From NCBI RefSeq assembly GCF_018390695.1, contig NZ_JAHBGF010000046.1, forward strand, positions 1-64,000: a stretch of 64,000 bases of DNA, given 5' to 3'. Numbering within the stretch: the stretch's first letter is position 1; every line of letters begins with the position of its first letter. The position numbers were made by a program, and so were the translations under genes. Positions 1 through 64,000 of the stretch are shown here, in pieces. The notes under the pieces are model-generated. The model had not been told where the DNA came from, did not search any database, and saw nothing but the letters and a program-made list of their open reading frames with translations. Origin of the DNA: Ancylobacter sonchi. Its GTDB lineage: Bacteria; Pseudomonadota; Alphaproteobacteria; Rhizobiales; Xanthobacteraceae.

Positions 1-213
1 CTCGCGGAAGTGGAAATCCTCGATCAGGCTAGGACCGCGCGGACCGACCTTCAGCGTGTTCTGGTCGTCGGCGACCGGCCCGCCCTGGGCGGTGGTCATG
101 ACCGGCGTGTCGCCCTCCGCCACTTGGTGCAATTCGCCGCCGATCCCTCGAAGAAGCGTCTGATCGTGAATCGCCGCCGCTGATCTTTGCGTTGCCGTAG
201 CTTTCCGTGCCAT
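1..213 (-). CDS. katE: Catalase, large-subunit (KatE/HPII-like), N-terminal fragment cut by window edge
   Basis: Heme catalase that disproportionates hydrogen peroxide. Reading from the ATG at 213-211 gives 71 codons open to the window edge. The peptide contains TPVMTTAQGGPVADDQ followed by GPRGPSLIEDFHFRE, the conserved N-terminal arm of clade 2 (HPII-like) catalases that precedes the catalytic histidine. The catalytic His, the Asn and the heme-ligand Tyr lie outside the window. A GGGAG ribosome-binding site lies about 8 bases before the ATG. The N-terminal extension before TPVMTT is about 33 residues, which fits the large-subunit type better than small catalases. The family call is seen in the sequence; the exact subclass is inferred. 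Confidence 0.85.
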   Translation of the reverse strand, partial: MARKATATQRSAAAIHDQTLLRGIGGELHQVAEGDTPVMTTAQGGPVADDQNTLKVGPRGPSLIEDFHFRE

Positions 214-630
214 GCGCGTGCGCTCCCTAAGCGTGCGGGGACGTCCGGCCGACCCCGCATCGTCCCACTAACCCTCGGGACCGGCTTTCGTTGCGCGGGG
301 GGTGCCAACGCCATCGGGATGTGGGCGGGCGCCAGAAAACTCGCCGCGTCAGCTCGAGAGCACTTCGCTCACATAGGGCGGGCCAGGAGATCGGCGCGAC
401 GAAAGCCATGCTCAGACGAGCCTCGTAACCCAGGCGTCAGGCTCGGAGCGGCTTGTTGGAGATGCGGATACGCGATCAGCCGGCGACGTCTGCGCGAAGC
501 GGACACGGGCTTTGTGATGCAAGACAATGGTACGAGATGCGATAGAAACCATCAGGAGGCCATGGCAGGTAACACTCTTTTCCGATCATCATTCTGATTA
601 CCGCCGCGGCGGCCCCCTCGGGTTTTATCA
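214..630. other. Intergenic region with no gene recognised
   Basis: About 417 bases separate the divergent catalase start from the PAS fragment. Open frames here have no family resemblance and no convincing ribosome-binding sites. It presumably holds the catalase promoter (minus strand, just above 213), but no clear -35/-10 pair was identified. Confidence 0.5.
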
Positions 631-1110
631 ATGCCGACGAGCAACCCTCTGGCATGGGACGCCGACAGTCTGCGAAGGGCAATCCGCGCGGCCGGCGTGG
701 CGCTCTGGTCATGGAACGTAGACAACGACCAGTTCGCAATGGACGAACAAGCGTTTCTGCTGTGGAGCGTACCGCAAAGCGACGAGGTGAAATTTGAGGA
801 CCTGTCGACCCATATTCACCCGGCCGATCGCGACCGTGTGTGGCGCCAGGTTGCCGACGCCGTTGCCGAGCGTCCCGACGAGATCAGTGATCGCGGCGAG
901 GTTCGATTTATGGCCGTAGAGGTTGCACATGGGCCCTACGGTGACGCGCGCTCTCTGACACTACGGCTCGCGCGCATGCCGTCCAGCCATATCTCCACGG
1001 TGGGCATTATGCGCGAGACGATAACGTCTACCCCAGCAGCATTTGGGTGTATGCCGTCGCGAAGGTTCAATGAAGGGTTTGCCGCTACTCCGGCAAGGAA
1101 GAAGGGATAG
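631..1110 (+). pseudogene. Truncated PAS-domain sensor protein
   Basis: Residues 10-80 or so read like a PAS fold of the type at the front of sensor histidine kinases: AIRAAGVALWSWNVDNDQF, then FLLWSVP and HIHPADRDRVWRQVADAV. Around nucleotide 900-935 the similarity stops. The remaining frame (936-1110) is antisense to the 3' end of the SGNH hydrolase and has no protein character. No kinase or cyclase domain follows, so this is read as the 5' remnant of a longer PAS sensor gene broken by a rearrangement. The start has only a weak ribosome-binding site. A short functional PAS-only protein is possible but less likely. Confidence 0.5.
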
Positions 1111-1637
1111 AGCGCGACAGCGTGTTTTTCCGCCAAGCGTGGGTAGATGGCATGGAAATCGGCCATGAACAGCACCCCTCTGCTGGACGGTGCCCACATG
1201 CCCGCCAGCAGAACGGGAATTCCTCTCGCCTTCAATCGCGCAATGATCGCGTCAAGCGCACGTTCGGTCAGATGGACGTCAATCCCACGAAGTGCGTCGT
1301 TAGCACCAAACTCAACAATCACGCCGTCTGTGCCCTGGGGCACCGATCGGTCTAGCCGTTCGAGGCCAGAGGTCGCGGTATTGCCGGGCGCGCCAGCATT
1401 GGCCACGGTGACGTCGTATCCACGCGCCTTCAATGCCGCCTGCAATTTCGCAGGGAAGGAAGCCTCCGGCGGCAGGCGATATCCGGAAGTGAGGCTGTCG
1501 CCGAAAGCGACAATGCGAAGTGGCTCGGCCTCGGCGGTCGCAAGGGACAGAATGGCGATTATCATCAAGGCCGCGAAATGTCGGCAACAGAGCGCAGTCT
1601 TCAGCGCGCTGGATTGGTAGCCATAGGGACCGCACAT
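936..1637 (-). CDS. Secreted SGNH/GDSL hydrolase (arylesterase, TesA-like)
   Basis: Serine esterase or lysophospholipase of the SGNH superfamily, probably periplasmic. The ATG at 1637 gives 233 residues starting MCGPYGYQ, with a hydrophobic stretch AALMIIAILSLATAEA ending in a likely signal peptidase I site. All SGNH blocks are present: AFGDSLTSGY (nucleophile Ser), NAGAPGNTATSG (block II Gly), FGANDALRG (block III Asn) and DGIHPNAAG (catalytic Asp-His). The open frame extends further 5' but would then run through psiF on the same strand, so the internal start is preferred. It begins 5 bases after the psiF stop, suggesting co-transcription. The substrate is unknown. Confidence 0.8.
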   Translation of the reverse strand: MCGPYGYQSSALKTALCCRHFAALMIIAILSLATAEAEPLRIVAFGDSLTSGYRLPPEASFPAKLQAALKARGYDVTVANAGAPGNTATSGLERLDRSVPQGTDGVIVEFGANDALRGIDVHLTERALDAIIARLKARGIPVLLAGMWAPSSRGVLFMADFHAIYPRLAEKHAVALYPFFLAGVAANPSLNLRDGIHPNAAGVDVIVSRIMPTVEIWLDGMRASRSVRERASP

Positions 1638-1642
1638 GCGGA

Positions 1643-1891
1643 TCAGCCGGGAGGCGCGCCGACGCTGTCCTTGACGCACTTGGTCGTGAAGCTGGTCTTG
1701 GCTGCGCCGGCCAGTTTCTTGGTTGTGGCCTGCGCATCGCATGCGGTCTGAGCATCGCGCTCGCACTTGCCAAGGAAGCTGGTGCGGGCCGCGCCCGCGA
1801 GCTTCTTGGCATCGGCATTCGCAACGCAGCTATCGGCGAGGGCGGGGCCGGCGAAGGCAACCAGAACGGCGAGAGTGATGAGCGACTTCAT
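1643..1891 (-). CDS. psiF: PsiF repeat protein (small secreted)
   Basis: An 82-residue protein with a clear signal peptide (MKSLITLAVLVAFAGPALA) and two PsiF-type repeats, KKLAGAARTSFLGKC and KKLAGAAKTSFTTKC, each bracketed by cysteines that could pair in the periplasm. PsiF was named in E. coli as phosphate-starvation inducible; its molecular role is unknown. It lies immediately upstream of the SGNH hydrolase on the same strand with a 5-base gap. Length and layout match the family. No Pho box was identified upstream. Confidence 0.85.
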   Translation of the reverse strand: MKSLITLAVLVAFAGPALADSCVANADAKKLAGAARTSFLGKCERDAQTACDAQATTKKLAGAAKTSFTTKCVKDSVGAPPG

Positions 1892-1969
1892 CGAACCGTC
1901 TCCTCTTCAGGTGCCGGGAGCTAAACATGGCTGAGGAGCGGCGTCGAGGTGGGCCCAGTATGAGTTTTC

Positions 1970-2236
1970 TCAGCAGCGAACCGGACCCGCCACGATGTTG
2001 TTGGCTTCCGCCCACCAGAGGAATGCGTTGCCCGCTTCAATGACATCGTCGTCATTTGCAGCGCTTTCCAGACGACGGATCAACCCGTCGTAGTCGCCTC
2101 CGGGATGCGGATTGGCCAGGGCGAAGGACAGTGCCTCATCGAGGGTGGCGATATCGAAGGTGGCGGAGCCGGCATGAACTCTGACGACCGGGATCGTCGC
2201 GGACTCGGCTGTGTACACATGATCGAGGATCGGCAT
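1970..2236 (-). CDS. Small DUF982-like protein
   Basis: An 88-residue soluble protein, MPILDHVYTAESATIPV..., with a middle segment TLDEALSFALANP and a C-terminal AGNAFLWWAEANNIV. The pattern (a short beta start, an EAL-containing helix, then an A..AF..WA..A helix) resembles the DUF982 family common in rhizobia, whose function is unknown. The family assignment is by eye only. The start is well supported by GGAGG six bases before the ATG at 2236. It is transcribed away from the GGDEF gene. Confidence 0.6.
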   Translation of the reverse strand: MPILDHVYTAESATIPVVRVHAGSATFDIATLDEALSFALANPHPGGDYDGLIRRLESAANDDDVIEAGNAFLWWAEANNIVAGPVRC

Positions 2237-2540
2237 GGTTATTCCTCCATTGCTCCGATTCCAACGCTCCGCACAGGCTCACGTTCCAAGCGTCTGCCCC
2301 TTACCCTCCGCCTCCCCGAGAGCGACGCGGCCGGCGGGGGTGATGCTGAAACGAGAACACACTGCCCACCACGTGCTCGACGTCACCTTCTCGATCCGGG
2401 CAACGACGGCATCGAGGCGCCCCCCTGGCCTGAGCTTGGCCCAGCCTCGCTGTAAATGGTTAAGCCACCAACAACCTGTAGACGCGCCGAGCATCCAATG
2501 CCACGTTAGTTGCGAGTGCAAGCCGCGAGAACGTAATGCT

Positions 2541-3938
2541 ATGGCGAGAGGCTTCGGGAGCGGGCGTCTTCCGATCTTGAACGTATCGATTGTTTTTTCG
2601 GTTGTTCTCGTTGCCTGCCTTTTTGGCATTCTGACACGGCCCTATGGTTCACTCGCTGCCTTCTGGCCGGCCAATGCGGTACTCCTCGGGCTCTTCGTTC
2701 GGCATCCTCCATTGGTATCCCCGGCCGGCTGGTTCGCCGCAATCGCGGGCTATTTTACTGCTGACATCCTTACGGGCGGCTCTCTCCTGCTCACCATCTG
2801 GTTGACAGCAGGGAACCTGGCGGGCGTCGGCGTCGGGGTTTTGCTCTATGCTCGTATCAATGATGCTCATCGCACCTTGGGCCAACCGTCCTCCGTCCTT
2901 TACTTATTGGGGGTGCTCAGTTGTGCCGCCGCTGGGTCGGCCGTTGTTGGCGCGGGAGTCGCGCCCGTTTTCTTCGGTCGGGATTGGGTTTCCGGACTGG
3001 CATTCTGGTTCACGACCGAGTTGGTAAACGGCATCATCGTCCTGCCCGTCATCCTGACGGCGCCTGCCGGGCCATTCATCTCGGCGTTGGATCTACGACG
3101 CGGTGGGAAGGACAAGGCGGCTTTTCTCACAGGAGCTCCGATTGTTGCCCTCGCGCTCTCACTTGTCGTCGGGCACCTCGTAGGAGGAATGGGGGCACTT
3201 GCGTTCCCCTCGCCAGCACTCCTTTGGTGTGCCCTTGTTTACCCGCTGTTCCCCACCGTTCTGCTCACGATGCTGGTGAGCATATCCCATCTGATTGCCG
3301 TATCGCTCGGCGTGGTCGGCGAGCCCGCTGGGCATATCGATGCGATGACGATGACAGATCGCCTCAGCATCATGTTACTGGCCTTGGGTCCATTGACCGT
3401 CGCCAGCATCAACGCGGCGAGAGTGGAGCTGACGAGCACGCTTACTCGGCTCGCAACCTACGACGCATTGACGGGTGCCCTTACGCGAGCAGCATTCTCG
3501 GCACAGGCGAGCTCCGTGCTCTCGGCGCGGCCCGGTCCTCTTGCCGTCATGACCATCGACATCGATCACTTCAAGCGCATCAATGATACCCACGGCCATG
3601 CGGCAGGTGACAGGGCGCTCGCAGCCTTTGCAGACGTTGTGGGCAGGGCTCTCCGCAAAGACGATCTTTTCGGTCGCATCGGTGGGGAAGAGTTCGCGAT
3701 CCTCACGCCAGCCGTAAGCGATCAGGGAGCGAAGGGTATTGCAGACCGCTTGCGAGCGGAGATCGAGGACCTGTCGTGTGCGCTTCCCAGCGGGGACATG
3801 CTGCGCTTCACTGTCAGTGTTGGCTTTGTACACGTGCAGGGCAATACGCAGCTATCTCTCGAGAACCTTCTCGCTGCAGCGGATGACGCTCTCTATCGGG
3901 CCAAAGGGGCGGGTAGAAACCAGGTCGTTGCCGCTTAG
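2541..3938 (+). CDS. MASE1-GGDEF diguanylate cyclase (membrane)
   Basis: Predicted inner-membrane diguanylate cyclase making c-di-GMP from two GTP. From the ATG at 2541 it has 465 residues. Residues 10-300 are a run of about eight hydrophobic segments beginning LPILNVSIVFSVVLVACLF and containing AAFWPANAVLLGL, typical of the MASE1 sensory domain. The GGDEF domain occupies about 305-465 with the signature GRIGGEEFAIL (GGEEF at 381-385). An RKDD inhibitory-site motif (RxxD) sits exactly five residues before GGEEF, so product inhibition is expected. The frame is open further upstream, but that part has no protein character and the MASE1 start fits 2541. The ribosome-binding site is weak. Confidence 0.85.
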   Translation: MARGFGSGRLPILNVSIVFSVVLVACLFGILTRPYGSLAAFWPANAVLLGLFVRHPPLVSPAGWFAAIAGYFTADILTGGSLLLTIWLTAGNLAGVGVGVLLYARINDAHRTLGQPSSVLYLLGVLSCAAAGSAVVGAGVAPVFFGRDWVSGLAFWFTTELVNGIIVLPVILTAPAGPFISALDLRRGGKDKAAFLTGAPIVALALSLVVGHLVGGMGALAFPSPALLWCALVYPLFPTVLLTMLVSISHLIAVSLGVVGEPAGHIDAMTMTDRLSIMLLALGPLTVASINAARVELTSTLTRLATYDALTGALTRAAFSAQASSVLSARPGPLAVMTIDIDHFKRINDTHGHAAGDRALAAFADVVGRALRKDDLFGRIGGEEFAILTPAVSDQGAKGIADRLRAEIEDLSCALPSGDMLRFTVSVGFVHVQGNTQLSLENLLAAADDALYRAKGAGRNQVVAA

Positions 3939-3958
3939 TGGCCAATATGCGCCAACCC

Positions 3959-4070
3959 TGTTCCCCTTGTTCCCCAAGCCCTATCGAGTTGGGGAACAGC
4001 CGGGGAGCGTCGCAAGTCATTGATTTTTCTAGTATCTGAGGCCTGTTCCCCCTGTTCCCCACCGTTCCCC
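3959..4070. repeat. Cluster of TGTTCCCC repeats (five direct, one inverted)
   Basis: TGTTCCCC occurs at 3959-3966, 3968-3975, 4044-4051 and 4053-4060, GTTCCCC again at 4064-4070, and the inverted form GGGGAACA at 3991-3998. Direct pairs are spaced 9 bases start to start. The cluster sits directly after the GGDEF gene at the edge of the mobile remnant. It could be an operator or iteron array of the lost element; no replication or regulator gene is left to test this. Confidence 0.6.
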
Positions 4071-4112
4071 TCGAAATGAATGTAGGCGAGAATGAAATGA
4101 GGGCGGTCGTGG

Positions 4113-4439
4113 GTGCGTGATGCGTCTAAAGTAGGTGAAAATAGACGCCGAGAGCAGCTCGAGACCAATGCGCACGAGCGCGGCGCTGGAAGCGACGGGA
4201 TGGCGCCAAGGCTCATCCGCATAGCATTCTGTCCGCGGCAATACATGTTGGGCCGCGTAGGTCGTGTACTGGAGCAAATGGCTTGCGAGATCAGCGCGAC
4301 AAATGAGGAGCCGGCCGAACTCTTCGGTGTCAACATCCACATCATTGCAAGATGGAAATCCGTTCATGACGAGTTTTGTCAGGCCCTAAAAGCCGGTAAG
4401 GGCGCTTTGATCAGCAATCAACCGAATCGAAGCCGATAG
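4113..4439 (+). pseudogene. Decayed phage terminase-small-subunit-like HTH gene
   Basis: Residues about 70-95 of this 108-residue frame read PAELFGVNIHIIARWKSVHD followed by EFCQALKAGK. This closely resembles the helix-turn-helix segment of small terminase subunits and related phage DNA-binding proteins (AELFGV..TIYRWK...EFCQAL..GK). The usual downstream part is absent and the first 60 residues have no phage character, so the gene looks truncated at both ends. It lies between the GTTCCCC cluster and the inverted-repeat element, in a stretch with lower GC than the flanks. Read as a prophage relic. Confidence 0.5.
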
Positions 4440-4451
4440 ATCGAACCGCGG

Positions 4452-4602
4452 CCATCTTGAATAACAATCAAGAATTCAAGTCTGTGGCTAGGCGAGCGAC
4501 GGATGGACGGGCATGCCCTGCATCGGTTGAAAACAATCATAGGAAATCAAAGGCTGGGCCGTTCTCGCCCAAACTTGAAAACAATCAAGATATTCAAGAT
4601 GG
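4452..4602. repeat. 151-bp element bounded by an 11-bp perfect inverted repeat, with three internal TTGAAAACAATCA repeats
   Basis: CCATCTTGAAT (4452-4462) and its exact complement ATTCAAGATGG (4592-4602) bound the segment. Inside and overlapping the ends are three related copies of TTGAA(T/A)AACAATCA...TCAA(A)G at 4457-4480, 4527-4551 and 4575-4598. Copy 1 can also fold on itself (CTTGAAT at 4456-4462 against ATTCAAG at 4474-4480). No open frame fills it. It may be a MITE-like relic, an excisionase/integrase arm-site array or an operator of the lost phage. Confidence 0.55.
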
Positions 4603-4765
4603 GGTATCCTGGTCGCATTGGGCTCGTCAGCCCGGGTTCTGCTGCCGATGAAGACAGCACTCTCCTAGCGAGGCGGGGTAAAATACGAAACCGCAACGCC
4701 GCCAAGCGCCTACCGCACGAATGTTGACCTTCAAGTAGACGATCAACTCCTTTCCGAGTCCTTCT

Positions 4766-5332
4766 CTAGGCCGGCTTCTTTGGCTTGGTGGCAGGCTTCC
4801 GCTTCTTGGCTCGGCGAACCCGGGCGAGCGAAGGCGATGGCCGCAAGGGTGGGAGGCGCTCCAGCAATCGCACCAGATAGCTCCCACCACCCTCGCGCGA
4901 CCGCTCCTCCCTCTGAAGGATGTACTGCTCGACTGCATGATCGAAGTCGCTTCGGCGCTGAGAGGCGCGGCCGCGAGCGAACCCATCCGTCGCGATGGTC
5001 TCCGCCGCTAGTCGTAGAGCGCTCTTCAACAGCCAGGGGAGTTCGTCGTCCCAATTATTGGGAGTGTCCGGCAGTAGCCGGCTGTTCGCACTTCGAAGGC
5101 CGGAATCCATGGTGGCATAGAGGCGCACTTTTATCGCTTCGGGCGTGAGGTGCTCATATAGATCCCGAACCGCGGTGCCCACGCGGTACGAGTTCTCGGG
5201 CCCACGAGCGACGCCGCGAAGAATCTCCACTGCAAGACGCTCCAACGCTTGAGCGGCCATTTCCTCTGCCCATTGCGCCTGCTTGTCGCCTCGTTCGCCA
5301 CCGCCGCCGTCGATCACTCGTAAGTCAACCAT
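4766..5332 (-). CDS. Uncharacterised 188-residue protein of the tRNA-linked remnant
   Basis: Not recognised as a named family. The protein starts MVDLRVIDGGGGERGDK, has a mostly helical middle (QWAEEMAAQALERLAVEIL and ALRLAAETIA) and ends in a basic tail, AKKRKPATKPKKPA. There is no signal peptide or membrane segment. The ATG at 5332 is chosen over an upstream GTG (5347) because GGAGG lies five bases before it. A short acidic/Gly start of the type LRVIDGGGG is common in small phage and plasmid proteins of alphaproteobacteria, which fits its position between decayed phage DNA and the tRNA-Ser gene. Function unknown. Confidence 0.6.
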   Translation of the reverse strand: MVDLRVIDGGGGERGDKQAQWAEEMAAQALERLAVEILRGVARGPENSYRVGTAVRDLYEHLTPEAIKVRLYATMDSGLRSANSRLLPDTPNNWDDELPWLLKSALRLAAETIATDGFARGRASQRRSDFDHAVEQYILQREERSREGGGSYLVRLLERLPPLRPSPSLARVRRAKKRKPATKPKKPA

Positions 5333-5534
5333 GAAGGCCTCCTGCACGAGGGGAGCCTACATCAGTGCGCGAGCGACGGTCTAGTTAAACGGAGGGGTTG
5401 TATTGCAAGGGAGAGCGCTGCGTAGAAGGCGCCGCCATCGGCCCTACCGGCGTCAGCTGTTGGGGTGATTGTTGGGGTGAAGCTTCGATGGTTGATTTTT
5501 TCTTGAATAAAATCAACGATTTAGGCTAAAGATT

Positions 5535-5624
5535 TGGCGGAGAGAGCGGGATTCGAACCCGCGATACGGTTTCCCGTATACACACTTTCCAGGCGTGCGC
5601 CTTCAACCACTCGGCCACCTCTCC
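5535..5624 (-). tRNA. tRNA-Ser (anticodon GGA)
   Basis: Read on the minus strand the gene begins GGAGAGGTGGCCGAGTGG, has anticodon loop CTGGAAA (GGA anticodon), a long variable arm (TATACGGGAAACCGTATC) typical of serine tRNAs, the T-arm CGGGTTCGAATCCCG and an encoded CCA at 5537-5535. The acceptor stem GGAGAGG pairs with TCTCTCC, with one G-T wobble. The gene's 3' end faces the phage-like remnant at 3.9-5.3 kb, a usual integration position. No second copy of the tRNA 3' end was found in the window. Confidence 0.97.
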
Positions 5625-5738
5625 CCAGCATCCACCGTTGCCGATCGATGCACGTCGTCCCATGGGGACGGTGGCGCCGAATATAGTGAAGCGGGCCGCT
5701 TGGCAAGCCGTTCCGTGGAAACCGCGGCGCCCGCAGGT

Positions 5739-6143
5739 TCAGTTCGCCGCCGGGGCTGTGGACGAAATGGCGCAGCGGGCGGCGTCGGCCGTGCCGCCCA
5801 TGAGATGGACCTGGTCCTTGCCGGTGCTGCCGGCGACGATGTTGTAGATCGTGGTGCTCGCCGTCCCCACGGATTTGCCCGCGGCGGTGAACTCGCAGGT
5901 TACCACCGCGGCACCGATCGTCGCGGATCCCTCATTCGCCACCGACACGTCCATCACCGAGCCGACCGGATCGGAGAAGATGTCGCCCTGCTTCACCTTG
6001 AGCGCCGGATTGGCGGCGGCGCACACCGTGCCGGCGCCGAGGGCGGCGAGGGCGAGCAGTCCCCGGACCCGCCGGTGCCGAATCGGAAGGGGACGGGCGG
6101 GCAGCTCGCGGGTGGAGGTCGTCGTCGTCATGCTGGGTCTCAT
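5739..6143 (-). CDS. Secreted small protein with FxLYD-like beta domain
   Basis: A 134-residue protein with a basic N-terminus and a signal-like segment [20 protein letters not shown], then about 85 residues with beta-sandwich character: [33 protein letters not shown] and a C-terminal Cys. The pattern (a chain of beta strands around V.V.NEGS..I..A.V.C.F) resembles FxLYD-type extracellular domains; this is by eye only. Starts at 6143 or 6131 are both possible and neither has a strong ribosome-binding site. It lies between the tRNA and the RND pump genes, transcribed away from the pump. Confidence 0.55.
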
Positions 6144-6356
6144 GGTTCGGATGCCGTCCGGAGGATGCCGCAGCGTCGGCGGAAATCAATACGGTCTGCG
6201 CGCCGGCGATGCCAGAGAATAGCACGCGCCGCGCGGTCGCACGCCTTCCGGCCCGTGGCGGAGGTTCACGAAAAAGTTCAATAACTTCGGTAATCTAGAC
6301 AAGCCCCATGTCCTCAATATAGTCCAATGGGTGGGGATAGTTTGCGGGGGTGGCCT

Positions 6357-7589
6357 ATGAGGCCGATGAGGTGGCGCGTGACGGGGCCGGCGTTGATCGG
6401 TGCCGTGGGACTCGCTCTGGCAGTATCGGGCTGCACGGAGAAGAACGAGTACGTGCCGCCTCCGCCGCCCAAGGTCTCGGTGGCCGCGCCGTTCGAGCAG
6501 CCGGTCATCCGCTATCTCGAACTGACCGGCAACACGGCGTCCATCAATTCCGTCGACCTCGTCGCGCGCGTCGAGGGCTTCCTGATGTCGATCGACTACA
6601 AGGACGGCGCGACGGTGAAGAAGGGCGACCGGCTCTTCCTCATCCAGCAGGACACCTACCAGGCCGATCTCGACCAGGCCAAGGCGTCGCTCGCCTCCGC
6701 CAACGCCCAGCTCACCAACGCCCAGGCGGAATATCAGCGCCAGGCGACGCTCGGCCAACAGGACTTCTCCTCGCAGGCGGTGGTCGACAAGGCACGCGCC
6801 GCGCGCGACCAGGCGCAGGCGGCGGTAGATTCGGCCAAGGCGAATGTCGAGGTCGCCACCATCAATTATGGCTACACCACGGTGGTGGCGCCGTTCGACG
6901 GCATCGTCACCCGTCATCTCGCCGACGTCGGGCAGCTGGTCGGCCAGGGGCAGCCGACCAAGCTGGCGACCATCGTGCAGATGGACCCGATCTACGCCTA
7001 TTTCAGCCTGAGCGAGAACCAGGTGCTGCGCATCAAGCAGGCGCTGGCCGAATCGGGCCGCACCATCGAGCAGGTCAAGGAGATCGAGATCGATATCGGC
7101 CTGCAGAACGAGGACGGCTACCCGCACCAGGGCCGGCTGGACTACGTCTCGCCGGAGGTCGATCCCTCGACCGGCACGCTGCTGGTGCGCGCATTGTTCG
7201 AGAACAAGGATCTCTCCTTGCTGCCGGGCCTGTTCACCCGGGTGCGGGTGCCGGTGCAGCGGCTGCCCAATGCGCTGCTGGTGCCCGATACCGCCATCGG
7301 CTCGGCGCAGCAGGGCAGCTACGTGCTGGTGATCGGCAAGGACAACGTGGTCGAGCAGAAGGTGGTCACCACCGGGCAGCTCGTCGGCTCCTACCGGGTG
7401 ATCGAGAGCGGGCTCTCCGCCGGCGACAAGATCGTGGTGGGCGGCATCCAGCGCGCGGTGCCCGGTTCGAAGGTCGAGCCGGAACCCGCGCCGCCTTCCG
7501 CGCCTCCGCCTGCCGCCTCCGCGCCCGTGGCGCCCGCCGCAGCGAAGCCCGCCGCGCCTGCCGCCGCGCCGCCCGCCGCCAAGCCCTGA
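6357..7589 (+). CDS. RND efflux periplasmic adaptor (AcrA/MexA-like lipoprotein)
   Basis: Membrane-fusion protein linking an inner-membrane RND pump to an outer-membrane channel. The N-terminus has a lipobox (LALAVSGC) followed by a Pro-rich linker. Residues about 50-100 form the first lipoyl half (ELTGNTASINSVDLVARVEG), 110-180 a helical hairpin rich in Ala/Gln, then the second lipoyl half (TTVVAPFDGIVTRHLADVGQ), beta-barrel and membrane-proximal domains. The C-terminus ends in an Ala/Pro repeat tail of about 40 residues. The ATG at 6357 follows GCGGGGGTGG; an ATG at 6327 is also in frame. It precedes the pump by 79 bases. No TolC-like gene follows. Confidence 0.9.
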   Translation: MRPMRWRVTGPALIGAVGLALAVSGCTEKNEYVPPPPPKVSVAAPFEQPVIRYLELTGNTASINSVDLVARVEGFLMSIDYKDGATVKKGDRLFLIQQDTYQADLDQAKASLASANAQLTNAQAEYQRQATLGQQDFSSQAVVDKARAARDQAQAAVDSAKANVEVATINYGYTTVVAPFDGIVTRHLADVGQLVGQGQPTKLATIVQMDPIYAYFSLSENQVLRIKQALAESGRTIEQVKEIEIDIGLQNEDGYPHQGRLDYVSPEVDPSTGTLLVRALFENKDLSLLPGLFTRVRVPVQRLPNALLVPDTAIGSAQQGSYVLVIGKDNVVEQKVVTTGQLVGSYRVIESGLSAGDKIVVGGIQRAVPGSKVEPEPAPPSAPPPAASAPVAPAAAKPAAPAAAPPAAKP

Positions 7590-7668
7590 TACGTTCCGGC
7601 ACGTTCTCCGCCCGACGTCGGGCGGTACCTGACATCGCTACCGGCAGACCCGCAACAAGGCACGAGCC

Positions 7669-10600
7669 ATGATCTCCCGCTTCTTTATCGAACGGCCGGT
7701 TCTGTCGAACGTCCTGGCGCTGGTCTTCGTGCTGATCGGCGCGGTGGCGCTGTTCAAGCTGCCGGTCTCGCAATATCCCAACGTCGTGCCGCCGACCGTG
7801 CAGGTGACGACGCTCTATCCCGGCGCCAGCGCCCGCACCCTGGTCGATACCGTGGCGCTGCCGATCGAGCAGCAGGTCAACGGCGTGCAGGGCATGCTCT
7901 ACATGCAGTCGACCAGCGCGTCGGACGGCACCTACACGCTCACCGTCACCTTCGCCATCGGCACCGATCCCGATCTGGCGCAGGTGCTGGTGCAGAACCG
8001 GGTCGCCATCGCCATGGCCTCGCTGCCACAGGCGGTCCAGGTGCAGGGCGTGACGACGCAGAAGAAGTCCACCGCCATCCTGCAATTCGTGGCGCTATAC
8101 TCGCCGGACGGGCGCTATGACAGCCTGTTCCTCGCCAATTACGGCATCATCAACCTGCAGGATGAGATCGCCCGCCTGCCGGGCGTCGGCAATGTCAACG
8201 TGTTCGGCTCCGGCCAGTATGCGATGCGCATCTGGCTGAATCCCGACGAGATGCAGGCGCGTGGGCTGACCCCGAGCGACGTCATCTCCATCGTCCAGCA
8301 GCAGAGCCAGGAGGTCGCCTCGGGCGTCGTCGGCATGCCGCCGGTGCCGAAGGGACAGAATTTCCAGTACACGCTGAACATCGCCGGGCGGCTCAACGAC
8401 GCCGCCGACTACGAGAACATCATCGTCAAGGTCGACAACGCCAATGGCGGGCGGATCACCCGTCTGCGCGACGTCGCACGGGTGGAGATCGGGGCGCAGA
8501 CCTACAGCCAGGTCTTCACCTTCAACGGGCGGCAGTCCGCCTCGCTCGGCATCTATCAGCTGCCCGAGGCGAACTCGCTGCAGGTGGCGGAGGAAGTCCG
8601 CGCCAAGATGGCGGAGCTCGCCAAGGACTTCCCGCCCGGCCTGGCCTACGCGGTGCCCTTCGATACCACGGTGTTCGTCAACGCCTCGATTACCGAGGTG
8701 TACAAGACGCTGTTCGAGGCTGGCATCCTGGTGCTGATCGTCATTCTGGTCTTCCTGCAGGACTGGCGGGCGACGCTGGTGCCGGCCACCACCGTGCCGG
8801 TCACCATCATCGGCACCTTCGCCGCCATGGCAGCGATGGGTTTCACGGTGAACCTGTCGACGCTGTTCGCCATCGTGCTCGCCATCGGCATCGTGGTCGA
8901 CGACGCCATCGTCATCGTCGAGGGCGTGGCGCGGCATATCGAGCGTGGCCTACCGGGGCGGCAGGCGGCCGAGAAGGCGATGGACGAGCTGTTCGGCCCG
9001 ATCATCGGCATCACGCTGGTGCTGATGTCGGTGTTTATTCCGGCCGCCTTCATGCCGGGCCTCACCGGACAGCTCTACCAGCAATTCGCCCTTGTCATCG
9101 CCGCCACCGCCTTCATCTCGGCGATCAACGCGATGACGCTGAAGCCGACGCAATGCGCGCTGTGGCTGCGCCCGCCGGTGCCGCCGGAGAAGCGCAACTT
9201 CTTCTATCGCGGCTTCAATGCAGTCTACGAACGTGCCGAGCATTGGTACGCCGGCCTCATCCGTCGCATGGTGAAGGTGAGCGCCTTCACCGCCCTTGTC
9301 GGGCTCATCCTGATCGGCGTCTCGATCTGGGGCATCACCCGGGTACCGACCGGCTTCTTGCCGACAGAGGACCAGGGCTATGTGCTGATCGGCGCGCAAC
9401 TGCCCGACGCCGCTTCGCTCGAGCGCACCCAGGCGGTGATGGAGAAAGTCTCCAAGATCGCCCAGGACACGCCCGGCGTGGAGAACGTCATCACCATTTC
9501 CGGCGTCTCGGTGCTCGATAACAATGCCACCTTGCCCAATGGCGGTGTCGCCTATGTCATGCTCAAGGACTGGGACGTTCGCGACAAGGCCGGGCAGGGG
9601 CTGCTGGAGATCTACACCTCGCTGAACCGCGAGCTGCAGCAGATCCAGGAGGCGGCGACCTTCGTGCTGGTGCCGCCGCCGATCCAGGGCATCGGCAACG
9701 CCTCGGGCTTCACCATGATGGTGGAATCGCGCGATGGCAGCTTCGACTTCCCCAAGCTGCAGAGCGTCACCCAGCAGATCAGTGCGAACGCCGAATCGCA
9801 GTCGGCGATCCAACACCTGAGCACCTCGTTCCGTGCCAGCGTGCCGCAGCTCTTCATGACCATCGACCGGGTGAAGGCCGAGACGCTGGGCGTCACCGTC
9901 GGGCAGGTGTTCACCACCATCCAGGGCTATGTCGGGTCGAGCTACGTCACCCAGTTCAACCAGTTCGGCCAGACCTTCCAGGCCTATGTGCAGTCGGACA
10001 GCGAGTTCCGCCGTACGCCGGAACAGATCCTCGGCATGAAGATCAAGACGCCGTCCGGCGAGATGGTGCCGATCGGCACGCTGGCGACCATCAAGCCGGT
10101 GTTGGGCCCGCCGCTGATCACGCTCTACAATCTGTACCCGGCCTCCACCATCGTCGGCGTTCAGTCCACCGGCTTCTCGTCCGGCCAGGCGCTCGACATC
10201 ATGAAGCAGGTGGCCGACGACACGCTGCCGCCCGGCATGGGCTTCAACTGGAGCGCCATGTCCTATCAGGAGGTGGTGGTCGGTAACGAGATCTACTTCG
10301 TGTTCGGCCTCGCCATCCTGCTGGTCTATTTCGTGCTGGCCGGCCAGTATGAAAGCTGGATCCAGCCGCTTTCCGTGCTGCTCGCCGTGCCGCTGGCGCT
10401 GCTCGGCACGGTGGCCGCTCTGACCGGCCTCGGAGTGGCCAACAACCTCTACACACAGATCGGCCTGATCCTCCTCATCGCATTGTCGGCCAAGAACGCC
10501 ATCCTGATCGTCGAATTCGCCCGCGAGAAGCGCGCTGAAGGGATGGAGATCGCCGAGGCGGCGGTGGAGGCGGCGCGGCTGCGCTTCCGGCCGATCCTGA

Positions 10601-10863
10601 TGACCTCCTTCGCCTTCATCCTCGGCGTGCTGCCACTGGTGCTCGCTACCGGCGCCGGCGCCAATTCGCGGAAGTCGATCGGCATCGCGGTGTTCTCCGG
10701 CATGCTGGCCTCGACCTGCCTCGCCGTGCTGTTCGTGCCGTCCTTCTACGCGGTGCTGCAGCGCTTCGAGGAGCGCGGCAAGCGCAAGGCCAAGCCGGGT
10801 GCCGTCCCGGAGGCGTCGGTCGGGCCGGAGCCGGGCGAGGGCGGGGCGAAGCCGGTCGCCTGA
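7669..10863 (+). CDS. RND multidrug efflux permease (HAE1 family, AcrB/MexB-like)
   Basis: Proton-driven inner-membrane exporter of 1064 residues, full length for the HAE1 family. It starts MISRFFIERPVLSNVLAL as these permeases do. TM4 carries the paired aspartates in GIVVDDAIVIVEGV and TM10 the lysine in ALSAKNAILIVEFA, the proton-relay triad, so the pump should be active. The two large periplasmic loops are complete. The C-terminal tail after the last TM (about 35 residues) is Gly/Pro/Lys rich. Transcribed with the adaptor upstream. The outer-membrane partner must be encoded elsewhere. No local regulator is adjacent. Confidence 0.95.
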   Translation: MISRFFIERPVLSNVLALVFVLIGAVALFKLPVSQYPNVVPPTVQVTTLYPGASARTLVDTVALPIEQQVNGVQGMLYMQSTSASDGTYTLTVTFAIGTDPDLAQVLVQNRVAIAMASLPQAVQVQGVTTQKKSTAILQFVALYSPDGRYDSLFLANYGIINLQDEIARLPGVGNVNVFGSGQYAMRIWLNPDEMQARGLTPSDVISIVQQQSQEVASGVVGMPPVPKGQNFQYTLNIAGRLNDAADYENIIVKVDNANGGRITRLRDVARVEIGAQTYSQVFTFNGRQSASLGIYQLPEANSLQVAEEVRAKMAELAKDFPPGLAYAVPFDTTVFVNASITEVYKTLFEAGILVLIVILVFLQDWRATLVPATTVPVTIIGTFAAMAAMGFTVNLSTLFAIVLAIGIVVDDAIVIVEGVARHIERGLPGRQAAEKAMDELFGPIIGITLVLMSVFIPAAFMPGLTGQLYQQFALVIAATAFISAINAMTLKPTQCALWLRPPVPPEKRNFFYRGFNAVYERAEHWYAGLIRRMVKVSAFTALVGLILIGVSIWGITRVPTGFLPTEDQGYVLIGAQLPDAASLERTQAVMEKVSKIAQDTPGVENVITISGVSVLDNNATLPNGGVAYVMLKDWDVRDKAGQGLLEIYTSLNRELQQIQEAATFVLVPPPIQGIGNASGFTMMVESRDGSFDFPKLQSVTQQISANAESQSAIQHLSTSFRASVPQLFMTIDRVKAETLGVTVGQVFTTIQGYVGSSYVTQFNQFGQTFQAYVQSDSEFRRTPEQILGMKIKTPSGEMVPIGTLATIKPVLGPPLITLYNLYPASTIVGVQSTGFSSGQALDIMKQVADDTLPPGMGFNWSAMSYQEVVVGNEIYFVFGLAILLVYFVLAGQYESWIQPLSVLLAVPLALLGTVAALTGLGVANNLYTQIGLILLIALSAKNAILIVEFAREKRAEGMEIAEAAVEAARLRFRPILMTSFAFILGVLPLVLATGAGANSRKSIGIAVFSGMLASTCLAVLFVPSFYAVLQRFEERGKRKAKPGAVPEASVGPEPGEGGAKPVA

Positions 10864-11104
10864 GCGGCATCGCAGTAGGGCAGGGCGCGGTATTGTTCGC
10901 CTGCCTTGATAACAGGCATGAGGCTGGTGCTTCCCTGGGCGTCCATGGCCGCCGAGAGTGCCATTGCCTGCCGTTGGGCCATGCCGGGCGCGGCACGATT
11001 CCTGCGTTGACGGTGCGACGGAAGCCGTTCGCCCCTTCCGGGCGGGCGGATCGTCGGCGTAGTCTGGCGTCCCGTGTCCGCGTTGTTAAAGTTCAGTTGG
11101 TGCC

Positions 11105-14100
11105 ATGACCATTTTCGCCAGCCTGCATCACGTCACGGCCTACAAGTATGATCGCCCGGTCGTGCTGGGTCCCCAGATCATCAGGCTGCGTCCAGCGCCG
11201 CATTGCCGCACGCCGGTGAAGAGCTATTCGCTCAAGGTCACGCCCTCGAACCATTTCGTGAACTGGCAGCAGGACCCGTTCGGCAACTGGATGGCCCGCT
11301 TCGTCTTCCCGGAGCCGGCGACGGAATTCCGCGTCGAGGTCGACCTCATCGCCGACATGACCGTCTACAATCCCTTCGACTTCTTCGTCGAGGAATATGC
11401 CGAGACGCTGCCCTTCGCCTACACACCCGAACTCGCCAAGGAACTCATCCCCTATCTGGAGCCCGAGGAGGGCGGCCCGCTGCTCGACGCCTATGTCGAG
11501 AGGGTGCGGCCCAAGGATGGCGAGAAGACCGTCGACTATCTGGTGCAGCTCAACCAGCAGCTCCAGTCGGATGTGAACTATCTCATCCGCATGGAGCCCG
11601 GCGTGCAGGCGCCGGACGAGACGCTGGGCCTCAAGGCCGGTTCCTGCCGCGATTCCGGCTGGCTGCTGGTGCAGATCCTGCGCCGGCTGGGCCTAGCCGC
11701 CCGCTTCGTCTCCGGCTACCTCATCCAGCTCAAGCCCGATGTGAAGGCGCTCGACGGCCCGACCGGCACCGATGTCGACTTCACCGACCTGCACGCCTGG
11801 TGCGAGGTGTACCTGCCCGGAGCCGGCTGGATCGGCTTCGATCCCACCTCCGGCCTGCTCTGCGGCGAGAGCCATCTGCCGCTCTGCGCCACGCCGAGCT
11901 ACCGCTCGGCAGCGCCGATCTCCGGCGGCTTCAGTGCCGAGGAGAATACCAAGACCGAGTTCGACTTCGAGATGAAGGTGACGCGCGTCGCCGAGAAGCC
12001 GCGCGTCACGCTGCCCTTCTCCGACACGGCCTGGACCGCGCTCGACGCGCTGGGCGACAAGGTGGATGCCGACCTCGCCGCGCAGGATGTGCGCCTCACC
12101 ATGGGCGGCGAGCCGACCTTCATCTCCATCGACGACTATCAGAGCGCCGAATGGAACACCGCGGCGGTGGGCCCCACCAAACGCATGCGGGCGGACGACC
12201 TGATCCGGCGCCTGCGCAAGCGCTTCGCGCCTGGCGGCATGCTGCATTACGGCCAGGGCAAGTGGTACCCGGGCGAGAGCCTGCCGCGCTGGACCTTCTC
12301 GCTGTACTGGCGCAAGGACGGTAAGCCGATCTGGCGCGACCCGGCACTGATTGCCGCCGAAACGCTGACCGGTGCGGTGATCGATGAGGCCAAGTCCTTC
12401 ACCGAGAATCTCGCCGAGCGGCTAGGCCTCGCCAAGGTCTATGCCCAGCCGGCCTTTGAGGACGCCGCGCACTGGATCCTTAAGGAAGGCGACCTGCCGG
12501 AGAATGTCGACGCGCTCGATTCCAAGCTGGAGAACCCGGAGGAACGCGCCCGGCTCGCGCGCGTGTTCTCGCGCGGGCTCGGCCGGGCGAGCGGCTACGT
12601 GCTGCCCATCCAGCGCTGGCAGGCGCGCGGCCATCTCGGCTGGATCAGCGAGCTCTGGCAGTTCCGGCGCGGCAAGCTGTTGCTGGTGCCGGGCGACAGC
12701 CCGGTCGGCTATCGCCTGCCGCTTGCCAGCCTGCCCTGGGTGCCGCCGGCGCTCTATCCCTATGTGAACCCGGCCGACCCGATGACCATCACCGGCGACC
12801 TGCCGGACGTCGAGGCGCTGCACCAGCGCTACCGGCGGGTCGACAATGAGGAGGGGCATCAGGAGAAGGTCGACCAGATCCTCACCGGTACCGGCTCGGT
12901 GCGCACGGCGCTTTCCGTCGAGCCGCGCGACGGCCGCCTCTGCATCTTCATGCCGCCGACCGAGCGGCTGGAAGACTATCTGGAGCTTCTGGCCGCCATC
13001 GAGGTGAGCGCCGCCGAGCTGAAGCTGCCGGTGCATATCGAGGGCTATGCGCCGCCGGTCGATCCGCGGCTGAACGTCATCCGCGTCGCCCCCGATCCCG
13101 GCGTCATCGAGGTCAACGTCCATCCGGCGGTGAACTGGAAGACCTGCGTCGAGATCACCCGCGATCTCTATGAGGATGCCCGCCAGACCCGGCTCGGCAC
13201 CGAGAAGTTCATGGTCGACGGCCGCCACACCGGCACCGGCGGCGGCAATCACGTCGTGGTCGGCGGCGCCACCCCGGCCGACAGCCCGTTCCTGCGCCGG
13301 CCGGACCTGTTGAAGAGCCTGGTGCTCTACTGGCAGCGCCACCCCTCGCTGTCCTACCTGTTCTCCGGCCTGTTCATCGGCCCGACCAGCCAGGCGCCGC
13401 GCATCGACGAGGCCCGGCATGACAGCCTGTACGAGCTGGAGATCGCGCTTTCCAACGTGCCGGCGCCGGGCAAGGGCTATGCGCCGCCGCCCTGGCTGGT
13501 CGACCGGCTGTTCCGCAACCTGCTCACCGACGTCACCGGCAACACCCACCGCTCCGAGATCTGCATCGACAAGCTGTTCTCGCCGGACGGGCCGACCGGC
13601 CGGCTCGGCCTCGTCGAGTTCCGCTCCTTCGAGATGCCGCCGGACTGGCGCATGAGCCTCGTGCAGCAATTGCTGCTGCGGGCGCTGATCGCCTGGTTCT
13701 GGCGCGAGCCGCAGGACGGCGAGCTCACCCGCTGGGGCACCGCGCTCGCCGACCGCTTCATGCTGCCGCACTTCGTCTGGGCCGACTTTCAGGATGTGCT
13801 CGGCGACCTCGACCGTGCCGGCTACCACGTCGATCCGGCCTGGTTCGAGGCGCAGCGCGAATTCCGCTTCCCTTATTTCGGCCAGGTCGAGCACGGCGGC
13901 GTGCAGCTGGAGATCCGCCAGGCGCTGGAGCCGTGGCATGTGCTGGGCGAGGAGGGGGCGATCGGCGGCACGGTGCGCTTCGTCGATTCCTCGGTGGAGC
14001 GATTGCAGGTGCGGGTGGAGGGCTTCAACCCGACCCGCCATGTCGTCGCCTGCAATGGGCGCCGCATGCCGCTGATCCCGACCGGCCGCTTCGGTGAATA

Positions 14101-14416
14101 TGTCTCGGGCGTGCGCTTCAAGGCGTGGCAGCCGGCCTCCGGCCTGCACCCGACCATCCCGGTGCATGCGCCGCTGACCTTCGACATCGTCGATCAGTGG
14201 TCGAACCGCTCGCTCGGCGGCTGCGTCTATCATGTCGCACATCCCGGCGGCCGCAATTACGAGACTTTTCCGGTGAATTCCTACGAGGCGCAGGCCCGGC
14301 GACTGGCGCGCTTCCAGGATTACGGCCACACTCCCGGCTATCTGTTCGTGCCGTCCGAGGAGCCGACGCCGGAATTCCCCGCCACCCTCGATCTCAGGAG
14401 ACCGGCGCGGATCTGA
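11105..14416 (+). CDS. Transglutaminase-like protease fused to DUF2126 domain
   Basis: A 1103-residue cytoplasmic protein. Residues 1-95 are the bacterial transglutaminase N-terminal beta domain ([20 protein letters not shown]). A transglutaminase-like core follows at about 160-250 with a complete triad: Cys181 in AGSCRDSG, His230 in DLHAWCEV and the Asp of GFDPTSG. From about residue 300 to the end is DUF2126 ([57 protein letters not shown]). Proteins with this layout occur beside COG2308 ATP-grasp and alpha-E genes; none is well characterised. It heads a three-gene run with the two genes below. A 100-base gap follows. No signal peptide is seen. Confidence 0.9.
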
Positions 14417-14516
14417 TGCCTCGCCGGTGGACGGGATGTGGCGTATCGGCGTGCGCGGCTCGCCGCGCGCCGCCAGGCCGTGTAGGACGTGCCGGAGTTC
14501 CTGAATCGGGGAGGCC

Positions 14517-17030
14517 ATGGCAGGAGGGAGCGAGCTGCAGGCGTTGACGCGCCGCTTCGAAACCGAAGCGGCGGAATCGCTGCTGTCCGGTTATCGGCCG
14601 CTGCCTGGCGTGCATGACGAGCTCGTCGATGCCGACGGCAAGCTGCGCCCGCATTGGGGGCCGCTGCTCGCCGCGCTTGCCGAAATGGGGGTGGAGGAGG
14701 TCAACCGCCTCTTCACCGCCGCCGACCGCTATCTCTACCGTTCCGGCGTCTTCTATCGCGTCTATGACGATGCCGGCGGCGGCGAGCGGCCCTGGCCGCT
14801 GGCGCATCTGCCGCTGCTCATCGACGAAGGCGAATGGCAGGCGCTGTCGCGCGGCCTGATCCAGCGGGCACAGATGCTGGAATCTGTGCTGGCCGATATC
14901 TATGGCGACGGCGAACTGGTGCGCTCCGGCGCGCTGCCGGCGGCGGCGGTGGCCGGCAGCCCGGAATTCCTGCGCCCGCTCGTCGGCGTCGACCCGCATG
15001 GCGGCAGCTTCCTGCGCCTCTACGCCGCCGATCTCGGCCGCGGGCCGGATGGGCGCTGGTGGGTGTTGCAGGACCGCACGCAGTCGCCCTCCGGCGCCGG
15101 CTACGCGCTGGAAAACCGCATCGCCATCTCGCGCTCGCTGCCGGACCTGTCGCGCTCGATGAACGTCGTGCGGCTGGCCGGTTACTTCCAGGGCCTGCGC
15201 GCCGGCCTGACCCGGCTCGACCTATCCGGCGAGGGTCGGGTGGGGCTGCTGACCCCCGGTCCGCTCAACGAGACCTATTTCGAGCATGCCTATCTCGCCC
15301 GCTATCTCGGCTTCGTGCTGCTGGAGGGCGAGGACCTGACGGTGCGCGACAACGCCGTCTATGTGCGTACCGTCGCCGGGCTGAAGCGCGTCGACGTGCT
15401 GATGCGCCGCCTCGACGCCGATTTCGTCGATCCGCTTGAGCTCAACCCGCGCTCGCATCTCGGCGTACCCGGCCTGGTGCAGGCGATCCGCGCCGGCGGG
15501 GTGGCGCTCGCCAACGCGCTCGGCGCCGGGCTGATCGAAGCGCCGCTGATGATGAGCTTCCTGCCGAAGATCGGGCCGCGCGTGCTCGGCGAGGACCTCG
15601 CCTTGCCGAACGTCGCCACCTGGTGGTGCGGCCAGAAAGCCGAACGCGAGCGGGTGCTGGACGAGTTCGACGACCTCGTCATCGCTCCCGCCTTCGCCCG
15701 CACCCTGCCGGGGCTGCTCGACGACGGGCCGGTGATCGGCGCCGACCTCAAGCCGGCCCGCCGCGAGGCAATCATCAAGGCCATCCGCACCCGCGGGGTG
15801 GATTTCATCGGCCAGGAGACCGTGCGCCTCTCCACCATGCCGCTGTGGCGCGACGGCCAGCTGGAGCCGCGGCCCTTCATCCTGCGCCTGTTCGTCGCCG
15901 CCACCGAGAAGGGCTGGCAGGTGATGCCCGGCGGGTTCTGCCGGGTGTCCGACAGCGTCGATTCCCGCGCCGTCACCATGCAGCGCGGCGGGCGCTCGGC
16001 GGATGTCTGGGTGCTCGGCAGCGGTCCGGTCGACCAGACGACGCTGCTGCCGGCGCCCGGCGCGGCCGAGGTGCGACGGCAGATCGGCCCGCTGCCGAGC
16101 CGCGCCGCCGACAATTTCTTCTGGCTCGGCCGCTATGTGGAGCGTGCCGAACTCACCTTGCGGCTGCTGCGCACGCTGGTCGGGAGGCTGTCCTCCACCA
16201 TTGAGGGCGACACCGCCTCGGTGGCCAAGCTCACCCAGTTGCTGCAGTCCTGGGGCGCGGTGCCGGCCGATCTCGCCTATACCCACACCACCCGCCACGC
16301 CTTCGCCGCGCTGTCGCGCCGGGACCTCGCCGGCGCCCTGCCGAGTATCGTCGAGGCGGCGCGCCAGACCGCCTCGGTGATCCGCGACCGCCTGTCGCCC
16401 GACGCCTGGCGCACCCTGGCCGACATGGCGCTGATGCTGGCGGAGCCGGTGCCCGCCAAGGGAGCGGAGGCCGAGGCGCATGAACGGCTGGAGCGCTCGT
16501 TGCGGGCGCTCTCGGCGTTTTCCGGCCTCGCCTCGGAGAATATGAACCGCCAGGCCGGCTGGCGCTTCCTCGATCTCGGCCGGCGCATCGAGCGCGGCAT
16601 CTCCACCGCCCGGCTGGCGCGGACGCTGGTGGGCGAGACGGTGAGCGCCGCGACGCTCGACGTGCTGCTGGAGCTCTGCGACAGCCAGATCACCTACCGT
16701 TCACGCTATGTGATGACCGAGAGCCGGGCGCCGGTGCTCGACCTCGTGCTGCTCGACCCGGTCAATCCGCGCTCGCTCGCCTACCAGATCGACGCCATCG
16801 CCGAGCATCTCGACCAGCTGCCCGGCCATCATGGCGACGAGCCGCCGCTGCCCGAGGAGCGCCTCGCCGCCCGCCTGCTCGCCTCGATGAAGGCTTTCAG
16901 CGCCAATGAGTTCGACGATGCCCGCCTCACCGAGGTGGAGGGGCAGCTGATGGAGCTGTCGAACGACATCGCCGAGCACTATTTCATCCATCGCTCGCCG
17001 GTCGAGACCCCGTGGGATCTTCTGGCGTGA
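14517..17030 (+). CDS. Circularly permuted ATP-grasp protein fused to an alpha-E domain
   Basis: An 837-residue cytoplasmic protein. Residues about 70-480 match circularly permuted ATP-grasp ligases (COG2308): YRVYDDAGGGERPWPLAHLP, GGSFLRLYAADLGRGPDG, WWVLQDRTQSPSGAGYALEN, TYFEHAYLARYLGF and FCRVSDS. From about residue 525 an alpha-E domain (DUF403/COG2307) begins with SRAADNFFWLGRYVERAE and runs to the end. These two domains are often separate genes; here they are one. ATP-grasp enzymes of this class are predicted to form amide bonds between carboxylates and amines, so a peptide-like product or protein modification is inferred. The start is fixed by GGGGAGGCC before the ATG. Confidence 0.9.
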   Translation: MAGGSELQALTRRFETEAAESLLSGYRPLPGVHDELVDADGKLRPHWGPLLAALAEMGVEEVNRLFTAADRYLYRSGVFYRVYDDAGGGERPWPLAHLPLLIDEGEWQALSRGLIQRAQMLESVLADIYGDGELVRSGALPAAAVAGSPEFLRPLVGVDPHGGSFLRLYAADLGRGPDGRWWVLQDRTQSPSGAGYALENRIAISRSLPDLSRSMNVVRLAGYFQGLRAGLTRLDLSGEGRVGLLTPGPLNETYFEHAYLARYLGFVLLEGEDLTVRDNAVYVRTVAGLKRVDVLMRRLDADFVDPLELNPRSHLGVPGLVQAIRAGGVALANALGAGLIEAPLMMSFLPKIGPRVLGEDLALPNVATWWCGQKAERERVLDEFDDLVIAPAFARTLPGLLDDGPVIGADLKPARREAIIKAIRTRGVDFIGQETVRLSTMPLWRDGQLEPRPFILRLFVAATEKGWQVMPGGFCRVSDSVDSRAVTMQRGGRSADVWVLGSGPVDQTTLLPAPGAAEVRRQIGPLPSRAADNFFWLGRYVERAELTLRLLRTLVGRLSSTIEGDTASVAKLTQLLQSWGAVPADLAYTHTTRHAFAALSRRDLAGALPSIVEAARQTASVIRDRLSPDAWRTLADMALMLAEPVPAKGAEAEAHERLERSLRALSAFSGLASENMNRQAGWRFLDLGRRIERGISTARLARTLVGETVSAATLDVLLELCDSQITYRSRYVMTESRAPVLDLVLLDPVNPRSLAYQIDAIAEHLDQLPGHHGDEPPLPEERLAARLLASMKAFSANEFDDARLTEVEGQLMELSNDIAEHYFIHRSPVETPWDLLA

Positions 17031-17049
17031 GCGTGGGTTCGTGGCAGCC

Positions 17050-18009
17050 ATGAAATACGACATCCACCAGACCACCGCCTATCTCTATGCCTCGCCGGTG
17101 CCGGTGGCCCGACATATCGTGCGCATGGTGCCGGTGAGCCGTCCCGGCCAGCGAGTGACCGACAGCCATATCTCCGTCGATCCCGAGCCGGCGGAATGGG
17201 TGCAGACCCGCGATTTCTTCGGCAACCAGGTAGCGCATATCCGCCTCGAGACCGCCCATACCCGCTTCACCGTGCGCACCTCGGCGCGGGTCGAGGTCGA
17301 TCCCTCCCCGGAATGCGACCCGGCCTCCGGGCCGAGCTGGGAGGAGGTGCGCGAGGCGGTGGGCGACAGCGAGGATCTGTCGCCGCTCTCGCCGGTGCAT
17401 CACATCTACCCCAGCCCGGCGGTGGCGCTGAAGACGCCGATAACCGATTGGACGCGCAAGAGTTTCCCCGCCGGCCGCCCGATGCTGGCCGCCTCGATCG
17501 AGCTGATGCGCCGCATCTATGCCGACTTCGCCTATGACAGCCGCGCCACCGACGTCTCGACCCCGGCCATCGAAGCCTTCGAGATGCGGCGCGGGGTCTG
17601 CCAGGATTTCGCGCATATCATGATCACCGGCCTGCGCGGGCTCGGCCTGCCGGCGGCCTATGTCTCCGGCTTCCTGCGCACCGAGCCGCCGCCGGGCAAG
17701 GAGCGGTTGCAGGGCGCGGACGCCACCCATGCCTGGGTAAGTGTCTGGTGTGGCGAGCAAATCGGCTGGGTCGGGCTCGATCCCACCAACGCGCTGGTGG
17801 TCTCGACCGACCATGTGGTGCTGGCGGTCGGGCGCGACTACACCGATGTGGCGCCGATCGGCGGGGTGCTGGTGGGCTCCGGGCGGCAGAAGCTGTCGGT
17901 TGCCGTCGACGTCATCCCGATGCCGGAGGAGGGCGCTCCGGCGAAGCTGCGTCCCGCGCCGGCCGATGAGGCCGATGCGGTGGACGATGCGACCGAAAAT
18001 CCCGGCTGA
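17050..18009 (+). CDS. Transglutaminase family protein (COG1305)
   Basis: A 319-residue protein from the ATG at 17050 (MKYDIHQTTAYLYASPVP); a GTG at 17041 is also in frame. The N-terminal beta domain is followed by a transglutaminase-like core with a complete triad: Cys184 in RRGVCQDFAH, His227 in DATHAWVSVW and Asp244 in GLDPTNALV. Such proteins usually act as cysteine proteases or isopeptide-forming/breaking enzymes. It follows the ATP-grasp/alpha-E gene by 19 bases and so is almost certainly co-transcribed. The presence of two transglutaminase domains in one cluster suggests that one may process and the other remove the product; this is inference. Confidence 0.9.
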   Translation: MKYDIHQTTAYLYASPVPVARHIVRMVPVSRPGQRVTDSHISVDPEPAEWVQTRDFFGNQVAHIRLETAHTRFTVRTSARVEVDPSPECDPASGPSWEEVREAVGDSEDLSPLSPVHHIYPSPAVALKTPITDWTRKSFPAGRPMLAASIELMRRIYADFAYDSRATDVSTPAIEAFEMRRGVCQDFAHIMITGLRGLGLPAAYVSGFLRTEPPPGKERLQGADATHAWVSVWCGEQIGWVGLDPTNALVVSTDHVVLAVGRDYTDVAPIGGVLVGSGRQKLSVAVDVIPMPEEGAPAKLRPAPADEADAVDDATENPG

Positions 18010-18128
18010 CGCACCGATGCGTGAGCTCGCGCGGGGCCGGCGCGACAGCGCGATGACGGCGGGTTAGACATTTCCGGCGGCGCCGCGAATCGCCGCCCCC
18101 TTGTTCGCCGCCGACCGAGGCCTCGCCC

Positions 18129-19493
18129 ATGACCGAGACCGCCAGCCGCGCCGCCCCCGCCGACGGGACCGACGGCTTCCTCGCCAGCCTCGCGGTGTAT
18201 CTGCGGCCGCGGGTGCTGATCGTCATCCTGCTCGGCTTCTCCTCCGGCCTGCCGCTGGCGCTCTCCGGCGCGACGCTGACCATCTGGATGGCCGAGGCGA
18301 AGGTGAACCTCGCCACCATCGGCCTGTTCGCCCTGGTGGGGGTGCCCTACAACTTCAAATTCGTCTGGGCGCCGCTGGTCGACGCGCTCGACGTGCCCAT
18401 CCTGTCGCGCCTGCTCGGGCGGCGGCGCGGCTGGCTGGTGTTCACCCAGCTGCTGCTGGTGGTCGCCATCCTCTGGCTTGGCCTTCAGGACCCGGTCTCC
18501 GCGCCCTGGCAGGTGGCGCTCGGGGCCTTCCTCGTCGCATGCGCCTCGGCGACGCAGGACATCGTCGTCGACGCCTTCCGCGTCGAGAGCCTGGAGACCC
18601 GCGAGCAGGCCGCCGGCATGGCCGGCTATGTCGCCGCCTACCGGGTCGGCATGCTCGCCTCCGGCGCCGGGGTGATCCTGCTGGTCGCCTGGTTCGAGGC
18701 GATCGGCGTCGCCCGCGCCGATGTCTGGGCCTGGGGCTATGCGGCGGCGGCTGCGATGGTGGGCGTCGGCCTCCTCGCCTCGCTGTTCGCCCGCGAACCC
18801 GGGGAGGGGGAGACTCGCGGGGAGGCGGTGCCGCGCGAGGCGAATGTGGCGCGGCGGATCTGGGATACCGCCATCGGCGCGTTTTCCGACATGCTGCTGC
18901 GCCGCGACGCCATCGCCATCCTGCTGTTCGTGGTGTTCTTCAAGTTCTGCGACGCCTTCGCCGGGGTACTCACCGGCGCCTTCGTCATCGATATCGGCTT
19001 CGACAAGGCGGCCTATGCCGGCATCGTCAAGGGCGTCGGCTTCGCGGCGGCGCTGCTCGGCGGCTTCGCCGGCGGGCTGATCGCCCGCGCCTTGCCGCTG
19101 GGGCGGGCGCTGTGGATCGCCGGCATATTGCAGATGGCCTCCAACCTGGTGTTCTCCTGGCAGGCTTGGGTGGGCGTCGACCTCGCGGCGCTGACGTTGA
19201 CCATCGTGGTCGAGAACTTCACCGGCGCCATCGGCACGGTGATCTTCGTCGCCTATATCTCGGCGCTGTGCGGCGCGCGGGCGCATACGGCGACGCAGTA
19301 CGCTCTCCTGACCGCGCTGGCGGCGGTGGGGCGCACCTTCCTCGCCGCCGGGGCGGGGTTCATCGCTGAGAGCACCGGCTGGGTGTGGTTCTTCGCGCTC
19401 ACCGCGTTTGCCGCGCTGCCGGGGCTCGCTTTGCTGGCCTTCCTGCAGGCGCGCGGGCATTTCCGGGCGCTGGCGGCGCAGGCGGCCACCTGA
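18129..19493 (+). CDS. ampG: AmpG-type MFS permease (muropeptide transporter family)
   Basis: A 454-residue integral membrane protein with about 12-14 hydrophobic segments. Signature segments of AmpG are present: LLGFSSGLPLALSGATLTIW near the N-terminus, LVGVPYNFKFVWAPLVDAL and ASATQDIVVDAFRVE. AmpG imports anhydro-muropeptides for cell-wall recycling; related permeases of unknown substrate exist, so the substrate is inferred. It lies 120 bases after the transglutaminase gene on the same strand, which raises the possibility, not proven, that the upstream enzymes act on peptide material it imports. Confidence 0.8.
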   Translation: MTETASRAAPADGTDGFLASLAVYLRPRVLIVILLGFSSGLPLALSGATLTIWMAEAKVNLATIGLFALVGVPYNFKFVWAPLVDALDVPILSRLLGRRRGWLVFTQLLLVVAILWLGLQDPVSAPWQVALGAFLVACASATQDIVVDAFRVESLETREQAAGMAGYVAAYRVGMLASGAGVILLVAWFEAIGVARADVWAWGYAAAAAMVGVGLLASLFAREPGEGETRGEAVPREANVARRIWDTAIGAFSDMLLRRDAIAILLFVVFFKFCDAFAGVLTGAFVIDIGFDKAAYAGIVKGVGFAAALLGGFAGGLIARALPLGRALWIAGILQMASNLVFSWQAWVGVDLAALTLTIVVENFTGAIGTVIFVAYISALCGARAHTATQYALLTALAAVGRTFLAAGAGFIAESTGWVWFFALTAFAALPGLALLAFLQARGHFRALAAQAAT

Positions 19494-19521
19494 CCGCTAC
19501 GCCGCCCGCTTCGCTCGGCCG

Positions 19522-20235
19522 TCAGTTGATCGCGTCGAGGCGGAATTCGCCCTCGTTCAGGAAGCAGGCCTTGCTGAACAGCGACAGGTCGAGCGGATTC
19601 GGCAGCCGCACATCGTCGAGATCCGGCAACGGCTTCAACGCCGGATCGTAGGAGCGGTCGATCTGCGCGATGAACACCAGCGTCAGCCCGCGCTCGCGGG
19701 CGAACGCCCTGAGCGTGCGGATCTGGTTCATCAGGTCCGGCTTGTCGCGCTGCTGGTCGAGCAGCTGGAGATAGTCGATCACCGCCAGCATGCCGGGCGG
19801 CGCCGCGGCCAAAACCGCCATGACATGGTCGGCGCTGATCGCGTCCGAGCAGTCGCAGGTGAACAGGCCGGCGAACGCGGCGGCCTCGACGCCGAGGGCG
19901 CGCAGCCGGCCGGCGACCTCCCGCTCGGCATATTCCAGCGTGAAGAAGGCGGCGGGCCGACCCTGCCGCATCGCCTCCACTGCGAGCTCGAGGGCCAGCA
20001 GCGTCTTGCCCTGGCCGGGGCGCGCGCCGATCAGCAGCAACTCGCCCGGTTCGAGCCGGGCGAGCAGGCGGCTCGCCCGCGACGCCCCGGCGGCCTTCGC
20101 CGCCAGCAGGCTCCAGCGGGCGAAGCCCTGTTCGGCGGCGACGCGGTCCAGCGCCGCGTGCAGCGGCAATTCCTCGCGCCGCGACATGAGGCGCGCCTGG
20201 CGTTTCAATCGATGGACGGGGGCGGAAAGCTTCAT
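19522..20235 (-). CDS. Short DnaB-like / RecA-fold ATPase
   Basis: A 237-residue protein from the ATG at 20235, which has AGGAGG just upstream. The first 60 residues are helical (RLKRQARLMSRREELPLHAA), then a RecA-fold core: Walker A in GARPGQGKTLLALELAVEAM, FTLEYAEREVAGRL, and Walker B in MLAVIDYLQLLDQQ. It lacks the DnaB N-terminal domain and much of the usual C-terminal hexamer region. Related short helicase-like proteins occur in alphaproteobacteria with no known role. It stands alone, convergent with ampG. An oligomeric DNA- or nucleotide-dependent ATPase is inferred. Confidence 0.75.
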   Translation of the reverse strand: MKLSAPVHRLKRQARLMSRREELPLHAALDRVAAEQGFARWSLLAAKAAGASRASRLLARLEPGELLLIGARPGQGKTLLALELAVEAMRQGRPAAFFTLEYAEREVAGRLRALGVEAAAFAGLFTCDCSDAISADHVMAVLAAAPPGMLAVIDYLQLLDQQRDKPDLMNQIRTLRAFARERGLTLVFIAQIDRSYDPALKPLPDLDDVRLPNPLDLSLFSKACFLNEGEFRLDAIN

Positions 20236-20576
20236 TGCGAACCTCCTGTGCGAGCCATGTTCGCAACCCCTCCTCATGCGCGCCCGACCGGATGGTCCGA
20301 TGATTGGATTGCCCTGCCTGAAAGAGGCTTTCCCGGTGGAGGGGGGAGGCGCGGGCACGCCCGAATCGGAATCTAGCGGAAGGGTGGGGGCCGGGACAAC
20401 GGGACGCCGCCAGCCGCGAGCGGGATTGGCGGTTCCCGTGCCGCCGCCTTAATCGGCTGTTAACCGAGGTGGCTCGAACGTTCCGCAAACCGCAGGCGCG
20501 CGGTGGCGATTCTCCGTGGCGCGCCTGCGCCGTCTTTCCGGGCATCCCCATCCCCGCATTCCATCGGAGCTACCCC

Positions 20577-21647
20577 GTGACCACCTCCTCGACCCGTCTG
20601 CGCATCGCGGTGCTTTTCGGCGGCCGTTCCGCCGAGCACGACGTCTCGGTGATGTCGGGCACCAATGTCATGCGGGCGCTGGACCCGGAGAAATATGACG
20701 CGGTGCCGGTGTTCATCACCCGCGACGGCCGCTGGCTCGCCAGCCGCTTCGAGGATGGCGAGCTGGAGCGGCCTGCGAGCGGCACCGAGCTCTGCCTGGT
20801 GCCGGGTGGCAACGGGCGCCTCGTCGCGCTGCCGGCCGGCGGCGTGCCGCACGAACTGCCCGCCATCGACCTGATCTTCCCGGTGCTGCACGGCCTGCCC
20901 GGCGAGGACGGCTCGGTGCAGGGGCTCGCCGAGGTGGCGGGGGTGGCGCTGGTGGGCTGCGGCATCCTCGGCTCGGCCACCGCTCTCGACAAGGACATCG
21001 CCAAGAAGCTCTATGTCGGCGCCGGGCTGGCCACCGCCCGCTCCGTCACCATCCATCCCGGCGCCGAGCCGAGCTTCGCCGAGCTGTCGGCGACGCTCGG
21101 GCTGCCGATCTTCATCAAGCCGGCGCGGCAGGGTTCCTCGGTCGGCGTGAGCAAGGTGACGAGCGAGGCGGACTACGCCGCGGCGCTGGTCGAGGGCTTC
21201 CGCCACGACCGCAAGCTGCTCGCCGAGGAGTTCATCGCCGGCCGCGAGATCGAGCTCAGCGTGCTGGAGCAGCCCGACGGCGAATTGTTCGTCTCGCGCC
21301 CCGGCGAGATCCGCCCGGCCGAGAGCCACGGCTTCTACAGCTACGACGCCAAATATATCGACGCCGACGGCGCGGCGATCATCGTTCCCGCCCAGCTGCC
21401 GGCCGAGGTCGAGGCGCAGCTTCAGGAAATGGCCGCCGGCGCCTTCCGCGCGCTCGGCTGCGACGGCATGGCGCGCGCCGATTTCTTCGTGACGCAGGAC
21501 ATGCGCATCCTCGTCAACGAACTCAACACCATCCCCGGCTTCACCAATATCAGCATGTATCCCAAGGCGATGGCGGCGAGCGGGGTGGGCTATCCCGAGC
21601 TGATCGACCGGCTGGTGGCGCACGGGCTGGCGCGGGCGGGGAAGTAG
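20577..21647 (+). CDS. ddl: D-alanine--D-alanine ligase
   Basis: ATP-dependent ligase making D-Ala-D-Ala for peptidoglycan. From GTG at 20577 (GGAG nine bases upstream) it has 356 residues, DdlA-like in length. The N-terminal domain has VLFGGRSAEHDVSVMSG, the ATP-grasp core IFIKPARQGSSVGVSKV and LLAEEFIAGREIELSVLE, and the C-terminal loop ILVNELNTIPGFTNISMY, with the Mg-binding and D-Ala-binding residues intact. An open frame extends 36 codons upstream to an ATG at 20469 but without family character. It is not in an mra/mur cluster here; it stands alone, convergent with recR. Confidence 0.93.
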   Translation: MTTSSTRLRIAVLFGGRSAEHDVSVMSGTNVMRALDPEKYDAVPVFITRDGRWLASRFEDGELERPASGTELCLVPGGNGRLVALPAGGVPHELPAIDLIFPVLHGLPGEDGSVQGLAEVAGVALVGCGILGSATALDKDIAKKLYVGAGLATARSVTIHPGAEPSFAELSATLGLPIFIKPARQGSSVGVSKVTSEADYAAALVEGFRHDRKLLAEEFIAGREIELSVLEQPDGELFVSRPGEIRPAESHGFYSYDAKYIDADGAAIIVPAQLPAEVEAQLQEMAAGAFRALGCDGMARADFFVTQDMRILVNELNTIPGFTNISMYPKAMAASGVGYPELIDRLVAHGLARAGK

Positions 21648-21701
21648 AGGCTTTCCCGCAGCGCGCGCAGCCGCTTCCGCCCGTCTGGAGCCTGTTGGGT
21701 T

Positions 21702-21751
21702 AGAGCACTTTCCTATCGATCAGGTGATTTCACCTGATCGGAAAGGGCTCT
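21702..21751. terminator. 50-bp palindrome between convergent ddl and recR
   Basis: Near-perfect dyad: AGAGCACTTTCC, then GATCAGGTGA, a TTT centre, TCACCTGATC, then GGAAAGGGCTCT. The inner arms (10 bases) are perfect. It overlaps the recR stop codon. It probably ends transcription from both sides. A palindrome of this form (gagcacttt...gatcaggtga) is familiar as a dispersed intergenic element in related alphaproteobacteria, so it may be a REP-type repeat rather than a simple terminator. Confidence 0.75.
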
Positions 21752-22364
21752 AGAGCGCGGTGCGGGCGCGGATCGCCGCGGTGAGCGTGCCCTCGTCGAG
21801 ATAGTCGAGTTCGCCGCCCACCGGCACGCCATGGGCGAGGCGGGTGACCTTCACCCCGGTCTCGCGCAGGAGCTCGGTGACGTAATGGGCGGTGGTCTGG
21901 CCGTCCACCGTGGCGGGCAGCGCCAGCAGCACCTCCCCGACCGCGCCGCCATGCCCCTCGCGCACCCGGCCGATCAGGCCGGCAATGTTGAGCTCGTCCG
22001 GGCCGATGCCGTCGAGCGGGGAGAGCGTGCCGCCGAGCACGTGGTAGCGGGCGTTCATCGCCCCGGAACGCTCCAGCGCCCACAGGTCCGACACGTCGGC
22101 GACGACGATGATCAGTGTGGGGTCGCGGGTGGGATCGGAGCAGATCAGGCAGGGGCTCTTCACGTCGAGGTTGCCGCAGACCGGGCAGGTCTCGATCTTC
22201 GCCAGCACCTCCTCCATGGCTCCGGCGAGCGGAGCCATCAGCGCCTCGCGCTTCTTGATCAGTTGCAACGCCGCGCGGCGCGCCGAACGCGGCCCGAGCC
22301 CGGGCACGCGGGCGAGCAGCTGGACGAGGCGTTCGATTTCGGGACCGGCGACGGCGCGGGCCAT
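21750..22364 (-). CDS. recR: Recombination protein RecR
   Basis: A 204-residue DNA-binding clamp of the RecFOR pathway. It has the helix-hairpin-helix ([18 protein letters not shown]), a four-cysteine zinc finger ([16 protein letters not shown]), the Toprim domain ([17 protein letters not shown]) and the C-terminal Walker-B-like region ([16 protein letters not shown]). Full length. The ATG at 22364 has GGGAGG eight bases before it. In many bacteria recR follows dnaX and ybaB; here neither is present in the window, so the usual operon is split. Confidence 0.95.
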
Positions 22365-22574
22365 GATTCATCCTCCCGATGGCCGGGCATGATTAGGCCG
22401 GCGGGAGCCGGACGCGCAAGTTCTTCGCCGTGCGATGATCCGGATTGACGCCAGGCTGACCCTAGGTAAATCGAAGGCCGCCGCCCCGGATTTCCTCGAC
22501 AGCGCAAAGGCGGGTTGCTAACCGGGATGCCACGTCCTGAAGCCTCCCAGAAGCCGATTCCAGCGAGGAAACTG

Positions 22575-23999
22575 ATGACGAAGCCGTTCGCGTTGCTGGC
22601 GGCGCTGTGCGCCCTGATGACCGCCAGCCCGGCGCTGGCCGCCGAGGGCGCCGGCCTCGACGGGGCGAGCCTGTCGCTGGCCTGGGGCATTCCCTTCGCC
22701 GGCATGCTGCTCTCCATCGCCATCATGCCGCTGGTCGCCGGGCATTTCTGGCATCACCACTATGGCAAGGTGGCGCTGTTCTGGGCGCTGGCGGTGCTGG
22801 TGCCCTTCGTGGCGTTCGCCGGCACCGGCGTCACCGTCTACGAGGTGATGCACGCGGCGCTGCTGGAATACATTCCCTTCATCATCCTCCTGTTCACGCT
22901 GTTCACCATTTCCGGCGGCATCCTCGTCACCGGCAACCTGCATGGCAGCCCAACGGTGAACACCGCGCTGCTGGCGATCGGCACCGTGCTGGCCAGCCTG
23001 ATCGGCACCACCGGCGCCTCCATGGTGCTGATCCGCCCGCTGCTGCGCGCCAATGACGGGCGGCGGCACAATGTCCACACCGTGGTGTTCTTCATCTTCC
23101 TCGTGTCGAACATCGGCGGCTCGCTGACCCCGCTCGGCGATCCGCCGCTGTTCCTCGGCTTCCTGAAGGGCGTCGACTTCTTCTGGACGACCAGCCACCT
23201 GTTCCACGACACCGTGCTGGTGGTGGTGCTGCTGCTCGCCGCCTATTACCTGCTCGACCGCTGGTTCCACGCCCGCGAGGAGGGCCGGCCGCCCAAGCAC
23301 GACCCGACCCCCACCACCGAGCGCATCGGCCTGCGCGGACTTGCCAACCTGCCGCTGCTCGCGGGCGTGATCGGCGCCATCCTGTTGAGCGCGCTGTGGA
23401 AGCCGGACATCGAGTTCAACGTCGCCGGCACCCCGCTGCCGCTGCCCTCGGTGCTGCGCGACCTGATCCTGCTGGCGCTGGCCGGCGTCTCGATCTGGAT
23501 CACCCCGGCGTTCATCCGCGAGCGCAACGGCTTCGACTGGGAGCCGATCCGCGAGGTGGCCAAGCTGTTCGCGGCAATCTTCCTCACCATCATCCCGGTG
23601 ATCGCCATATTGAAGGCGGGGGCGAACGGCGCGCTCGCCCCGCTGGTCGCGCTGGTGACGGACGCCAATGGCGAGCCGGTGAATGCCGGCTATTTCTGGA
23701 TGACCGGCCTGTTGTCCGGCTTCCTCGACAACGCCCCGACCTATCTGGTGTTCTTCAACCTCGCCGGCGGCGACGCTCAGACACTGATGACCACCCATGC
23801 GGTGACGCTGGAGGCGATCTCGGCCGGCGCGGTGTTCATGGGCGCACTCACCTATATCGGCAACGCGCCGAATTTCATGGTGCTGGCCATCGCCCGCAGC
23901 CGCGGGGTGAGGATGCCGAGCTTCTTCGGCTACATGGTGTGGTCGGGCGTCTTCCTGCTGCCCTGCTTCGCGCTGCTTACCTTCCTGTATTTCCGCTGA
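22575..23999 (+). CDS. Sodium:proton antiporter, NhaD-like (ion transporter superfamily)
   Basis: A 474-residue membrane protein with a cleavable-looking start (MTKPFALLAALCALMTASPALAAE shortened here to the signal segment ALLAALCALMTASPALAA) and about 11-12 further hydrophobic segments. Conserved pieces are LTPLGDPPLFLGFLKGVDF, SGFLDNAPTYLVFFN and GALTYIGNAPNFMVLAI, the paired re-entrant motifs of the IT superfamily in which NhaD and citrate/arsenite carriers fall. NhaD-type Na/H exchange is the best guess; the substrate is not certain. The ATG at 22575 follows GAGGAAACTG; upstream in-frame ATGs lack protein character. Divergent from recR. Confidence 0.8.
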   Translation: MTKPFALLAALCALMTASPALAAEGAGLDGASLSLAWGIPFAGMLLSIAIMPLVAGHFWHHHYGKVALFWALAVLVPFVAFAGTGVTVYEVMHAALLEYIPFIILLFTLFTISGGILVTGNLHGSPTVNTALLAIGTVLASLIGTTGASMVLIRPLLRANDGRRHNVHTVVFFIFLVSNIGGSLTPLGDPPLFLGFLKGVDFFWTTSHLFHDTVLVVVLLLAAYYLLDRWFHAREEGRPPKHDPTPTTERIGLRGLANLPLLAGVIGAILLSALWKPDIEFNVAGTPLPLPSVLRDLILLALAGVSIWITPAFIRERNGFDWEPIREVAKLFAAIFLTIIPVIAILKAGANGALAPLVALVTDANGEPVNAGYFWMTGLLSGFLDNAPTYLVFFNLAGGDAQTLMTTHAVTLEAISAGAVFMGALTYIGNAPNFMVLAIARSRGVRMPSFFGYMVWSGVFLLPCFALLTFLYFR

Positions 24000-24023
24000 G
24001 CGGGGCGAGCCCCCTCATCCCAT

Positions 24024-24046
24024 CCCTCTCCCCGACGGGGAGAGGG
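24024..24046. terminator. CCCTCTCCCCG palindrome downstream of the antiporter
   Basis: CCCTCTCCCCG (24024-24034) and CGGGGAGAGGG (24036-24046) are perfect complements with a single base between. It lies between convergent genes and probably works as a bidirectional terminator. The same arm sequence recurs at 31707-31730 and 48462-48488. Confidence 0.65.
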
Positions 24047-24080
24047 CGCTTCGGCGGGCTGGCGGGCCGCGTTCAAAGCT

Positions 24081-24617
24081 TCAGGACGAGGTGCCGGCAA
24101 AGCGGGCGCGGAACCAGTCGGCGATCATCGCCCGCTCATAGCGCAGCGGCTCGCCGGAGCGCGCCGCGCGCGGGTTCATCAGGTAGTTCATCGAGCGCAG
24201 CGTCTCTTCGCCGCGCCCGACCACCCGGCCGTCGCGGACCAGCCGGTAGCGCAGGGTGAGCGAGGGCCAGGTGTCGGCGCGCATCACCCTGAGCTCGCCG
24301 GTGCGCGAGGCGAGGGGATCGATCTTGCCAGCGAGGTCGAGGGCGAGGATGTCGACCTCCATCGCGGTGCCCGGCGGCAGGGCGCGGCGGGCCTCGCGGT
24401 CGAAGATGCGCGACAGTCCCTCGAAGGTGAGGCGCTGGTCGACCGGCGACCATTCGAGATTGCCGTCGACATAGCCTTGCGGGGCGATGAAATTCACCCG
24501 CGCCGTGGCGGGGGCCGCCGCAGCGGCGGGCGAGATGCCGGCCGGGGTGGCGCTCGCGGGACCGGCGGCGACCAGCGCCGCCAGCAGCGTCAGGACGGAA
24601 AGGCGTGTCGGGCGCAT
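24081..24617 (-). CDS. DUF3016 secreted protein
   Basis: A 178-residue protein with a signal peptide (LSVLTLLAALVAAGPASA) and a DUF3016-type body: VNFIAPQGYVDGN, LPPGTAMEVDILALDLAG, LRVMRADTWPSLTLRYRLV and the closing YERAMIADWFRARF. Members are periplasmic or lipoprotein-like; their function is unknown. It is the last gene on the minus strand after the PckA homologue, 64 bases downstream, and could share its transcript. Family call is moderately firm; role not known. Confidence 0.75.
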   Translation of the reverse strand: MRPTRLSVLTLLAALVAAGPASATPAGISPAAAAAPATARVNFIAPQGYVDGNLEWSPVDQRLTFEGLSRIFDREARRALPPGTAMEVDILALDLAGKIDPLASRTGELRVMRADTWPSLTLRYRLVRDGRVVGRGEETLRSMNYLMNPRAARSGEPLRYERAMIADWFRARFAGTSS

Positions 24618-24681
24618 CGGCTGTCCTCCGGCCGTCGTGCCCGACGCTCTCGCGCCGGGCCGGGCAGGGAACAGCCTGCCA

Positions 24682-26250
24682 TCATTCGGCGGCGATGGCC
24701 ATGCGCGGCTGGGCCTCGCGGACCTCCGGATCGACCTCGGCCTCGAAGCGGGCGAAGTTCTCCGCGAACATGCCGACGAGGCGCTTGGCGGCCACCGCGT
24801 GGTCGCGGCGATTGGCCCAGGCCCCGACGGGATCGAGCAGCTTCGCCTCGACGCCTTCGACTTCCACCGGCACCTCGAAGCCGAAATGCGGATCGGGGCG
24901 GAACGCGCCCGCCGCCAGCGAGCCGTCGAGCGCGGCGGCGACGAGAATGTGCGAGGCTTCCGACGGGATGCGGGCGCCGCGTCCGGCTTGGCCGCCGCTC
25001 CAGCCGGTATTCACCAGCCAGCAGACGGTGTCGCCGTCGGCGATCAGCTCGCGCAGCAGATGCGCGCCGGGCGCCGGGTGGCGGTCGGGAGCGAAGCGCG
25101 CGCGCGGCGCGCCGTCTTCGGCCGGAGCGGTGTAGCCCGACAGAAGGTGATAGACCGCCTGTTCCGGGCTGAGCCGGGCGATGGCCGGCAGCACGCCGAA
25201 GCCGTCGCAACTGACCAGGAACAGCGTGCGCGGCGCGCCGGCGCGGCCGGGCTCGACGCCGGGCAGCACCGCCCGCGCGGCGGGGGCGGCGGACAGGTCC
25301 GGCTCGCGGCTGTCGGCATCCAGCGGCACGTTCTCCAGTATGGTGCCGAAGCCGCCCCTGGCGTCGAGAGTGTGTATCCGCCGGCGGCGGCCGACGAACA
25401 GGCCGAACACGCCGTCCCGGCTCCAGCCCAGCGGGCCGTCGGCGATCAGGACGAAACGCGGATCGGCGGTGAGAGTGCCGGCCAGCGCGCTCTTGCCGCT
25501 GTCCGCCGGGCCGAGGAACAGGGTGAGCCCGCCCTCGGCATCAAGCGCGGCGGCACCGCTCAGCGTCAGCGCGCCGGCACCGGCCAGCACGTCGCCGGCC
25601 AGCACGTCGCCGACATGGGCGACCAGCGCCTGCTCGACATGGCCGAGATCGAGCGTGCCGGTGACCAGCAGCAGGCCGGCCTCCGTGTCCTCGGCGATCA
25701 GGCCGGGGCCGGCGATGCCGTGGCGGTCGGCATCCGGCCGGAACGCCGGCAGGCAGAACAGGGTGACGTCCGGCACGAAGCTACCGATGCTCTCGCGCTC
25801 GGACGCCTGCATCAGGTTGCGGATGGCGAGCGCGTGCCAGGCATGTTCGGTGAACACCCGCAGCCGGCGGATCCGGCCGGGGGCGATCGCCACATGCAGG
25901 TCCTGCGCGAACAAGGTGCGGCCGGAGGCATGGGCGAGCATGTCGTCGCGCAGCACGTCGAACGCCGCGCGACCGAGCAAGGCCGTGCCTTCCGACGCCG
26001 TGCCTTCCGGCGCCGCGCCTTCCGACGCTTCGGCCGGCTCGCCGACCCGATGCCGCGTCAGCGGCGCCGCGCCGGACGCGGTGCCGCTCTCGACCACCAG
26101 CGCGCCGGTGGCGGACAGACGGGCCTCGCCGCGGGCGATGGCGCGTTCGTAAAGCGTGGGGCCGGCAAGGTTCCAGAACACCTTGCCCGAACCGGAGAGA
26201 CCCGCAGCGGCTGCCGCGTTCTCCTGGTTGCGCATGCCGGTTTCCAGCAT
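24682..26250 (-). CDS. PEP carboxykinase (ATP) homologue lacking catalytic residues
   Basis: A 522-residue PckA homologue. Conserved blocks remain: RRLRVFTEHAWHALAIRNLM, ILENVPLD, LVSCDGFGVLPAIARLSPEQ, AVYHLLSGYTA and VCWLVNTGWSGG. Key positions of E. coli PckA are changed. GRSPKDK (Arg65) reads GAAPLTR; the GEMKKGM metal-lysine block and the MHCSAN histidine block are not recognisable; the P-loop GLSGTGKTTLS reads GPADSGKSALA (Lys253 kept); LIGDDEHGW reads LIADGPLGW, losing the metal-binding Asp269. Gluconeogenic activity is therefore doubtful; it may be a nucleotide-binding pseudoenzyme. Small in-frame tandem repeats (25581-25610 and about 25985-26035) support relaxed constraint. The start has an excellent AAGGAG, so it is probably expressed. 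It occupies the pckA place upstream of divergent chvI. Confidence 0.85.
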   Translation of the reverse strand: MLETGMRNQENAAAAAGLSGSGKVFWNLAGPTLYERAIARGEARLSATGALVVESGTASGAAPLTRHRVGEPAEASEGAAPEGTASEGTALLGRAAFDVLRDDMLAHASGRTLFAQDLHVAIAPGRIRRLRVFTEHAWHALAIRNLMQASERESIGSFVPDVTLFCLPAFRPDADRHGIAGPGLIAEDTEAGLLLVTGTLDLGHVEQALVAHVGDVLAGDVLAGAGALTLSGAAALDAEGGLTLFLGPADSGKSALAGTLTADPRFVLIADGPLGWSRDGVFGLFVGRRRRIHTLDARGGFGTILENVPLDADSREPDLSAAPAARAVLPGVEPGRAGAPRTLFLVSCDGFGVLPAIARLSPEQAVYHLLSGYTAPAEDGAPRARFAPDRHPAPGAHLLRELIADGDTVCWLVNTGWSGGQAGRGARIPSEASHILVAAALDGSLAAGAFRPDPHFGFEVPVEVEGVEAKLLDPVGAWANRRDHAVAAKRLVGMFAENFARFEAEVDPEVREAQPRMAIAAE

Positions 26251-26343
26251 GTGTTACTCCTTCTCGTCATATCCGCCGGGCGGCAAACTGACGGAGCACT
26301 CGGGCCATTTGTCTGTCATACAGGGTCGAAACCATGGCGAAAC

Positions 26344-26366
26344 CGGGTCGCCGCGATGGCGACCCG
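26344..26366 (-). terminator. Hairpin after the HugZ-like gene
   Basis: CGGGTCGCC (26344-26352), loop GCGAT, GGCGACCCG (26358-26366): nine perfect pairs just downstream of the HugZ-like stop on the minus strand and before the PckA homologue. There is no clear T-tract, so termination is inferred from position. Confidence 0.5.
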
Positions 26367-26391
26367 TCTATATTTGGATACCGTTTCGCCG

Positions 26392-27195
26392 TCAGTGATG
26401 GTCGTGCTGGTGCTCGTCGGCGGGCGCGTCGCCGTCGCGGCGCCGGGCCGGCACGCCGGCGATTTCGCGAGCCTTCACCGCGAGTTCGACCAGGACGCGG
26501 TGGACGTCGTGGGCGCCCGTGATGCGCCGGCCGAAGGGCAGTCGGCGCGCCTCGTGGCCGCGGACGAGGTCGCAGCCTTCCGGGTCGATGCCGGTCATGC
26601 GCCAGTCGCCGGCCGCCGCGCCGAGCAGCGCCGTGGCGTAGAGGCCGATGGCGTCGGCATGGTCCTCGTTCATATGCGCGATGGCGCCTTCCTCGCTCGC
26701 CAGTGCCTCCCCGGCGCCGGACAGGTCGGTGAGGAAATCGGCAGCCGGCACCTCGGCGATGCGGCCGAAGCCGGCGACCAGATGCGCGCTCTCCAGCTCG
26801 ATGCGGTAGAAGGCGAAGTCCTTGAAGTCGGCGAAGCCGGCCGAATCGGCGTGGCGGGCGAGGAAGCGGCGCCGGGCGGTGGCGATCTCAGCCTCGCCCT
26901 CGACGCGGAAGATGTGCCCCTTGAGGCTGGCGCGCGAGCCCTGCAGCTCGTCGCCCTCGCGGCGCTCGTCGACCAGAAGGCTGACGCGGCGGTCGCCGGC
27001 GATGTTGCGGGTGTGGCGGGCGAGCTGCGACAGCAGCAGCACCGGGGCGCCGTCATGCAGGCTCGCCACCTGCACCAGCGAGGCATAGGGCCAGCCGTCG
27101 CGATCGAGGCTGGCGAGCGCGCCGGTGCGGGCCTCGCGCAGCAGGCGCTTCACCGTGGCGGCGGCATCGAAACCGGAGGCGTTCATGTCGTTCAT
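26392..27195 (-). CDS. HugZ-family / pyridoxamine-oxidase-fold protein with His-rich tail
   Basis: A 267-residue cytoplasmic protein. Residues 10-150 are a flavin- or heme-binding split barrel (LLREARTGALASLDRDGWPY, HTRNIAGDRRVSLLVD, FYRIELESAHLVAGFG). Residues 165-245 are the DUF2470-like C-terminal domain (IAHMNEDHADAIGLYA, MTGIDPEGCDLV). The protein ends DEHQHDHH, a short histidine cluster that could bind metal or heme. HugZ-type proteins degrade or handle heme; relatives have unknown roles. The ATG at 27195 follows GGGAGACC. It sits between chvI (divergent) and the PckA homologue. Confidence 0.8.
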   Translation of the reverse strand: MNDMNASGFDAAATVKRLLREARTGALASLDRDGWPYASLVQVASLHDGAPVLLLSQLARHTRNIAGDRRVSLLVDERREGDELQGSRASLKGHIFRVEGEAEIATARRRFLARHADSAGFADFKDFAFYRIELESAHLVAGFGRIAEVPAADFLTDLSGAGEALASEEGAIAHMNEDHADAIGLYATALLGAAAGDWRMTGIDPEGCDLVRGHEARRLPFGRRITGAHDVHRVLVELAVKAREIAGVPARRRDGDAPADEHQHDHH

Positions 27196-27473
27196 GGGAA
27201 GGTCTCCCGCGTGGCTTTCCCGGCCGACTGTCTCAGTGACGAAGCCCGGCCGCAGCGTCAAGTGCGAGCCCCTGCCACACGGGACCGGCGGGCATTTTCG
27301 CACGCCCGACACGGAAGTTTGCGCCCGTCATCCCCACCCCTGCGGGCCGGCGCATTGGCTAACCGCTTCGAAACGCGCTATTTCTATCTGAGTCTGCTTG
27401 CGTGTCACATTCTGGCCACGCCAGCACGGTTCACCGCCGGTTGCGACATCCGCCGCCGAACAGGAACATGTAG

Positions 27474-28172
27474 ATGCCGACCATCGCTCTCGTCGACGAC
27501 GACCGCAATATCCTGACTTCCGTCTCGATCGCCCTCGAATCCGAAGGTTACCGCATCCAGACCTATACGGACGGCGCCACCGCGCTCGACGGCTTCAAGA
27601 GCAACCCGCCCGACCTCGCCATCTTCGACATCAAGATGCCGCGCATGGACGGCATGGAGCTGCTGCGCCGCCTGCGCCAGAAGAGCGACATGCCGGTGAT
27701 CTTCCTCACCTCCAAGGACGACGAGATCGACGAATTGTTCGGCCTGAAGATGGGCGCCGACGACTTCATCAAGAAGCCGTTCTCGCAGCGCCTGCTGGTC
27801 GAGCGGGTCAAGGCGGTGCTGCGCCGCGTCGCCCCCAAGGACGGCACCGCGCCGCGCGAGACCGACAGCGCCAAGGTGCTGGAGCGCGGCCTGCTGCGCA
27901 TGGATCCCGAGCGCCACACCTGCACCTGGAAGGGCGAGAACGTGACGCTGACCGTCACGGAGTTCCTCATCCTGCAGGCGCTCGCCACCCGCCCCGGCGT
28001 GGTAAAGAGCCGCAACGCGCTGATGGACGCCGCCTATGACGATCAGGTCTATGTCGACGACCGCACCATCGACAGCCACATCAAGCGGCTTCGCAAGAAG
28101 TTCAAGGTGACGGACGACAATTTCGAGATGATCGAGACCCTGTACGGCGTCGGCTATCGCTTCAAGGAGTAG
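27474..28172 (+). CDS. chvI: Response regulator ChvI
   Basis: A 232-residue OmpR-family regulator. The receiver domain has the acidic pair (LVDDDRN), phosphoacceptor Asp in [13 protein letters not shown], Thr/Ser in IFLTSKDDE and Lys in IKKPFSQ. The C-terminal winged helix runs from about 135 to the end ([29 protein letters not shown]). ChvI acts with ChvG and, in rhizobia, the periplasmic inhibitor ExoR, in the response to acid and host/envelope signals. AGGA precedes the ATG. chvG starts 8 bases after its stop, so the pair is one operon. Confidence 0.97.
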
Positions 28173-28179
28173 GCGGCTC

Positions 28180-30087
28180 GTGCTCGACCCGGAGCAGACG
28201 CGCAACCTGCCGCCCGGCGAGGACCCGGAGGAGCAGGATGACGGCGCGCCCGAGACGTCGATGCCGGCCGAGGCGCGCCGGCGCGGCGGCGTGGCGGGCG
28301 CGCTCGGCGCCGGCCTGCTCAGCGGCCTGCGCCGGCTGAAGCATTTCGTCGAGCAGAAGAGTTCGTCGAGCCTCACCCGCCGCATCGTGTTGCTCAACCT
28401 CGCCGGCATGGGCGCGCTGGTGGCGGGCATCCTCTATCTGTCGGAGTTCCGCGCCGGGCTGATCGACGCGCGGGTGCAGAGCCTGCTGGTGCAGGGCGAG
28501 ATCATCGCCGGCGCCATCGCCGCCTCGGCGCAGGTCGATTCCAACGCCATCACCATCGATCCCGAGCGGTTGCTGGAATTGCAGGCCGGCGAGAGCTACG
28601 GGCCGGGCGAGGAAGGCTTCGCGCCGCTGGAGTTCCCGATCAACCCGGAGCGGGTCGCCCCGGTGCTGAAGCGTCTCGTCGAGCCGACCGGCACCCGCGC
28701 CCGCATCTATGACCGCGACGGCATCCTCCTGCTCGATTCGCGCTCGCTCTATTCGCGCGGCGAGATCCTGCGCTTCGAATTGCCCGAGCCGACCGCGCGC
28801 CAGCCGAACTGGATGGAGCACGGCTGGAACAGCATGAAGATGTGGTTCGAGCGCGGCGACCTGCCAGTCTATCACGAGCTCGGGCCGAACAACGGCAAGG
28901 GCTACCCGCAAGTGGTGGACGCGCTGCTCGGCCAGAAGGCCAGCGCCGTGCAGGTGAATGAGCGCGGCCAGATCATCGTCTCGGTGGCGGTGCCGGTGCA
29001 GCGCTTCCGCGCCATCCTCGGCGCGCTGCTGCTCTCCACCCAGGGCGGCGAGATCGACGAGGCGGTGGCGGCCGAGCGGCTGGTCATCGTGCGGGTGTTC
29101 GTCGTCGCCATGGTGGTGATGGTGGTGCTGTCGCTGCTGCTCGCCGGCACCATCGCCGGCCCGGTGCGCCGGCTCGCCGATGCCGCCGAGCGCGTGCGGC
29201 GCAGGACGCGCCAGCGCGTCGAGATCCCCGACTTCACCGGCCGCTCCGACGAGATCGGCCATTTGTCGGGCGCCCTGCGCGACATGACCGACGCACTCTA
29301 TTCGCGCATTGAGGCGATCGAGAGCTTCGCCGCCGACGTCTCGCACGAATTGAAGAACCCGCTGACCTCGCTGCGCTCCGCCGTCGAGACGCTGCCGCTC
29401 GCCAAGAACGACAATTCGCGCGGCCGGCTGATGGAGGTGATCCAGCACGACGTGAAGCGGCTCGACCGGCTGATCACCGACATTTCCGACGCCTCGCGCC
29501 TCGATGCCGAATTGCAGCGCCAGGAGGCCGAGGCGGTCGATTTGCGTCGCCTGCTCGGCACGGTGTGCGGCGTGCAGAACGACGTGGTGCGTGGCGACGA
29601 CGTGAAGGTGAAGCTCAGCTTCGAGCCGGAGGTCGAGGGCGGCAAGCCGGTGCCCTTCGTGGTGCAGGGCCACGATTCCCGCCTTGGGCAGGTGATCAAC
29701 AACCTGATCGACAATGCCCGCTCCTTCTCGCCCAAGGGCGGCGAGGTGCGGGTGGCCTGCCACAAGGTGAAGGGCGGGGTGGAGATCATCGTCGACGACG
29801 AAGGGCCGGGCATTCCCGAGCACGCGCTCGCCCGCATCTTCGAGCGCTTCTACACCGATCGGCCGGAGGAGCAGGGCTTCGGGCAGAATTCCGGCCTCGG
29901 CCTGTCGATCTCCAAGCAGATCGTCGAGGCGCATGGCGGGCGGATCTGGGCCGAGAACCGCGCCCCCGCCCCGCCGCCGCCGGAGCCCGAGCCGGCCGAG
30001 GGCGCGCCGCCGCGCAAGCGCCGCCGCCCGGCGAAGAAAGGGGCGAGCGGCGGGGCGCGCTTCATCGTAAGGCTGCCCTGCACATGA
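28180..30087 (+). CDS. chvG: Sensor histidine kinase ChvG (ExoS)
   Basis: A 635-residue membrane kinase starting at GTG 28180, with AAGGAG spanning the chvI stop. TM1 is at about 70-90 (IVLLNLAGMGALVAGILYL), followed by a periplasmic sensor of about 210 residues, TM2 at about 305-330 and a HAMP. The H-box is ADVSHELKNPLTSL (His autophosphorylation); N- and G-boxes are VINNLIDNARSF and VDDEGPGIPEHAL. Near the C-terminus, between GGRIWAENR and ARFIVRLP, is an insertion of about 35 residues rich in Pro and then Arg/Lys. Pairs with ChvI; in rhizobia the ExoS homologue governs exopolysaccharide and envelope genes. Confidence 0.97.
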   Translation: MLDPEQTRNLPPGEDPEEQDDGAPETSMPAEARRRGGVAGALGAGLLSGLRRLKHFVEQKSSSSLTRRIVLLNLAGMGALVAGILYLSEFRAGLIDARVQSLLVQGEIIAGAIAASAQVDSNAITIDPERLLELQAGESYGPGEEGFAPLEFPINPERVAPVLKRLVEPTGTRARIYDRDGILLLDSRSLYSRGEILRFELPEPTARQPNWMEHGWNSMKMWFERGDLPVYHELGPNNGKGYPQVVDALLGQKASAVQVNERGQIIVSVAVPVQRFRAILGALLLSTQGGEIDEAVAAERLVIVRVFVVAMVVMVVLSLLLAGTIAGPVRRLADAAERVRRRTRQRVEIPDFTGRSDEIGHLSGALRDMTDALYSRIEAIESFAADVSHELKNPLTSLRSAVETLPLAKNDNSRGRLMEVIQHDVKRLDRLITDISDASRLDAELQRQEAEAVDLRRLLGTVCGVQNDVVRGDDVKVKLSFEPEVEGGKPVPFVVQGHDSRLGQVINNLIDNARSFSPKGGEVRVACHKVKGGVEIIVDDEGPGIPEHALARIFERFYTDRPEEQGFGQNSGLGLSISKQIVEAHGGRIWAENRAPAPPPPEPEPAEGAPPRKRRRPAKKGASGGARFIVRLPCT

Positions 30088-30110
30088 GGACATAAGGGGA
30101 GGGAACCTGG

Positions 30111-30596
30111 ATGACCGAGGACGGACCGATCGCCGGTACCCATCGCAGTTCCACCCACCACGCCTCCTGCGTGCGGGTGGGCGAGGCCGGGGTGCTGATC
30201 CGCGGGCCGTCCGGCGCCGGCAAGTCGCATCTCGCTTTCGCGCTGATCCTCGCCGGGCGTACCGGCCTCATCCCGGAGACGGTGCTGGTCGGCGACGACC
30301 GGCTGGTGCTGGAGCGGCGCGGGGATGGGCTGTTCGCCGCCCCGGTGCCGGCGCTCGCCGGCCTCCTCGAGGTGCGCGGCGCCGGGCTGCGCCGGCTGCC
30401 CTATGTCGCGGAAGTCGAGGTGGCGCTGGTGGTCGACCTCCACACGCCCGACGGCGCGCGGATGCCGCGCCCGGAGGATTGCCGCCTCGCGATCGGCGGC
30501 GTCACGCTCACCCGGCTACCGGTCTACGACCGCGGCGATGCGGTGCACCAAGTGCTGGCGATGCTCTCCACCGAGGCCGCGCTTCAGGAAACTTAA
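30111..30596 (+). CDS. hprK: HPr kinase/phosphorylase (short alphaproteobacterial form)
   Basis: A 161-residue protein with only the catalytic domain, as usual in alphaproteobacteria; the N-terminal domain of the Gram-positive enzyme is missing. Walker A is GPSGAGKSHLAFALI and the HPrK signature is ARMPRPEDCRLAIGGVTLTR. It phosphorylates or dephosphorylates the regulatory Ser of HPr, encoded just downstream. It follows chvG by 23 bases with GGGAGGGAACCTGG before the ATG, so it probably belongs to the same transcript. Confidence 0.95.
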   Translation: MTEDGPIAGTHRSSTHHASCVRVGEAGVLIRGPSGAGKSHLAFALILAGRTGLIPETVLVGDDRLVLERRGDGLFAAPVPALAGLLEVRGAGLRRLPYVAEVEVALVVDLHTPDGARMPRPEDCRLAIGGVTLTRLPVYDRGDAVHQVLAMLSTEAALQET

Positions 30597-30873
30597 AGCA
30601 TATCCGGTGGAAATTACCGACGCTTTTCGGCAGGCGTTGCCGCTGTTCCGGCGAAACATTAGTTGTTTCCGTGGCTTAGGCCTTGTTCGCGCGCGGCGCC
30701 GCCTGTCCCCCGTCATCCCCAGGCTTTCGCGCGGCGTACTTGCCAATTATGTGCAGCGCAACGATGATGCTTCCCCCACGGGAGCGGGGGGTCGGCCCGC
30801 TTGTCTCGGAAATCCTGGCAGCGTCGTACGGACGCGCCGGGGATCGTGCCGGTCAGCCGCACGGCGGAGCAGA
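30597..30873. other. Intergenic region between hprK and the EIIA gene
   Basis: 277 bases without a convincing reading frame or strong hairpin. It may contain a separate promoter for the EIIA-HPr pair, but no clear consensus boxes were seen. Confidence 0.4.
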
Positions 30874-31275
30874 ATGATAGGGCTTGTACTCGTCACCCAC
30901 GGACGCCTTGCCAGCGAGTTCCGTGCGGCGTTGGAACATGTGATGGGACCGCAGTCCCAGATCGAGGCCGTCACCATCGGGCCCGATGACGACATCGAGC
31001 AGCGCCGTCTCGACATCGTCGCCTCGGTGAAGGCGGTCAACACCGGCCATGGCGTGGTGATCCTCACCGACATGTTCGGCGGCACGCCGTCCAACCTCGC
31101 CATCTCGGTGATGACCGAGCCGGACATCGAGGTGGTCGCCGGCATCAACCTGCCGATGCTGGTCAAGCTCGCCACCGTGCGCGCCGAGGTGCCGATGGAC
31201 GTCGCCGTGGCGCAGGCGCAGGAAGCCGGGCGCAAATACATCAACATCGCCAGCCGCGTGCTCGCGGGGAAATGA
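30874..31275 (+). CDS. PTS EIIA component, mannose-type (PTS-Ntr-like regulatory phosphotransferase)
   Basis: A 133-residue cytoplasmic EIIA-Man domain: starts MIGLVLVTHGRLASEF with the phosphoacceptor His9, then HGVVILTDMFGGTPSNLAIS, PDIEVVAGINLPMLVKLATV and ends AGRKYINIASRVLAGK. Alphaproteobacteria carry this protein without sugar permeases; it takes phosphate from HPr and acts in regulation. GGAG precedes the ATG. Its stop overlaps the HPr start by four bases (ATGA), indicating translational coupling. Confidence 0.95.
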   Translation: MIGLVLVTHGRLASEFRAALEHVMGPQSQIEAVTIGPDDDIEQRRLDIVASVKAVNTGHGVVILTDMFGGTPSNLAISVMTEPDIEVVAGINLPMLVKLATVRAEVPMDVAVAQAQEAGRKYINIASRVLAGK

Positions 31276-31580
31276 CGGGCGGGGACATCAGCTTGGCTAC
31301 CGCCTCCGCCAACCTGCAGCGCGAACTGCCCATCCTCAACAAGCGCGGCCTGCATGCCCGCGCCTCCGCCAAATTCGTGCAGACGGTGGAGCGCTTCGAC
31401 GCCGTGGTGCGGGTGACGCGCTGCGGCGAGACGGTGAGCGGCACCTCGATCATGGGGCTGATGATGCTCGCCGCCGCGCCGGGAACCTCCATCCTGGTGG
31501 AGGCGGAGGGCCGCGAGGCCGAGGCGGCGATCACCGCGCTGGCCGATCTGGTGGGCGACCGCTTCGGCGAGGGCGAGTAG
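31272..31580 (+). CDS. ptsH: Phosphocarrier protein HPr
   Basis: A 102-residue HPr. His-P site in NKRGLHARASAKFVQT; the regulatory serine, target of HprK, is in SGTSIMGLMMLAA; the C-terminal helix is EAEAAITALADLVGDRFG. It carries phosphate from EI-Ntr (not in this window) to the EIIA just upstream. The start overlaps the EIIA stop. It carries about 12 extra residues at the N-terminus relative to E. coli HPr. Confidence 0.95.
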   Translation: MTGGDISLATASANLQRELPILNKRGLHARASAKFVQTVERFDAVVRVTRCGETVSGTSIMGLMMLAAAPGTSILVEAEGREAEAAITALADLVGDRFGEGE

Positions 31581-31699
31581 CGGCTCGGGCGGCGGCTCGA
31601 CCGGGAGCGCAGCCTTCTTCCTTATCGTTCTCAACGATCATCCCCTCGGGAGCCGGCAGGGTCGGACCTTTCCGGGACGGCGACCCATGGCCGGGCGCG

Positions 31700-32195
31700 G
31701 CTTCTCCCCCTCTCCCCGAGGGGAGAGGGGTGGGGCGAGGAAGCGCTACGCTTCCTGATGTCGTTCCCCGTCACCGTCCCGCCGAACGGTCCTGCCTCTC
31801 CGCCGAACCCCGTCGTTGCCGGAACCGCGTCCGGCAGCAGCCGGGTTCGGATGGGGAGAGGGAAGTTAAGGGGCGGCCCGGAGGTCTACCGGGACCGCCG
31901 CTGCCTTCTTGGCTGCCTTCTTGCCCTGCCCTTTCCGAGTAGCCTTTTGAGATGTGGGGCCGGGTCGAACCCCTGCGGGACCGGCGCCCTATGGCTTGGT
32001 GCAGAGTCTTTACCATCTTCCCTTGGGGAAGGGGTTGGGGTGGGCGGGCTCTACGCTTCCCGATGTCGTTCCCCGACATCGCGCCGCCGAGCGGTCCACT
32101 TCTCTGCCGAAGCCGGCTGTTGCTGGAACCGAGCCCGGCGGCAGCCGGGTTCGGGCGGAGAGGGAAGTTAAGGGGCGGCTCGCAGGTGCCCGGCC
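31700..32195. repeat. Two diverged ~150-bp direct repeats in the ptsH-ahcY intergenic region
   Basis: Copy A (about 31740-31886) and copy B (about 32045-32189) share CTACGCTTCC, GATGTCGTTCCCCG, GCAGCCGGGTTCGG, and GAGAGGGAAGTTAAGGGGCG in the same order with a 302-305 base offset. Each is preceded by a CCC/GGG hairpin (31707-31730 for A; CTTCCCTTGGGGAAGG at about 32021-32036 for B). No gene is recognised in the whole 31581-32451 stretch, so the unit is a duplicated intergenic element, most like a REP/MITE-type repeat. Confidence 0.65.
31707..31730. terminator. CCCCTCTCCCC palindrome downstream of ptsH
   Basis: CCCCTCTCCCC (31707-31717) and GGGGAGAGGGG (31720-31730), two-base loop. It is the same palindrome family as at 24024 and 48462. 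It lies about 130 bases past the ptsH stop at the front of a repeat unit. Confidence 0.6.
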
Positions 32196-32303
32196 CCGGC
32201 GTCGGTTGAAAGAGCGACGGGCCTGTCGAGCGCGGCCGGCGGCATTTCGGAGGCGGCCGCCCGTGTGCGGCGGGCCGCATTTCAGGCTTCGTTTTCGCCT
32301 GTC

Positions 32304-32323
32304 ATATAAAGACATCTTTATAT
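32304..32323. promoter_or_regulatory. 20-bp palindromic operator upstream of ahcY (SahR-type candidate)
   Basis: ATATAAAGACATCTTTATAT: nine-base perfect arms around a CA centre, 128 bases before the ahcY ATG and strikingly AT-rich for this DNA. As recalled, the SAH-responsive ArsR-family repressor SahR controls methionine-cycle genes including ahcY in Proteobacteria through an AT-rich palindrome of this kind; the match is from memory, not a search. No sahR gene is in the window. Confidence 0.65.
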
Positions 32324-32451
32324 CGTTATTGAAACCTCCCGTCGGGACTGCTATCAACCCGACCGAGCTTCGATCCATCGGGCCGGAGCCGCTTCGTCCA
32401 TGCCGTCGGCATGGCGGCGGCGCGCGGCTCGTCAGGCAAAAGGAACCGACC

Positions 32452-33858
32452 ATGGCCACCGCCAGCGACTACATCGTCAAGGACATCAGCCTCGCCGGCT
32501 TCGGCCGCAAGGAGATCGATCTCGCCGAGACCGAGATGCCGGGCCTGATGGCGATCCGCGCCGAATACGGCCCGTCGCAGCCGCTGAAGGGCGCGCGCAT
32601 CGCCGGCTCGCTGCACATGACCATCCAGACCGCCGTGCTGATCGAGACGCTGGTCGCGCTCGGCGCCGACGTGCGCTGGGTGTCCTGCAACATCTTCTCG
32701 ACCCAGGACCACGCCGCCGCCGCCATCGCGCAGGCCGGCGTGCCGGTGTTCGCCTATAAGGGCGAGACGCTGACCGAGTACTGGGACTACACCGCCAAGC
32801 TGTTCGACTGGCATGGCGGCGGCGTCCCTAACCTGATCCTCGACGATGGCGGCGACGCCACCATGCTGGTGCATTACGGCCTCAAGGCCGAGGGCGGCGA
32901 CACCGCCTTCCTCGATACCCCCGGCTCGGAAGAGGAAGAGATCTTCTTCGCGCTGATCAAGCGCCTGCTCGCCGAGAAGCCGAAGGGCTGGTTCGCCGAG
33001 GTCGCCAAGTCGATCAAGGGCGTGTCGGAAGAGACCACCACGGGCGTGCACCGCCTCTACAAGCTGGCCGAGCAGGGCAAGCTCCTGTTCCCGGCGATCA
33101 ACGTCAACGACTCGGTGACCAAGTCGAAGTTCGACAACCTCTATGGCTGCCGCGAGTCGCTGGTGGACGCCATCCGCCGCGGCACCGACGTGATGCTGGC
33201 CGGCAAGGTCGCCTTCGTCGCCGGCTTCGGCGATGTCGGCAAGGGCTCGGCCGCCTCGCTGCGCCAGGCCGGCGCCCGCGTCATCGTCTCCGAGGTCGAT
33301 CCGATCTGCGCGCTGCAGGCGTCGATGGAAGGCTATGAGGTGGCGACCATCGAGGATGCCTTCACCCGCGCCGACATCTACGTCACCTGCACCGGCAACA
33401 AGGACATCATCACCGTCGACCACATGCGGCAGATGAAGGACCGCGCCATCGTCTGCAACATCGGCCACTTCGACAACGAGATCCAGGTCGCCGGCCTGCG
33501 CAACTTCAAGTGGACCAACATCAAGCCGCAGGTCGACGAGATCGAGTTCCCGGGCGGCAACCGCATCATCCTGCTGTCGGAAGGCCGGCTGGTGAACCTC
33601 GGCAACGCCATGGGCCACCCGTCCTTCGTGATGTCGTCCTCGTTCTCCAACCAGACGCTGGCGCAGATCGACCTGTGGGTGAACCCCGGCAAATACGACA
33701 AGAAGGTCTACACCCTGCCGAAGGTGCTCGACGAGAAGGTGGCGGCGCTGCACCTGGAAAAGCTCGGCGTGAAGCTGACCAAGCTCTCCCCCGAGCAGGC
33801 CGACTATATCGGCGTGACGGTCGACGGCCCGTTCAAGGCGGATCATTACCGCTACTGA
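32452..33858 (+). CDS. ahcY: Adenosylhomocysteinase
   Basis: NAD-dependent hydrolase splitting S-adenosylhomocysteine into adenosine and homocysteine, closing the methylation cycle. 468 residues from the ATG at 32452, full length. It has [19 protein letters not shown] at the N-terminus, the substrate region [17 protein letters not shown], the NAD-binding [18 protein letters not shown], and ends [10 protein letters not shown], the conserved Lys-Tyr-containing tail that caps the neighbouring NAD site. The upstream frame has no protein character. A perfect palindrome at 32304-32323 suggests SAH-linked repression. It lies in the expected place after the PTS genes. Confidence 0.97.
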
Positions 33859-33891
33859 GAGCGGCGCCGCGGCGCGATCGATGAATAAAGG

Positions 33892-33914
33892 AAGGCCGGG
33901 TTCGTCCCGGCCTT
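33892..33914. terminator. Terminator after ahcY
   Basis: AAGGCCGGG (33892-33900), loop TTCGT, CCCGGCCTT (33906-33914), nine perfect pairs, followed by CGTCGTTTC. Located 33 bases past the ahcY stop and also downstream of the convergent acetyltransferase. Confidence 0.8.
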
Positions 33915-33962
33915 CGTCGTTTCACGCGGGTTGTCGGGCGGCCGGCGGGCGGCTGGGGGCGC

Positions 33963-34460
33963 TCACAGCTCCTTCTGCATCAGCACCAGGTCGAGCCGCT
34001 GGCCGAACTTGATACCGATGCCGCGCATATAGCCGGACTGTTCGAAGCCGAGCCGGCGGTGCAGGGCGATGGAGGCGTCGTTGCCGGCGGTGATGCCGCC
34101 GATCATCACCTTCTTGCCGATGGTGCGTGCCGGCTCGAACAGCGACCCGACCAGCTGCGCGCCGATGCCGCGGCCACGGGCGCCCTCCGCCACATAGACC
34201 GAATGCTCGACGCTGATGCGGTAGCCGTCGAAGGGGCGGAAATCGCCGAAGCTGGCATAGCCGAGCACGGAGCCGTCCTCGCTCTCCTCCACCGCCACCA
34301 TCACCGGGTAGCGCTTGGAGACGCGGTCGATGAGCCAGGCGCGGCGGTTGGCGAGGTCGACGAGGCCATCGTTCCAGATGGCGGTCGAGGTGAGGACGGC
34401 GCGATTATAGATGTCGAGGATGCCGACGAGGTCGCGCTCCTCCGCATGGCGAAGCAGCAT
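33963..34460 (-). CDS. GNAT N-acetyltransferase (phosphinothricin/L-amino-acid type)
   Basis: A 165-residue acetyltransferase of the YncA/PAT group: starts MLLRHAEERDLVGILDIYN, has AVLTSTAIWNDG, VLGYASFGDFRPFDGYR, the acetyl-CoA loop VAEGARGRGIGAQLVGSLF and HRRLGFEQSGYMRGIGIKFG near the end. Family members acetylate methionine sulfone/sulfoximine or phosphinothricin, acting in detoxification of amino-acid analogues. The exact substrate is not determined by sequence. Convergent with ahcY. Confidence 0.85.
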   Translation of the reverse strand: MLLRHAEERDLVGILDIYNRAVLTSTAIWNDGLVDLANRRAWLIDRVSKRYPVMVAVEESEDGSVLGYASFGDFRPFDGYRISVEHSVYVAEGARGRGIGAQLVGSLFEPARTIGKKVMIGGITAGNDASIALHRRLGFEQSGYMRGIGIKFGQRLDLVLMQKEL

Positions 34461-34658
34461 GGTGGTTCTTTCGCTCCGGCGGTCCCCGGAGCCGTCCCGG
34501 CCGCCGGCGGCGCCGCCATGGCAACGGTCTAACGCGGCTTCGCCCCCGCGCGCAATGTCGCGCCCACGGGAATTTCAGCGGCGCTCGTCTGGAACCCCGC
34601 CGCATTCTTCCCATATCACCCGGGCACGGGGCGACCGTGAGCCAGGGAAGGAACCGGA

Positions 34659-34985
34659 ATGAACGCGAACGATCCGTTCGGCCAGATGCGATTTACCGTG
34701 CAGCGGGTGAGCTGGTGGCAGGTGGCGATCGTCGTCGCCGTGGCACTGGCCGTCGGCACGGCTCTGGCGCTGGTGGCGGCAAGCGTGTTCATCGTGGTGG
34801 CGCCGGTGCTGCTGATCGCCGGCCTCGCCTACAAGCTGTTCGGCACCAAGCCGCGCCGCCCCGAGGGTGGCCCCACGGTGATCGACGCCGAATACCGCGT
34901 GCTGTCGCCCGAGGAGGCCGCGCGCGACCGCGACGGCCGAAACAACGGCTACGATCCGCGCGGCACGTCCGGCCGGCTACGCTGA
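34659..34985 (+). CDS. Small membrane protein, uncharacterised
   Basis: A 108-residue protein, MNANDPFGQMRFTVQRVSWW, with one long hydrophobic region, or a closely spaced helical hairpin (QVAIVVAVALAVGTALALVA and VFIVVAPVLLIAGLAYKLF), then a charged tail GPTVIDAEYRVLSPEEAARD. The cytoplasmic tail motif VIDAEYRV(L/V) is frequent in small alphaproteobacterial membrane proteins of unknown role. GGAACCGGA precedes the ATG. It lies between the acetyltransferase (divergent) and fpr. Confidence 0.75.
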   Translation: MNANDPFGQMRFTVQRVSWWQVAIVVAVALAVGTALALVAASVFIVVAPVLLIAGLAYKLFGTKPRRPEGGPTVIDAEYRVLSPEEAARDRDGRNNGYDPRGTSGRLR

Positions 34986-35059
34986 GAGCGGGCCGATGGG
35001 ATTTGTCGGCCCGCTGCTGCGTCTGGTGGACTACCTGCTGAGGCGCGTGGTGAACGCCC

Positions 35060-35833
35060 TCACTTCTCCACGAACGCCTTCTCGATCACGAAATCGCCGG
35101 GCTCGGTCGTCGAGCCCTCCTCGAAGGCGAGATCCTTGAGGATGACGCGCATGTCGTCGAGCAACTGCGGGCTGCCGCACAGCATGACGCGGTCGTCTTC
35201 CTTGTCGAGCGGCGGCAGGCCGAGATCGGCGAACAGCTTGCCCGAGGTGATCAGGTCGGTGATGCGGCCCTGGTTGCGATAGGGCTCGCGAGTCACGGTC
35301 GGGTAGTAGACCAGCTTCTCGCGCACCAGCTCGCCGAAATACTCGTTGTCCGGCAGCTCCTTCTCGATGAAGTCCTGATAGGCGAGCTCGCCCACCGTGC
35401 GCACGCCGTGCACCAGGATGACCTTCTCGTAGTTCTCGTAGGTCTCCGGGTCCTTGATCAGGCTCATGAACGGCGCAAGGCCGGTGCCGGTGGACAAGAG
35501 ATAGAGCCGGCGGCCCGGGACGAGATAGTCGACCAGCAGCGTGCCGGTCGGCTTCCTGCCCACGATGACCTCGTCGCCGACCTTCAGGTCCTTCAGCCGC
35601 GAGGTGAGCGGGCCGTTCGGCACCTTGATCGAGAAGAACTCCAGCGTCTCCTCGTAGTTGGCGCTGGCGATGGAATAGGCGCGCAGCAGCGGCTTGCCGT
35701 TCACGGGCAGGCCGATCATCACGAACTGGCCGTTCTTGAACCGCAGCGCCGGATCGCGCGTGGTGGTGAAGGTGAACAGGTTGTCGGTCCAGTGGTGCAC
35801 CGATAGGACCCGCTCGTGATGCATATTGCTCAT
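35060..35833 (-). CDS. fpr: Ferredoxin--NADP reductase
   Basis: A 257-residue FAD enzyme exchanging electrons between NADPH and ferredoxin or flavodoxin. FAD-binding RAYSIASANYEE, NADP-binding LLSTGTGLAPFMSLI, and the closing EPGDFVIEKAFVEK, the extended C-terminus of alphaproteobacterial (Rhodobacter-type) Fpr. The start MSNMHHERVLSVHHWTDNLF fits the family. A role in oxidative-stress electron supply and Fe-S repair is known for relatives. It stands alone. Confidence 0.95.
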   Translation of the reverse strand: MSNMHHERVLSVHHWTDNLFTFTTTRDPALRFKNGQFVMIGLPVNGKPLLRAYSIASANYEETLEFFSIKVPNGPLTSRLKDLKVGDEVIVGRKPTGTLLVDYLVPGRRLYLLSTGTGLAPFMSLIKDPETYENYEKVILVHGVRTVGELAYQDFIEKELPDNEYFGELVREKLVYYPTVTREPYRNQGRITDLITSGKLFADLGLPPLDKEDDRVMLCGSPQLLDDMRVILKDLAFEEGSTTEPGDFVIEKAFVEK

Positions 35834-36028
35834 TTACGAACCGTTCTTGTGAAAACTTCCAAACTGGTCGGAAGCCATGTAATTCTCTGCGGCGGGGTTT
35901 ACTGCGCAACGGCGCCGCTGTCGAGAAGTCCGTGACGTTTCCGCGTCGCGGCGTGCGAGCGTCGCCGCTTGCGCGGGGCGCGTCCCTCGGCCTCAATGGC
36001 GCGCGATCCGCAGCGGCGAGGGCGCCTC

Positions 36029-36445
36029 ATGTTCACCCACATCATTCTCGGCGCGCGCGACCTGCCGCGCCTGACGGCGTTCTACGACGCGGTGCTGGCG
36101 CCGCTCGGCCTCGTTCGGGTCGAGGTCGCCGAGGATGGCGGCCCGCCGGGGGCGATGTGGGCGATGCCCGGGCGGCGCTGGCCGCAATTCTTCGTGCAGC
36201 TGCCGTTCAATGGCCTGCCGGCCACCTGGGGCAACGGCACGCAGGTGAGCTTCGCCGCGCCCTCGCCGGCGGCGGTGGACGCCGCCTGGCGGGCTCTGGT
36301 CGCCAATGGCGGCATCGACGAGGGTGCGCCGGGCCTGCGCCCGCATTACGACCCCGACTATTATGGCGCCTATGGCCGCGACCCGGAAGGCAACAAATTG
36401 TGCTTCGTGCATGCCGGCGGGCTGGAGAGGCTGACCGTGGCGTGA
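36029..36445 (+). CDS. VOC (glyoxalase-fold) protein
   Basis: A 138-residue single-domain vicinal-oxygen-chelate protein from the ATG at 36029 (MFTHIILGARDLPRLTAFYD). Other pieces are YDPDYYGAYGRDPEGNKLCF and the closing VHAGGLERLTVA. Two domain copies or dimerisation would be needed for the usual metal site: the His of MFTHIILG, and EGNKLC where a Glu-type ligand is often found. Function not determined; relatives include lactoylglutathione-lyase-like and resistance proteins. The stop codon is followed by a 15-base tandem duplication. Confidence 0.8.
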   Translation: MFTHIILGARDLPRLTAFYDAVLAPLGLVRVEVAEDGGPPGAMWAMPGRRWPQFFVQLPFNGLPATWGNGTQVSFAAPSPAAVDAAWRALVANGGIDEGAPGLRPHYDPDYYGAYGRDPEGNKLCFVHAGGLERLTVA

Positions 36446-36498
36446 GCGGGCGCCACGTAAGCAGGCGCCACGTACCCCGGGACGGCGCGCGGCGGTGA

Positions 36499-37971
36499 TC
36501 AGCCGCGCGGTTCGGTCTCCTGGTTGCGCTTGTTCTCGTACATGTGCAGGTCGGCGCGCCGGACCACCGCCTCGAGGCGCTCGCCGGGCGTGCTGGTCGC
36601 CATGCCCATGGAGACGCTGAGCGCCTGCGACGAATAGAACTGGTTGTTCACGGTGATCAGCTCGCCGATCGCCTCCATGACGCCGGCGCCGCCCTCGACG
36701 TCGACCCCCGGCAGCAGCACCGCGAACTCGTCGCCGCCGATGCGCGCGGCGACATTGGGCTTGTCGACCGCCTTGCCGAGCACCTCGCCGGCCCGGCGCA
36801 GCAGCGCGTCGCCGACGGCGTGGCCGAGCTGGTCGTTGACCAGCTTGAGGTCGTTGAGGTCGATCATCAGCACGGTGACCGGGAACGGCCCGCGCCGCTC
36901 CAGCCGGTTCAGCTCGTCGACATAGAAGGAGCGGTTGTACAGCTTGGTCAGCACGTCGTGATTGCCGAGATATTCGAGATAGGCCTCGGCCTTCTTGCGG
37001 GCAGTGATGTCGGTGAGCGCCACCTGTACCAGCGACCAGTCGTGCTCGCGGCCCGGCAGCACCGAGAATTGCAGCAGCACGTTGATTTCGTCGCCGGCCA
37101 GCGAGTAGTTCACCACCTCGCGCTGGTGCATCAGCTTGCCATTCCACAAATCGATCAGCTGCTCGCGGAAATGCCGGTGCATATCCTCGCGGAACACCCG
37201 GCCCATATTAGCGAACAGCGTCTTCTTGTCGGCGGCCTGGAACATGTCGAGCGTGTGCTGGTTCACGTCGATCACACGCACCTCGCTGATGCAGCGCTGC
37301 ACGAAATCCGGATGCACGTCGGTAAACACCCGCAGATCCTCGATGCCGCGATGGCGGAGGTCGTCGATCAGCTGCTTGATGGTGGAGAAATCCTCCACCC
37401 ACAGCGACACCGGCGAATGCTCGAACAGGCCACGGGCATATTCCTCCGCCTTGCCGGCGGCGCGGCGGGCGTTCTCGCGGTCGGTGACGTCCTCGGTCGA
37501 GAGCAGCACGCGGTCGAGCCGCTCCTCGTGGCCGGGCAGCACGTGGCCCTTGAGCTGCACGTCGAGCCGGCGGCCGCCGAGCGTGTAGTTGCTGGTGTGG
37601 CTGGAAAACTGGGTCTTGCCGTCCCACAGCTGCGCCAGCTCCTCGACATGGGTGCGCAGCATGTCGCCGCGGAACACCTTGTCGAGATTGGCGACGAGAT
37701 GCGACAGGCTGTCGGCCTCGAACAGGTCGAGCGTGGCCTGGTTGACCTTCAGCACGCGGATGCGGCTGGCGCAGGCCACGACCCGGCTCTCATCCTCCCA
37801 CAAATGGTCGCGCAGCGAGGTGACGCCGGCGGCGCGCCAGCCGTCGAACAGCGCCTTGACCTCGCTGAAATCCTCCAGCCACATCGGGATCGGCGCCAGC
37901 TGGAACATCTGGCTGTCGTCGAGCCCGGGGGTATGGTCGGTCGTCTGCGGGAGGGTTTGCTGGTGCAGCAT
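36499..37971 (-). CDS. PAS-PAS-GGDEF diguanylate cyclase, soluble
   Basis: About 490 residues. Two consecutive, similar sensory modules are visible: APIPMWLEDFSEVKALFDGW...VNQATLDLFEA...STEDVTDREN and SPVSLWVEDFSTIKQLIDDL...VNQHTLDMFQA...ALTDITARKKAE, each a PAS fold with the same internal order and so probably a duplication. The C-terminal cyclase has HDVLTKLYNRSFY and ARIGGDEFAVLLPG. No RxxD inhibitory site lies before GGDEF. No membrane segment, so it is cytosolic. The start at 37971 (MLHQQTLPQT) is preferred over 38037, whose extra 22 residues look non-coding; this is uncertain. Confidence 0.85.
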   Translation of the reverse strand: MLHQQTLPQTTDHTPGLDDSQMFQLAPIPMWLEDFSEVKALFDGWRAAGVTSLRDHLWEDESRVVACASRIRVLKVNQATLDLFEADSLSHLVANLDKVFRGDMLRTHVEELAQLWDGKTQFSSHTSNYTLGGRRLDVQLKGHVLPGHEERLDRVLLSTEDVTDRENARRAAGKAEEYARGLFEHSPVSLWVEDFSTIKQLIDDLRHRGIEDLRVFTDVHPDFVQRCISEVRVIDVNQHTLDMFQAADKKTLFANMGRVFREDMHRHFREQLIDLWNGKLMHQREVVNYSLAGDEINVLLQFSVLPGREHDWSLVQVALTDITARKKAEAYLEYLGNHDVLTKLYNRSFYVDELNRLERRGPFPVTVLMIDLNDLKLVNDQLGHAVGDALLRRAGEVLGKAVDKPNVAARIGGDEFAVLLPGVDVEGGAGVMEAIGELITVNNQFYSSQALSVSMGMATSTPGERLEAVVRRADLHMYENKRNQETEPRG

Positions 37972-38188
37972 CCGCGCTTCACTCGTCTGTACGGCTAGAT
38001 CGCATCGCAGAGGACGTCCCGATACCGGCGGCATCATGTCCGGTTGCGACAGACCTCAACGAGCATTTACCACGTTTGGCGCCCAAGCGAACATATTCGG
38101 TTGGCGCGGCGGCTATTGGCGATAAGTTTCGATATTGTGCCAATAGTCGAGGTATCATGATCGGGAAACCGAAGAAGGGGCAGCCGAA

Positions 38189-38281
38189 ATGACCATGCAC
38201 GAGTTCACCGCCCGGCACTGGATCACCGTCGCGGTGATTCTCCTGCTGGCTGTAGGGGCGTTCCTGTTCAGCTGGACGTAG
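38189..38281 (+). CDS. 30-residue single-span membrane protein (candidate)
   Basis: ATG at 38189 opens a 30-codon frame: MTMHEFTARHW, then the hydrophobic span ITVAVILLLAVGAFLFSW, ending in T and a stop. AAGGGG lies about 8 bases upstream. A short charged N-terminus followed by one membrane helix is a typical layout of small membrane proteins. It is isolated between the GGDEF gene and exoD. Coding is inferred from layout only. Confidence 0.45.
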   Translation: MTMHEFTARHWITVAVILLLAVGAFLFSWT

Positions 38282-38401
38282 TTTCGCGCGGGCGTCCGAT
38301 CCGGGTTCTGGTCCGGGGGTTCTGGTCTTTGTCACAATCGCTGCCTATCTGTGGACGGTCGCGGCAGCCGCCGCCGGCAAGCCGAGGGAGCGTTTCAGGT
38401 C

Positions 38402-39064
38402 GTGCAGGGCGATGAATCGACGGGTGGCGCCACCGCCGACGAGACGATCGATCTCGACAACGAGGCCACGCGGCTGTCGGACGTCCTGGTCAGCATCGCT
38501 TCCGACGAGACCCGCGAGCGCATCGCCATCGGCGACCTGCTCACGGCGATGCAGGAGCGCGCCTTCGGGCCGCTGATGCTGGTCTTCGCGCTGCCCAACG
38601 TGCTGCCCACCCCGCCGGGCACCTCCACCGTGCTCGGCGCGCCGCTGATCTTCCTCACCGCCCAGCTGGCCTTCGGCCTCAGTCCCTGGCTGCCGCCGCT
38701 GATCTCCCGCCGTTCCATCGCCCGCAAGGATTTCGCCGCCTTCGTCGGCAAGGCGGTGCCGTGGCTCGCCAAGGCGGAGAACCTGCTGCGCCCGCGCTTC
38801 GGCTTCCTCGCCCATCCGCCGGCGGAGTATGTCGTCGGGGTGGTGAGCCTGATCCTCGCCGTGGTGCTGGTGCTGCCGATCCCGCTCGGCAACATGCTGC
38901 CGGCGCTGGCGATCTGCGTCATGGCGCTTGGCATATTGGAGCGCGACGGCATCTGGGTGATGGCCGGCATCGTCATCGCCATCGCCTCGCTCGGCGTGGT
39001 GTCCGGCGTGGTATGGGGCTTCGTCGAGGCCGGGCTCTATCTGCTGAAGAGCTTCTTCGGCTGA
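38402..39064 (+). CDS. exoD: ExoD-family exopolysaccharide synthesis protein
   Basis: A 220-residue inner-membrane protein from GTG 38402, with GAGGGAG about 11 bases upstream; a GTG at 38351 would add 17 residues without family character. It has the ExoD signature ALPNVLPTPPGTSTVLGAPL followed by FLTAQLAFGLSPWLP, and four to five hydrophobic segments, including VVSLILAVVLVLPIPLGNML. ExoD was described in Sinorhizobium as affecting exopolysaccharide production and alkali tolerance. Exact activity unknown. Confidence 0.88.
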   Translation: MQGDESTGGATADETIDLDNEATRLSDVLVSIASDETRERIAIGDLLTAMQERAFGPLMLVFALPNVLPTPPGTSTVLGAPLIFLTAQLAFGLSPWLPPLISRRSIARKDFAAFVGKAVPWLAKAENLLRPRFGFLAHPPAEYVVGVVSLILAVVLVLPIPLGNMLPALAICVMALGILERDGIWVMAGIVIAIASLGVVSGVVWGFVEAGLYLLKSFFG

Positions 39065-39072
39065 GCGCAGGG

Positions 39073-39093
39073 GCGCCGCCAGAGCGGCGGCGC
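39073..39093. terminator. Bidirectional hairpin between exoD and the convergent small gene
   Basis: GCGCCGCC (39073-39080), loop AGAGC, GGCGGCGC (39086-39093), eight perfect GC-rich pairs between two convergent stops. No T-tract. Confidence 0.55.
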
Positions 39094-39099
39094 GGGGCC

Positions 39100-39309
39100 T
39101 CAGCCGGCGACCGCCTGCGCGTTGGCCAGGGCCCGCGCCAGCATTTCCAGGCACTCCTCGGCCTGTTCCTGCCCGACCGCGTCGCCGCGCAGCCGGTGCG
39201 CGAGGTCGCGCAGGTCGCGGATGGCGACGTCGACGGCGGTCATCAGGTCGATCTCCGGCTCCGCGTCGGCAAGCGGCACCCGGACGGGGAAGGGAATCAC
39301 ATTACTCAT
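39100..39309 (-). CDS. Conserved small protein of MSNVIPFP type
   Basis: A 69-residue soluble protein, MSNVIPFPVRVPLADAEP, then helices DLMTAVDVAIRDLRDLAHRL and QEQAEECLEMLARALANAQ. The N-terminal xNVIPFP motif recurs in short alphaproteobacterial proteins of unknown role. The frame also allows a GTG one codon earlier. No ribosome-binding site of note. Conserved-looking but not assigned. Confidence 0.6.
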   Translation of the reverse strand: MSNVIPFPVRVPLADAEPEIDLMTAVDVAIRDLRDLAHRLRGDAVGQEQAEECLEMLARALANAQAVAG

Positions 39310-39435
39310 CACGGCACTCGGCTGGGCGAATCACGCTTGGGCGCGTTTCCCGAACCTTGCCGGCAATTGGTTAACGCCATCCTCCACTTACCACTCCGCT
39401 CGCCGCCGGATCGACCGCCGGCCGCGCAACGGAAT

Positions 39436-39471
39436 GGGCGGGCACGGAAGGAGGAAACTCCGTGCCCGCCC
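39436..39471 (-). terminator. 13-bp hairpin downstream of the 39-residue gene
   Basis: GGGCGGGCACGGA (39436-39448) and TCCGTGCCCGCCC (39459-39471) are perfect complements with a 10-base loop. It lies downstream of the small minus-strand gene at 39520-39639. There is no T-tract, so either Rho-independent termination is weak or the hairpin protects the mRNA end. Confidence 0.6.
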
Positions 39472-39519
39472 GCTACCGGCCGGGGAGGGGGCGGCCCCCG
39501 GCGGGATGGTTAACCGCCG

Positions 39520-39639
39520 TCAGGCGTCGCAGCGCGCCGGCCGGCGGGCCGGCTTGTCGTCGCGGGCGATGTGCCCGGCCGAGAAGGTGGCGAGCGCGAT
39601 GAAGGCGGCGAAGGCGGTGATGATCGTGGCGTTCAGCAT
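39520..39639 (-). CDS. 39-residue membrane protein
   Basis: ATG at 39639 with GAGGAG about 9 bases upstream. MLNATIITAFAAFIALATF is one membrane helix, then SAGHIARDDKPARRPARCDA, a short basic tail ending near a Cys. A longer in-frame ORF exists upstream but its residues have no protein character. Small single-span proteins of this layout are common in the order; function unknown. The upstream region carries three CGATATG repeats. Confidence 0.55.
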   Translation of the reverse strand: MLNATIITAFAAFIALATFSAGHIARDDKPARRPARCDA

Positions 39640-39700
39640 GACGCGGGCTCCTCGATGGCGGCGATCGGCCGGCGCGGGGGCCGTTCCGATCCGGTGTTGG

Positions 39701-39738
39701 CGATATGTATCGCACACGATATGATCCATGACGATATG
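39701..39738. promoter_or_regulatory. Three CGATATG repeats upstream of the 39-residue gene
   Basis: CGATATG at 39701-39707, 39717-39723 and 39732-39738, spaced 16 and 15 bases, about 62 bases upstream of the small gene's ATG. The first is followed by TATCG, forming a short dyad. Spacing is not quite a helical turn and a half, so binding by a dimeric regulator is only a guess. Confidence 0.4.
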
Positions 39739-39952
39739 TTTTTTCACGCGGGCGGATGTGAGGTCATGCACGAGCGTGTGATCGGGCAAGGTCGATCCGG
39801 TGCCTCAGGCCCCGCTCTGCGCGAACGCGGCGAAGCCCTGCGGCGGGCGCGGATCACAAGCGCCGTGTTTGGTGCTACTCGTCGGGCCAACATGGTGCCG
39901 GCCGGCTGATCCCCTGCGTCAGTCGCACCCAGAAGCCCCCAAGGAGACCGAC

Positions 39953-40243
39953 ATGAGCAACGCCCCCGCGCCTTCCTCCATCGCCGCCTTCGCCAGCTGG
40001 GACAAGGACGACCAGGGCCGGCTGAAGATGTGGCCGCTGCAGGCCTTCACCACCGCGTTGATGAACAACGAGACGGTGGGGCTGCGGCTCGAGATCGGCA
40101 CCAGCAAGCCCAAGCCGGGCGAGCCGGTGCCGGCATTGCAACTGGTGCTGCGCCCCGAGCAGGTGCGCGAACTCGCCAATGCGCTGGCCGAGGCGGAGGC
40201 GCGTCTGGCCGACGCGCATTTCTCCACCGTCGGCCGTGCGTGA
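39953..40243 (+). CDS. Conserved hypothetical protein, 96 residues
   Basis: Starts MSNAPAPSSIAAFASWDKDD, has WPLQAFTTALMNNETVGLRL and LQLVLRPEQVRELANALAEA, ends STVGRA. Soluble, mixed beta then a C-terminal helix. AAGGAG lies 6 bases before the ATG. It is placed 44 bases upstream of gnd on the same strand and probably shares its transcript. No named family recognised. Confidence 0.7.
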   Translation: MSNAPAPSSIAAFASWDKDDQGRLKMWPLQAFTTALMNNETVGLRLEIGTSKPKPGEPVPALQLVLRPEQVRELANALAEAEARLADAHFSTVGRA

Positions 40244-40287
40244 TCCTTCCTTCCTTTCAGCCTTCCTTTCAGCAGAACGGTAGCTTC

Positions 40288-41721
40288 ATGACCAAGCTCG
40301 CGGATATCGGTGTCTATGGCCTTGCCACCATGGGCGCGAATCTCGCCCGCAACGCCGCCGGCAAAGGCTTCACGGTGGCGGTCGCCAACCGCAATCACGA
40401 GCGGACCGACGAACTCATCGCCGAGCACGGCGCGGAAGGCAGCTTCGTGCCCTCCCGGTCGATCGCCGATTTCGTCGCCTCCATCGCCAAGCCGCGGCCG
40501 ATCCTGATCATGGTGAAGGCCGGCGCGCCGGTGGACGCGGTGATCGAGGAACTGCTGCCGCATCTCGATCCCGGCGACATCATCATCGACGGCGGCAATT
40601 CGCTGTTCACCGACACCGCGCGCCGCAACACCTATCTCAAGGACAAGGGCTTCCGCTTCGTCGGCATGGGCGTGTCCGGCGGCGAGGAGGGGGCGCTGAT
40701 CGGCCCCTCCATGATGCCGGGCGGCGAGGTCGAGGCCTATGAGCGCGTGGCGCCGATGTTCACCCGCATGGCGGCGCAGGTCGATGGCGAGCCCTGCTGC
40801 ACCCATATCGGCCCGGACGGCGCCGGCCACTATGTGAAGATGGTGCATAACGGCATCGAATATGCCGACATGCAGCTGATCGCCGAGGCCTACGACCTCC
40901 TGAAGACCCTGCACGGCTTGGAGGCCCCCGCCATCGGCGAGATCTTCGCCGAGTGGAACAAGGGCGAGCTCGATTCCTACCTGATCGAGATCACCGCCGA
41001 GGTGCTGAAGAAGACCGACGCCGCGACCGGCAGGCCGCTGGTCGACCTCATCACCGACGAGGCCGAGCAGAAGGGCACCGGCCTGTGGACCTCGAAGTCG
41101 GCGCTCGATCTCGGCGTGCCGCTGACCGCCATTACCGAGGCGGTGTTCGCCCGCGTGCTGTCGAGCCGCCGTGGCCAGCGCATCGAGGCGGAAGGGCTGC
41201 TCACCCACGCCAAGCCGGCGGTGCCCCCGGCGACGCCTGAGGCCATCGAGGCGATCCGCGCCGGGCTCTACGCCTCGAAGATCGTCGCCTATGCCCAGGG
41301 CTTCCAGCAGCTGCAGGTGGCGTCCGAGGAATATGGCTGGAACCTGAAGCTCGGCGACCTCGCCACCATCTGGCGCGGCGGCTGCATCATCCGGGCGCGC
41401 TTCCTCAACCGCATCCGCGAGGCCTATGGCGACGGGGCATCAGTGTCGAGCCTGCTGTTCGAGCCGTATTTCCGCGAGGCGGTGCTCGCCGCCGAGCCGA
41501 AGTGGCGCAAGCTGGTGGGCGAGGCGGTGGCGGCGGGCGTGCCGACCCCGGCCTTCTCCTCGGCGCTCGCCTATTATGACGGGCTACGCCGCGCCCGTGG
41601 CCCGGCCAACCTCCTGCAGGGGCTGCGCGACTATTTCGGCGCCCACACCTATGGGCGGCTCGACAAGCCCGGCAAGTACCACACCCGCTGGGCGCAGGAT
41701 GGTAACGAAGTGAAGGCGTGA
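40288..41721 (+). CDS. gnd: 6-phosphogluconate dehydrogenase (decarboxylating)
   Basis: Oxidises 6-phosphogluconate to ribulose 5-phosphate with CO2 release and NADPH formation. 477 residues from the ATG at 40288, full length. NADP-binding start GVYGLATMGANLARNAAGKG, the substrate-binding signature IIDGGNSLFTDTARR, catalytic Lys and Asn in HYVKMVHNGIEYADMQLIAE, and GTGLWTSKSALDLGVPLTAI. C-terminal RPANLLQGLRDYFGAHTYGR with the active-site His and Arg of the partner subunit. No zwf nearby. The frame opens further upstream but overlaps the previous gene without family character. Confidence 0.97.
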   Translation: MTKLADIGVYGLATMGANLARNAAGKGFTVAVANRNHERTDELIAEHGAEGSFVPSRSIADFVASIAKPRPILIMVKAGAPVDAVIEELLPHLDPGDIIIDGGNSLFTDTARRNTYLKDKGFRFVGMGVSGGEEGALIGPSMMPGGEVEAYERVAPMFTRMAAQVDGEPCCTHIGPDGAGHYVKMVHNGIEYADMQLIAEAYDLLKTLHGLEAPAIGEIFAEWNKGELDSYLIEITAEVLKKTDAATGRPLVDLITDEAEQKGTGLWTSKSALDLGVPLTAITEAVFARVLSSRRGQRIEAEGLLTHAKPAVPPATPEAIEAIRAGLYASKIVAYAQGFQQLQVASEEYGWNLKLGDLATIWRGGCIIRARFLNRIREAYGDGASVSSLLFEPYFREAVLAAEPKWRKLVGEAVAAGVPTPAFSSALAYYDGLRRARGPANLLQGLRDYFGAHTYGRLDKPGKYHTRWAQDGNEVKA

Positions 41722-41799
41722 GGGGAGGGGCGGACACTCTTCGCTCCCCTTTGTCGTCCAAGTGACTGCGGATAGAAAATATCTCAGTCCAAAGAAAAA

Positions 41800-41841
41800 C
41801 GCCCCGATTTTCGTTTAGCTTTCTAAAAGAAAATCGGGGCG
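41800..41841 (-). terminator. Strong intrinsic terminator overlapping the end of the HEPN-like gene
   Basis: CGCCCCGATTTTC (41800-41812) and GAAAATCGGGGCG (41829-41841) are perfect 13-base complements with a 16-base loop. On the minus strand the stem is followed by TTTTTCTTT. The first stem arm, in minus-strand order, is made of the last codons of the gene (for APIF), so coding sequence and terminator share DNA. Confidence 0.85.
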
Positions 41842-42431
41842 TCGGGGTGCCACTTTCCCTCTTTTGGTAGTATTAGCTTGCGAGGCAGCGGCGGCTTAAT
41901 AGGCATTTCAGCTTCCAATGCTCCAACGCGGATATGGGTTGATTTGCTCATCGTTAGAGCGATGTATCTATTTACCCTCCAGGCAAAATCAGTCATTTCT
42001 AATATTGAATCGCAAATTCCGCGAAATTCTTTAAGGCTTATCGAGTATATTTTGTAATCAAACGGAAATTTTTTCCTGATGCTAGTAAAATGAAAATGTG
42101 TAGATCCCAAATGCCCATTTGCATGCATTGCGATATTTCTATTTTCTGTGCAGATGGAAAATCCTTTCTGAAAATGAATTAACAATTCTTTTATTTCTTT
42201 TTTTGTTTCCATCTCAGATGCTATTTGATATAGTATTTCTATTCTTTGATTATTATTTAGCGGAAATAGTAATTGGTTTAATATTTTTTCGGGAATTGCG
42301 GCTAAGTATCGTTCTATCAATCGAATGAGAGCGAGCTGAAGTCTGTCGTATCGAAGTGATAGCACTCCCAATGCTTCAAGGAAGTCGCGAGCTCCAGCTT
42401 CGCCCCACTCGTCTTTTGGCCAATCGGTCAT
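41823..42431 (-). CDS. AT-rich orphan protein with HEPN-like RNxxxH motif
   Basis: A 202-residue protein from the ATG at 42431 (MTDWPKDEWGEAGARDFLEA). Mostly helical: SLRYDRLQLALIRLIERYL, NNNQRIEILYQIASEMETKK. The segment ENRNIAMHANG contains RN-x3-H (R98-H103), the hallmark of HEPN ribonucleases (Rx4-6H). No named subfamily recognised. Its DNA is much richer in A+T than both neighbours and uses codons such as ATA and TTT freely, so it was probably acquired recently. It ends in its own strong terminator. No antitoxin-like partner is adjacent, so a toxin role is only a suggestion. Confidence 0.6.
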   Translation of the reverse strand: MTDWPKDEWGEAGARDFLEALGVLSLRYDRLQLALIRLIERYLAAIPEKILNQLLFPLNNNQRIEILYQIASEMETKKEIKELLIHFQKGFSICTENRNIAMHANGHLGSTHFHFTSIRKKFPFDYKIYSISLKEFRGICDSILEMTDFAWRVNRYIALTMSKSTHIRVGALEAEMPIKPPLPRKLILPKEGKWHPDAPIFF

Positions 42432-42543
42432 CGTAATTCGCTTCAGTTTTCCCGCGAATCTCAAATCTGACCCTATCCTTCGAGGGCCGGGTCTCGCGAA
42501 TAGTGCTTCCTATGACCGAGGCAATTGGGGGCGATCCAGCCCC

Positions 42544-43878
42544 TCACGCCGCGATGTACTGCGCGTCGGACTGGTCGAGGCGACGGCGCATCTGGGTGAC
42601 CACCAGCGCCTCGTCGGGGGCGCAGTTCTCATAGGTCAGCCGCTCGCCGGTGCGGATCGGCTTCAGCACCCGCGCCTTCTCGGCGAGGCCGAGCGGCAGG
42701 GCGAAGCTGTCGCGCGCCTCGCGCCATTCCATCGCGAAGCCGCGATAATCGTACTCGCCGATCTTGCCCAGCACCTGTCCCACCGCGAGGTCGCGCTTGG
42801 CCACCGCCGTGCACTCGGCCACCGGATGGTCGAGCACCTCCATGTCCGGCCGGCCGTGCAGCACGGCGCGGACCGCCGACAGCGGCACTTCGAGGCTGGT
42901 GAGGTGATAGGGGCGCAGCAGCGCGAAGCACGGGCCCGGCCCCACCTTGAGGTCGGCCATGCGCTCCAACACGCGCGGGTGGCGCGGCTTCACCACGCAG
43001 AACACGCCCGGCGCCACGCCCTTGCCGATGGAATAGTCGACCACGCCGGAGCGCGAGAGGATGCCGCCATCCTCCCTGGTGCACAGCACCTGGGCGAGGT
43101 CTTCGCGGGTGGCCGCCGGGCCGTGCATGCCCGGCACGTCGGGGACGAGGCCGGTGGCATTGGCCAGCGCGGTCATCTCCACCATGGTCTTGGAGCCGTC
43201 GACGAACTCGACCAGCATGCGCGGGTTCATGTTGCGCGCCCGCGCCTCGGCCTCGAACTCGTCGGGGATGGCGTCGAACTTCAGCGGGTTGTTCTTGCCC
43301 TTGCCGGCGGCGACGATCTCGAAGCCGAGCGACTGGGCGAAGCCGATCAGCTCGATGGTGGCGGCCGGCTCGTCGCCGGCGGCGCCGGTGAGCACCACGC
43401 CGGCCTTGCGGGCCTCCTGCTTCAGCCAGCGGCCGATGGTGATGTCGGCCTCGACATTCAGCATCACCACGTGCTTGCCGTGGCGCATGGCGTCGAGCGC
43501 CACCTCGGTGCCGACATTGGGATTGCCGGTGGCGTCGATGACGACGTCGATGCGGCCGGCGGCGCAGAAGGCGCGGAAATCGTCGGTGATGGCGATCTGG
43601 CCGGCCTCGATGGCGCGGTCGACGGCGGAGGGGGTCGAGGCGGAGACGAGATCGCCACGCGCATGGCCGGCCATCAGCGCCGCGTCGATGGCGGCCTGGC
43701 CATCGATCTCCGAGATCGCGCCGATGCGCACGCCCGGCATCAGCGCCACCTGCACCACGAGATCGGTGCCCATCTGCCCGGCGCCGGCGAGGCCGATGGT
43801 GACCGGGCCATGCGCCTCGGTCCACCGCTCCAGTTCGGCGGCGAGACCCGACCGCGCGATCCTGTTATCGACGTACAT
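42544..43878 (-). CDS. NAD(P)-dependent oxidoreductase with C-terminal SAF domain
   Basis: A 444-residue protein. Rossmann start TIGLAGAGQMGTDLVVQVAL, then DVVIDATGNPNVGTEVALDA and GKHVVMLNVEADITIGRWLK, like homoserine-dehydrogenase-type enzymes. The last about 80 residues (VAECTAVAKRDLAVGQVLGK, then ENCAPDEALVVTQMRRR) form a SAF domain. Such proteins often accompany sugar-acid or polyol catabolic genes. It is placed 97 bases downstream of a SorC regulator on the same strand, which suggests carbohydrate induction. The start has GGGAGTTTGCC before the ATG. Substrate unknown; no transporter is present here. Confidence 0.85.
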   Translation of the reverse strand: MYVDNRIARSGLAAELERWTEAHGPVTIGLAGAGQMGTDLVVQVALMPGVRIGAISEIDGQAAIDAALMAGHARGDLVSASTPSAVDRAIEAGQIAITDDFRAFCAAGRIDVVIDATGNPNVGTEVALDAMRHGKHVVMLNVEADITIGRWLKQEARKAGVVLTGAAGDEPAATIELIGFAQSLGFEIVAAGKGKNNPLKFDAIPDEFEAEARARNMNPRMLVEFVDGSKTMVEMTALANATGLVPDVPGMHGPAATREDLAQVLCTREDGGILSRSGVVDYSIGKGVAPGVFCVVKPRHPRVLERMADLKVGPGPCFALLRPYHLTSLEVPLSAVRAVLHGRPDMEVLDHPVAECTAVAKRDLAVGQVLGKIGEYDYRGFAMEWREARDSFALPLGLAEKARVLKPIRTGERLTYENCAPDEALVVTQMRRRLDQSDAQYIAA

Positions 43879-43936
43879 GGCAAACTCCCGGGGCGGCGCG
43901 GCTTGAGCCGCACATCAGCGCCCTTCGGTTACCCGA

Positions 43937-43956
43937 CATTTGTTCCGTGTCAAATG
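43937..43956. promoter_or_regulatory. Inverted repeat between the SorC regulator and the oxidoreductase
   Basis: CATTTG (43937-43942), eight bases, CAAATG (43951-43956), with TTTGttccgtgtCAAA at its core. It sits in the 96-base gap just upstream of the oxidoreductase ATG, a natural operator place for the neighbouring regulator. Short arms, so confidence is modest. Confidence 0.4.
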
Positions 43957-43974
43957 CGGATGTGACTTTCGCGC

Positions 43975-44994
43975 TCAGAAATGCGCACCCGCTGCCGTCA
44001 GGACACGTGCCGCCGTGGCCTCGTCGGTGATGAACACGGTGGGACGGAGCAGTCGCAGGGCACCGAGAATGGCGTCCGTCTTGCCCGGTCCGCCGGAGGT
44101 GAGGATGCGCTGCGGCGTGGCGCACAGCGTCTCCAGCGGGATCGACATCACCCGCGAATTGATGGGGTGGTCGACCGGGCGGCCCTCTATGTCGATGAAG
44201 TTATAGGCGATGTCGCCGACCGCGCCAGCCGCCACCAGCGTTTCCCAATCCGCCGGCGAGAAGAAGCCGAATCGCAGCGAGGTGCTGGTCTCCTCCATCT
44301 CGCCGACGCTGAGCACCACCGCGTCCATTTCACGCGCCCGGCTGTAGACGTTGGACAGGCCGCAGCGCTCGATCAGCGCCCGCTTGGTCTCGATGCTGTC
44401 GACGATGGCCGGGGCGGCGATTAGGTGGCAGTCGGCCTGGAACAGCCGCGACAGCTGCCAGGCGAATTCGGAGGGGTTGTACTGCTTGGCCTTGGTGATG
44501 CCGCCCAGCAGCGACACCACCGACAGGTTGCTGACCGGCTTCTCGTCGATGAAGCCCAGCGCGCGCATCAGCGTGCGGCCCCAGCCGAAGCCGATGGTCA
44601 TGTCCGAGCGGATCAGCTCGGAGATGAACTGGCCGGTGGCGGCGCCGATGGCGTGGGTGGCGTCGGCGTCCGGGCCGGAGACCGGCGCCACGATGGCCTC
44701 CTTGAGGCCGAAGGTCTTCTGCAGCCCCATTTCGAGGCGCGGCAGCTCGGCGATCTCGCGCGACAGCGAGATCTTCACCTCGTTGAGACTGCGGGCATCG
44801 GCGAGCAGGCGCACCACGGTGACGCGGCCGATGTCCAGCGCCTCGGCGATGGCGCTCTGCGTCATGCCCTCGACGTAATACATCCAGGCGGCGCGCAGCC
44901 GCAGCCGCGCCGAGCGCCGGCCGGTGGCGCTGAGGCCGGCATAGGCGTCGATGGAGGAGGGGGCGTTGCTCGCTTTCGCCTCGCCTTCTGACAT
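43975..44994 (-). CDS. SorC/EryD-family sugar-responsive transcriptional regulator
   Basis: A 339-residue regulator. N-terminal HTH at about 30-65 (AAWMYYVEGMTQSAIAEALD, then IGRVTVVRLLADARS). The C-terminal sugar-phosphate-sensing domain is isomerase-like with MTIGFGWGRTLMRALGF, LSVVSLLGGITKAKQYNPSE, GAVGDIAYNFIDIEGRPVDH and ILTSGGPGKTDAILGALR. Closest known type is EryD, the erythritol repressor of rhizobia and Brucella; the true inducer is unknown. AAGGAG precedes the ATG. It most likely controls the SAF oxidoreductase directly downstream. Confidence 0.9.
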   Translation of the reverse strand: MSEGEAKASNAPSSIDAYAGLSATGRRSARLRLRAAWMYYVEGMTQSAIAEALDIGRVTVVRLLADARSLNEVKISLSREIAELPRLEMGLQKTFGLKEAIVAPVSGPDADATHAIGAATGQFISELIRSDMTIGFGWGRTLMRALGFIDEKPVSNLSVVSLLGGITKAKQYNPSEFAWQLSRLFQADCHLIAAPAIVDSIETKRALIERCGLSNVYSRAREMDAVVLSVGEMEETSTSLRFGFFSPADWETLVAAGAVGDIAYNFIDIEGRPVDHPINSRVMSIPLETLCATPQRILTSGGPGKTDAILGALRLLRPTVFITDEATAARVLTAAGAHF

Positions 44995-45191
44995 ATGTCC
45001 TCATTCTCCTTCGCGCTGCCCCGGATGCTATAGAGGAGCGGCCCGGCATCTTCAAATGCCGCCCGCAGGGCGGGTGCGATTTCCGCCCGGCGGAAAAACC
45101 GGGGACGATCGCCGACAATCGGCGGCGCGGCGCGTCGAATAAGCGAAATCCCGCTTGAGGTACTCTCGGATCGGAGGCAGAGTCCGCCTCC

Positions 45192-45641
45192 ATGCCCGAC
45201 ACCTCAGAGAAGCTGAAGCTCGACGATTTCCTGTGTTTCGCCGTCTATTCGGCGAACCACGCGTTCAACCGCGTCTACAAGCCGCTGCTGGACCGGCTGG
45301 GTCTCACCTACCCGCAATATCTCGCCATGGTGACGCTGTGGGCGCAGGACGGTCTCACCGTCGGGCAGATCGGCGACAGGGTGCTGCTGGAGACCAACAC
45401 GCTGACCCCGCTGTTGAAGCGGCTGGAGATCGCCGGGCTGGTGCGCCGGGTGCGCGACGCCCAGGACGAACGGCAGGTGCGCATCTATCTCACCGAGAAG
45501 GGGCGCTCGCTGAAGGCCGAGGCGCTGGCGGTGCCGAAGGAGATGGGCATCTGCCTTGCCCGCGACCGCCAGGCGGTGGAGCGGCTCACCGGCGAACTCG
45601 CGGCGCTGCGCGACACGCTGCTCGCCAAGGTGAAGAGCTGA
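45192..45641 (+). CDS. ohrR: MarR-family redox regulator, OhrR-like
   Basis: A 149-residue winged-helix repressor. The N-terminal DDFLCFAVYSANHAFNRVYK carries the reactive Cys of OhrR at the expected position, followed by LGLTYPQYLAMVTLW (Tyr residues that hydrogen-bond the Cys) and the wing RRVRDAQDERQVRIYLTEKG. OhrR senses organic hydroperoxides and represses ohr. No ohr gene is adjacent in this window, which is unusual. The last 14 bases including the stop are duplicated in tandem downstream (45629-45642 and 45647-45660). Confidence 0.85.
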   Translation: MPDTSEKLKLDDFLCFAVYSANHAFNRVYKPLLDRLGLTYPQYLAMVTLWAQDGLTVGQIGDRVLLETNTLTPLLKRLEIAGLVRRVRDAQDERQVRIYLTEKGRSLKAEALAVPKEMGICLARDRQAVERLTGELAALRDTLLAKVKS

Positions 45642-45662
45642 GCCTCGGTGAAGAGCTGAGTG

Positions 45663-46622
45663 TCACGCGGCGGTGTCGGCGGGCGCGGCGACCGGCGCCT
45701 CCAGCGGCAGGCCGCTGCCGCCCTCGATAAAGCGGCGGTGCCGGCCGATCTGCTCGGCGAGGAAATCGAGAAAGGCGCGCACCCGCGGCGAATGGCGCAG
45801 GTCGGGATGGGTCAGCAGCCACAGATCGGCGGCGAATTCAGGTACCGGCGGGGTCAGCCGCACCAGTGAGGGGCGGGCATCGCCGATCATGCAGGGGATG
45901 TGGCCGATGCCGAGCCCGGCCTCCACCGCCTCGGCGAGGCCCAGTACGGTGTTGACGCGGTAGCCGAGATTTTCCGGCGGCACGTGCTTCTCGACATATT
46001 TGACCGCCTTGAGCGCCCCCATGGTCTCGCCGAGCGCCACCCAGTTGCAGCGGTGCAGGCTCGCCTCGTCCACCGCCGCCGGGTCGGGGAAATCCTCCGC
46101 CCGCCCGTACAATGCCCAGGCGATGCGGGCGAGGCGGCGGCCGACCAGGTTCTCCGGCGGGTTGTCGGTGGCGCGGATGGCGACGTCGGCGTCGCGCCGC
46201 GACAGGTTCAGCGCCTGGTTCGACAGCACGATGTCGAGCTGCACCTGCGGGTAGCGGGCGCGGAAATCCGCCATCATCGGGATCAAGAGGTGGATGAGCA
46301 GCGAATCCGGCGTGGTGATGCGCAACTCGCCGCAGGGCGCCGGCTCGCGCCCGGCGATGCGCCGGCCGGTGGAGGTGATCTCGTCGTCGAGCCGTTGCGC
46401 CAGCGCCACCAGCTCCTCGCCGGCGGGAGTGAGCGCGTAGCCGGTGCGGTGGCGCTCGAACAAGGTGGTGCCGAGCGCCTCCTCGATCTGCTTCAGCCGC
46501 CGGAACACGGTGGAGTGGTTGACGCCGATCTGCGCCGCCGCCGCCGGCAGGCCCTTGGCATCCGCGACCGCCTTGATCAGGCGGAAATCGTCCCAAGCGA
46601 GATTCTTGAACGGATCGGCCAT
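45663..46622 (-). CDS. LysR-family transcriptional regulator
   Basis: About 319 residues from the ATG at 46622 (MADPFKNLAWDDFRLIKAVA); an ATG at 46637 would add five residues. HTH at about 20-60: GLPAAAAQIGVNHSTVFRRL, then LGTTLFERHRTGYALTPAGE. The C-terminal effector domain has GELRITTPDSLLIHLLIPMM and ENLGYRVNTVLGLAEAVEAG. Sequence type is the HTH-LysR group of AmpR/GcvA-like regulators, effector unknown. Divergent from the MhqO/MhqD-like pair with a 160-base gap containing an inverted repeat, so it probably controls that pair. Confidence 0.9.
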   Translation of the reverse strand: MADPFKNLAWDDFRLIKAVADAKGLPAAAAQIGVNHSTVFRRLKQIEEALGTTLFERHRTGYALTPAGEELVALAQRLDDEITSTGRRIAGREPAPCGELRITTPDSLLIHLLIPMMADFRARYPQVQLDIVLSNQALNLSRRDADVAIRATDNPPENLVGRRLARIAWALYGRAEDFPDPAAVDEASLHRCNWVALGETMGALKAVKYVEKHVPPENLGYRVNTVLGLAEAVEAGLGIGHIPCMIGDARPSLVRLTPPVPEFAADLWLLTHPDLRHSPRVRAFLDFLAEQIGRHRRFIEGGSGLPLEAPVAAPADTAA

Positions 46623-46669
46623 GGCGGGTGCCCTCATTGCAACGCACCCTACATATCAGCAGAGCGTAG

Positions 46670-46685
46670 ATTGCGTCAATGCAAT
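46670..46685. promoter_or_regulatory. Candidate LysR-type operator
   Basis: ATTGC (46670-46674), six bases, GCAAT (46681-46685). It contains a T-N11-A core as in LysR-type boxes. Lies 48 bases before the regulator's ATG and 97 bases before the dioxygenase ATG, suitable for control of both divergent genes. Confidence 0.5.
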
Positions 46686-46781
46686 TGAAATGACGTGGCA
46701 AGCCGGAGTTGCGGGCATATTTGTAGTGCCACGAGAGGGCGCCGACACAAACCCCAGCGGCGCACCGGAGAGGGCAAGACC

Positions 46782-47714
46782 ATGATCCGCAACGGCATCC
46801 ACCACGTCACCGCGATCGCCGGCAACGCGCGTCGCAACGTCGAGTTCTATACCCGCACCCTCGGGCTGCGGCTGGTGAAGAAGACCGTCAACTTCGACGA
46901 TCCCGGCACCTACCACTTCTATTATGGCGACGAGGTCGGCTCGCCCGGCACCATCCTCACCTTCTTCCCGTGGGACCATGTGGCGCCCGGCCGGCTCGGC
47001 ATCGGCGAGACGCAGGAGACCGCATTCCGTGTGCCGGAGGCCTCGATCGGCTACTGGACGCACCGCTTTACCGACAAGGGCGTCGCCTACCAGGCGCCGG
47101 TGAAGCGCTTCGGCCAGACCGTGCTGAGCTTCAAGGACCCGCACGGCATGCGCCTCGCGCTGATCGGCGTGGCCGGCAGCGAGAACGAGCCGGCCTGGCT
47201 CGGCACCGACGTGCCGGCCGAGCACGCGATCCGCGGCTTCCACTCGGTGAACCTGCTGCTCGCCGAGGCGGCGCCCACCGGCGCCATCCTCACCGACGTG
47301 CTCGGCTTCAAGGAGGTCGGCCGCGAGGGTTCGCTGGTGCGCTTCCAGGCGGAGGGCACCGAGATCGGCGGCATCGTCGACATCCATGAGGCCGGCGGCT
47401 TCCTGCCGGCCCGCATGGGCGGCGGCTCGGTGCACCACATCGCCTTCCGTGCCGCCGACGACGCGGCCGAGTTCGAGATGGTGAAGAAGCTTCAGGAGAA
47501 CCACGGCATCCGCACCACCGAGCAGAAGGACCGCAACTACTTCCGGTCCGTCTACTTCCGCGAGCCTGGCCACGTGCTGTTCGAGATCGCCACCGACGTT
47601 CCCGGCTTTGCCGCCGACGAGCCCGTGGCCCATCTCGGCGAGGCGCTGAAACTGCCGGACTTCCTGGAGAGCCGCCGCGCCAATATCGAGGCGGTGCTGC
47701 CGGACGTCGCCTGA
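46782..47714 (+). CDS. mhqO: Ring-cleaving dioxygenase, MhqO-like
   Basis: A 310-residue protein with two VOC modules. The first starts NGIHHVTAIAGNARRNVEFY and has LGLRLVKKTVNFDDPGTYHF; the second has GGGSVHHIAFRAADDAAEF and FREPGHVLFEIATDVPGF. The visible metal ligands (His in IHHV, His in VHHIAF, Glu in LFEIA) match extradiol-type Fe(II) dioxygenases of the MhqO/MhqA group that protect against hydroquinones and quinones. The ATG at 46782 follows GAGAGGGCAAGACC. It is followed 76 bases later by a matching hydrolase. Substrate inferred from family only. Confidence 0.88.
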   Translation: MIRNGIHHVTAIAGNARRNVEFYTRTLGLRLVKKTVNFDDPGTYHFYYGDEVGSPGTILTFFPWDHVAPGRLGIGETQETAFRVPEASIGYWTHRFTDKGVAYQAPVKRFGQTVLSFKDPHGMRLALIGVAGSENEPAWLGTDVPAEHAIRGFHSVNLLLAEAAPTGAILTDVLGFKEVGREGSLVRFQAEGTEIGGIVDIHEAGGFLPARMGGGSVHHIAFRAADDAAEFEMVKKLQENHGIRTTEQKDRNYFRSVYFREPGHVLFEIATDVPGFAADEPVAHLGEALKLPDFLESRRANIEAVLPDVA

Positions 47715-47732
47715 CCTCGTCTCCCCTGCCTT

Positions 47733-47758
47733 GCCCCGCCTCCCCCCGGAGGCGGGGC
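47733..47758 (+). terminator. Hairpin between the dioxygenase and hydrolase genes
   Basis: GCCCCGCCTCC (47733-47743), loop CCCC, GGAGGCGGGGC (47748-47758), 11 perfect pairs, then CTTCCTTC. It may partly end transcription or stabilise the upstream mRNA, giving unequal expression of the pair. Confidence 0.6.
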
Positions 47759-47790
47759 CTTCCTTCACCTTCGCACGACAGGAGGCTCAC

Positions 47791-48456
47791 ATGAACGCCG
47801 ATCCTCGCGTCGCCGCCTCTCACGCGGCCGCTTCCACCCCGAGCTTCATCCACCGCTATGTGCCCGCCACCGCGCCGGGCCGGCCGCCGATCCTGCTGCT
47901 GCACGGCACCGGCGGCAGCGAGGACGACCTGCTCGGCCTCGGCGAGCGGGTGGCGCCGGGTTCCGCGTTGATCTCGCCGCGCGGCAAGGTTCGTGAGGGC
48001 GGGGCCAACCGCTTCTTCCGCCGCTTCGCCGAAGGGCTGTTCGACGAGGAGGATCTTGTCGCACGTACCCACGAGCTGGCCGATTTCATCGCGGCGATCC
48101 GCGCGCAGGAAGGCTTGCCGGCGCCGGTGGCGGTCGGCTTCTCCAACGGCGCCAACATCGCTGCGTCGATGCTGCTGCTACGCCCGGAGGTGCTGGCCGG
48201 CGCGGTGCTGCTGCGGGCAATGTCGCCATTCCGCGCGCCGCCCGAGGCGACGATCCCCGGCACGCCGGTGCTGTTGCTCTCCGGCGATGCCGACCCGATC
48301 GTGCCGGCGGAGAACGCCGCCCGCCTCGCCGCCACGCTGAAAGGCGCCGGCGCCGAGGTGACGCATCAGGTGCTGCCGACCGGCCACGGCCTGTCCTCGC
48401 CGGATCTCAGCCTGACGCATCGTTTCCTCGCCGGGCTTTCCGCCCCGGCGGCGTGA
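47791..48456 (+). CDS. mhqD: Alpha/beta hydrolase, MhqD-like carboxylesterase
   Basis: A 221-residue serine hydrolase from the ATG at 47791, preceded by CAGGAGGCTCAC. Core: PPILLLHGTGGSEDDLLGLG (oxyanion-hole region), nucleophile in VAVGFSNGANIAASML, Asp in LLLSGDADPIVPAENA, His in LPTGHGLSSPDLS. Hydrolases of this type accompany MhqO-like dioxygenases in quinone-detoxification operons of Bacillus and several proteobacteria. Pairing with the upstream gene supports the name; exact ester or amide substrate unknown. Followed by a strong hairpin. Confidence 0.85.
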   Translation: MNADPRVAASHAAASTPSFIHRYVPATAPGRPPILLLHGTGGSEDDLLGLGERVAPGSALISPRGKVREGGANRFFRRFAEGLFDEEDLVARTHELADFIAAIRAQEGLPAPVAVGFSNGANIAASMLLLRPEVLAGAVLLRAMSPFRAPPEATIPGTPVLLLSGDADPIVPAENAARLAATLKGAGAEVTHQVLPTGHGLSSPDLSLTHRFLAGLSAPAA

Positions 48457-48461
48457 CCGGA

Positions 48462-48488
48462 TTCCCTCTCCCCACGCGGGAGAGGGAA
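48462..48488 (+). terminator. TTCCCTCTCCC palindrome after the MhqD-like gene
   Basis: TTCCCTCTCCC (48462-48472), loop CACGC, GGGAGAGGGAA (48478-48488), 11 perfect pairs, six bases after the stop. Same palindrome family as at 24024 and 31707. Confidence 0.7.
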
Positions 48489-48646
48489 CATCCGCGTGTG
48501 CGGGCCCGCCTCGCCTCCGCACCATGGAACCGGCGCGGCCTCGTGTGAATTGCCGGTATGCCGCGGCTTTATCCCCGGCGCCGCCCCTATTATGGTCCGG
48601 GTGACGGACCGTGATGGCCGACGGGTGACGGGTTCAGGAGGCGACC

Positions 48647-49552
48647 ATGCGGTGGGAAGATTTCCGGCGCAGCGACAATGTCGAGGACCGGCGCGGCAGC
48701 GGCGGCTTCGGCGGTGGCGGAGGCAGGATCCCCGGCGGACGCGGCGGGCTTGGCATTGGCGGGCTGATCATCGTCGGCCTCATCGCCTGGGCGACCGGCA
48801 TCAACCCGGCGCTGCTGATCGGCGGCGCCGAGATCCTGATGGGTGGCGGCAGCGGCCAGAGCCAGCAGCAACAGACCCAGCCCCAGACCACCAGTCGCAG
48901 CGCGCCGCAGGACCAGCTCGGCCAGTTCGCCAGCGCCGTGCTCGCCCAGACCGAGGATGTGTGGACCGAGATCTTCAAGCAGCAGGGCAAGACCTACAAG
49001 GATCCCGGCATGGTGCTGTTCTCCGGCTCCACCCGCTCGGGCTGCGGCGCCGCGCAATCGGCGATGGGCCCGTTCTATTGCCCGCTCGACCAGAAGGTCT
49101 ATCTCGATCTCTCCTTCTTCCAGGAGATGAAGACCCGCTTCCGCGCCTCGGGCGACTTCGCCGCCGCCTATGTGATCGCGCATGAGGTCGGCCACCATGT
49201 CGAGAACCAGATCGGCCTGCTTTCCAAGGTGCAGGAGCGCCAGCGCCAGGTGTCGCGCGCCGAGGCCAACCAGCTCTCCGTGCGCGTCGAGCTGATGGCC
49301 GACTGCCTTGCCGGCGTGTGGGCCAATCACGCCGATGCGCGCTTCAAGATCCTCGAGGACGGCGACATCGAGGAGGCGCTGAACGCCGCCTCGGCGATCG
49401 GCGACGACCGGCTGCAGAAGCAGTCGCAGGGCTATGCGGTGCCGGACAGCTTCACCCACGGCACCTCGGCGCAGCGCGTCAGCTGGTTCAAGCGCGGGCT
49501 GCAATCCGGCTCGCTGCAGCAGTGCAACACCTTCGGCAACGGCAATTTGTGA
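48647..49552 (+). CDS. ypfJ: Neutral zinc metallopeptidase, YpfJ family
   Basis: A 301-residue membrane-anchored protein. Residues 1-35 are Gly/Arg rich (MRWEDFRRSDNVEDRRGSGG), a single TM follows (GIGGLIIVGLIAWATGINPA), then a Gln-rich linker and the peptidase domain. Zinc-binding HExxH-type motif in YVIAHEVGHHVENQIG, with VRVELMADCLAGVWANHAD supplying the third ligand region. Family members are predicted proteases of unknown target; YpfJ-type proteins are widespread. Start supported by CAGGAGGCGACC. Its stop is followed by a 55-base tandem repeat. Confidence 0.92.
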   Translation: MRWEDFRRSDNVEDRRGSGGFGGGGGRIPGGRGGLGIGGLIIVGLIAWATGINPALLIGGAEILMGGGSGQSQQQQTQPQTTSRSAPQDQLGQFASAVLAQTEDVWTEIFKQQGKTYKDPGMVLFSGSTRSGCGAAQSAMGPFYCPLDQKVYLDLSFFQEMKTRFRASGDFAAAYVIAHEVGHHVENQIGLLSKVQERQRQVSRAEANQLSVRVELMADCLAGVWANHADARFKILEDGDIEEALNAASAIGDDRLQKQSQGYAVPDSFTHGTSAQRVSWFKRGLQSGSLQQCNTFGNGNL

Positions 49553-49565
49553 CGCGGGACGGGGG

Positions 49566-49695
49566 CTGGATTGCCGGCTCATCCCGCCGCTGGTAGCGGC
49601 AATATCTGAGAAGGGACGGGCCGGATCGCCGGCCCATTCCGCCGCTGGTAGCGGCAATATCTGAGAAGGGACGGGCCGGATTGCCGGCCCGTCGG
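49566..49695. repeat. 55-bp tandem repeat, about 2.4 copies, after ypfJ
   Basis: Period 55 starting at 49566, 49621 and 49676 (partial). Each full unit has the hairpin GCCGCTGGTAGCGGC followed by AATATCTGAGAAGGGACGGG and C(C/T)GGAT(T/C)GCCGGC. Copies differ at only a few positions, so the duplication is recent. Located in the ypfJ-moaB gap; the hairpin may act as a terminator in multiple copies. Confidence 0.85.
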
Positions 49696-49766
49696 CGCCG
49701 CCGGGCCTCGAAACCGCGTGACGGCGTCCACATATCGGTGTCCCCGTCGCTTCCGAGGTTGTTTCC

Positions 49767-50327
49767 ATGTCCCAGCCGACGCCTGCCGCCGAGCGGCCCT
49801 TCGTGCCGCTCGCCATCGCGGTGCTGACCGTCTCCGATACCCGCACCCCGGCCGACGACCGCTCCGGCGACACGCTGGCGGCCCGCATCGAGGCGGCCGG
49901 CCATCGCCTCGCCGACCGCGCCATCGTGCCTGATGATGTCGAGGCGATCCGCGCCCGCGTCGGTGCCTGGATCGCCGATGCCGGCATCGACGTGGTGATC
50001 ACCACCGGCGGGACCGGCTTCACCGGCCGCGACGTGACGCCCGAAGCGCTGGAGCCGCTGTTCGAGAAACGGATGGAGGGCTTCTCCACCGTGTTCCACA
50101 TGGTGTCCTTCGCCAAGATCGGTACCTCGACGCTGCAAAGCCGGGCGACGGCAGGGGTGGCCAACGCCACCTACATCTTCTGCCTGCCGGGCTCGCCGGG
50201 CGCCTGCCGCGACGGCTGGGACGAGATCCTCGTCAAGCAACTCGACATCCGCCACCGGCCCTGCAATTTCGTCGAGATCCTGCCCCGGCTCGACGAGCAC
50301 CTGAAGCGCGACAAGGCGAAGAGCTGA
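49767..50327 (+). CDS. moaB: Molybdenum cofactor biosynthesis protein MoaB
   Basis: A 186-residue MogA/MoaB-fold protein: LAIAVLTVSDTRTPADDRSG, IDVVITTGGTGFTGRDVTPE, VANATYIFCLPGSPGACRDG and DEILVKQLDIRHRPCNFVEI. The TTGGTG and Asp residues for molybdopterin adenylylation are present. MoaB acts late in Moco synthesis (or substitutes for MogA). GAGG lies 8 bases before the ATG. No other Moco genes are adjacent. Confidence 0.93.
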   Translation: MSQPTPAAERPFVPLAIAVLTVSDTRTPADDRSGDTLAARIEAAGHRLADRAIVPDDVEAIRARVGAWIADAGIDVVITTGGTGFTGRDVTPEALEPLFEKRMEGFSTVFHMVSFAKIGTSTLQSRATAGVANATYIFCLPGSPGACRDGWDEILVKQLDIRHRPCNFVEILPRLDEHLKRDKAKS

Positions 50328-50363
50328 GGCAAGGCCGGGGGCGAGGAGGCAGGTCGCGCCCGC

Positions 50364-50987
50364 CTATTCCATCGGCAGCAGCATCTGCGAGCGCAGCATG
50401 ACGAGGCGTCGCCGCCCGATGCGGCCGAGCAGCCGCGCCGCCGCCCTGCCGCCGTCCTCGTGGCGGCCGAGCCGCTCGTAGAGGCGCTGGTGAAGCAGCA
50501 GGCCCTGTTCGGGCCGTGGGCGTCCGGTCACCATCTGCCGGAGCGCCGCCGCGCTCTCCTGCAGCCGCGGGCCGAAGCCGAAGCCGTCGAGCGCCAGACG
50601 GAAGCTTGCGGCGTGCCGATCGGCGGCGCCCGAGCGCTCGGCCTGGTCGATGAAGCTGCGCACCTCGCGCGTCCAGCCTTCCTGCAGCAGCCCCACCGGT
50701 TCGATGAACATCAGCCACGGTCCGCGCGCTGCCTCAGCACCGATGCGCAGCCGGACGCCGACATCGGCCGGCCCGGCGAGATACTCGCAGCCCGCCGCAT
50801 CGGCGACCTCAGCGGTTTCATTGGAACCCTGCGCGCTGCCATCGACCAGCAACACCTCGCGCACCAGCCCGACCGCGGCGCCGGGCACCAGCGCCGCCAG
50901 GGTCGGTATCAGCAGGCCGCCCGACTCGCGCGTCGGAATCACCACCGAGATCACGCGGCCGGCCCATCCCTCTTCCTGCGCCGGCAT
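50364..50987 (-). CDS. Family 2 glycosyltransferase-like protein
   Basis: A 207-residue protein from the ATG at 50987 (MPAQEEGWAGRVISVVIPTR). GT-A start VISVVIPTRESGGLLIPTLA, EVLLVDGSAQGSNETAEVAD, CEYLAGPADVGVRLRIGAEA and GPWLMFIEPVGLLQEGWTRE. The usual DxD metal motif is replaced by IEP in the expected region, so catalysis is uncertain. It is short for the family. Convergent with moaB; similar proteins occur beside moaB in other alphaproteobacteria, as recalled. Frame extends upstream to 51062 without family character. Confidence 0.75.
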   Translation of the reverse strand: MPAQEEGWAGRVISVVIPTRESGGLLIPTLAALVPGAAVGLVREVLLVDGSAQGSNETAEVADAAGCEYLAGPADVGVRLRIGAEAARGPWLMFIEPVGLLQEGWTREVRSFIDQAERSGAADRHAASFRLALDGFGFGPRLQESAAALRQMVTGRPRPEQGLLLHQRLYERLGRHEDGGRAAARLLGRIGRRRLVMLRSQMLLPME

Positions 50988-51143
50988 CGATCCGGTCGCT
51001 GTTCCCCACCGCCAGCGCCCGGAGGCGACGTGCGGCAAACCCTTGACGTGCCTACAGCACAAGGGGGGAGAGGTGAAGCCGGCGCCTCGATGTTTTTACA
51101 TGATGTTCTTGATATGTTCTTATGTCCGCGCTAGCTTGAGGGC

Positions 51144-52412
51144 ATGGAACGCCGCATCGTCGCCCCGACCGATCCCTCAGCCGCCCTCCGGTCGCCGGCC
51201 GACCCGAAGCATCTCGGGCGGCTGGCGGAGGAGCGGCGCGCCCGCCGCGCGGCGGAAGACAAGGCGGCGCGGCGCGATCTCGACGCCGTCTCCGACATCG
51301 ACATGCCGGTGGCGGGCGACGGCGGCACCGTTGCGGTGGAGGCCGAGCGGCGGCGCGGGCGCGGCGCGTCCTCCAACGCAGCCGGCCGTTTCGAGCCGCA
51401 TGCGCGCGAGGCCTTCGACGATGGCTGGCAGAGCCTCGACGAACTGCCGGCCTTCAAGACCACGGTGACGGCGGAGAAGGCCCGCACCATCATCACCCGC
51501 AACACGTCCCCCGATGTCGGCTTCGACCGCTCGATCAATCCCTATCGCGGCTGCGAGCATGGCTGCGTCTACTGCTTCGCCCGGCCGACCCATGCCTATC
51601 AGGGCTATTCCGCCGGGCTCGACTTCGAGACCAAGCTGTTCGCGAAGCCGGACTCGCCGGAACTGCTCGCCAAGGAGCTCTCGAAGCCCGGCTACGAGCC
51701 GCGCACCATCGCGCTCGGCATCAACACCGACAGCTACCAGCCGATCGAGAAGGAATGGCGGCTGACCCGGCGCATCCTCGAAGTGCTCAGCGATTTCGGC
51801 CATCCGGTCGGCATCGTCACCAAGTCGGCGCTGATCCTGCGCGACCTCGACATTCTCGCGCCGATGGCCGAGCGCGGGCTGGTGAAGGTGGCGCTGTCGG
51901 TGACCTCGCTCGACCACAAGCTGGCGCGGGTGATGGAGCCTCGTGCGGCGACGCCGATGCGGCGCATCGAGACGATCCGCCGGCTGTCCGAGGCCGGGGT
52001 GCCCACCGCGGTGCTGGCGGCGCCGATGATCCCGGCGATCAACGATTCCGAGCTGGAGCGCATCCTCGACGCCGCCGCCGCCGCCGGGGTGGGCGAGGCC
52101 GGCTATGTGATGCTGCGCCTGCCGCTGGAGATCCGCGACCTGTTCAAGGAATGGCTGCTGGCGAATTTTCCCGACCGCTACCGCCATGTGCTGTCGCTGG
52201 TGAAGGAACTGCACGGTGGCAAGGAATATGACGCCCAGTTCGGCCAGCGCATGAGCGGTTCCGGTCCCTATGCCTGGACGGTGGCGCGGCGCTTCGAGAT
52301 TGCCACCCAGCGGCTGGGGCTGAACCAGCGCAGCGTGCGGCTCACCACCCGGCATTTCCGTCGCCCGCCCCGCCGGGGGGAGCAATTGTCGCTGTTCGGC
52401 GAGGCGGGGTGA
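51144..52412 (+). CDS. PA0069-family radical SAM protein
   Basis: A 422-residue protein. Residues 1-85 are a charged, low-complexity leader (ERRARRAAEDKAARRDLDA). The radical SAM core begins with SINPYRGCEHGCVYCFARPT (the CxxxCxxC cluster), then TIALGINTDSYQPIEKEWRL, VGIVTKSALILRDLDILAPM and EAGVPTAVLAAPMIPAINDS. Closest to the SPL-like PA0069/Rv2578c family, which is of unknown function. GAGGGC precedes the ATG. Immediately downstream is the repetitive region. Confidence 0.9.
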   Translation: MERRIVAPTDPSAALRSPADPKHLGRLAEERRARRAAEDKAARRDLDAVSDIDMPVAGDGGTVAVEAERRRGRGASSNAAGRFEPHAREAFDDGWQSLDELPAFKTTVTAEKARTIITRNTSPDVGFDRSINPYRGCEHGCVYCFARPTHAYQGYSAGLDFETKLFAKPDSPELLAKELSKPGYEPRTIALGINTDSYQPIEKEWRLTRRILEVLSDFGHPVGIVTKSALILRDLDILAPMAERGLVKVALSVTSLDHKLARVMEPRAATPMRRIETIRRLSEAGVPTAVLAAPMIPAINDSELERILDAAAAAGVGEAGYVMLRLPLEIRDLFKEWLLANFPDRYRHVLSLVKELHGGKEYDAQFGQRMSGSGPYAWTVARRFEIATQRLGLNQRSVRLTTRHFRRPPRRGEQLSLFGEAG

Positions 52413-53015
52413 GCGGCGACCGGCGCAGTCGGCGAAGGTGGATAGCCGGCCGGTCGGGGTGGGGCAGTGGCGGCGTGAAGAAGGTGTCGATGGCTTCGGC
52501 CTCGGCGGGCATTCGGATGTCGGGGGCGGTGGAGCAGGTCGGTAGCTGTCCAGGCCGTCGGTCGCCCGTGCTGCCAACGGGCGTGCCGTGGGGTGGCGTC
52601 GAGCGGGCTAGTTGTCGGCTTCGGTCTCGGCGGGCAGCGGGGCTGCGGCGCGGGTGTCGGTGGAGGCCGTCGGCAGTCGCCCATGCCATCGGTCGCCATG
52701 CCATCGGTCGTCCATGCCGTCGCTGGCCCGTACCCTCGCTGGCTTATGCCGTCGCTCGGTCCGTCGCGAACCGAACTGCCATTCACCAGTCGTGGGGTCG
52801 GGCAACCAGGGCGGCGGAACCGGGCGGTGGGCCGGGCATTGGAAGCGGCAAGGCGGAGAACATGCTGCCAATAGCTGACAGGAGCGGGAGGCAGTCTGTC
52901 GTGCGGGCCGTTCCCTCGGCGAAGGATGTGGAGCGGTCCGGCATGTGCAGGCGTCGCGGTGGGGAAACGCCGTGGTTGAGAACGCGGCGGCGGCAAGCGC
53001 GAGGAGGAGAGGACG
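52413..53015. repeat. Low-complexity intergenic region with short tandem repeats
   Basis: 603 bases with no credible gene on either strand. Two related stretches can be matched: GGCTTCGGCCTCGGCGGGCA (about 52494) and GGCTTCGGTCTCGGCGGGCA (about 52618), followed by partly similar sequence. A short perfect duplication, CCATGCCATCGGTCG at 52681-52695 and 52696-52710, is followed by variants (CCATGCCGTCGCTGG). Frames here give Pro/Thr/Arg-rich peptides without domain character. Confidence 0.6.
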
Positions 53016-53528
53016 ATGGGTGTGGTCGATCGAATTACGGGGGCTGACAGTCGGAGGGAGGCCGGGGACGGCGCGCTGCCGCTGGCGCTCTCGCTGGTGA
53101 CGCTGGGCGTCGCGGATCTCGCAAGGGCGTCGGCGTTTTACGAGGCGATGGGCATGGTGCGGCGCGACCGGGCGACAACCGGCGTGGCGTTCTACCAGGC
53201 CGACGGACACCGGCAACCCGGCGCCGGCGGGGTGGTGCTGGCGCTCTATCCGCGCCACGAGCTTGCCGCCGATGCCGGCGTGATCCCCGGCCGTGCCGGC
53301 AGCTTCGGCGGCATCGCGCTCGCCTGCAACCGGCCGAGCCGGGCGGAGGTCGACGCGACGCTGTCCAAGGCGGTAGCGGCGGGCGGCCGGGCCTTGCGCC
53401 CGGCGCAGGAAACCTTCTGGGGCGGCTATTCCGGCTATGTCGCCGATCCCGACGGCTTTCCTTGGGAGGTCGCCTACAATCCCGGCTTCGCGCTTGATGC
53501 CGAGGGGCGGGTGGTGCTGCCCGAGTGA
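53016..53528 (+). CDS. VOC-family (glyoxalase/bleomycin-resistance-type) protein
   Basis: A 170-residue protein with one VOC module: LVTLGVADLARASAFYEAMG, TTGVAFYQADGHRQPGAGGV, and WGGYSGYVADPDGFPWEVAY with the Glu of the usual metal site in PWEVAYNP. The first 24 residues before ALSLVTLG are not conserved-looking. GAGGAGGAGAGG lies before the ATG, a very strong ribosome-binding site. Substrate unknown; relatives include lyases and antibiotic-binding proteins. Embedded between two repeat-rich stretches. Confidence 0.8.
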   Translation: MGVVDRITGADSRREAGDGALPLALSLVTLGVADLARASAFYEAMGMVRRDRATTGVAFYQADGHRQPGAGGVVLALYPRHELAADAGVIPGRAGSFGGIALACNRPSRAEVDATLSKAVAAGGRALRPAQETFWGGYSGYVADPDGFPWEVAYNPGFALDAEGRVVLPE

Positions 53529-54420
53529 GGGTAGGGCGGCAGATCCTGTCGCGCGGTGGCGACGATCTGTCAGGAGGATCCGTCAGCCGGACGGCACGAG
53601 GAGGCGCGACACATCGAGCCGGATCGGGGTGAGGGCGGTGTTGGCGGTGGCGATCAACCCGCCACAGGGCGGCTCAGGGCGGCGCTCCACGGGGCCGATC
53701 GCGTGTCGATACGCCGGGTGTCATTGATGGCGCGCCGCCACGTCGGCGTCGCCGCCGATGGGCAGGGATCTGTCGGACGCGGCGACCCGCCGGTCTGACG
53801 GTACGAGGAGGCGCGATACATCGAGCCGAATCGGGGCGAGGGCGGCGTCGGCGTCGGCGTCGGCGATCATCCCGCTACGGAGCTGTGCTACCCAGAGCGG
53901 CTCTGCACGGGTCGCGATCGCGCGTCGATACGCCGGGCGCCATGGTGGCGCGCCGCCACGCCACCGCCGCCGCCGATGGGCGGCGACCCGCCGGTCTAAC
54001 GGCACAAGGAGGTGCTGCACATCGAGCGGGATCGGGGCAAGGGCGACGCCGGCGATCATCTCGCTACGGGGGGAGGCTCTCAACAGGGAGGCTCTCCACG
54101 GGTGGATCTTGTGCCGATATGCCGGGCGTCATGATGGCAGGCCGCCACGTCGGCGTCGCCAGGACGTTGCCGGCCGATGGACACATATCCGCCGGAGGCG
54201 GCGACGGCATCGCCGACCCGCCACGTCGCCGACGCCCCGCCCGTATGACGCCTGTGTCACTGCCACTGCCGGAAGGGCGATCAGGCGTGTCTGCGATCTC
54301 TTGTAGGGACGCGTACGCCCAAACCGGTGCGGCGAAACCCCCCGGAGCGGGCGCCGACGGGAGGCACGGCGTATCGGCGCCGGGATTCCGGCGCCCGCCA
54401 GCGCTCTCCCGCGCCGTGCC
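53529..54420. repeat. Three imperfect ~200-bp tandem repeats
   Basis: Units begin near ACGGCACGAGGAGG (53591), ACGGTACGAGGAGG (53798) and ACGGCACAAGGAGG (53999), spaced 207 and 201 bases. Each continues ACATCGAGCC or a variant, then GGGG(T/C)(G/A)AGGGCG, CGATACGCCGGG and CGCCGCCAC. The repeat array spans about 53585-54165; the rest of the stretch up to dsbA is unique. On the minus strand all three units keep one frame reading LDV(S/Q)(R/H)LLVP(S/L), though no start or domain is evident. Confidence 0.75.
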
Positions 54421-55107
54421 TCAGTTGGCGCCGAGCAGCGGCGCCAGTTCCTTGTCCAGCTCTTCCGGGCTGATGGCGCCCGGCACCTTCTTGCCGTTGA
54501 TGTAGAAGGTCGGGGTCGAATCGACGCCGAAATCGTCGGCGCCGCGCTTGGCGGTCTGGTCGATCTCGCCGGCGAGCTTGGCATCGGAGAGGCAGGCGTT
54601 GAACTGCTGCTCGGTCATGCCGCTCTGCTTGGCGATGGCGAGAAGCGCCTGCGCCGGGTTGTTGGTGAAGGCCCAGTTCTTCTGGTTGTCGAACAGCGTG
54701 TCAACCATCGGGTAGTACTTCCCCTCGCCGGAGCAGCGCGCCAGCATGAAGGCGGCCTTGGCGACGATGTCGAGCGGGAATTCGCGCAGCACGAAGCGCA
54801 CCTTGCCGGTGTCGATGTACTTTTCCTTCAGCACCGGCCAGGTGGTGGCGTGGAAATGCGCGCAGTGGCCGCAGGTCATCGAGGCGTATTCGACGATGGT
54901 GACCGGCGCGTCCGCCTTGCCGAGCCACTGGTCCGGCAGCGGGCCGGCCTCGAGCAGCTTGGCGGCGTCGACCGTCTGCGCGTCGGCCTGGCCGATGAAA
55001 CCGAGCTCGCCAAGGCCGAGCCCGCGCGGGCCGGAGAGCGCCAGCAGCGCCGCCGCGGTGAGAAGGGCGGTGCCCGTGCCTTCGAGGAAGCGGCGGCGGT
55101 CGATCAT
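54421..55107 (-). CDS. dsbA: DsbA-family periplasmic thiol oxidoreductase
   Basis: A 228-residue exported thioredoxin-fold protein. The N-terminus MIDRRRFLEGTGTALLTAAA resembles a Tat or Sec signal. Core: PVTIVEYASMTCGHCAHFHA with the CGHC active site, VRFVLREFPLDIVAKAAFML and the cis-Pro loop GVDSTPTFYINGKKVPGA. It catalyses disulfide formation or reduction in the periplasm. GGAGAGACTC precedes the ATG. In related genomes it neighbours mutY and smc; here repeats lie on one side and the DUF721 gene on the other. Confidence 0.92.
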   Translation of the reverse strand: MIDRRRFLEGTGTALLTAAALLALSGPRGLGLGELGFIGQADAQTVDAAKLLEAGPLPDQWLGKADAPVTIVEYASMTCGHCAHFHATTWPVLKEKYIDTGKVRFVLREFPLDIVAKAAFMLARCSGEGKYYPMVDTLFDNQKNWAFTNNPAQALLAIAKQSGMTEQQFNACLSDAKLAGEIDQTAKRGADDFGVDSTPTFYINGKKVPGAISPEELDKELAPLLGAN

Positions 55108-55260
55108 GAGTCTCTCCAGATCGGAGGCGGCCGCTGCGGCCGCCCGAACAAAGCATGCGCGTACAGCGAGCCTGCGATCATGGCAACGGTACGGCAGCCG
55201 GGCATTTGGTCACTGCTGCGTGAAGCTTTTGCGCGTTTTCCAACGCTCGGCCGCCCGATG

Positions 55261-55752
55261 TCAGCTCCGGCCGCGATCCCGCGCCACCAGCGCGCCGAGC
55301 CGGGCCAGCGCGGCGGCCAGCGCCGGATCCTCGAAATCGCCGAACCGGCCGATGCGCGCGCCGACGCGGGCGCATTCCTCGGCGCCTGGCTCCTCGCGCC
55401 GCCGGCGGGGACGGACGAGCGAGGGCACCGGTCCCTGCTTCAGGCTGAGCCGGCCGATGCAGCGCCAGCCGAAATAGCGGTTCACCCGCTCGATCACCAC
55501 CGGCGCCAGATGCTGCAATTCGATGGCGTAGCCGCCCTCCACCCGCACATGCAGCACGCCGGGCTCCTCGCTCTCCGGCCGCGAGGGCCAGGCGAGCTTG
55601 ATCGGCTGCGCACGGCAGGCGAGGTCGTCGCCGATGATGTCCGCCCAGCGGGTGACGATCTCCACCGAGGCGAGGCCGCGCTGCTTGCAGCTCGCCGCGA
55701 TGGTCGCGTCGATGAGGTCGGCTAGCGGCTTGGGATGGGAGCGGGGCGGCAT
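55261..55752 (-). CDS. DUF721/DciA-like protein
   Basis: A 163-residue protein from the ATG at 55752 (MPPRSHPKPLADLIDATIAA). The KH-like DUF721 core is at about 25-105: VTRWADIIGDDLACRAQPIK, GVLHVRVEGGYAIELQHLAP and RVNRYFGWRCIGRLSLKQG. DUF721 proteins include DciA, the loader of replicative DnaB helicase in bacteria that lack DnaC/DnaI; this role is inferred for this protein. The C-terminal 35 residues are variable. Divergent from mutY with a 154-base gap. Confidence 0.85.
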   Translation of the reverse strand: MPPRSHPKPLADLIDATIAASCKQRGLASVEIVTRWADIIGDDLACRAQPIKLAWPSRPESEEPGVLHVRVEGGYAIELQHLAPVVIERVNRYFGWRCIGRLSLKQGPVPSLVRPRRRREEPGAEECARVGARIGRFGDFEDPALAAALARLGALVARDRGRS

Positions 55753-55906
55753 GGCGGTCAGCTGAAGCGGGCTCGAGGAGGTCGGGGAACGACGACCGGC
55801 TCGTGCGAGCCGGATAGGCTGTGGGCGGCGGTGCGTGCGGGCTTGCCGGGGGCGATGCCGGCGCCCACCTTGGGCGGACATCCGAGGGAGCTTCCGCACC
55901 GCACCC

Positions 55907-57019
55907 ATGCCCGCACGCGCGAGCCTAGCATCCGTTTCGCCGCCGACAAAGCCGGCCGGCCCCGGCCGGGGCGTCGTCGCCCTCGCCGCGCCGGATCCGC
56001 GCGCGCTGCTGCGCTGGTACGACCGGCATCGTCGCGAGCTGCCCTGGCGCGCCCCGCCCGGCGTGCGGCAGGACCCCTACAAGGTGTTCCTGTCCGAGAT
56101 CATGCTGCAGCAGACCACGGTGGTGACGGTGCAGCCCTATTACGCCGCCTTCCTCGCCCGCTGGCCCTCGGTGACGGCGCTGGCGGCGGCGAGACTGGAG
56201 GAGGTGCTCTCCGCCTGGGCCGGGCTCGGCTATTATGCCCGCGCCCGCAACCTGCACGCCTGCGCCCGCGCGGTGGCCGGCGAGCATGGCGGGCGCTTCC
56301 CGGACAGCGTCGAGGGCCTGCTCGCCCTGCCGGGCGTCGGGCCCTATACCGCCGCCGCCATCGCCTCCATCGCCCATGAGCGCCGGGCGGCGCCGGTGGA
56401 CGGCAATTGGGAGCGGGTGGTCGCCCGGCTGTTCGCGGTAGAGGAGGCGCTGCCCAAGGCGAGGAAGCAGCTGCGCGCGCTCGCCGAGACGCTGCTGCCC
56501 GCCGCCCGCTTCGGCGATTTCGCGCAGGCGATGATGGATCTCGGCGCCACAGTCTGCACGCCGAGGAAGCCGGCCTGCATCCTCTGCCCCTGGCGGGAGA
56601 ACTGCGCGGCGCAGGCGGCTGGCAACCCGGAAGCCTACCCGGTCAAGGCGGCCAAGGCGGCGCGGCCGACGCGGCGCGGCGTCGCCTTCCTCGCCGTGCG
56701 GGCGGATGGCGCGGTGCTGCTGCGCACCCGGCCGGAAAAGGGGCTGCTCGGCAGCATGACCGAGGTGCCCTCGACGCCGTGGCAGGAGGATGAAACCGCC
56801 GATCCCGCGCGCCATGCACCGCTGAAGGCGCAATGGCAGGCGCTCAATGCCGGGGTGAGCCACGTGTTCAGCCATTTCGCGCTGGAGCTCGCGGTGTGGC
56901 GGGCCCGGCTGCCGGCCGGCACCCCGGCCCCCGCTGGCCATCGCTGGGTGAAACCGGCGGGCTTTCCGGCGGAGGCCTTTCCCAGCGTAATGGTCAAGGT
57001 ATTGGAGTATCTCGAATAA
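55907..57019 (+). CDS. mutY: A/G-specific adenine glycosylase MutY
   Basis: A 370-residue base-excision enzyme removing adenine paired with 8-oxoguanine. Catalytic Glu in [16 protein letters not shown], HhH in [20 protein letters not shown], catalytic Asp in [13 protein letters not shown], and the 4Fe-4S ligands [17 protein letters not shown]. The C-terminal MutT-like 8-oxoG recognition domain is present ([33 protein letters not shown]). The start [10 protein letters not shown] at 55907 is chosen because the upstream frame is not conserved-looking. Standard length. Confidence 0.96.
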
Positions 57020-57098
57020 TTTGTCTGTGGATTCGAACCTCCGTGCCGCTTGCGCGTTATCGCCTCGGCCCGCGCGGGTTGCGGGCGATCAGGAGACC

Positions 57099-57293
57099 AT
57101 GACCATGCGTAGTGCAATGGACAAGGGCAGAGGCCACGCCCGCGAATCGTCGGGCCAGGCCAAGCATGCCGCCGGCAAGATGGCGGAGACGAAGAACATG
57201 GAAGCCGAGGGCCGGACCCAGGAGACGAAGGGCGAGGGCCACAAGGCCATGGGCAAGGAGAAGGACGCGGCGAAAAAGCCCGCCCATCACTGA
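57099..57293 (+). CDS. CsbD-like small stress protein
   Basis: A 64-residue, highly charged, Lys/Glu/Gly/Ala-rich protein (MDKGRGHARESSGQAKHAAG; GEGHKAMGKEKDAAKKPAHH) with the imperfect heptad-like pattern of CsbD/YjbJ family proteins, which are general-stress induced and of unknown function. AGGAGACC lies just before the ATG at 57099. The longer upstream frame has no family character. Followed directly by a terminator. Confidence 0.65.
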   Translation: MTMRSAMDKGRGHARESSGQAKHAAGKMAETKNMEAEGRTQETKGEGHKAMGKEKDAAKKPAHH

Positions 57294-57317
57294 GCCGGTC
57301 AACGTGACCAATGAAGG

Positions 57318-57339
57318 GGCCGCCGAGAGGCGGCCTTTT
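57318..57339. terminator. Intrinsic terminator after the CsbD-like gene
   Basis: GGCCGCC (57318-57324), loop GAGA, GGCGGCC (57329-57335), then TTTTCATTTT. Seven GC pairs plus a T-tract. Located 25 bases past the stop. Confidence 0.9.
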
Positions 57340-57431
57340 CATTTTGCGGGCGCCGCCGCGGTCGGCCACCCGGCCGGGGCTGCCCGCGCGCGGCAGCGTT
57401 CGCGTGGGTTGCCGTTCGTGCGCGCTGCGGC

Positions 57432-58037
57432 TCAGGCCGACAGCCCGATATGGGCCGGCAGGGCGGCGATCCGTGCCATCCAGCCGACGATGCCGGGATA
57501 GAGCGCGAGGTCGTAGCCGCCTTCCTCCGCGGTGTGGGTGTAGGCGTAGAGCGCGATGTCGGCGAGGCTGAGGGCGTCGCCCGCCAGCCAGTCATGCCCG
57601 GCGAGCCGGGTTTCCATCACGGTGAGTGCCCGGTTTCCGGCGTCGAGCAGCTGGGCGAGCCGCTCGGGTGTCGCCAGATGCCGGCGCTCCTCATAGACGA
57701 ACAGCGCCCGGCGCACGGCGATGGCCGGCTCGTGGCTGTACTGCTCGAAGAACAGCCATTCATACATCTTGGCGCGGTCATAGGAATCGGCCGGCACCAG
57801 CGCCGAGCCCTCCGCCAGATACAGCATGATGGCGTTGGATTCGGCGAGGAAGCGGCCGTCGGCAAGTTCGATGGTCGGCAGCTTGCCGATCGGGTTCTTG
57901 GCGAGGAAGCCGGGGCTGCGGGTCGAGCCGTCGCGCGAGGACATGGTGACGCGCCTGAGCGGCCGGCCGAGATGGGCGGCGGCCAGCCGGACCTTGTAGC
58001 TGTTGCCGGAGTCCGGCATGTCGTAAAGCGTGATCAT
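57432..58037 (-). CDS. Glutathione S-transferase family protein
   Basis: A 201-residue GST from the ATG at 58037 (MITLYDMPDSGNSYKVRLAA). The thioredoxin-like N-domain has FLAKNPIGKLPTIELADGRF and the Glu/Ser glutathione-binding pair in LAESNAIMLYLAEGS; the C-terminal helical domain has LAGHDWLAGDALSLADIALY. The catalytic Ser is likely in DSGNS. Substrate unknown. Convergent with the CsbD-like gene. Confidence 0.88.
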   Translation of the reverse strand: MITLYDMPDSGNSYKVRLAAAHLGRPLRRVTMSSRDGSTRSPGFLAKNPIGKLPTIELADGRFLAESNAIMLYLAEGSALVPADSYDRAKMYEWLFFEQYSHEPAIAVRRALFVYEERRHLATPERLAQLLDAGNRALTVMETRLAGHDWLAGDALSLADIALYAYTHTAEEGGYDLALYPGIVGWMARIAALPAHIGLSA

Positions 58038-58143
58038 CGGCTGGCCCCCCGGTTGCGGCGGGAAGCTTAGAGGCCTTTCCGATCGGGCGGAACGTCCGAT
58101 CGACAAGAAGGTGCTCTCAAGTCAATGGGCTGGGAGCCCAACG

Positions 58144-59439
<1,296 letters not shown>

Positions 59440-59447
59440 TTACGCAA

Positions 59448-60497
59448 ATGGGCGCCACCCCCTCCCATTGGCATGGCGACGGCCTCGGCGCCCGCTCCAT
59501 GCGCTTCGCGCTGACGGTGATGGCGCCGATCTCGGTCGCCCTGACATTCGGCGTCGATGTGTGGCTGGTCTACGCGATGATCACCGGCATCCTCGCCTTC
59601 ACGCTCGATACCGGCGGGCCGGCGCTGCCGCGACTGGGCTGGATGGGAGCGGCCGGCGTCATCGTGGTGGCGGGCACCGGGCTCGGCACGCTGGCGGCCG
59701 GCCAGCCGGTGGCGATCATGGCCGGCTTCGCGCTGGCCGGCGTCTCCTATGCGCTGGTGGAGAGCCTCGACGACACGCTGGCGGCCGGTGCCCGCTTCCT
59801 GTGCCTCACCTTCGCGGTCGGCGCGCTCTATACGCCGCTGGAGGCGCGCGACGTCGGCGTGGTCGCGGGCTTTGTAGGCTACGCTTGGCTGGTGTCGCTG
59901 TTCTGGGACGCGCTTGGCGGCGGGCTGCGCGCCTCGACGGCGCCGGCGCTGCGCGAGATCTATGCGCGATTGCGGGCCACCGAGCGGCAGCGCTGGATGT
60001 TCGCGCTCGCCGTCGCCATCACCATTCCGCTCGCCTATCTCGCCAGCCATGCGCTGGGGCTGCGCCATCCCTATTGGGCGCTGATCGCGGTGGTCATCGT
60101 GCTGCGGGCGGATGCGCTGTCGAGCCGCCGGCTGATCGGGCAGATGCTGCTCGGCACCGCGCTCGGCATCGTGGCGGCGCTGCTCTACGGCCTCGGCGCC
60201 ACGGAATTGCGCCGGCGCGGCCTCGACCTGCCGCAACACTCGCTGCTGCTGGTCGGCATGGCGATGGCGGCGCTACTGCGCTGGCCGTTTCAGCAGCTCA
60301 GCGGCATGCTCGGCACCGCCGCGCTCACCGCCTTCATCATGCTGTTCCTGGAGGTGATCGCCGGCACGGTGGGCGGCGCCGCCACCGCCATGGCGGAGCG
60401 GCTGATCGATGTCGCCATCGGCTGCGGCTTCGCCCTGCTGGCCCTCGGCATCGACCGGCTGGGCCAGCGCGGTCTCGCGCGGCTGCGGCCGCCCTAG
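59448..60497 (+). CDS. FUSC-family inner-membrane protein
   Basis: A 349-residue membrane protein with about ten hydrophobic segments in two clusters: MRFALTVMAPISVALTFGVD, GAAGVIVVAGTGLGTLAAGQ and LRHPYWALIAVVIVLRADAL, the last being the FUSC motif also seen in aromatic-acid exporters (AaeB) and YccS. The cytoplasmic loop between the clusters is short. A carrier or exporter is inferred; substrate unknown. The start at 59448 (MGATPSHWHG) is preferred to a TTG at 59433. Its stop codon sits in a 14-base tandem duplication. Confidence 0.8.
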   Translation: MGATPSHWHGDGLGARSMRFALTVMAPISVALTFGVDVWLVYAMITGILAFTLDTGGPALPRLGWMGAAGVIVVAGTGLGTLAAGQPVAIMAGFALAGVSYALVESLDDTLAAGARFLCLTFAVGALYTPLEARDVGVVAGFVGYAWLVSLFWDALGGGLRASTAPALREIYARLRATERQRWMFALAVAITIPLAYLASHALGLRHPYWALIAVVIVLRADALSSRRLIGQMLLGTALGIVAALLYGLGATELRRRGLDLPQHSLLLVGMAMAALLRWPFQQLSGMLGTAALTAFIMLFLEVIAGTVGGAATAMAERLIDVAIGCGFALLALGIDRLGQRGLARLRPP

Positions 60498-60538
60498 TCG
60501 TACGCGCCTAGTCGTACGCGACGCTCAGGGTGCCAGGC

Positions 60539-61192
60539 TCAGGGCACCAGCCATAGCACCGGCAGCCAGCCGGCGGCCTGCGCCATCTCGATGCCTTCGG
60601 CGAGCGGGATGGCGGCGAGGAACACGCAGGCATCGATGAAGGTCTGCATCACCATACGCGGGCGGATTTCCAGCGTGTCGACGTTCTGCCACAGCCGGAA
60701 GTTCGGCCAGAAGCGCGGCACCCGCGCCTTGTAGATGAGATAGGTTTCCCCGAAGCGCTCGGCGAGGAAGCGTTCTTCCTTGCGCACCACGACGGAGAAC
60801 ACCAGCCAGGTGAGCAGCGTGGCGGCCACCGCCGCGACGAGCGAGCCGAACTGCGCGCCGGCGCCGGCGGCGCCGATGAAGGAGAACACGTAGAGCGGGT
60901 TGCGGCTGATCGAATAGGGCCCGAGCGCCACGATCTCCGACTTCTTGCGGCCGCTGATATAGAGCGAGCACCAGGTACGCCCGGCGATCGCCACGAACAG
61001 CAGGACCACGCCCACCGACTCGATGATCTCGTGCGGGCTGTCCTCGCTGTCTGGCCACAGCGAATGGCCGGTGAGCAGGATCAGCACCGCGAGGCCGCCG
61101 AGGGCGAACAGCGCGAGTTTGCGCAGGCTCTGTACGGCGCCAAGGTCGATGCTCGGCGTCGGCTGGCCCACCGGCGGGGACTTGTCGTTCAT
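60539..61192 (-). CDS. Isoprenylcysteine carboxylmethyltransferase-like membrane protein
   Basis: A 217-residue membrane protein with four to five spans. ICMT-type signatures: YSISRNPLYVFSFIGAAGAG (the N-P-L-Y motif of the methyltransferase), then VVVRKEERFLAERFGETYLI and YKARVPRFWPNF, the C-terminal SAM/Glu-Glu-Arg region. Bacterial members methylate lipids or unknown substrates. The stop codon is inside the 14-base tandem duplication at 60523-60550. Confidence 0.8.
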   Translation of the reverse strand: MNDKSPPVGQPTPSIDLGAVQSLRKLALFALGGLAVLILLTGHSLWPDSEDSPHEIIESVGVVLLFVAIAGRTWCSLYISGRKKSEIVALGPYSISRNPLYVFSFIGAAGAGAQFGSLVAAVAATLLTWLVFSVVVRKEERFLAERFGETYLIYKARVPRFWPNFRLWQNVDTLEIRPRMVMQTFIDACVFLAAIPLAEGIEMAQAAGWLPVLWLVP

Positions 61193-61248
61193 GGCTGGCT
61201 GATTCCCGGAGAATGTAGCCGGCCACTAATTCACGCTTGCGGCGAATT

Positions 61249-62217
61249 TCAGGCCGGCATCACCCGCCTGTCGCGCAGGGCGAGCCCGGCGGCGACCAAG
61301 GCGAGGCCGGCGACGTGGTAGAGATGCAGGCTCTCGCCGAGCAGGCCGACCGCGAGCGCCGCGCCGAACACCGGCATCAATTGCAGGAATTGGCCCGCGC
61401 GGGTCGGTCCGAGCACCGCGACGCCGCGGGCCCACAGCACGAAGCCGATGGTCGGGAAGATCGCGGTATAGGCGATCAGCAGCGCCGCCTCGCCGGCATG
61501 GGCGGTGCCGAAGCCGCCCTGCGCCATCTCCAGAGCGGCGAAGGGGGTGAGCGCGACCAGGCCGAACGGGATCGACACCGCCAGCGCGGCGGCGGCGGAC
61601 AGCCCGCCGGGGAAGCGCTTCAGCAGCACCGCATAGAGCGCGAAGGCGCTGATGCCGCCGAACAGCACGAGGTCGCCGGGATTGAGCGCAAGGCTGGCGA
61701 GGTTGGCGATGTTCCCCCGCGTGACGATCAGCGCCACGCCGAGGGTGGAGACCCCGAGCGCCAGCCGCGCCCGGCGGCTGGTGCGCTCGCGCAGGATCAG
61801 CCAGCCGAGCAGGCCGACCAGGATCGGCGCCGCCGAGCCGATGATCGAGCCGTTGACGAGGGTGGTATGGGCGAGCCCGGCATAGATCATCACGGTGAAC
61901 ACCGCGATGTTCAGTACCCCGGCGGCCAGCCACAGCGGCCAGCGGCGCTTCAGCTCGTCGGCCTTGGCGCGGATCTCGCGGAAGGTGAAGGGCAGCAGCA
62001 GCATGAGCGCGACGGCCCAGCGAGCGGCGGAGAAGGTGGCCGGCGGTAGCACCTCGGCGGCCATGCGCCCGGCGAGGAAGTTGCCGGACCACAGCAGCGC
62101 CGCCCCGGTGAGCGCCAGCGCGGCGAAGGTGGCCGGCTGCATCTGCGGCCGGCGAGCCTCGCGGTACTTTGCCGTGCCGGAGACGAGCGGATTCAACGTG
62201 TCTGCCACGAATGCCAT
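61249..62217 (-). CDS. EamA/DMT-family transporter
   Basis: A 322-residue protein with ten hydrophobic segments in two EamA repeats: AALALTGAALLWSGNFLAGR, then VFTVMIYAGLAHTTLVNGSI in the first, and LLIAYTAIFPTIGFVLWARG, ARAGQFLQLMPVFGAALAVG-like in the second. Family exporters move amino acids, nucleosides or drugs; the substrate here is unknown. GGAGGCAGCG precedes the ATG. A perfect inverted repeat at 62279-62301 lies 62 bases upstream. Confidence 0.88.
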   Translation of the reverse strand: MAFVADTLNPLVSGTAKYREARRPQMQPATFAALALTGAALLWSGNFLAGRMAAEVLPPATFSAARWAVALMLLLPFTFREIRAKADELKRRWPLWLAAGVLNIAVFTVMIYAGLAHTTLVNGSIIGSAAPILVGLLGWLILRERTSRRARLALGVSTLGVALIVTRGNIANLASLALNPGDLVLFGGISAFALYAVLLKRFPGGLSAAAALAVSIPFGLVALTPFAALEMAQGGFGTAHAGEAALLIAYTAIFPTIGFVLWARGVAVLGPTRAGQFLQLMPVFGAALAVGLLGESLHLYHVAGLALVAAGLALRDRRVMPA

Positions 62218-62278
62218 GACGCTGCCTCCTCGCTTTCAAGAAACGCCGGGGCGGTGGATGTCACCGCGGATCACCGAT

Positions 62279-62301
62279 ATAGGTCAGTGTAGTTGACCTA
62301 T
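62279..62301. promoter_or_regulatory. Perfect 8-bp inverted repeat upstream of the EamA gene
   Basis: ATAGGTCA (62279-62286), seven bases (GTGTAGT), TGACCTAT (62294-62301). A classic dimer-binding site between the EamA gene and the Lrp gene, 62 bases before the EamA ATG. The neighbouring Lrp-type regulator is an obvious candidate, although the spacing suits other families (GntR, TetR) too. Confidence 0.65.
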
Positions 62302-62360
62302 GGCCGGCATGTCCTTGCGTTCTGCGGGAGGGCGACGGCGTTGCGCGGCAGATTCTGCCG

Positions 62361-62912
62361 TCAGCGCCGTATTTTTGGCTCGCGGCTGTCGCTGCCTATC
62401 TTTTCGGCAACGGAATCGGGCGTGGCGGGCGAGGGGCGCAGATGGCCGAGCGGCAGCGTGCCGCTCTCCTTCACCCGCTTCAGCGCCAGCGAGGAGCGCA
62501 CGCCGCGCACGCCGGGCAAGCCCATCAGCACGTCATGGGCGAAGTGGGCGAAGCCGTCGAGATCCTCGCACACCACATGCAGCAGGTAGTCGCTGTCGCC
62601 GGTGACGCTGTAGCAGGCGATCACTTCCGGCCGGTCGAGCACCGCCGCCTCGAAATCCCGCGCCGCTTCCTCGACCTGCCGCTCCAGATGCACCTGGATG
62701 AAGGCGAGCACGCCGAGCCCCAGCCGGGGCGCGTCGAGCCGCGCCTGATAGCCGGCGATCAGCCCGTCCTCCTCCAGCCGTCTTGTGCGCCGGAGGCAGG
62801 GCGAGGGCGACAGGCCGATGCGCTCGGACAGTTCGGCATTGGTCAGCCGCCCATCCTGCTGCAGCTCCTTCAGGATGCGCATATCGAAGAGATCGACCAC
62901 GGGAATGCGCAT
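62361..62912 (-). CDS. Lrp/AsnC-family transcriptional regulator
   Basis: A 183-residue regulator from the ATG at 62912 (MRIPVVDLFDMRILKELQQD). HTH: TNAELSERIGLSPSPCLRRT. The RAM effector domain is at about 70-150 (GLGVLAFIQVHLERQVEEAA; VIACYSVTGDSDYLLHVVCE). The C-terminal tail is about 25 residues longer than typical Lrp. Amino-acid-responsive control of the downstream EamA transporter is inferred from the shared strand and spacing. GGAG lies before the ATG. Confidence 0.93.
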   Translation of the reverse strand: MRIPVVDLFDMRILKELQQDGRLTNAELSERIGLSPSPCLRRTRRLEEDGLIAGYQARLDAPRLGLGVLAFIQVHLERQVEEAARDFEAAVLDRPEVIACYSVTGDSDYLLHVVCEDLDGFAHFAHDVLMGLPGVRGVRSSLALKRVKESGTLPLGHLRPSPATPDSVAEKIGSDSREPKIRR

Positions 62913-63169
62913 GCTCTGTCTCCATGGAGAGGAAATGCGGCAGGATCGGCTTCGGGATGTGAGTTTGCCGGCAGAAGTCGCCATACGGCAATTGGCCTTT
63001 CGGTCAGGAAAGCTGACATTTCCATCCCGCCACCCGCGTCGCCGGGGCGTCGCGCCGGCCGCCACCGGGGTGTCGCCAGGGCGGGCAACCGTGCAGAATC
63101 CCCAACATGTCGTGGATCGCCGCCCGCCGGACACTTGAACTTGTGTCCGGTCGGCCGCACCCTAAGGGC

Positions 63170-64000
63170 ATGAAATTCACCCGGCTGCGCCTTCTCGGCT
63201 TCAAGACCTTCGTCGAGCCGACCGAGATGCTGATCGAGCCCGGCCTTACGGGCGTCGTGGGCCCGAATGGCTGCGGCAAGTCGAATCTCGTCGAAGCGCT
63301 GCGCTGGGTGATGGGCGAGAATTCCTACAAGGCGATGCGCGCCGAGGGGATGGACGACGTCATCTTCGGCGGCACCACCACCCGCCCGGCGCGCAACACC
63401 GCCGAGGTGATGCTGGTCATCGACAATGAGGACCGCACCGCGCCGGCGATCTTCAACGATGCCGACCGGCTGGAGGTCTCCCGCCGCATCGAGCGCGAGG
63501 CCGGCTCCTCCTACCGCATCAACGGCCGGGAGGTGCGCGCCCGCGACGTGCAGATCCTGTTCGCCGACGCCTCCTCCGGCTCGCGCTCGCCCTCCATGGT
63601 GCGGCAGGGGCAGATCGGCGAACTGGTCGGCTCCAAGCCCACCGCGCGCCGCCGCATCCTCGAGGAAGCCGCCGGCGTCGCCGGCCTGCACGCCCGCCGC
63701 CACGAGGCGGAGATGCGGCTGCGGGCGGCGGAGGCGAACCTCGGCCGCCTGGAAGACGTGATCGGCCAGATCGGCACCCAGCTCGACGCGCTGCGTCGCC
63801 AGTCGCGGCAGGCCGGCCGCTATCGCGCGGTTTCCGGCGACATCCGCAAGGCGGAAGCGGCGCTGCTGTGGCTGCGCTGGTCGGAAGCCGCCTCGACCCT
63901 CGCCGAGGCCAGCCGCACCCTCGACCTCGCGGTGCGCGAGGTGGCGGCCTGCACGCTGGCGCAGGGCGAGACCGCCCGCGCCGCCGCTGTCGCCGCCCAT
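63170..64000 (+). CDS. smc: Chromosome segregation protein SMC, N-terminal fragment cut by window edge
   Basis: ATG at 63170 opens 277 codons to the last base of the window. The start [20 protein letters not shown] and the Walker [21 protein letters not shown], then [20 protein letters not shown], the R-loop and Q-loop region [20 protein letters not shown], and [20 protein letters not shown] are unmistakable SMC N-head. The coiled coil starts at about residue 180 ([20 protein letters not shown]). The rest of the coil, hinge and the ABC signature lie outside. SMC acts in chromosome condensation and segregation. Confidence 0.97.

What the first reader, a model, noticed from the sequence alone, without database searches (positions are those of the whole stretch)
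24682..26250. PckA homologue that has lost its catalytic residues at the conserved pckA-chvI locus
The protein aligns end to end with ATP-type PEP carboxykinase. By my alignment it has lost the substrate Arg65, the metal-binding Lys213, His232 and Asp269, and the KKG block, while keeping the P-loop Lys. It has an ideal ribosome-binding site and stays open over 522 codons, so it is not simply a pseudogene. In rhizobia pckA sits beside chvI/chvG; here a pseudoenzyme occupies that place, possibly with a signalling role.
Basis: partly seen in the sequence, partly recalled or inferred. Interest (0 to 1): 0.75.

Follow-up and report, generated by a model that had tools for sequence, protein, structure and literature searches.

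The report
Repeatedly retired PckA kept as ATP-binder
In a group of soil bacteria the enzyme that normally starts sugar-making has lost its catalytic residues several separate times, yet the protein and most of its ATP-binding pocket are still kept by natural selection, which suggests a second job that has not been described.

Summary
Window 24682-26250 (-) encodes a full-length ATP-type PEP carboxykinase (PckA) homologue that lacks the substrate residues (E. coli R65, Y207), all three Mn ligands (K213, H232, D269) and K212, but keeps a P-loop, D268, R333, R449 and T455 (as Ser). It is the only PEPCK found in a 99.99%-complete genome. It is not an isolated oddity. The species tree needs 6 separate losses (4-7 in 1000 bootstrap trees), and one more occurs in another family. 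The degenerate genes are under strong purifying selection (dN/dS 0.05-0.29). The substrate/metal site is lost far below background; the nucleotide site is kept above background only if conservative exchanges count. PPDK-family and PEP carboxylase genes occur in all 30 genomes, so PckA catalysis is plausibly dispensable. Best reading: a conserved pseudoenzyme that kept a non-catalytic, ATP-binding role already present in the intact enzyme. That role, and any link to ChvG/ChvI, is inferred and untested.

The parts
24682..26250 (-). pckA-derived pseudoenzyme (522 aa)
26257..26262 (-). ribosome-binding site AAGGAG
   Evidence: sequence; same context in G209 and G203, near-identical in G062
25489..25512 (-). 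retained P-loop GPADSGKS (E. coli 248-255); still fits the Walker A pattern although G251 is Asp
   Evidence: G248, G253 and S/T255 in 23 of 23, K254 in 21 of 23, G251 in 19 of 23 degenerate proteins
26392..27210 (-). HugZ/CREG-like gene (PF13883, PF10615, PF01243) between pckA and chvI, same strand as pckA
   Evidence: found in 30 of 30 genus genomes
27474..28172 (+). chvI response regulator
28180..30087 (+). chvG sensor kinase
30111..30596 (+). short hprK (PF07475), followed by PTS EIIA (manX) and HPr-type genes
   Evidence: manX and HPr named by me from their sequence, not scanned
22515..23999 (+). CitMHS_2 transporter (PF16980), convergent neighbour of pckA
   Evidence: near pckA in 28 of 30 genus genomes and in the 3 degenerate genomes of a second genus
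24081..24617 (-). DUF3016 protein just downstream of pckA
   Evidence: not detected in all genus genomes

Best explanation
The gene encodes a PckA pseudoenzyme: the PEP carboxykinase fold with a largely kept nucleotide pocket and no carboxykinase site. Model: in this genus PPDK supplies PEP and PEP carboxylase runs the opposite way, so PckA catalysis is dispensable or wasteful and has been lost about six times independently. The protein is retained because intact PckA already had a second, non-catalytic task that depends on the fold and on ATP/ADP binding, for example as an adenylate-responsive binding partner in central carbon or PTS/ChvG-ChvI regulation. Shown here: loss of catalytic residues, purifying selection, better retention of nucleotide-site than of substrate-site residues, parallel losses, no other PEPCK found, presence of PPDK-family and PEP carboxylase genes. 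Inferred: no carboxykinase activity, ATP binding itself, and a second task that predates the loss. Guessed: the partner.
Against: No activity, binding or phenotype data. Exact retention at the nucleotide sites (0.72) is not above background (P = 0.18); the signal rests on conservative changes. S250 is kept in only 30% and K288 exactly in none. The window's own clade has Asp at P-loop G251, and G207 and G186 lost K254, so ATP binding is unproven and doubtful in the latter. G198, G084 and G215 keep all three Mn ligands and might be weakly active. dN/dS is higher than in the neighbouring chvG (0.018-0.065 in the same pairs). The link to ChvG/ChvI is positional only, and intact PckA sits at the same place in relatives. 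The all-column gene tree favours fewer origins.
Confidence: 0.6

Rival explanations
1. A new enzyme: the retained P-loop, D268 and R333 serve a different ATP-dependent reaction (kinase or ATPase, as in the related HPr kinase fold).
For: D268, R333, R449 and T/S455 kept in 23 of 23, K254 in 21 of 23, and K288 became Arg in 20 of 23 across independent clades, so a phosphate-handling set may remain.
Against: The former substrate pocket differs between clades (position 65: P, T, R, A, L, G, E; position 207: H, N, D, L, E, R) and is no better kept within clades than the protein as a whole (0.67 against 0.70), so there is no shared new pocket.
Confidence: 0.2
2. Slow decay: catalysis is no longer needed and the gene is on its way out, with selection only against misfolded or toxic products.
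For: Graded PF01293 scores from 713 to 134 bits in one genus; dN/dS above that of chvG; no pckA match in 13 of 198 family genomes, some of them incomplete; pckA of B. abortus is broken while PPDK takes over (PMC5896264, passages).
Against: 30 of 30 frames are open; dN/dS stays at 0.085-0.159 in the six degenerate pairs with dS 1.2-2.6; the N-terminal 40 and the C-terminal 116 residues keep 0.78-1.18 of the identity seen among intact enzymes, against 0.42-0.89 elsewhere.
Confidence: 0.13
3. Still a PEP carboxykinase with rearranged catalytic residues.
For: Three members (G198, G084, G215) keep all three Mn ligands and G385 of a second genus keeps two.
Against: 18 of 23 have no Mn ligand left and 20 of 23 no R65; the window protein scores below the cut-offs of all six NCBIfam PckA models it matches (387 against 806; 186 against 590).
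Confidence: 0.04
4. One ancestral loss, followed by re-import of an intact pckA by homologous replacement in two lineages (G165; G136/G202/G211), instead of parallel losses.
For: With all columns the pck gene tree puts the 21 degenerate genes of the main clade together (constraint AU p 0.29), rejects G136/G202/G211 + G186/G207 as a clade (p 0.001) and rejects the species topology (p 4e-11).
Against: The 205 columns that vary even among intact enzymes reject the single degenerate clade (AU p 0.0146) and accept the grouping with G186/G207 (0.23); neighbours plus rpoB and PPDK reject it strongly; different residues are lost in different clades. Third positions do not decide (0.27 and 0.63).
Confidence: 0.12

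Closest known systems
ATP-dependent PEP carboxykinase PckA (EC 4.1.1.49; PF01293; structures 1j3b/2pc9, 1aq2, 2pxz)
   Different: Substrate and Mn2+ residues R65, Y207, K212, K213, H232, D269 absent; short deletions, including the CFGAPF block.
Frameshifted pckA of Brucella abortus/melitensis with PPDK as the PEP source (PMC5896264, passages read)
   Same: Same locus, PckA function lost in B. abortus, PPDK carries PEP synthesis.
   Different: There the frame is broken; here it stays open and is under purifying selection over long divergence.
Metabolic pseudoenzymes in general (recalled)
   Same: Enzyme fold kept, catalysis lost, nucleotide site often retained for regulation.
   Different: Here the loss recurs about six times in one genus with no intact paralogue found; no PEPCK pseudoenzyme turned up in the paper searches made.
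HPr kinase/phosphorylase (PF07475), encoded just past chvI-chvG
   Same: P-loop fold distantly related to PckA (recalled), same gene cluster.
   Different: The window protein matches only PF01293 in Pfam.

Membership tests
ATP-dependent PEP carboxykinase (enzyme) | Sequence and fold homology over the whole length | tested here: met
ATP-dependent PEP carboxykinase (enzyme) | P-loop (kinase-1a) and adenine-site residues | tested here: met
   GPADSGKS fits Walker A (G251 is Asp); R449 kept, T455 as Ser
ATP-dependent PEP carboxykinase (enzyme) | Mn2+ ligands K213, H232, D269 | tested here: not met
   Q, S, G in the window protein
ATP-dependent PEP carboxykinase (enzyme) | Substrate residues R65, Y207 and K212 | tested here: not met
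   A, D, E
ATP-dependent PEP carboxykinase (enzyme) | NCBIfam equivalog/subfamily score cut-offs | tested here: not met
   387.1 against 806 (NF006822), 185.8 against 590 (TIGR00224); all six matching models below cut-off
ATP-dependent PEP carboxykinase (enzyme) | Oxaloacetate-to-PEP activity | not testable with these tools
   needs an assay
Pseudoenzyme | Homology to an enzyme with key catalytic residues absent | tested here: met
Pseudoenzyme | Gene maintained by selection, not a pseudogene | tested here: met
   dN/dS 0.095-0.163 against the three nearest relatives; 0.047-0.290 over 16 degenerate pairs
Pseudoenzyme | A demonstrated non-catalytic function | not testable with these tools
   no expression, binding or phenotype data
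HPr kinase/phosphorylase | Match to PF07475 | tested here: not met
   only PF01293 at E up to 0.001

The most novel reading that the evidence does not exclude
PckA of Rhizobiales is a two-function protein: besides making PEP it acts as an adenylate-dependent regulator or scaffold, which explains its conserved place near chvI-chvG-hprK-PTS. Lineages with PPDK repeatedly discard the chemistry and keep only the regulator, so the Starkeya/Ancylobacter group offers natural catalysis-dead variants that separate the two functions.
Probability: 0.3. Interest if true: 0.85.

Novelty: new variant of a known kind. Interest (0 to 1): 0.7.

Why it matters
PckA is a textbook gluconeogenic enzyme, and its position near the ChvG/ChvI-HprK-PTS cluster is widely conserved without a reason known to me. 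Parallel loss of catalysis with the protein kept is a natural experiment: it points to a second function of a central metabolic enzyme and gives graded natural variants with which to find it. It also means that a homology-based 'pckA' call in this group would often assign a PEP-forming step that is probably absent.

Tried and rejected
Open frame as proof of function: rejected as weak. In eight pairs random placement of the observed substitutions left no stop in 60-275 of 500 runs.

Degenerate pckA as a paralogue beside a true pckA: rejected. PF01293 gave a single gene per genome in 30 of 30 genus genomes; the second rows in 7 genomes are second pieces of the same frame.

Single origin of the degenerate form: rejected on species data and on columns free of catalytic constraint, but the full-column gene tree prefers it and third positions do not decide (deg21 p 0.27). 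The exact species topology is also rejected by both reduced data sets (p 0.002 and 0.008), so some incongruence remains unexplained. The count of losses assumes that lost residues are not regained and roots the tree on G206; no outgroup was in the species tree. rpoB was missing for G211 and G212, two neighbour genes for G198 and G200, and ahcY was short in G200.

Low PF01293 scores elsewhere in the family: the 11 genomes checked have partial or split matches, not full-length degenerate copies; I did not inspect their residues. G217 and G460 also score lower and were not inspected.

Convergent replacements (M to L 23 of 23, S to A 22 of 23 at two columns, K288 to R 20 of 23, D269 to G 17 of 23) could mean a shared new function, but they look like mostly one-base changes; I did not model this.

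E. coli numbering and the split into nucleotide and substrate/metal residues are recalled; PDB titles show that R65Q, Y207F, K212I/F216V, K213S, S250A, K254S and D269N mutants were made; a search for a paper on such residues gave nothing useful. The gene label nhaD in my scripts is the CitMHS_2 gene.

Full report

Residues. In an alignment with 8 references and 30 genus proteins, numbered as in E. coli (numbering and roles recalled), the window protein has R65A, Y207D, K212E, K213Q, H232S, S250A, G251D, D269G, E270P, H271L and K288R. It keeps G253, K254, D268, R333 and R449 and G248, with Ser at T255 and T455.

Which organism. The genome G000 has 5.8 Mb in 47 contigs and the window lies on contig 41. 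Two genomes of the same genus have contigs of 4,765,023 and 6,286,188 bases. These are the chromosome lengths printed for Starkeya novella ATCC 8093 (PMC3570799, passages) and Starkeya sp. ORNL1 (PMC7330251, passages). The genus is thus most likely the Starkeya/Ancylobacter group of Xanthobacteraceae; the two so identified are both intact.

Not an isolated case. All 30 genus genomes searched have exactly one pckA gene found, always with an uninterrupted frame, with PF01293 scores grading from 713 to 134 bits. Seven keep every catalytic residue; 23 do not. Of the 23, all lost Y207 and K288, 20 lost R65, 20 lost at least one Mn ligand and 18 lost all three. All 23 keep D268, R333 and R449 and have T or S at 255 and 455; 21 keep K254 (G207 and G186 do not). 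The gene order pckA, hugZ-like, chvI, chvG, hprK, manX, HPr is shared by 30 of 30, and the transporter on the other side is found in 28 of 30. So the degenerate genes are positional orthologues of true pckA. GTP-type PEPCK was found in 0 of 30. A PPDK_N-family protein is present in 30 of 30; the window genome's copy passes the NCBIfam pyruvate, phosphate dikinase cut-off (1222 against 843 bits), and homologues of it were recovered from all 30. PEP carboxylase is present in 30 of 30.

Selection. My pairwise codon likelihood gave dN/dS 0.047-0.290 for 16 degenerate pairs, with likelihood ratios against 1 of 63 to 281. Five intact pairs gave 0.030-0.111, and chvG in the same degenerate pairs 0.018-0.065. 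In eight pairs examined (six degenerate, two intact), third codon positions hold the most differences in each. The degenerate proteins mostly evolve faster than intact PckA but are clearly maintained.

What is kept. Over 200 columns invariant in 18 intact rows, the 23 degenerate proteins keep 63% on average. Six substrate/metal sites are kept at 12% (0 of 20,000 random draws as low). Eleven nucleotide sites are kept at 72% exactly (not above background, P = 0.18) and at 90% when S/T, K/R and D/E exchanges count as kept (P = 0.003). Within seven degenerate clades (41 pairs), the 11 nucleotide sites are 88% identical and the former substrate/metal sites 67%; the whole protein is 70% identical. 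Between eight degenerate representatives the N-terminal 40 residues and the C-terminal 116 keep 0.78-1.18 of the identity seen between four intact ones, against 0.42-0.89 elsewhere.

How often it happened. A tree of ten genes (rpoB, PPDK and eight neighbours; 4,687 columns) places intact lineages among degenerate ones; making the 21 main-clade degenerate species one clade is rejected (AU p 1.5e-50), as is one clade of all 23 (9e-5). Counting loss as irreversible and rooting on G206, the best tree needs 6 losses; 1000 bootstrap trees need 4 (23), 5 (177), 6 (464) or 7 (336). Against this, the pck gene tree from all columns prefers the 21 degenerate genes together, and pck data reject the species topology. 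That is what shared relaxation at formerly invariant columns could produce: the 205 columns that vary even among intact enzymes reject the single degenerate clade (p 0.0146) and recover G136/G202/G211 with G207, G186 and the eight-species clade; third positions do not decide. Some incongruence with the exact species topology remains.

A second case. In the order survey (397 genomes, 315 with a match), three species of another family, G385, G450 and G315, have a low-scoring pckA with an open frame, at the same hugZ-chvI locus. They show graded loss of catalytic residues (few in G385, most in G450 and G315) with K254, T/S255, R449 and T455 kept; in G315 R333 is Thr and D268 is Glu. In a quick tree they form one clade next to 10 high-scoring congeners, and 13 of 13 have PPDK_N-family matches.

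Interpretation. Loss of PckA chemistry is understandable where PPDK makes PEP. In Brucella abortus the same gene is frameshifted and PPDK carries PEP synthesis (PMC5896264, passages). In S. novella PEP carboxylase was always among the more abundant proteins (PMC3797975, passages), so an active PckA could drive an ATP-wasting cycle (inference). What is not ordinary is that the protein, its fold and most of its nucleotide pocket are kept by selection after each loss. The simplest account is that intact PckA has a second, ATP-binding but non-catalytic task, and that the chemistry was shed repeatedly. The locus suggests a link to ChvG/ChvI or PTS control: in Brucella the cluster is conserved with pckA facing it (PMC2937029, passages), and the ChvI orthologue binds upstream of pckA (PMC9491525, passages). 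But that shows regulation of pckA by the system, not the reverse.

Novelty. Paper searches for PEPCK with pseudoenzyme (1 paper, on phosphoglycerate kinase), pckA with ChvI (12 listed, none about a degenerate PckA by title and abstract start), Ancylobacter with PEPCK (0), PEPCK with moonlighting, bacteria and pckA (9 listed, none about this by title and abstract start), PEP carboxykinase with catalytically inactive, homolog and pckA (1, on Chlamydia tryptophan depletion) and Ancylobacter with Starkeya and gluconeogenesis (2) found no description. The library holds open-licence papers only. I class it as a new variant of a known kind: a pseudoenzyme, of a family for which I found none described, arising in parallel.

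Noticed in passing
window 22515-23999; L251, L252, L254: A CitMHS_2 transporter gene lies convergent to pckA in 28 of 30 genus genomes, intact and degenerate alike. In the second genus it is detected beside pckA in all 3 degenerate species and in 0 of 10 high-scoring ones within the fetched flank; a match lies in the flank of 3 of 80 named loci. It may mark lineages prone to lose PckA catalysis.
   Followed up: partly
L149 (G198) and L155 (G200): These two degenerate genomes lack matches to the recR and transporter neighbours found on the far side of pckA in the other 28.
   Followed up: no
26250 in the window; pckA starts in L032-L060: The start codon that I inferred for pckA is TTG in 15, GTG in 7 and ATG in 8 of 30 genus genomes. 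Many of the TTG/GTG genes share a GGAGGAGCCGACC context, in intact and degenerate genes, while the window's clade has ATG after GAAGGAGTAACAC or nearly so.
   Followed up: no
L228, L246 (G155); L234, L240 (G002): In two other genera of the family pckA matches are split into two adjacent pieces, one in a single-contig genome: possible frameshifts, i.e. ordinary decay or sequencing error.
   Followed up: no
L152 (G207), L158 (G186) and the window's clade: G207 and G186 lost the P-loop Lys254 (T and A), the only degenerate species to do so; the window's four-species clade instead has Asp at P-loop G251.
   Followed up: partly
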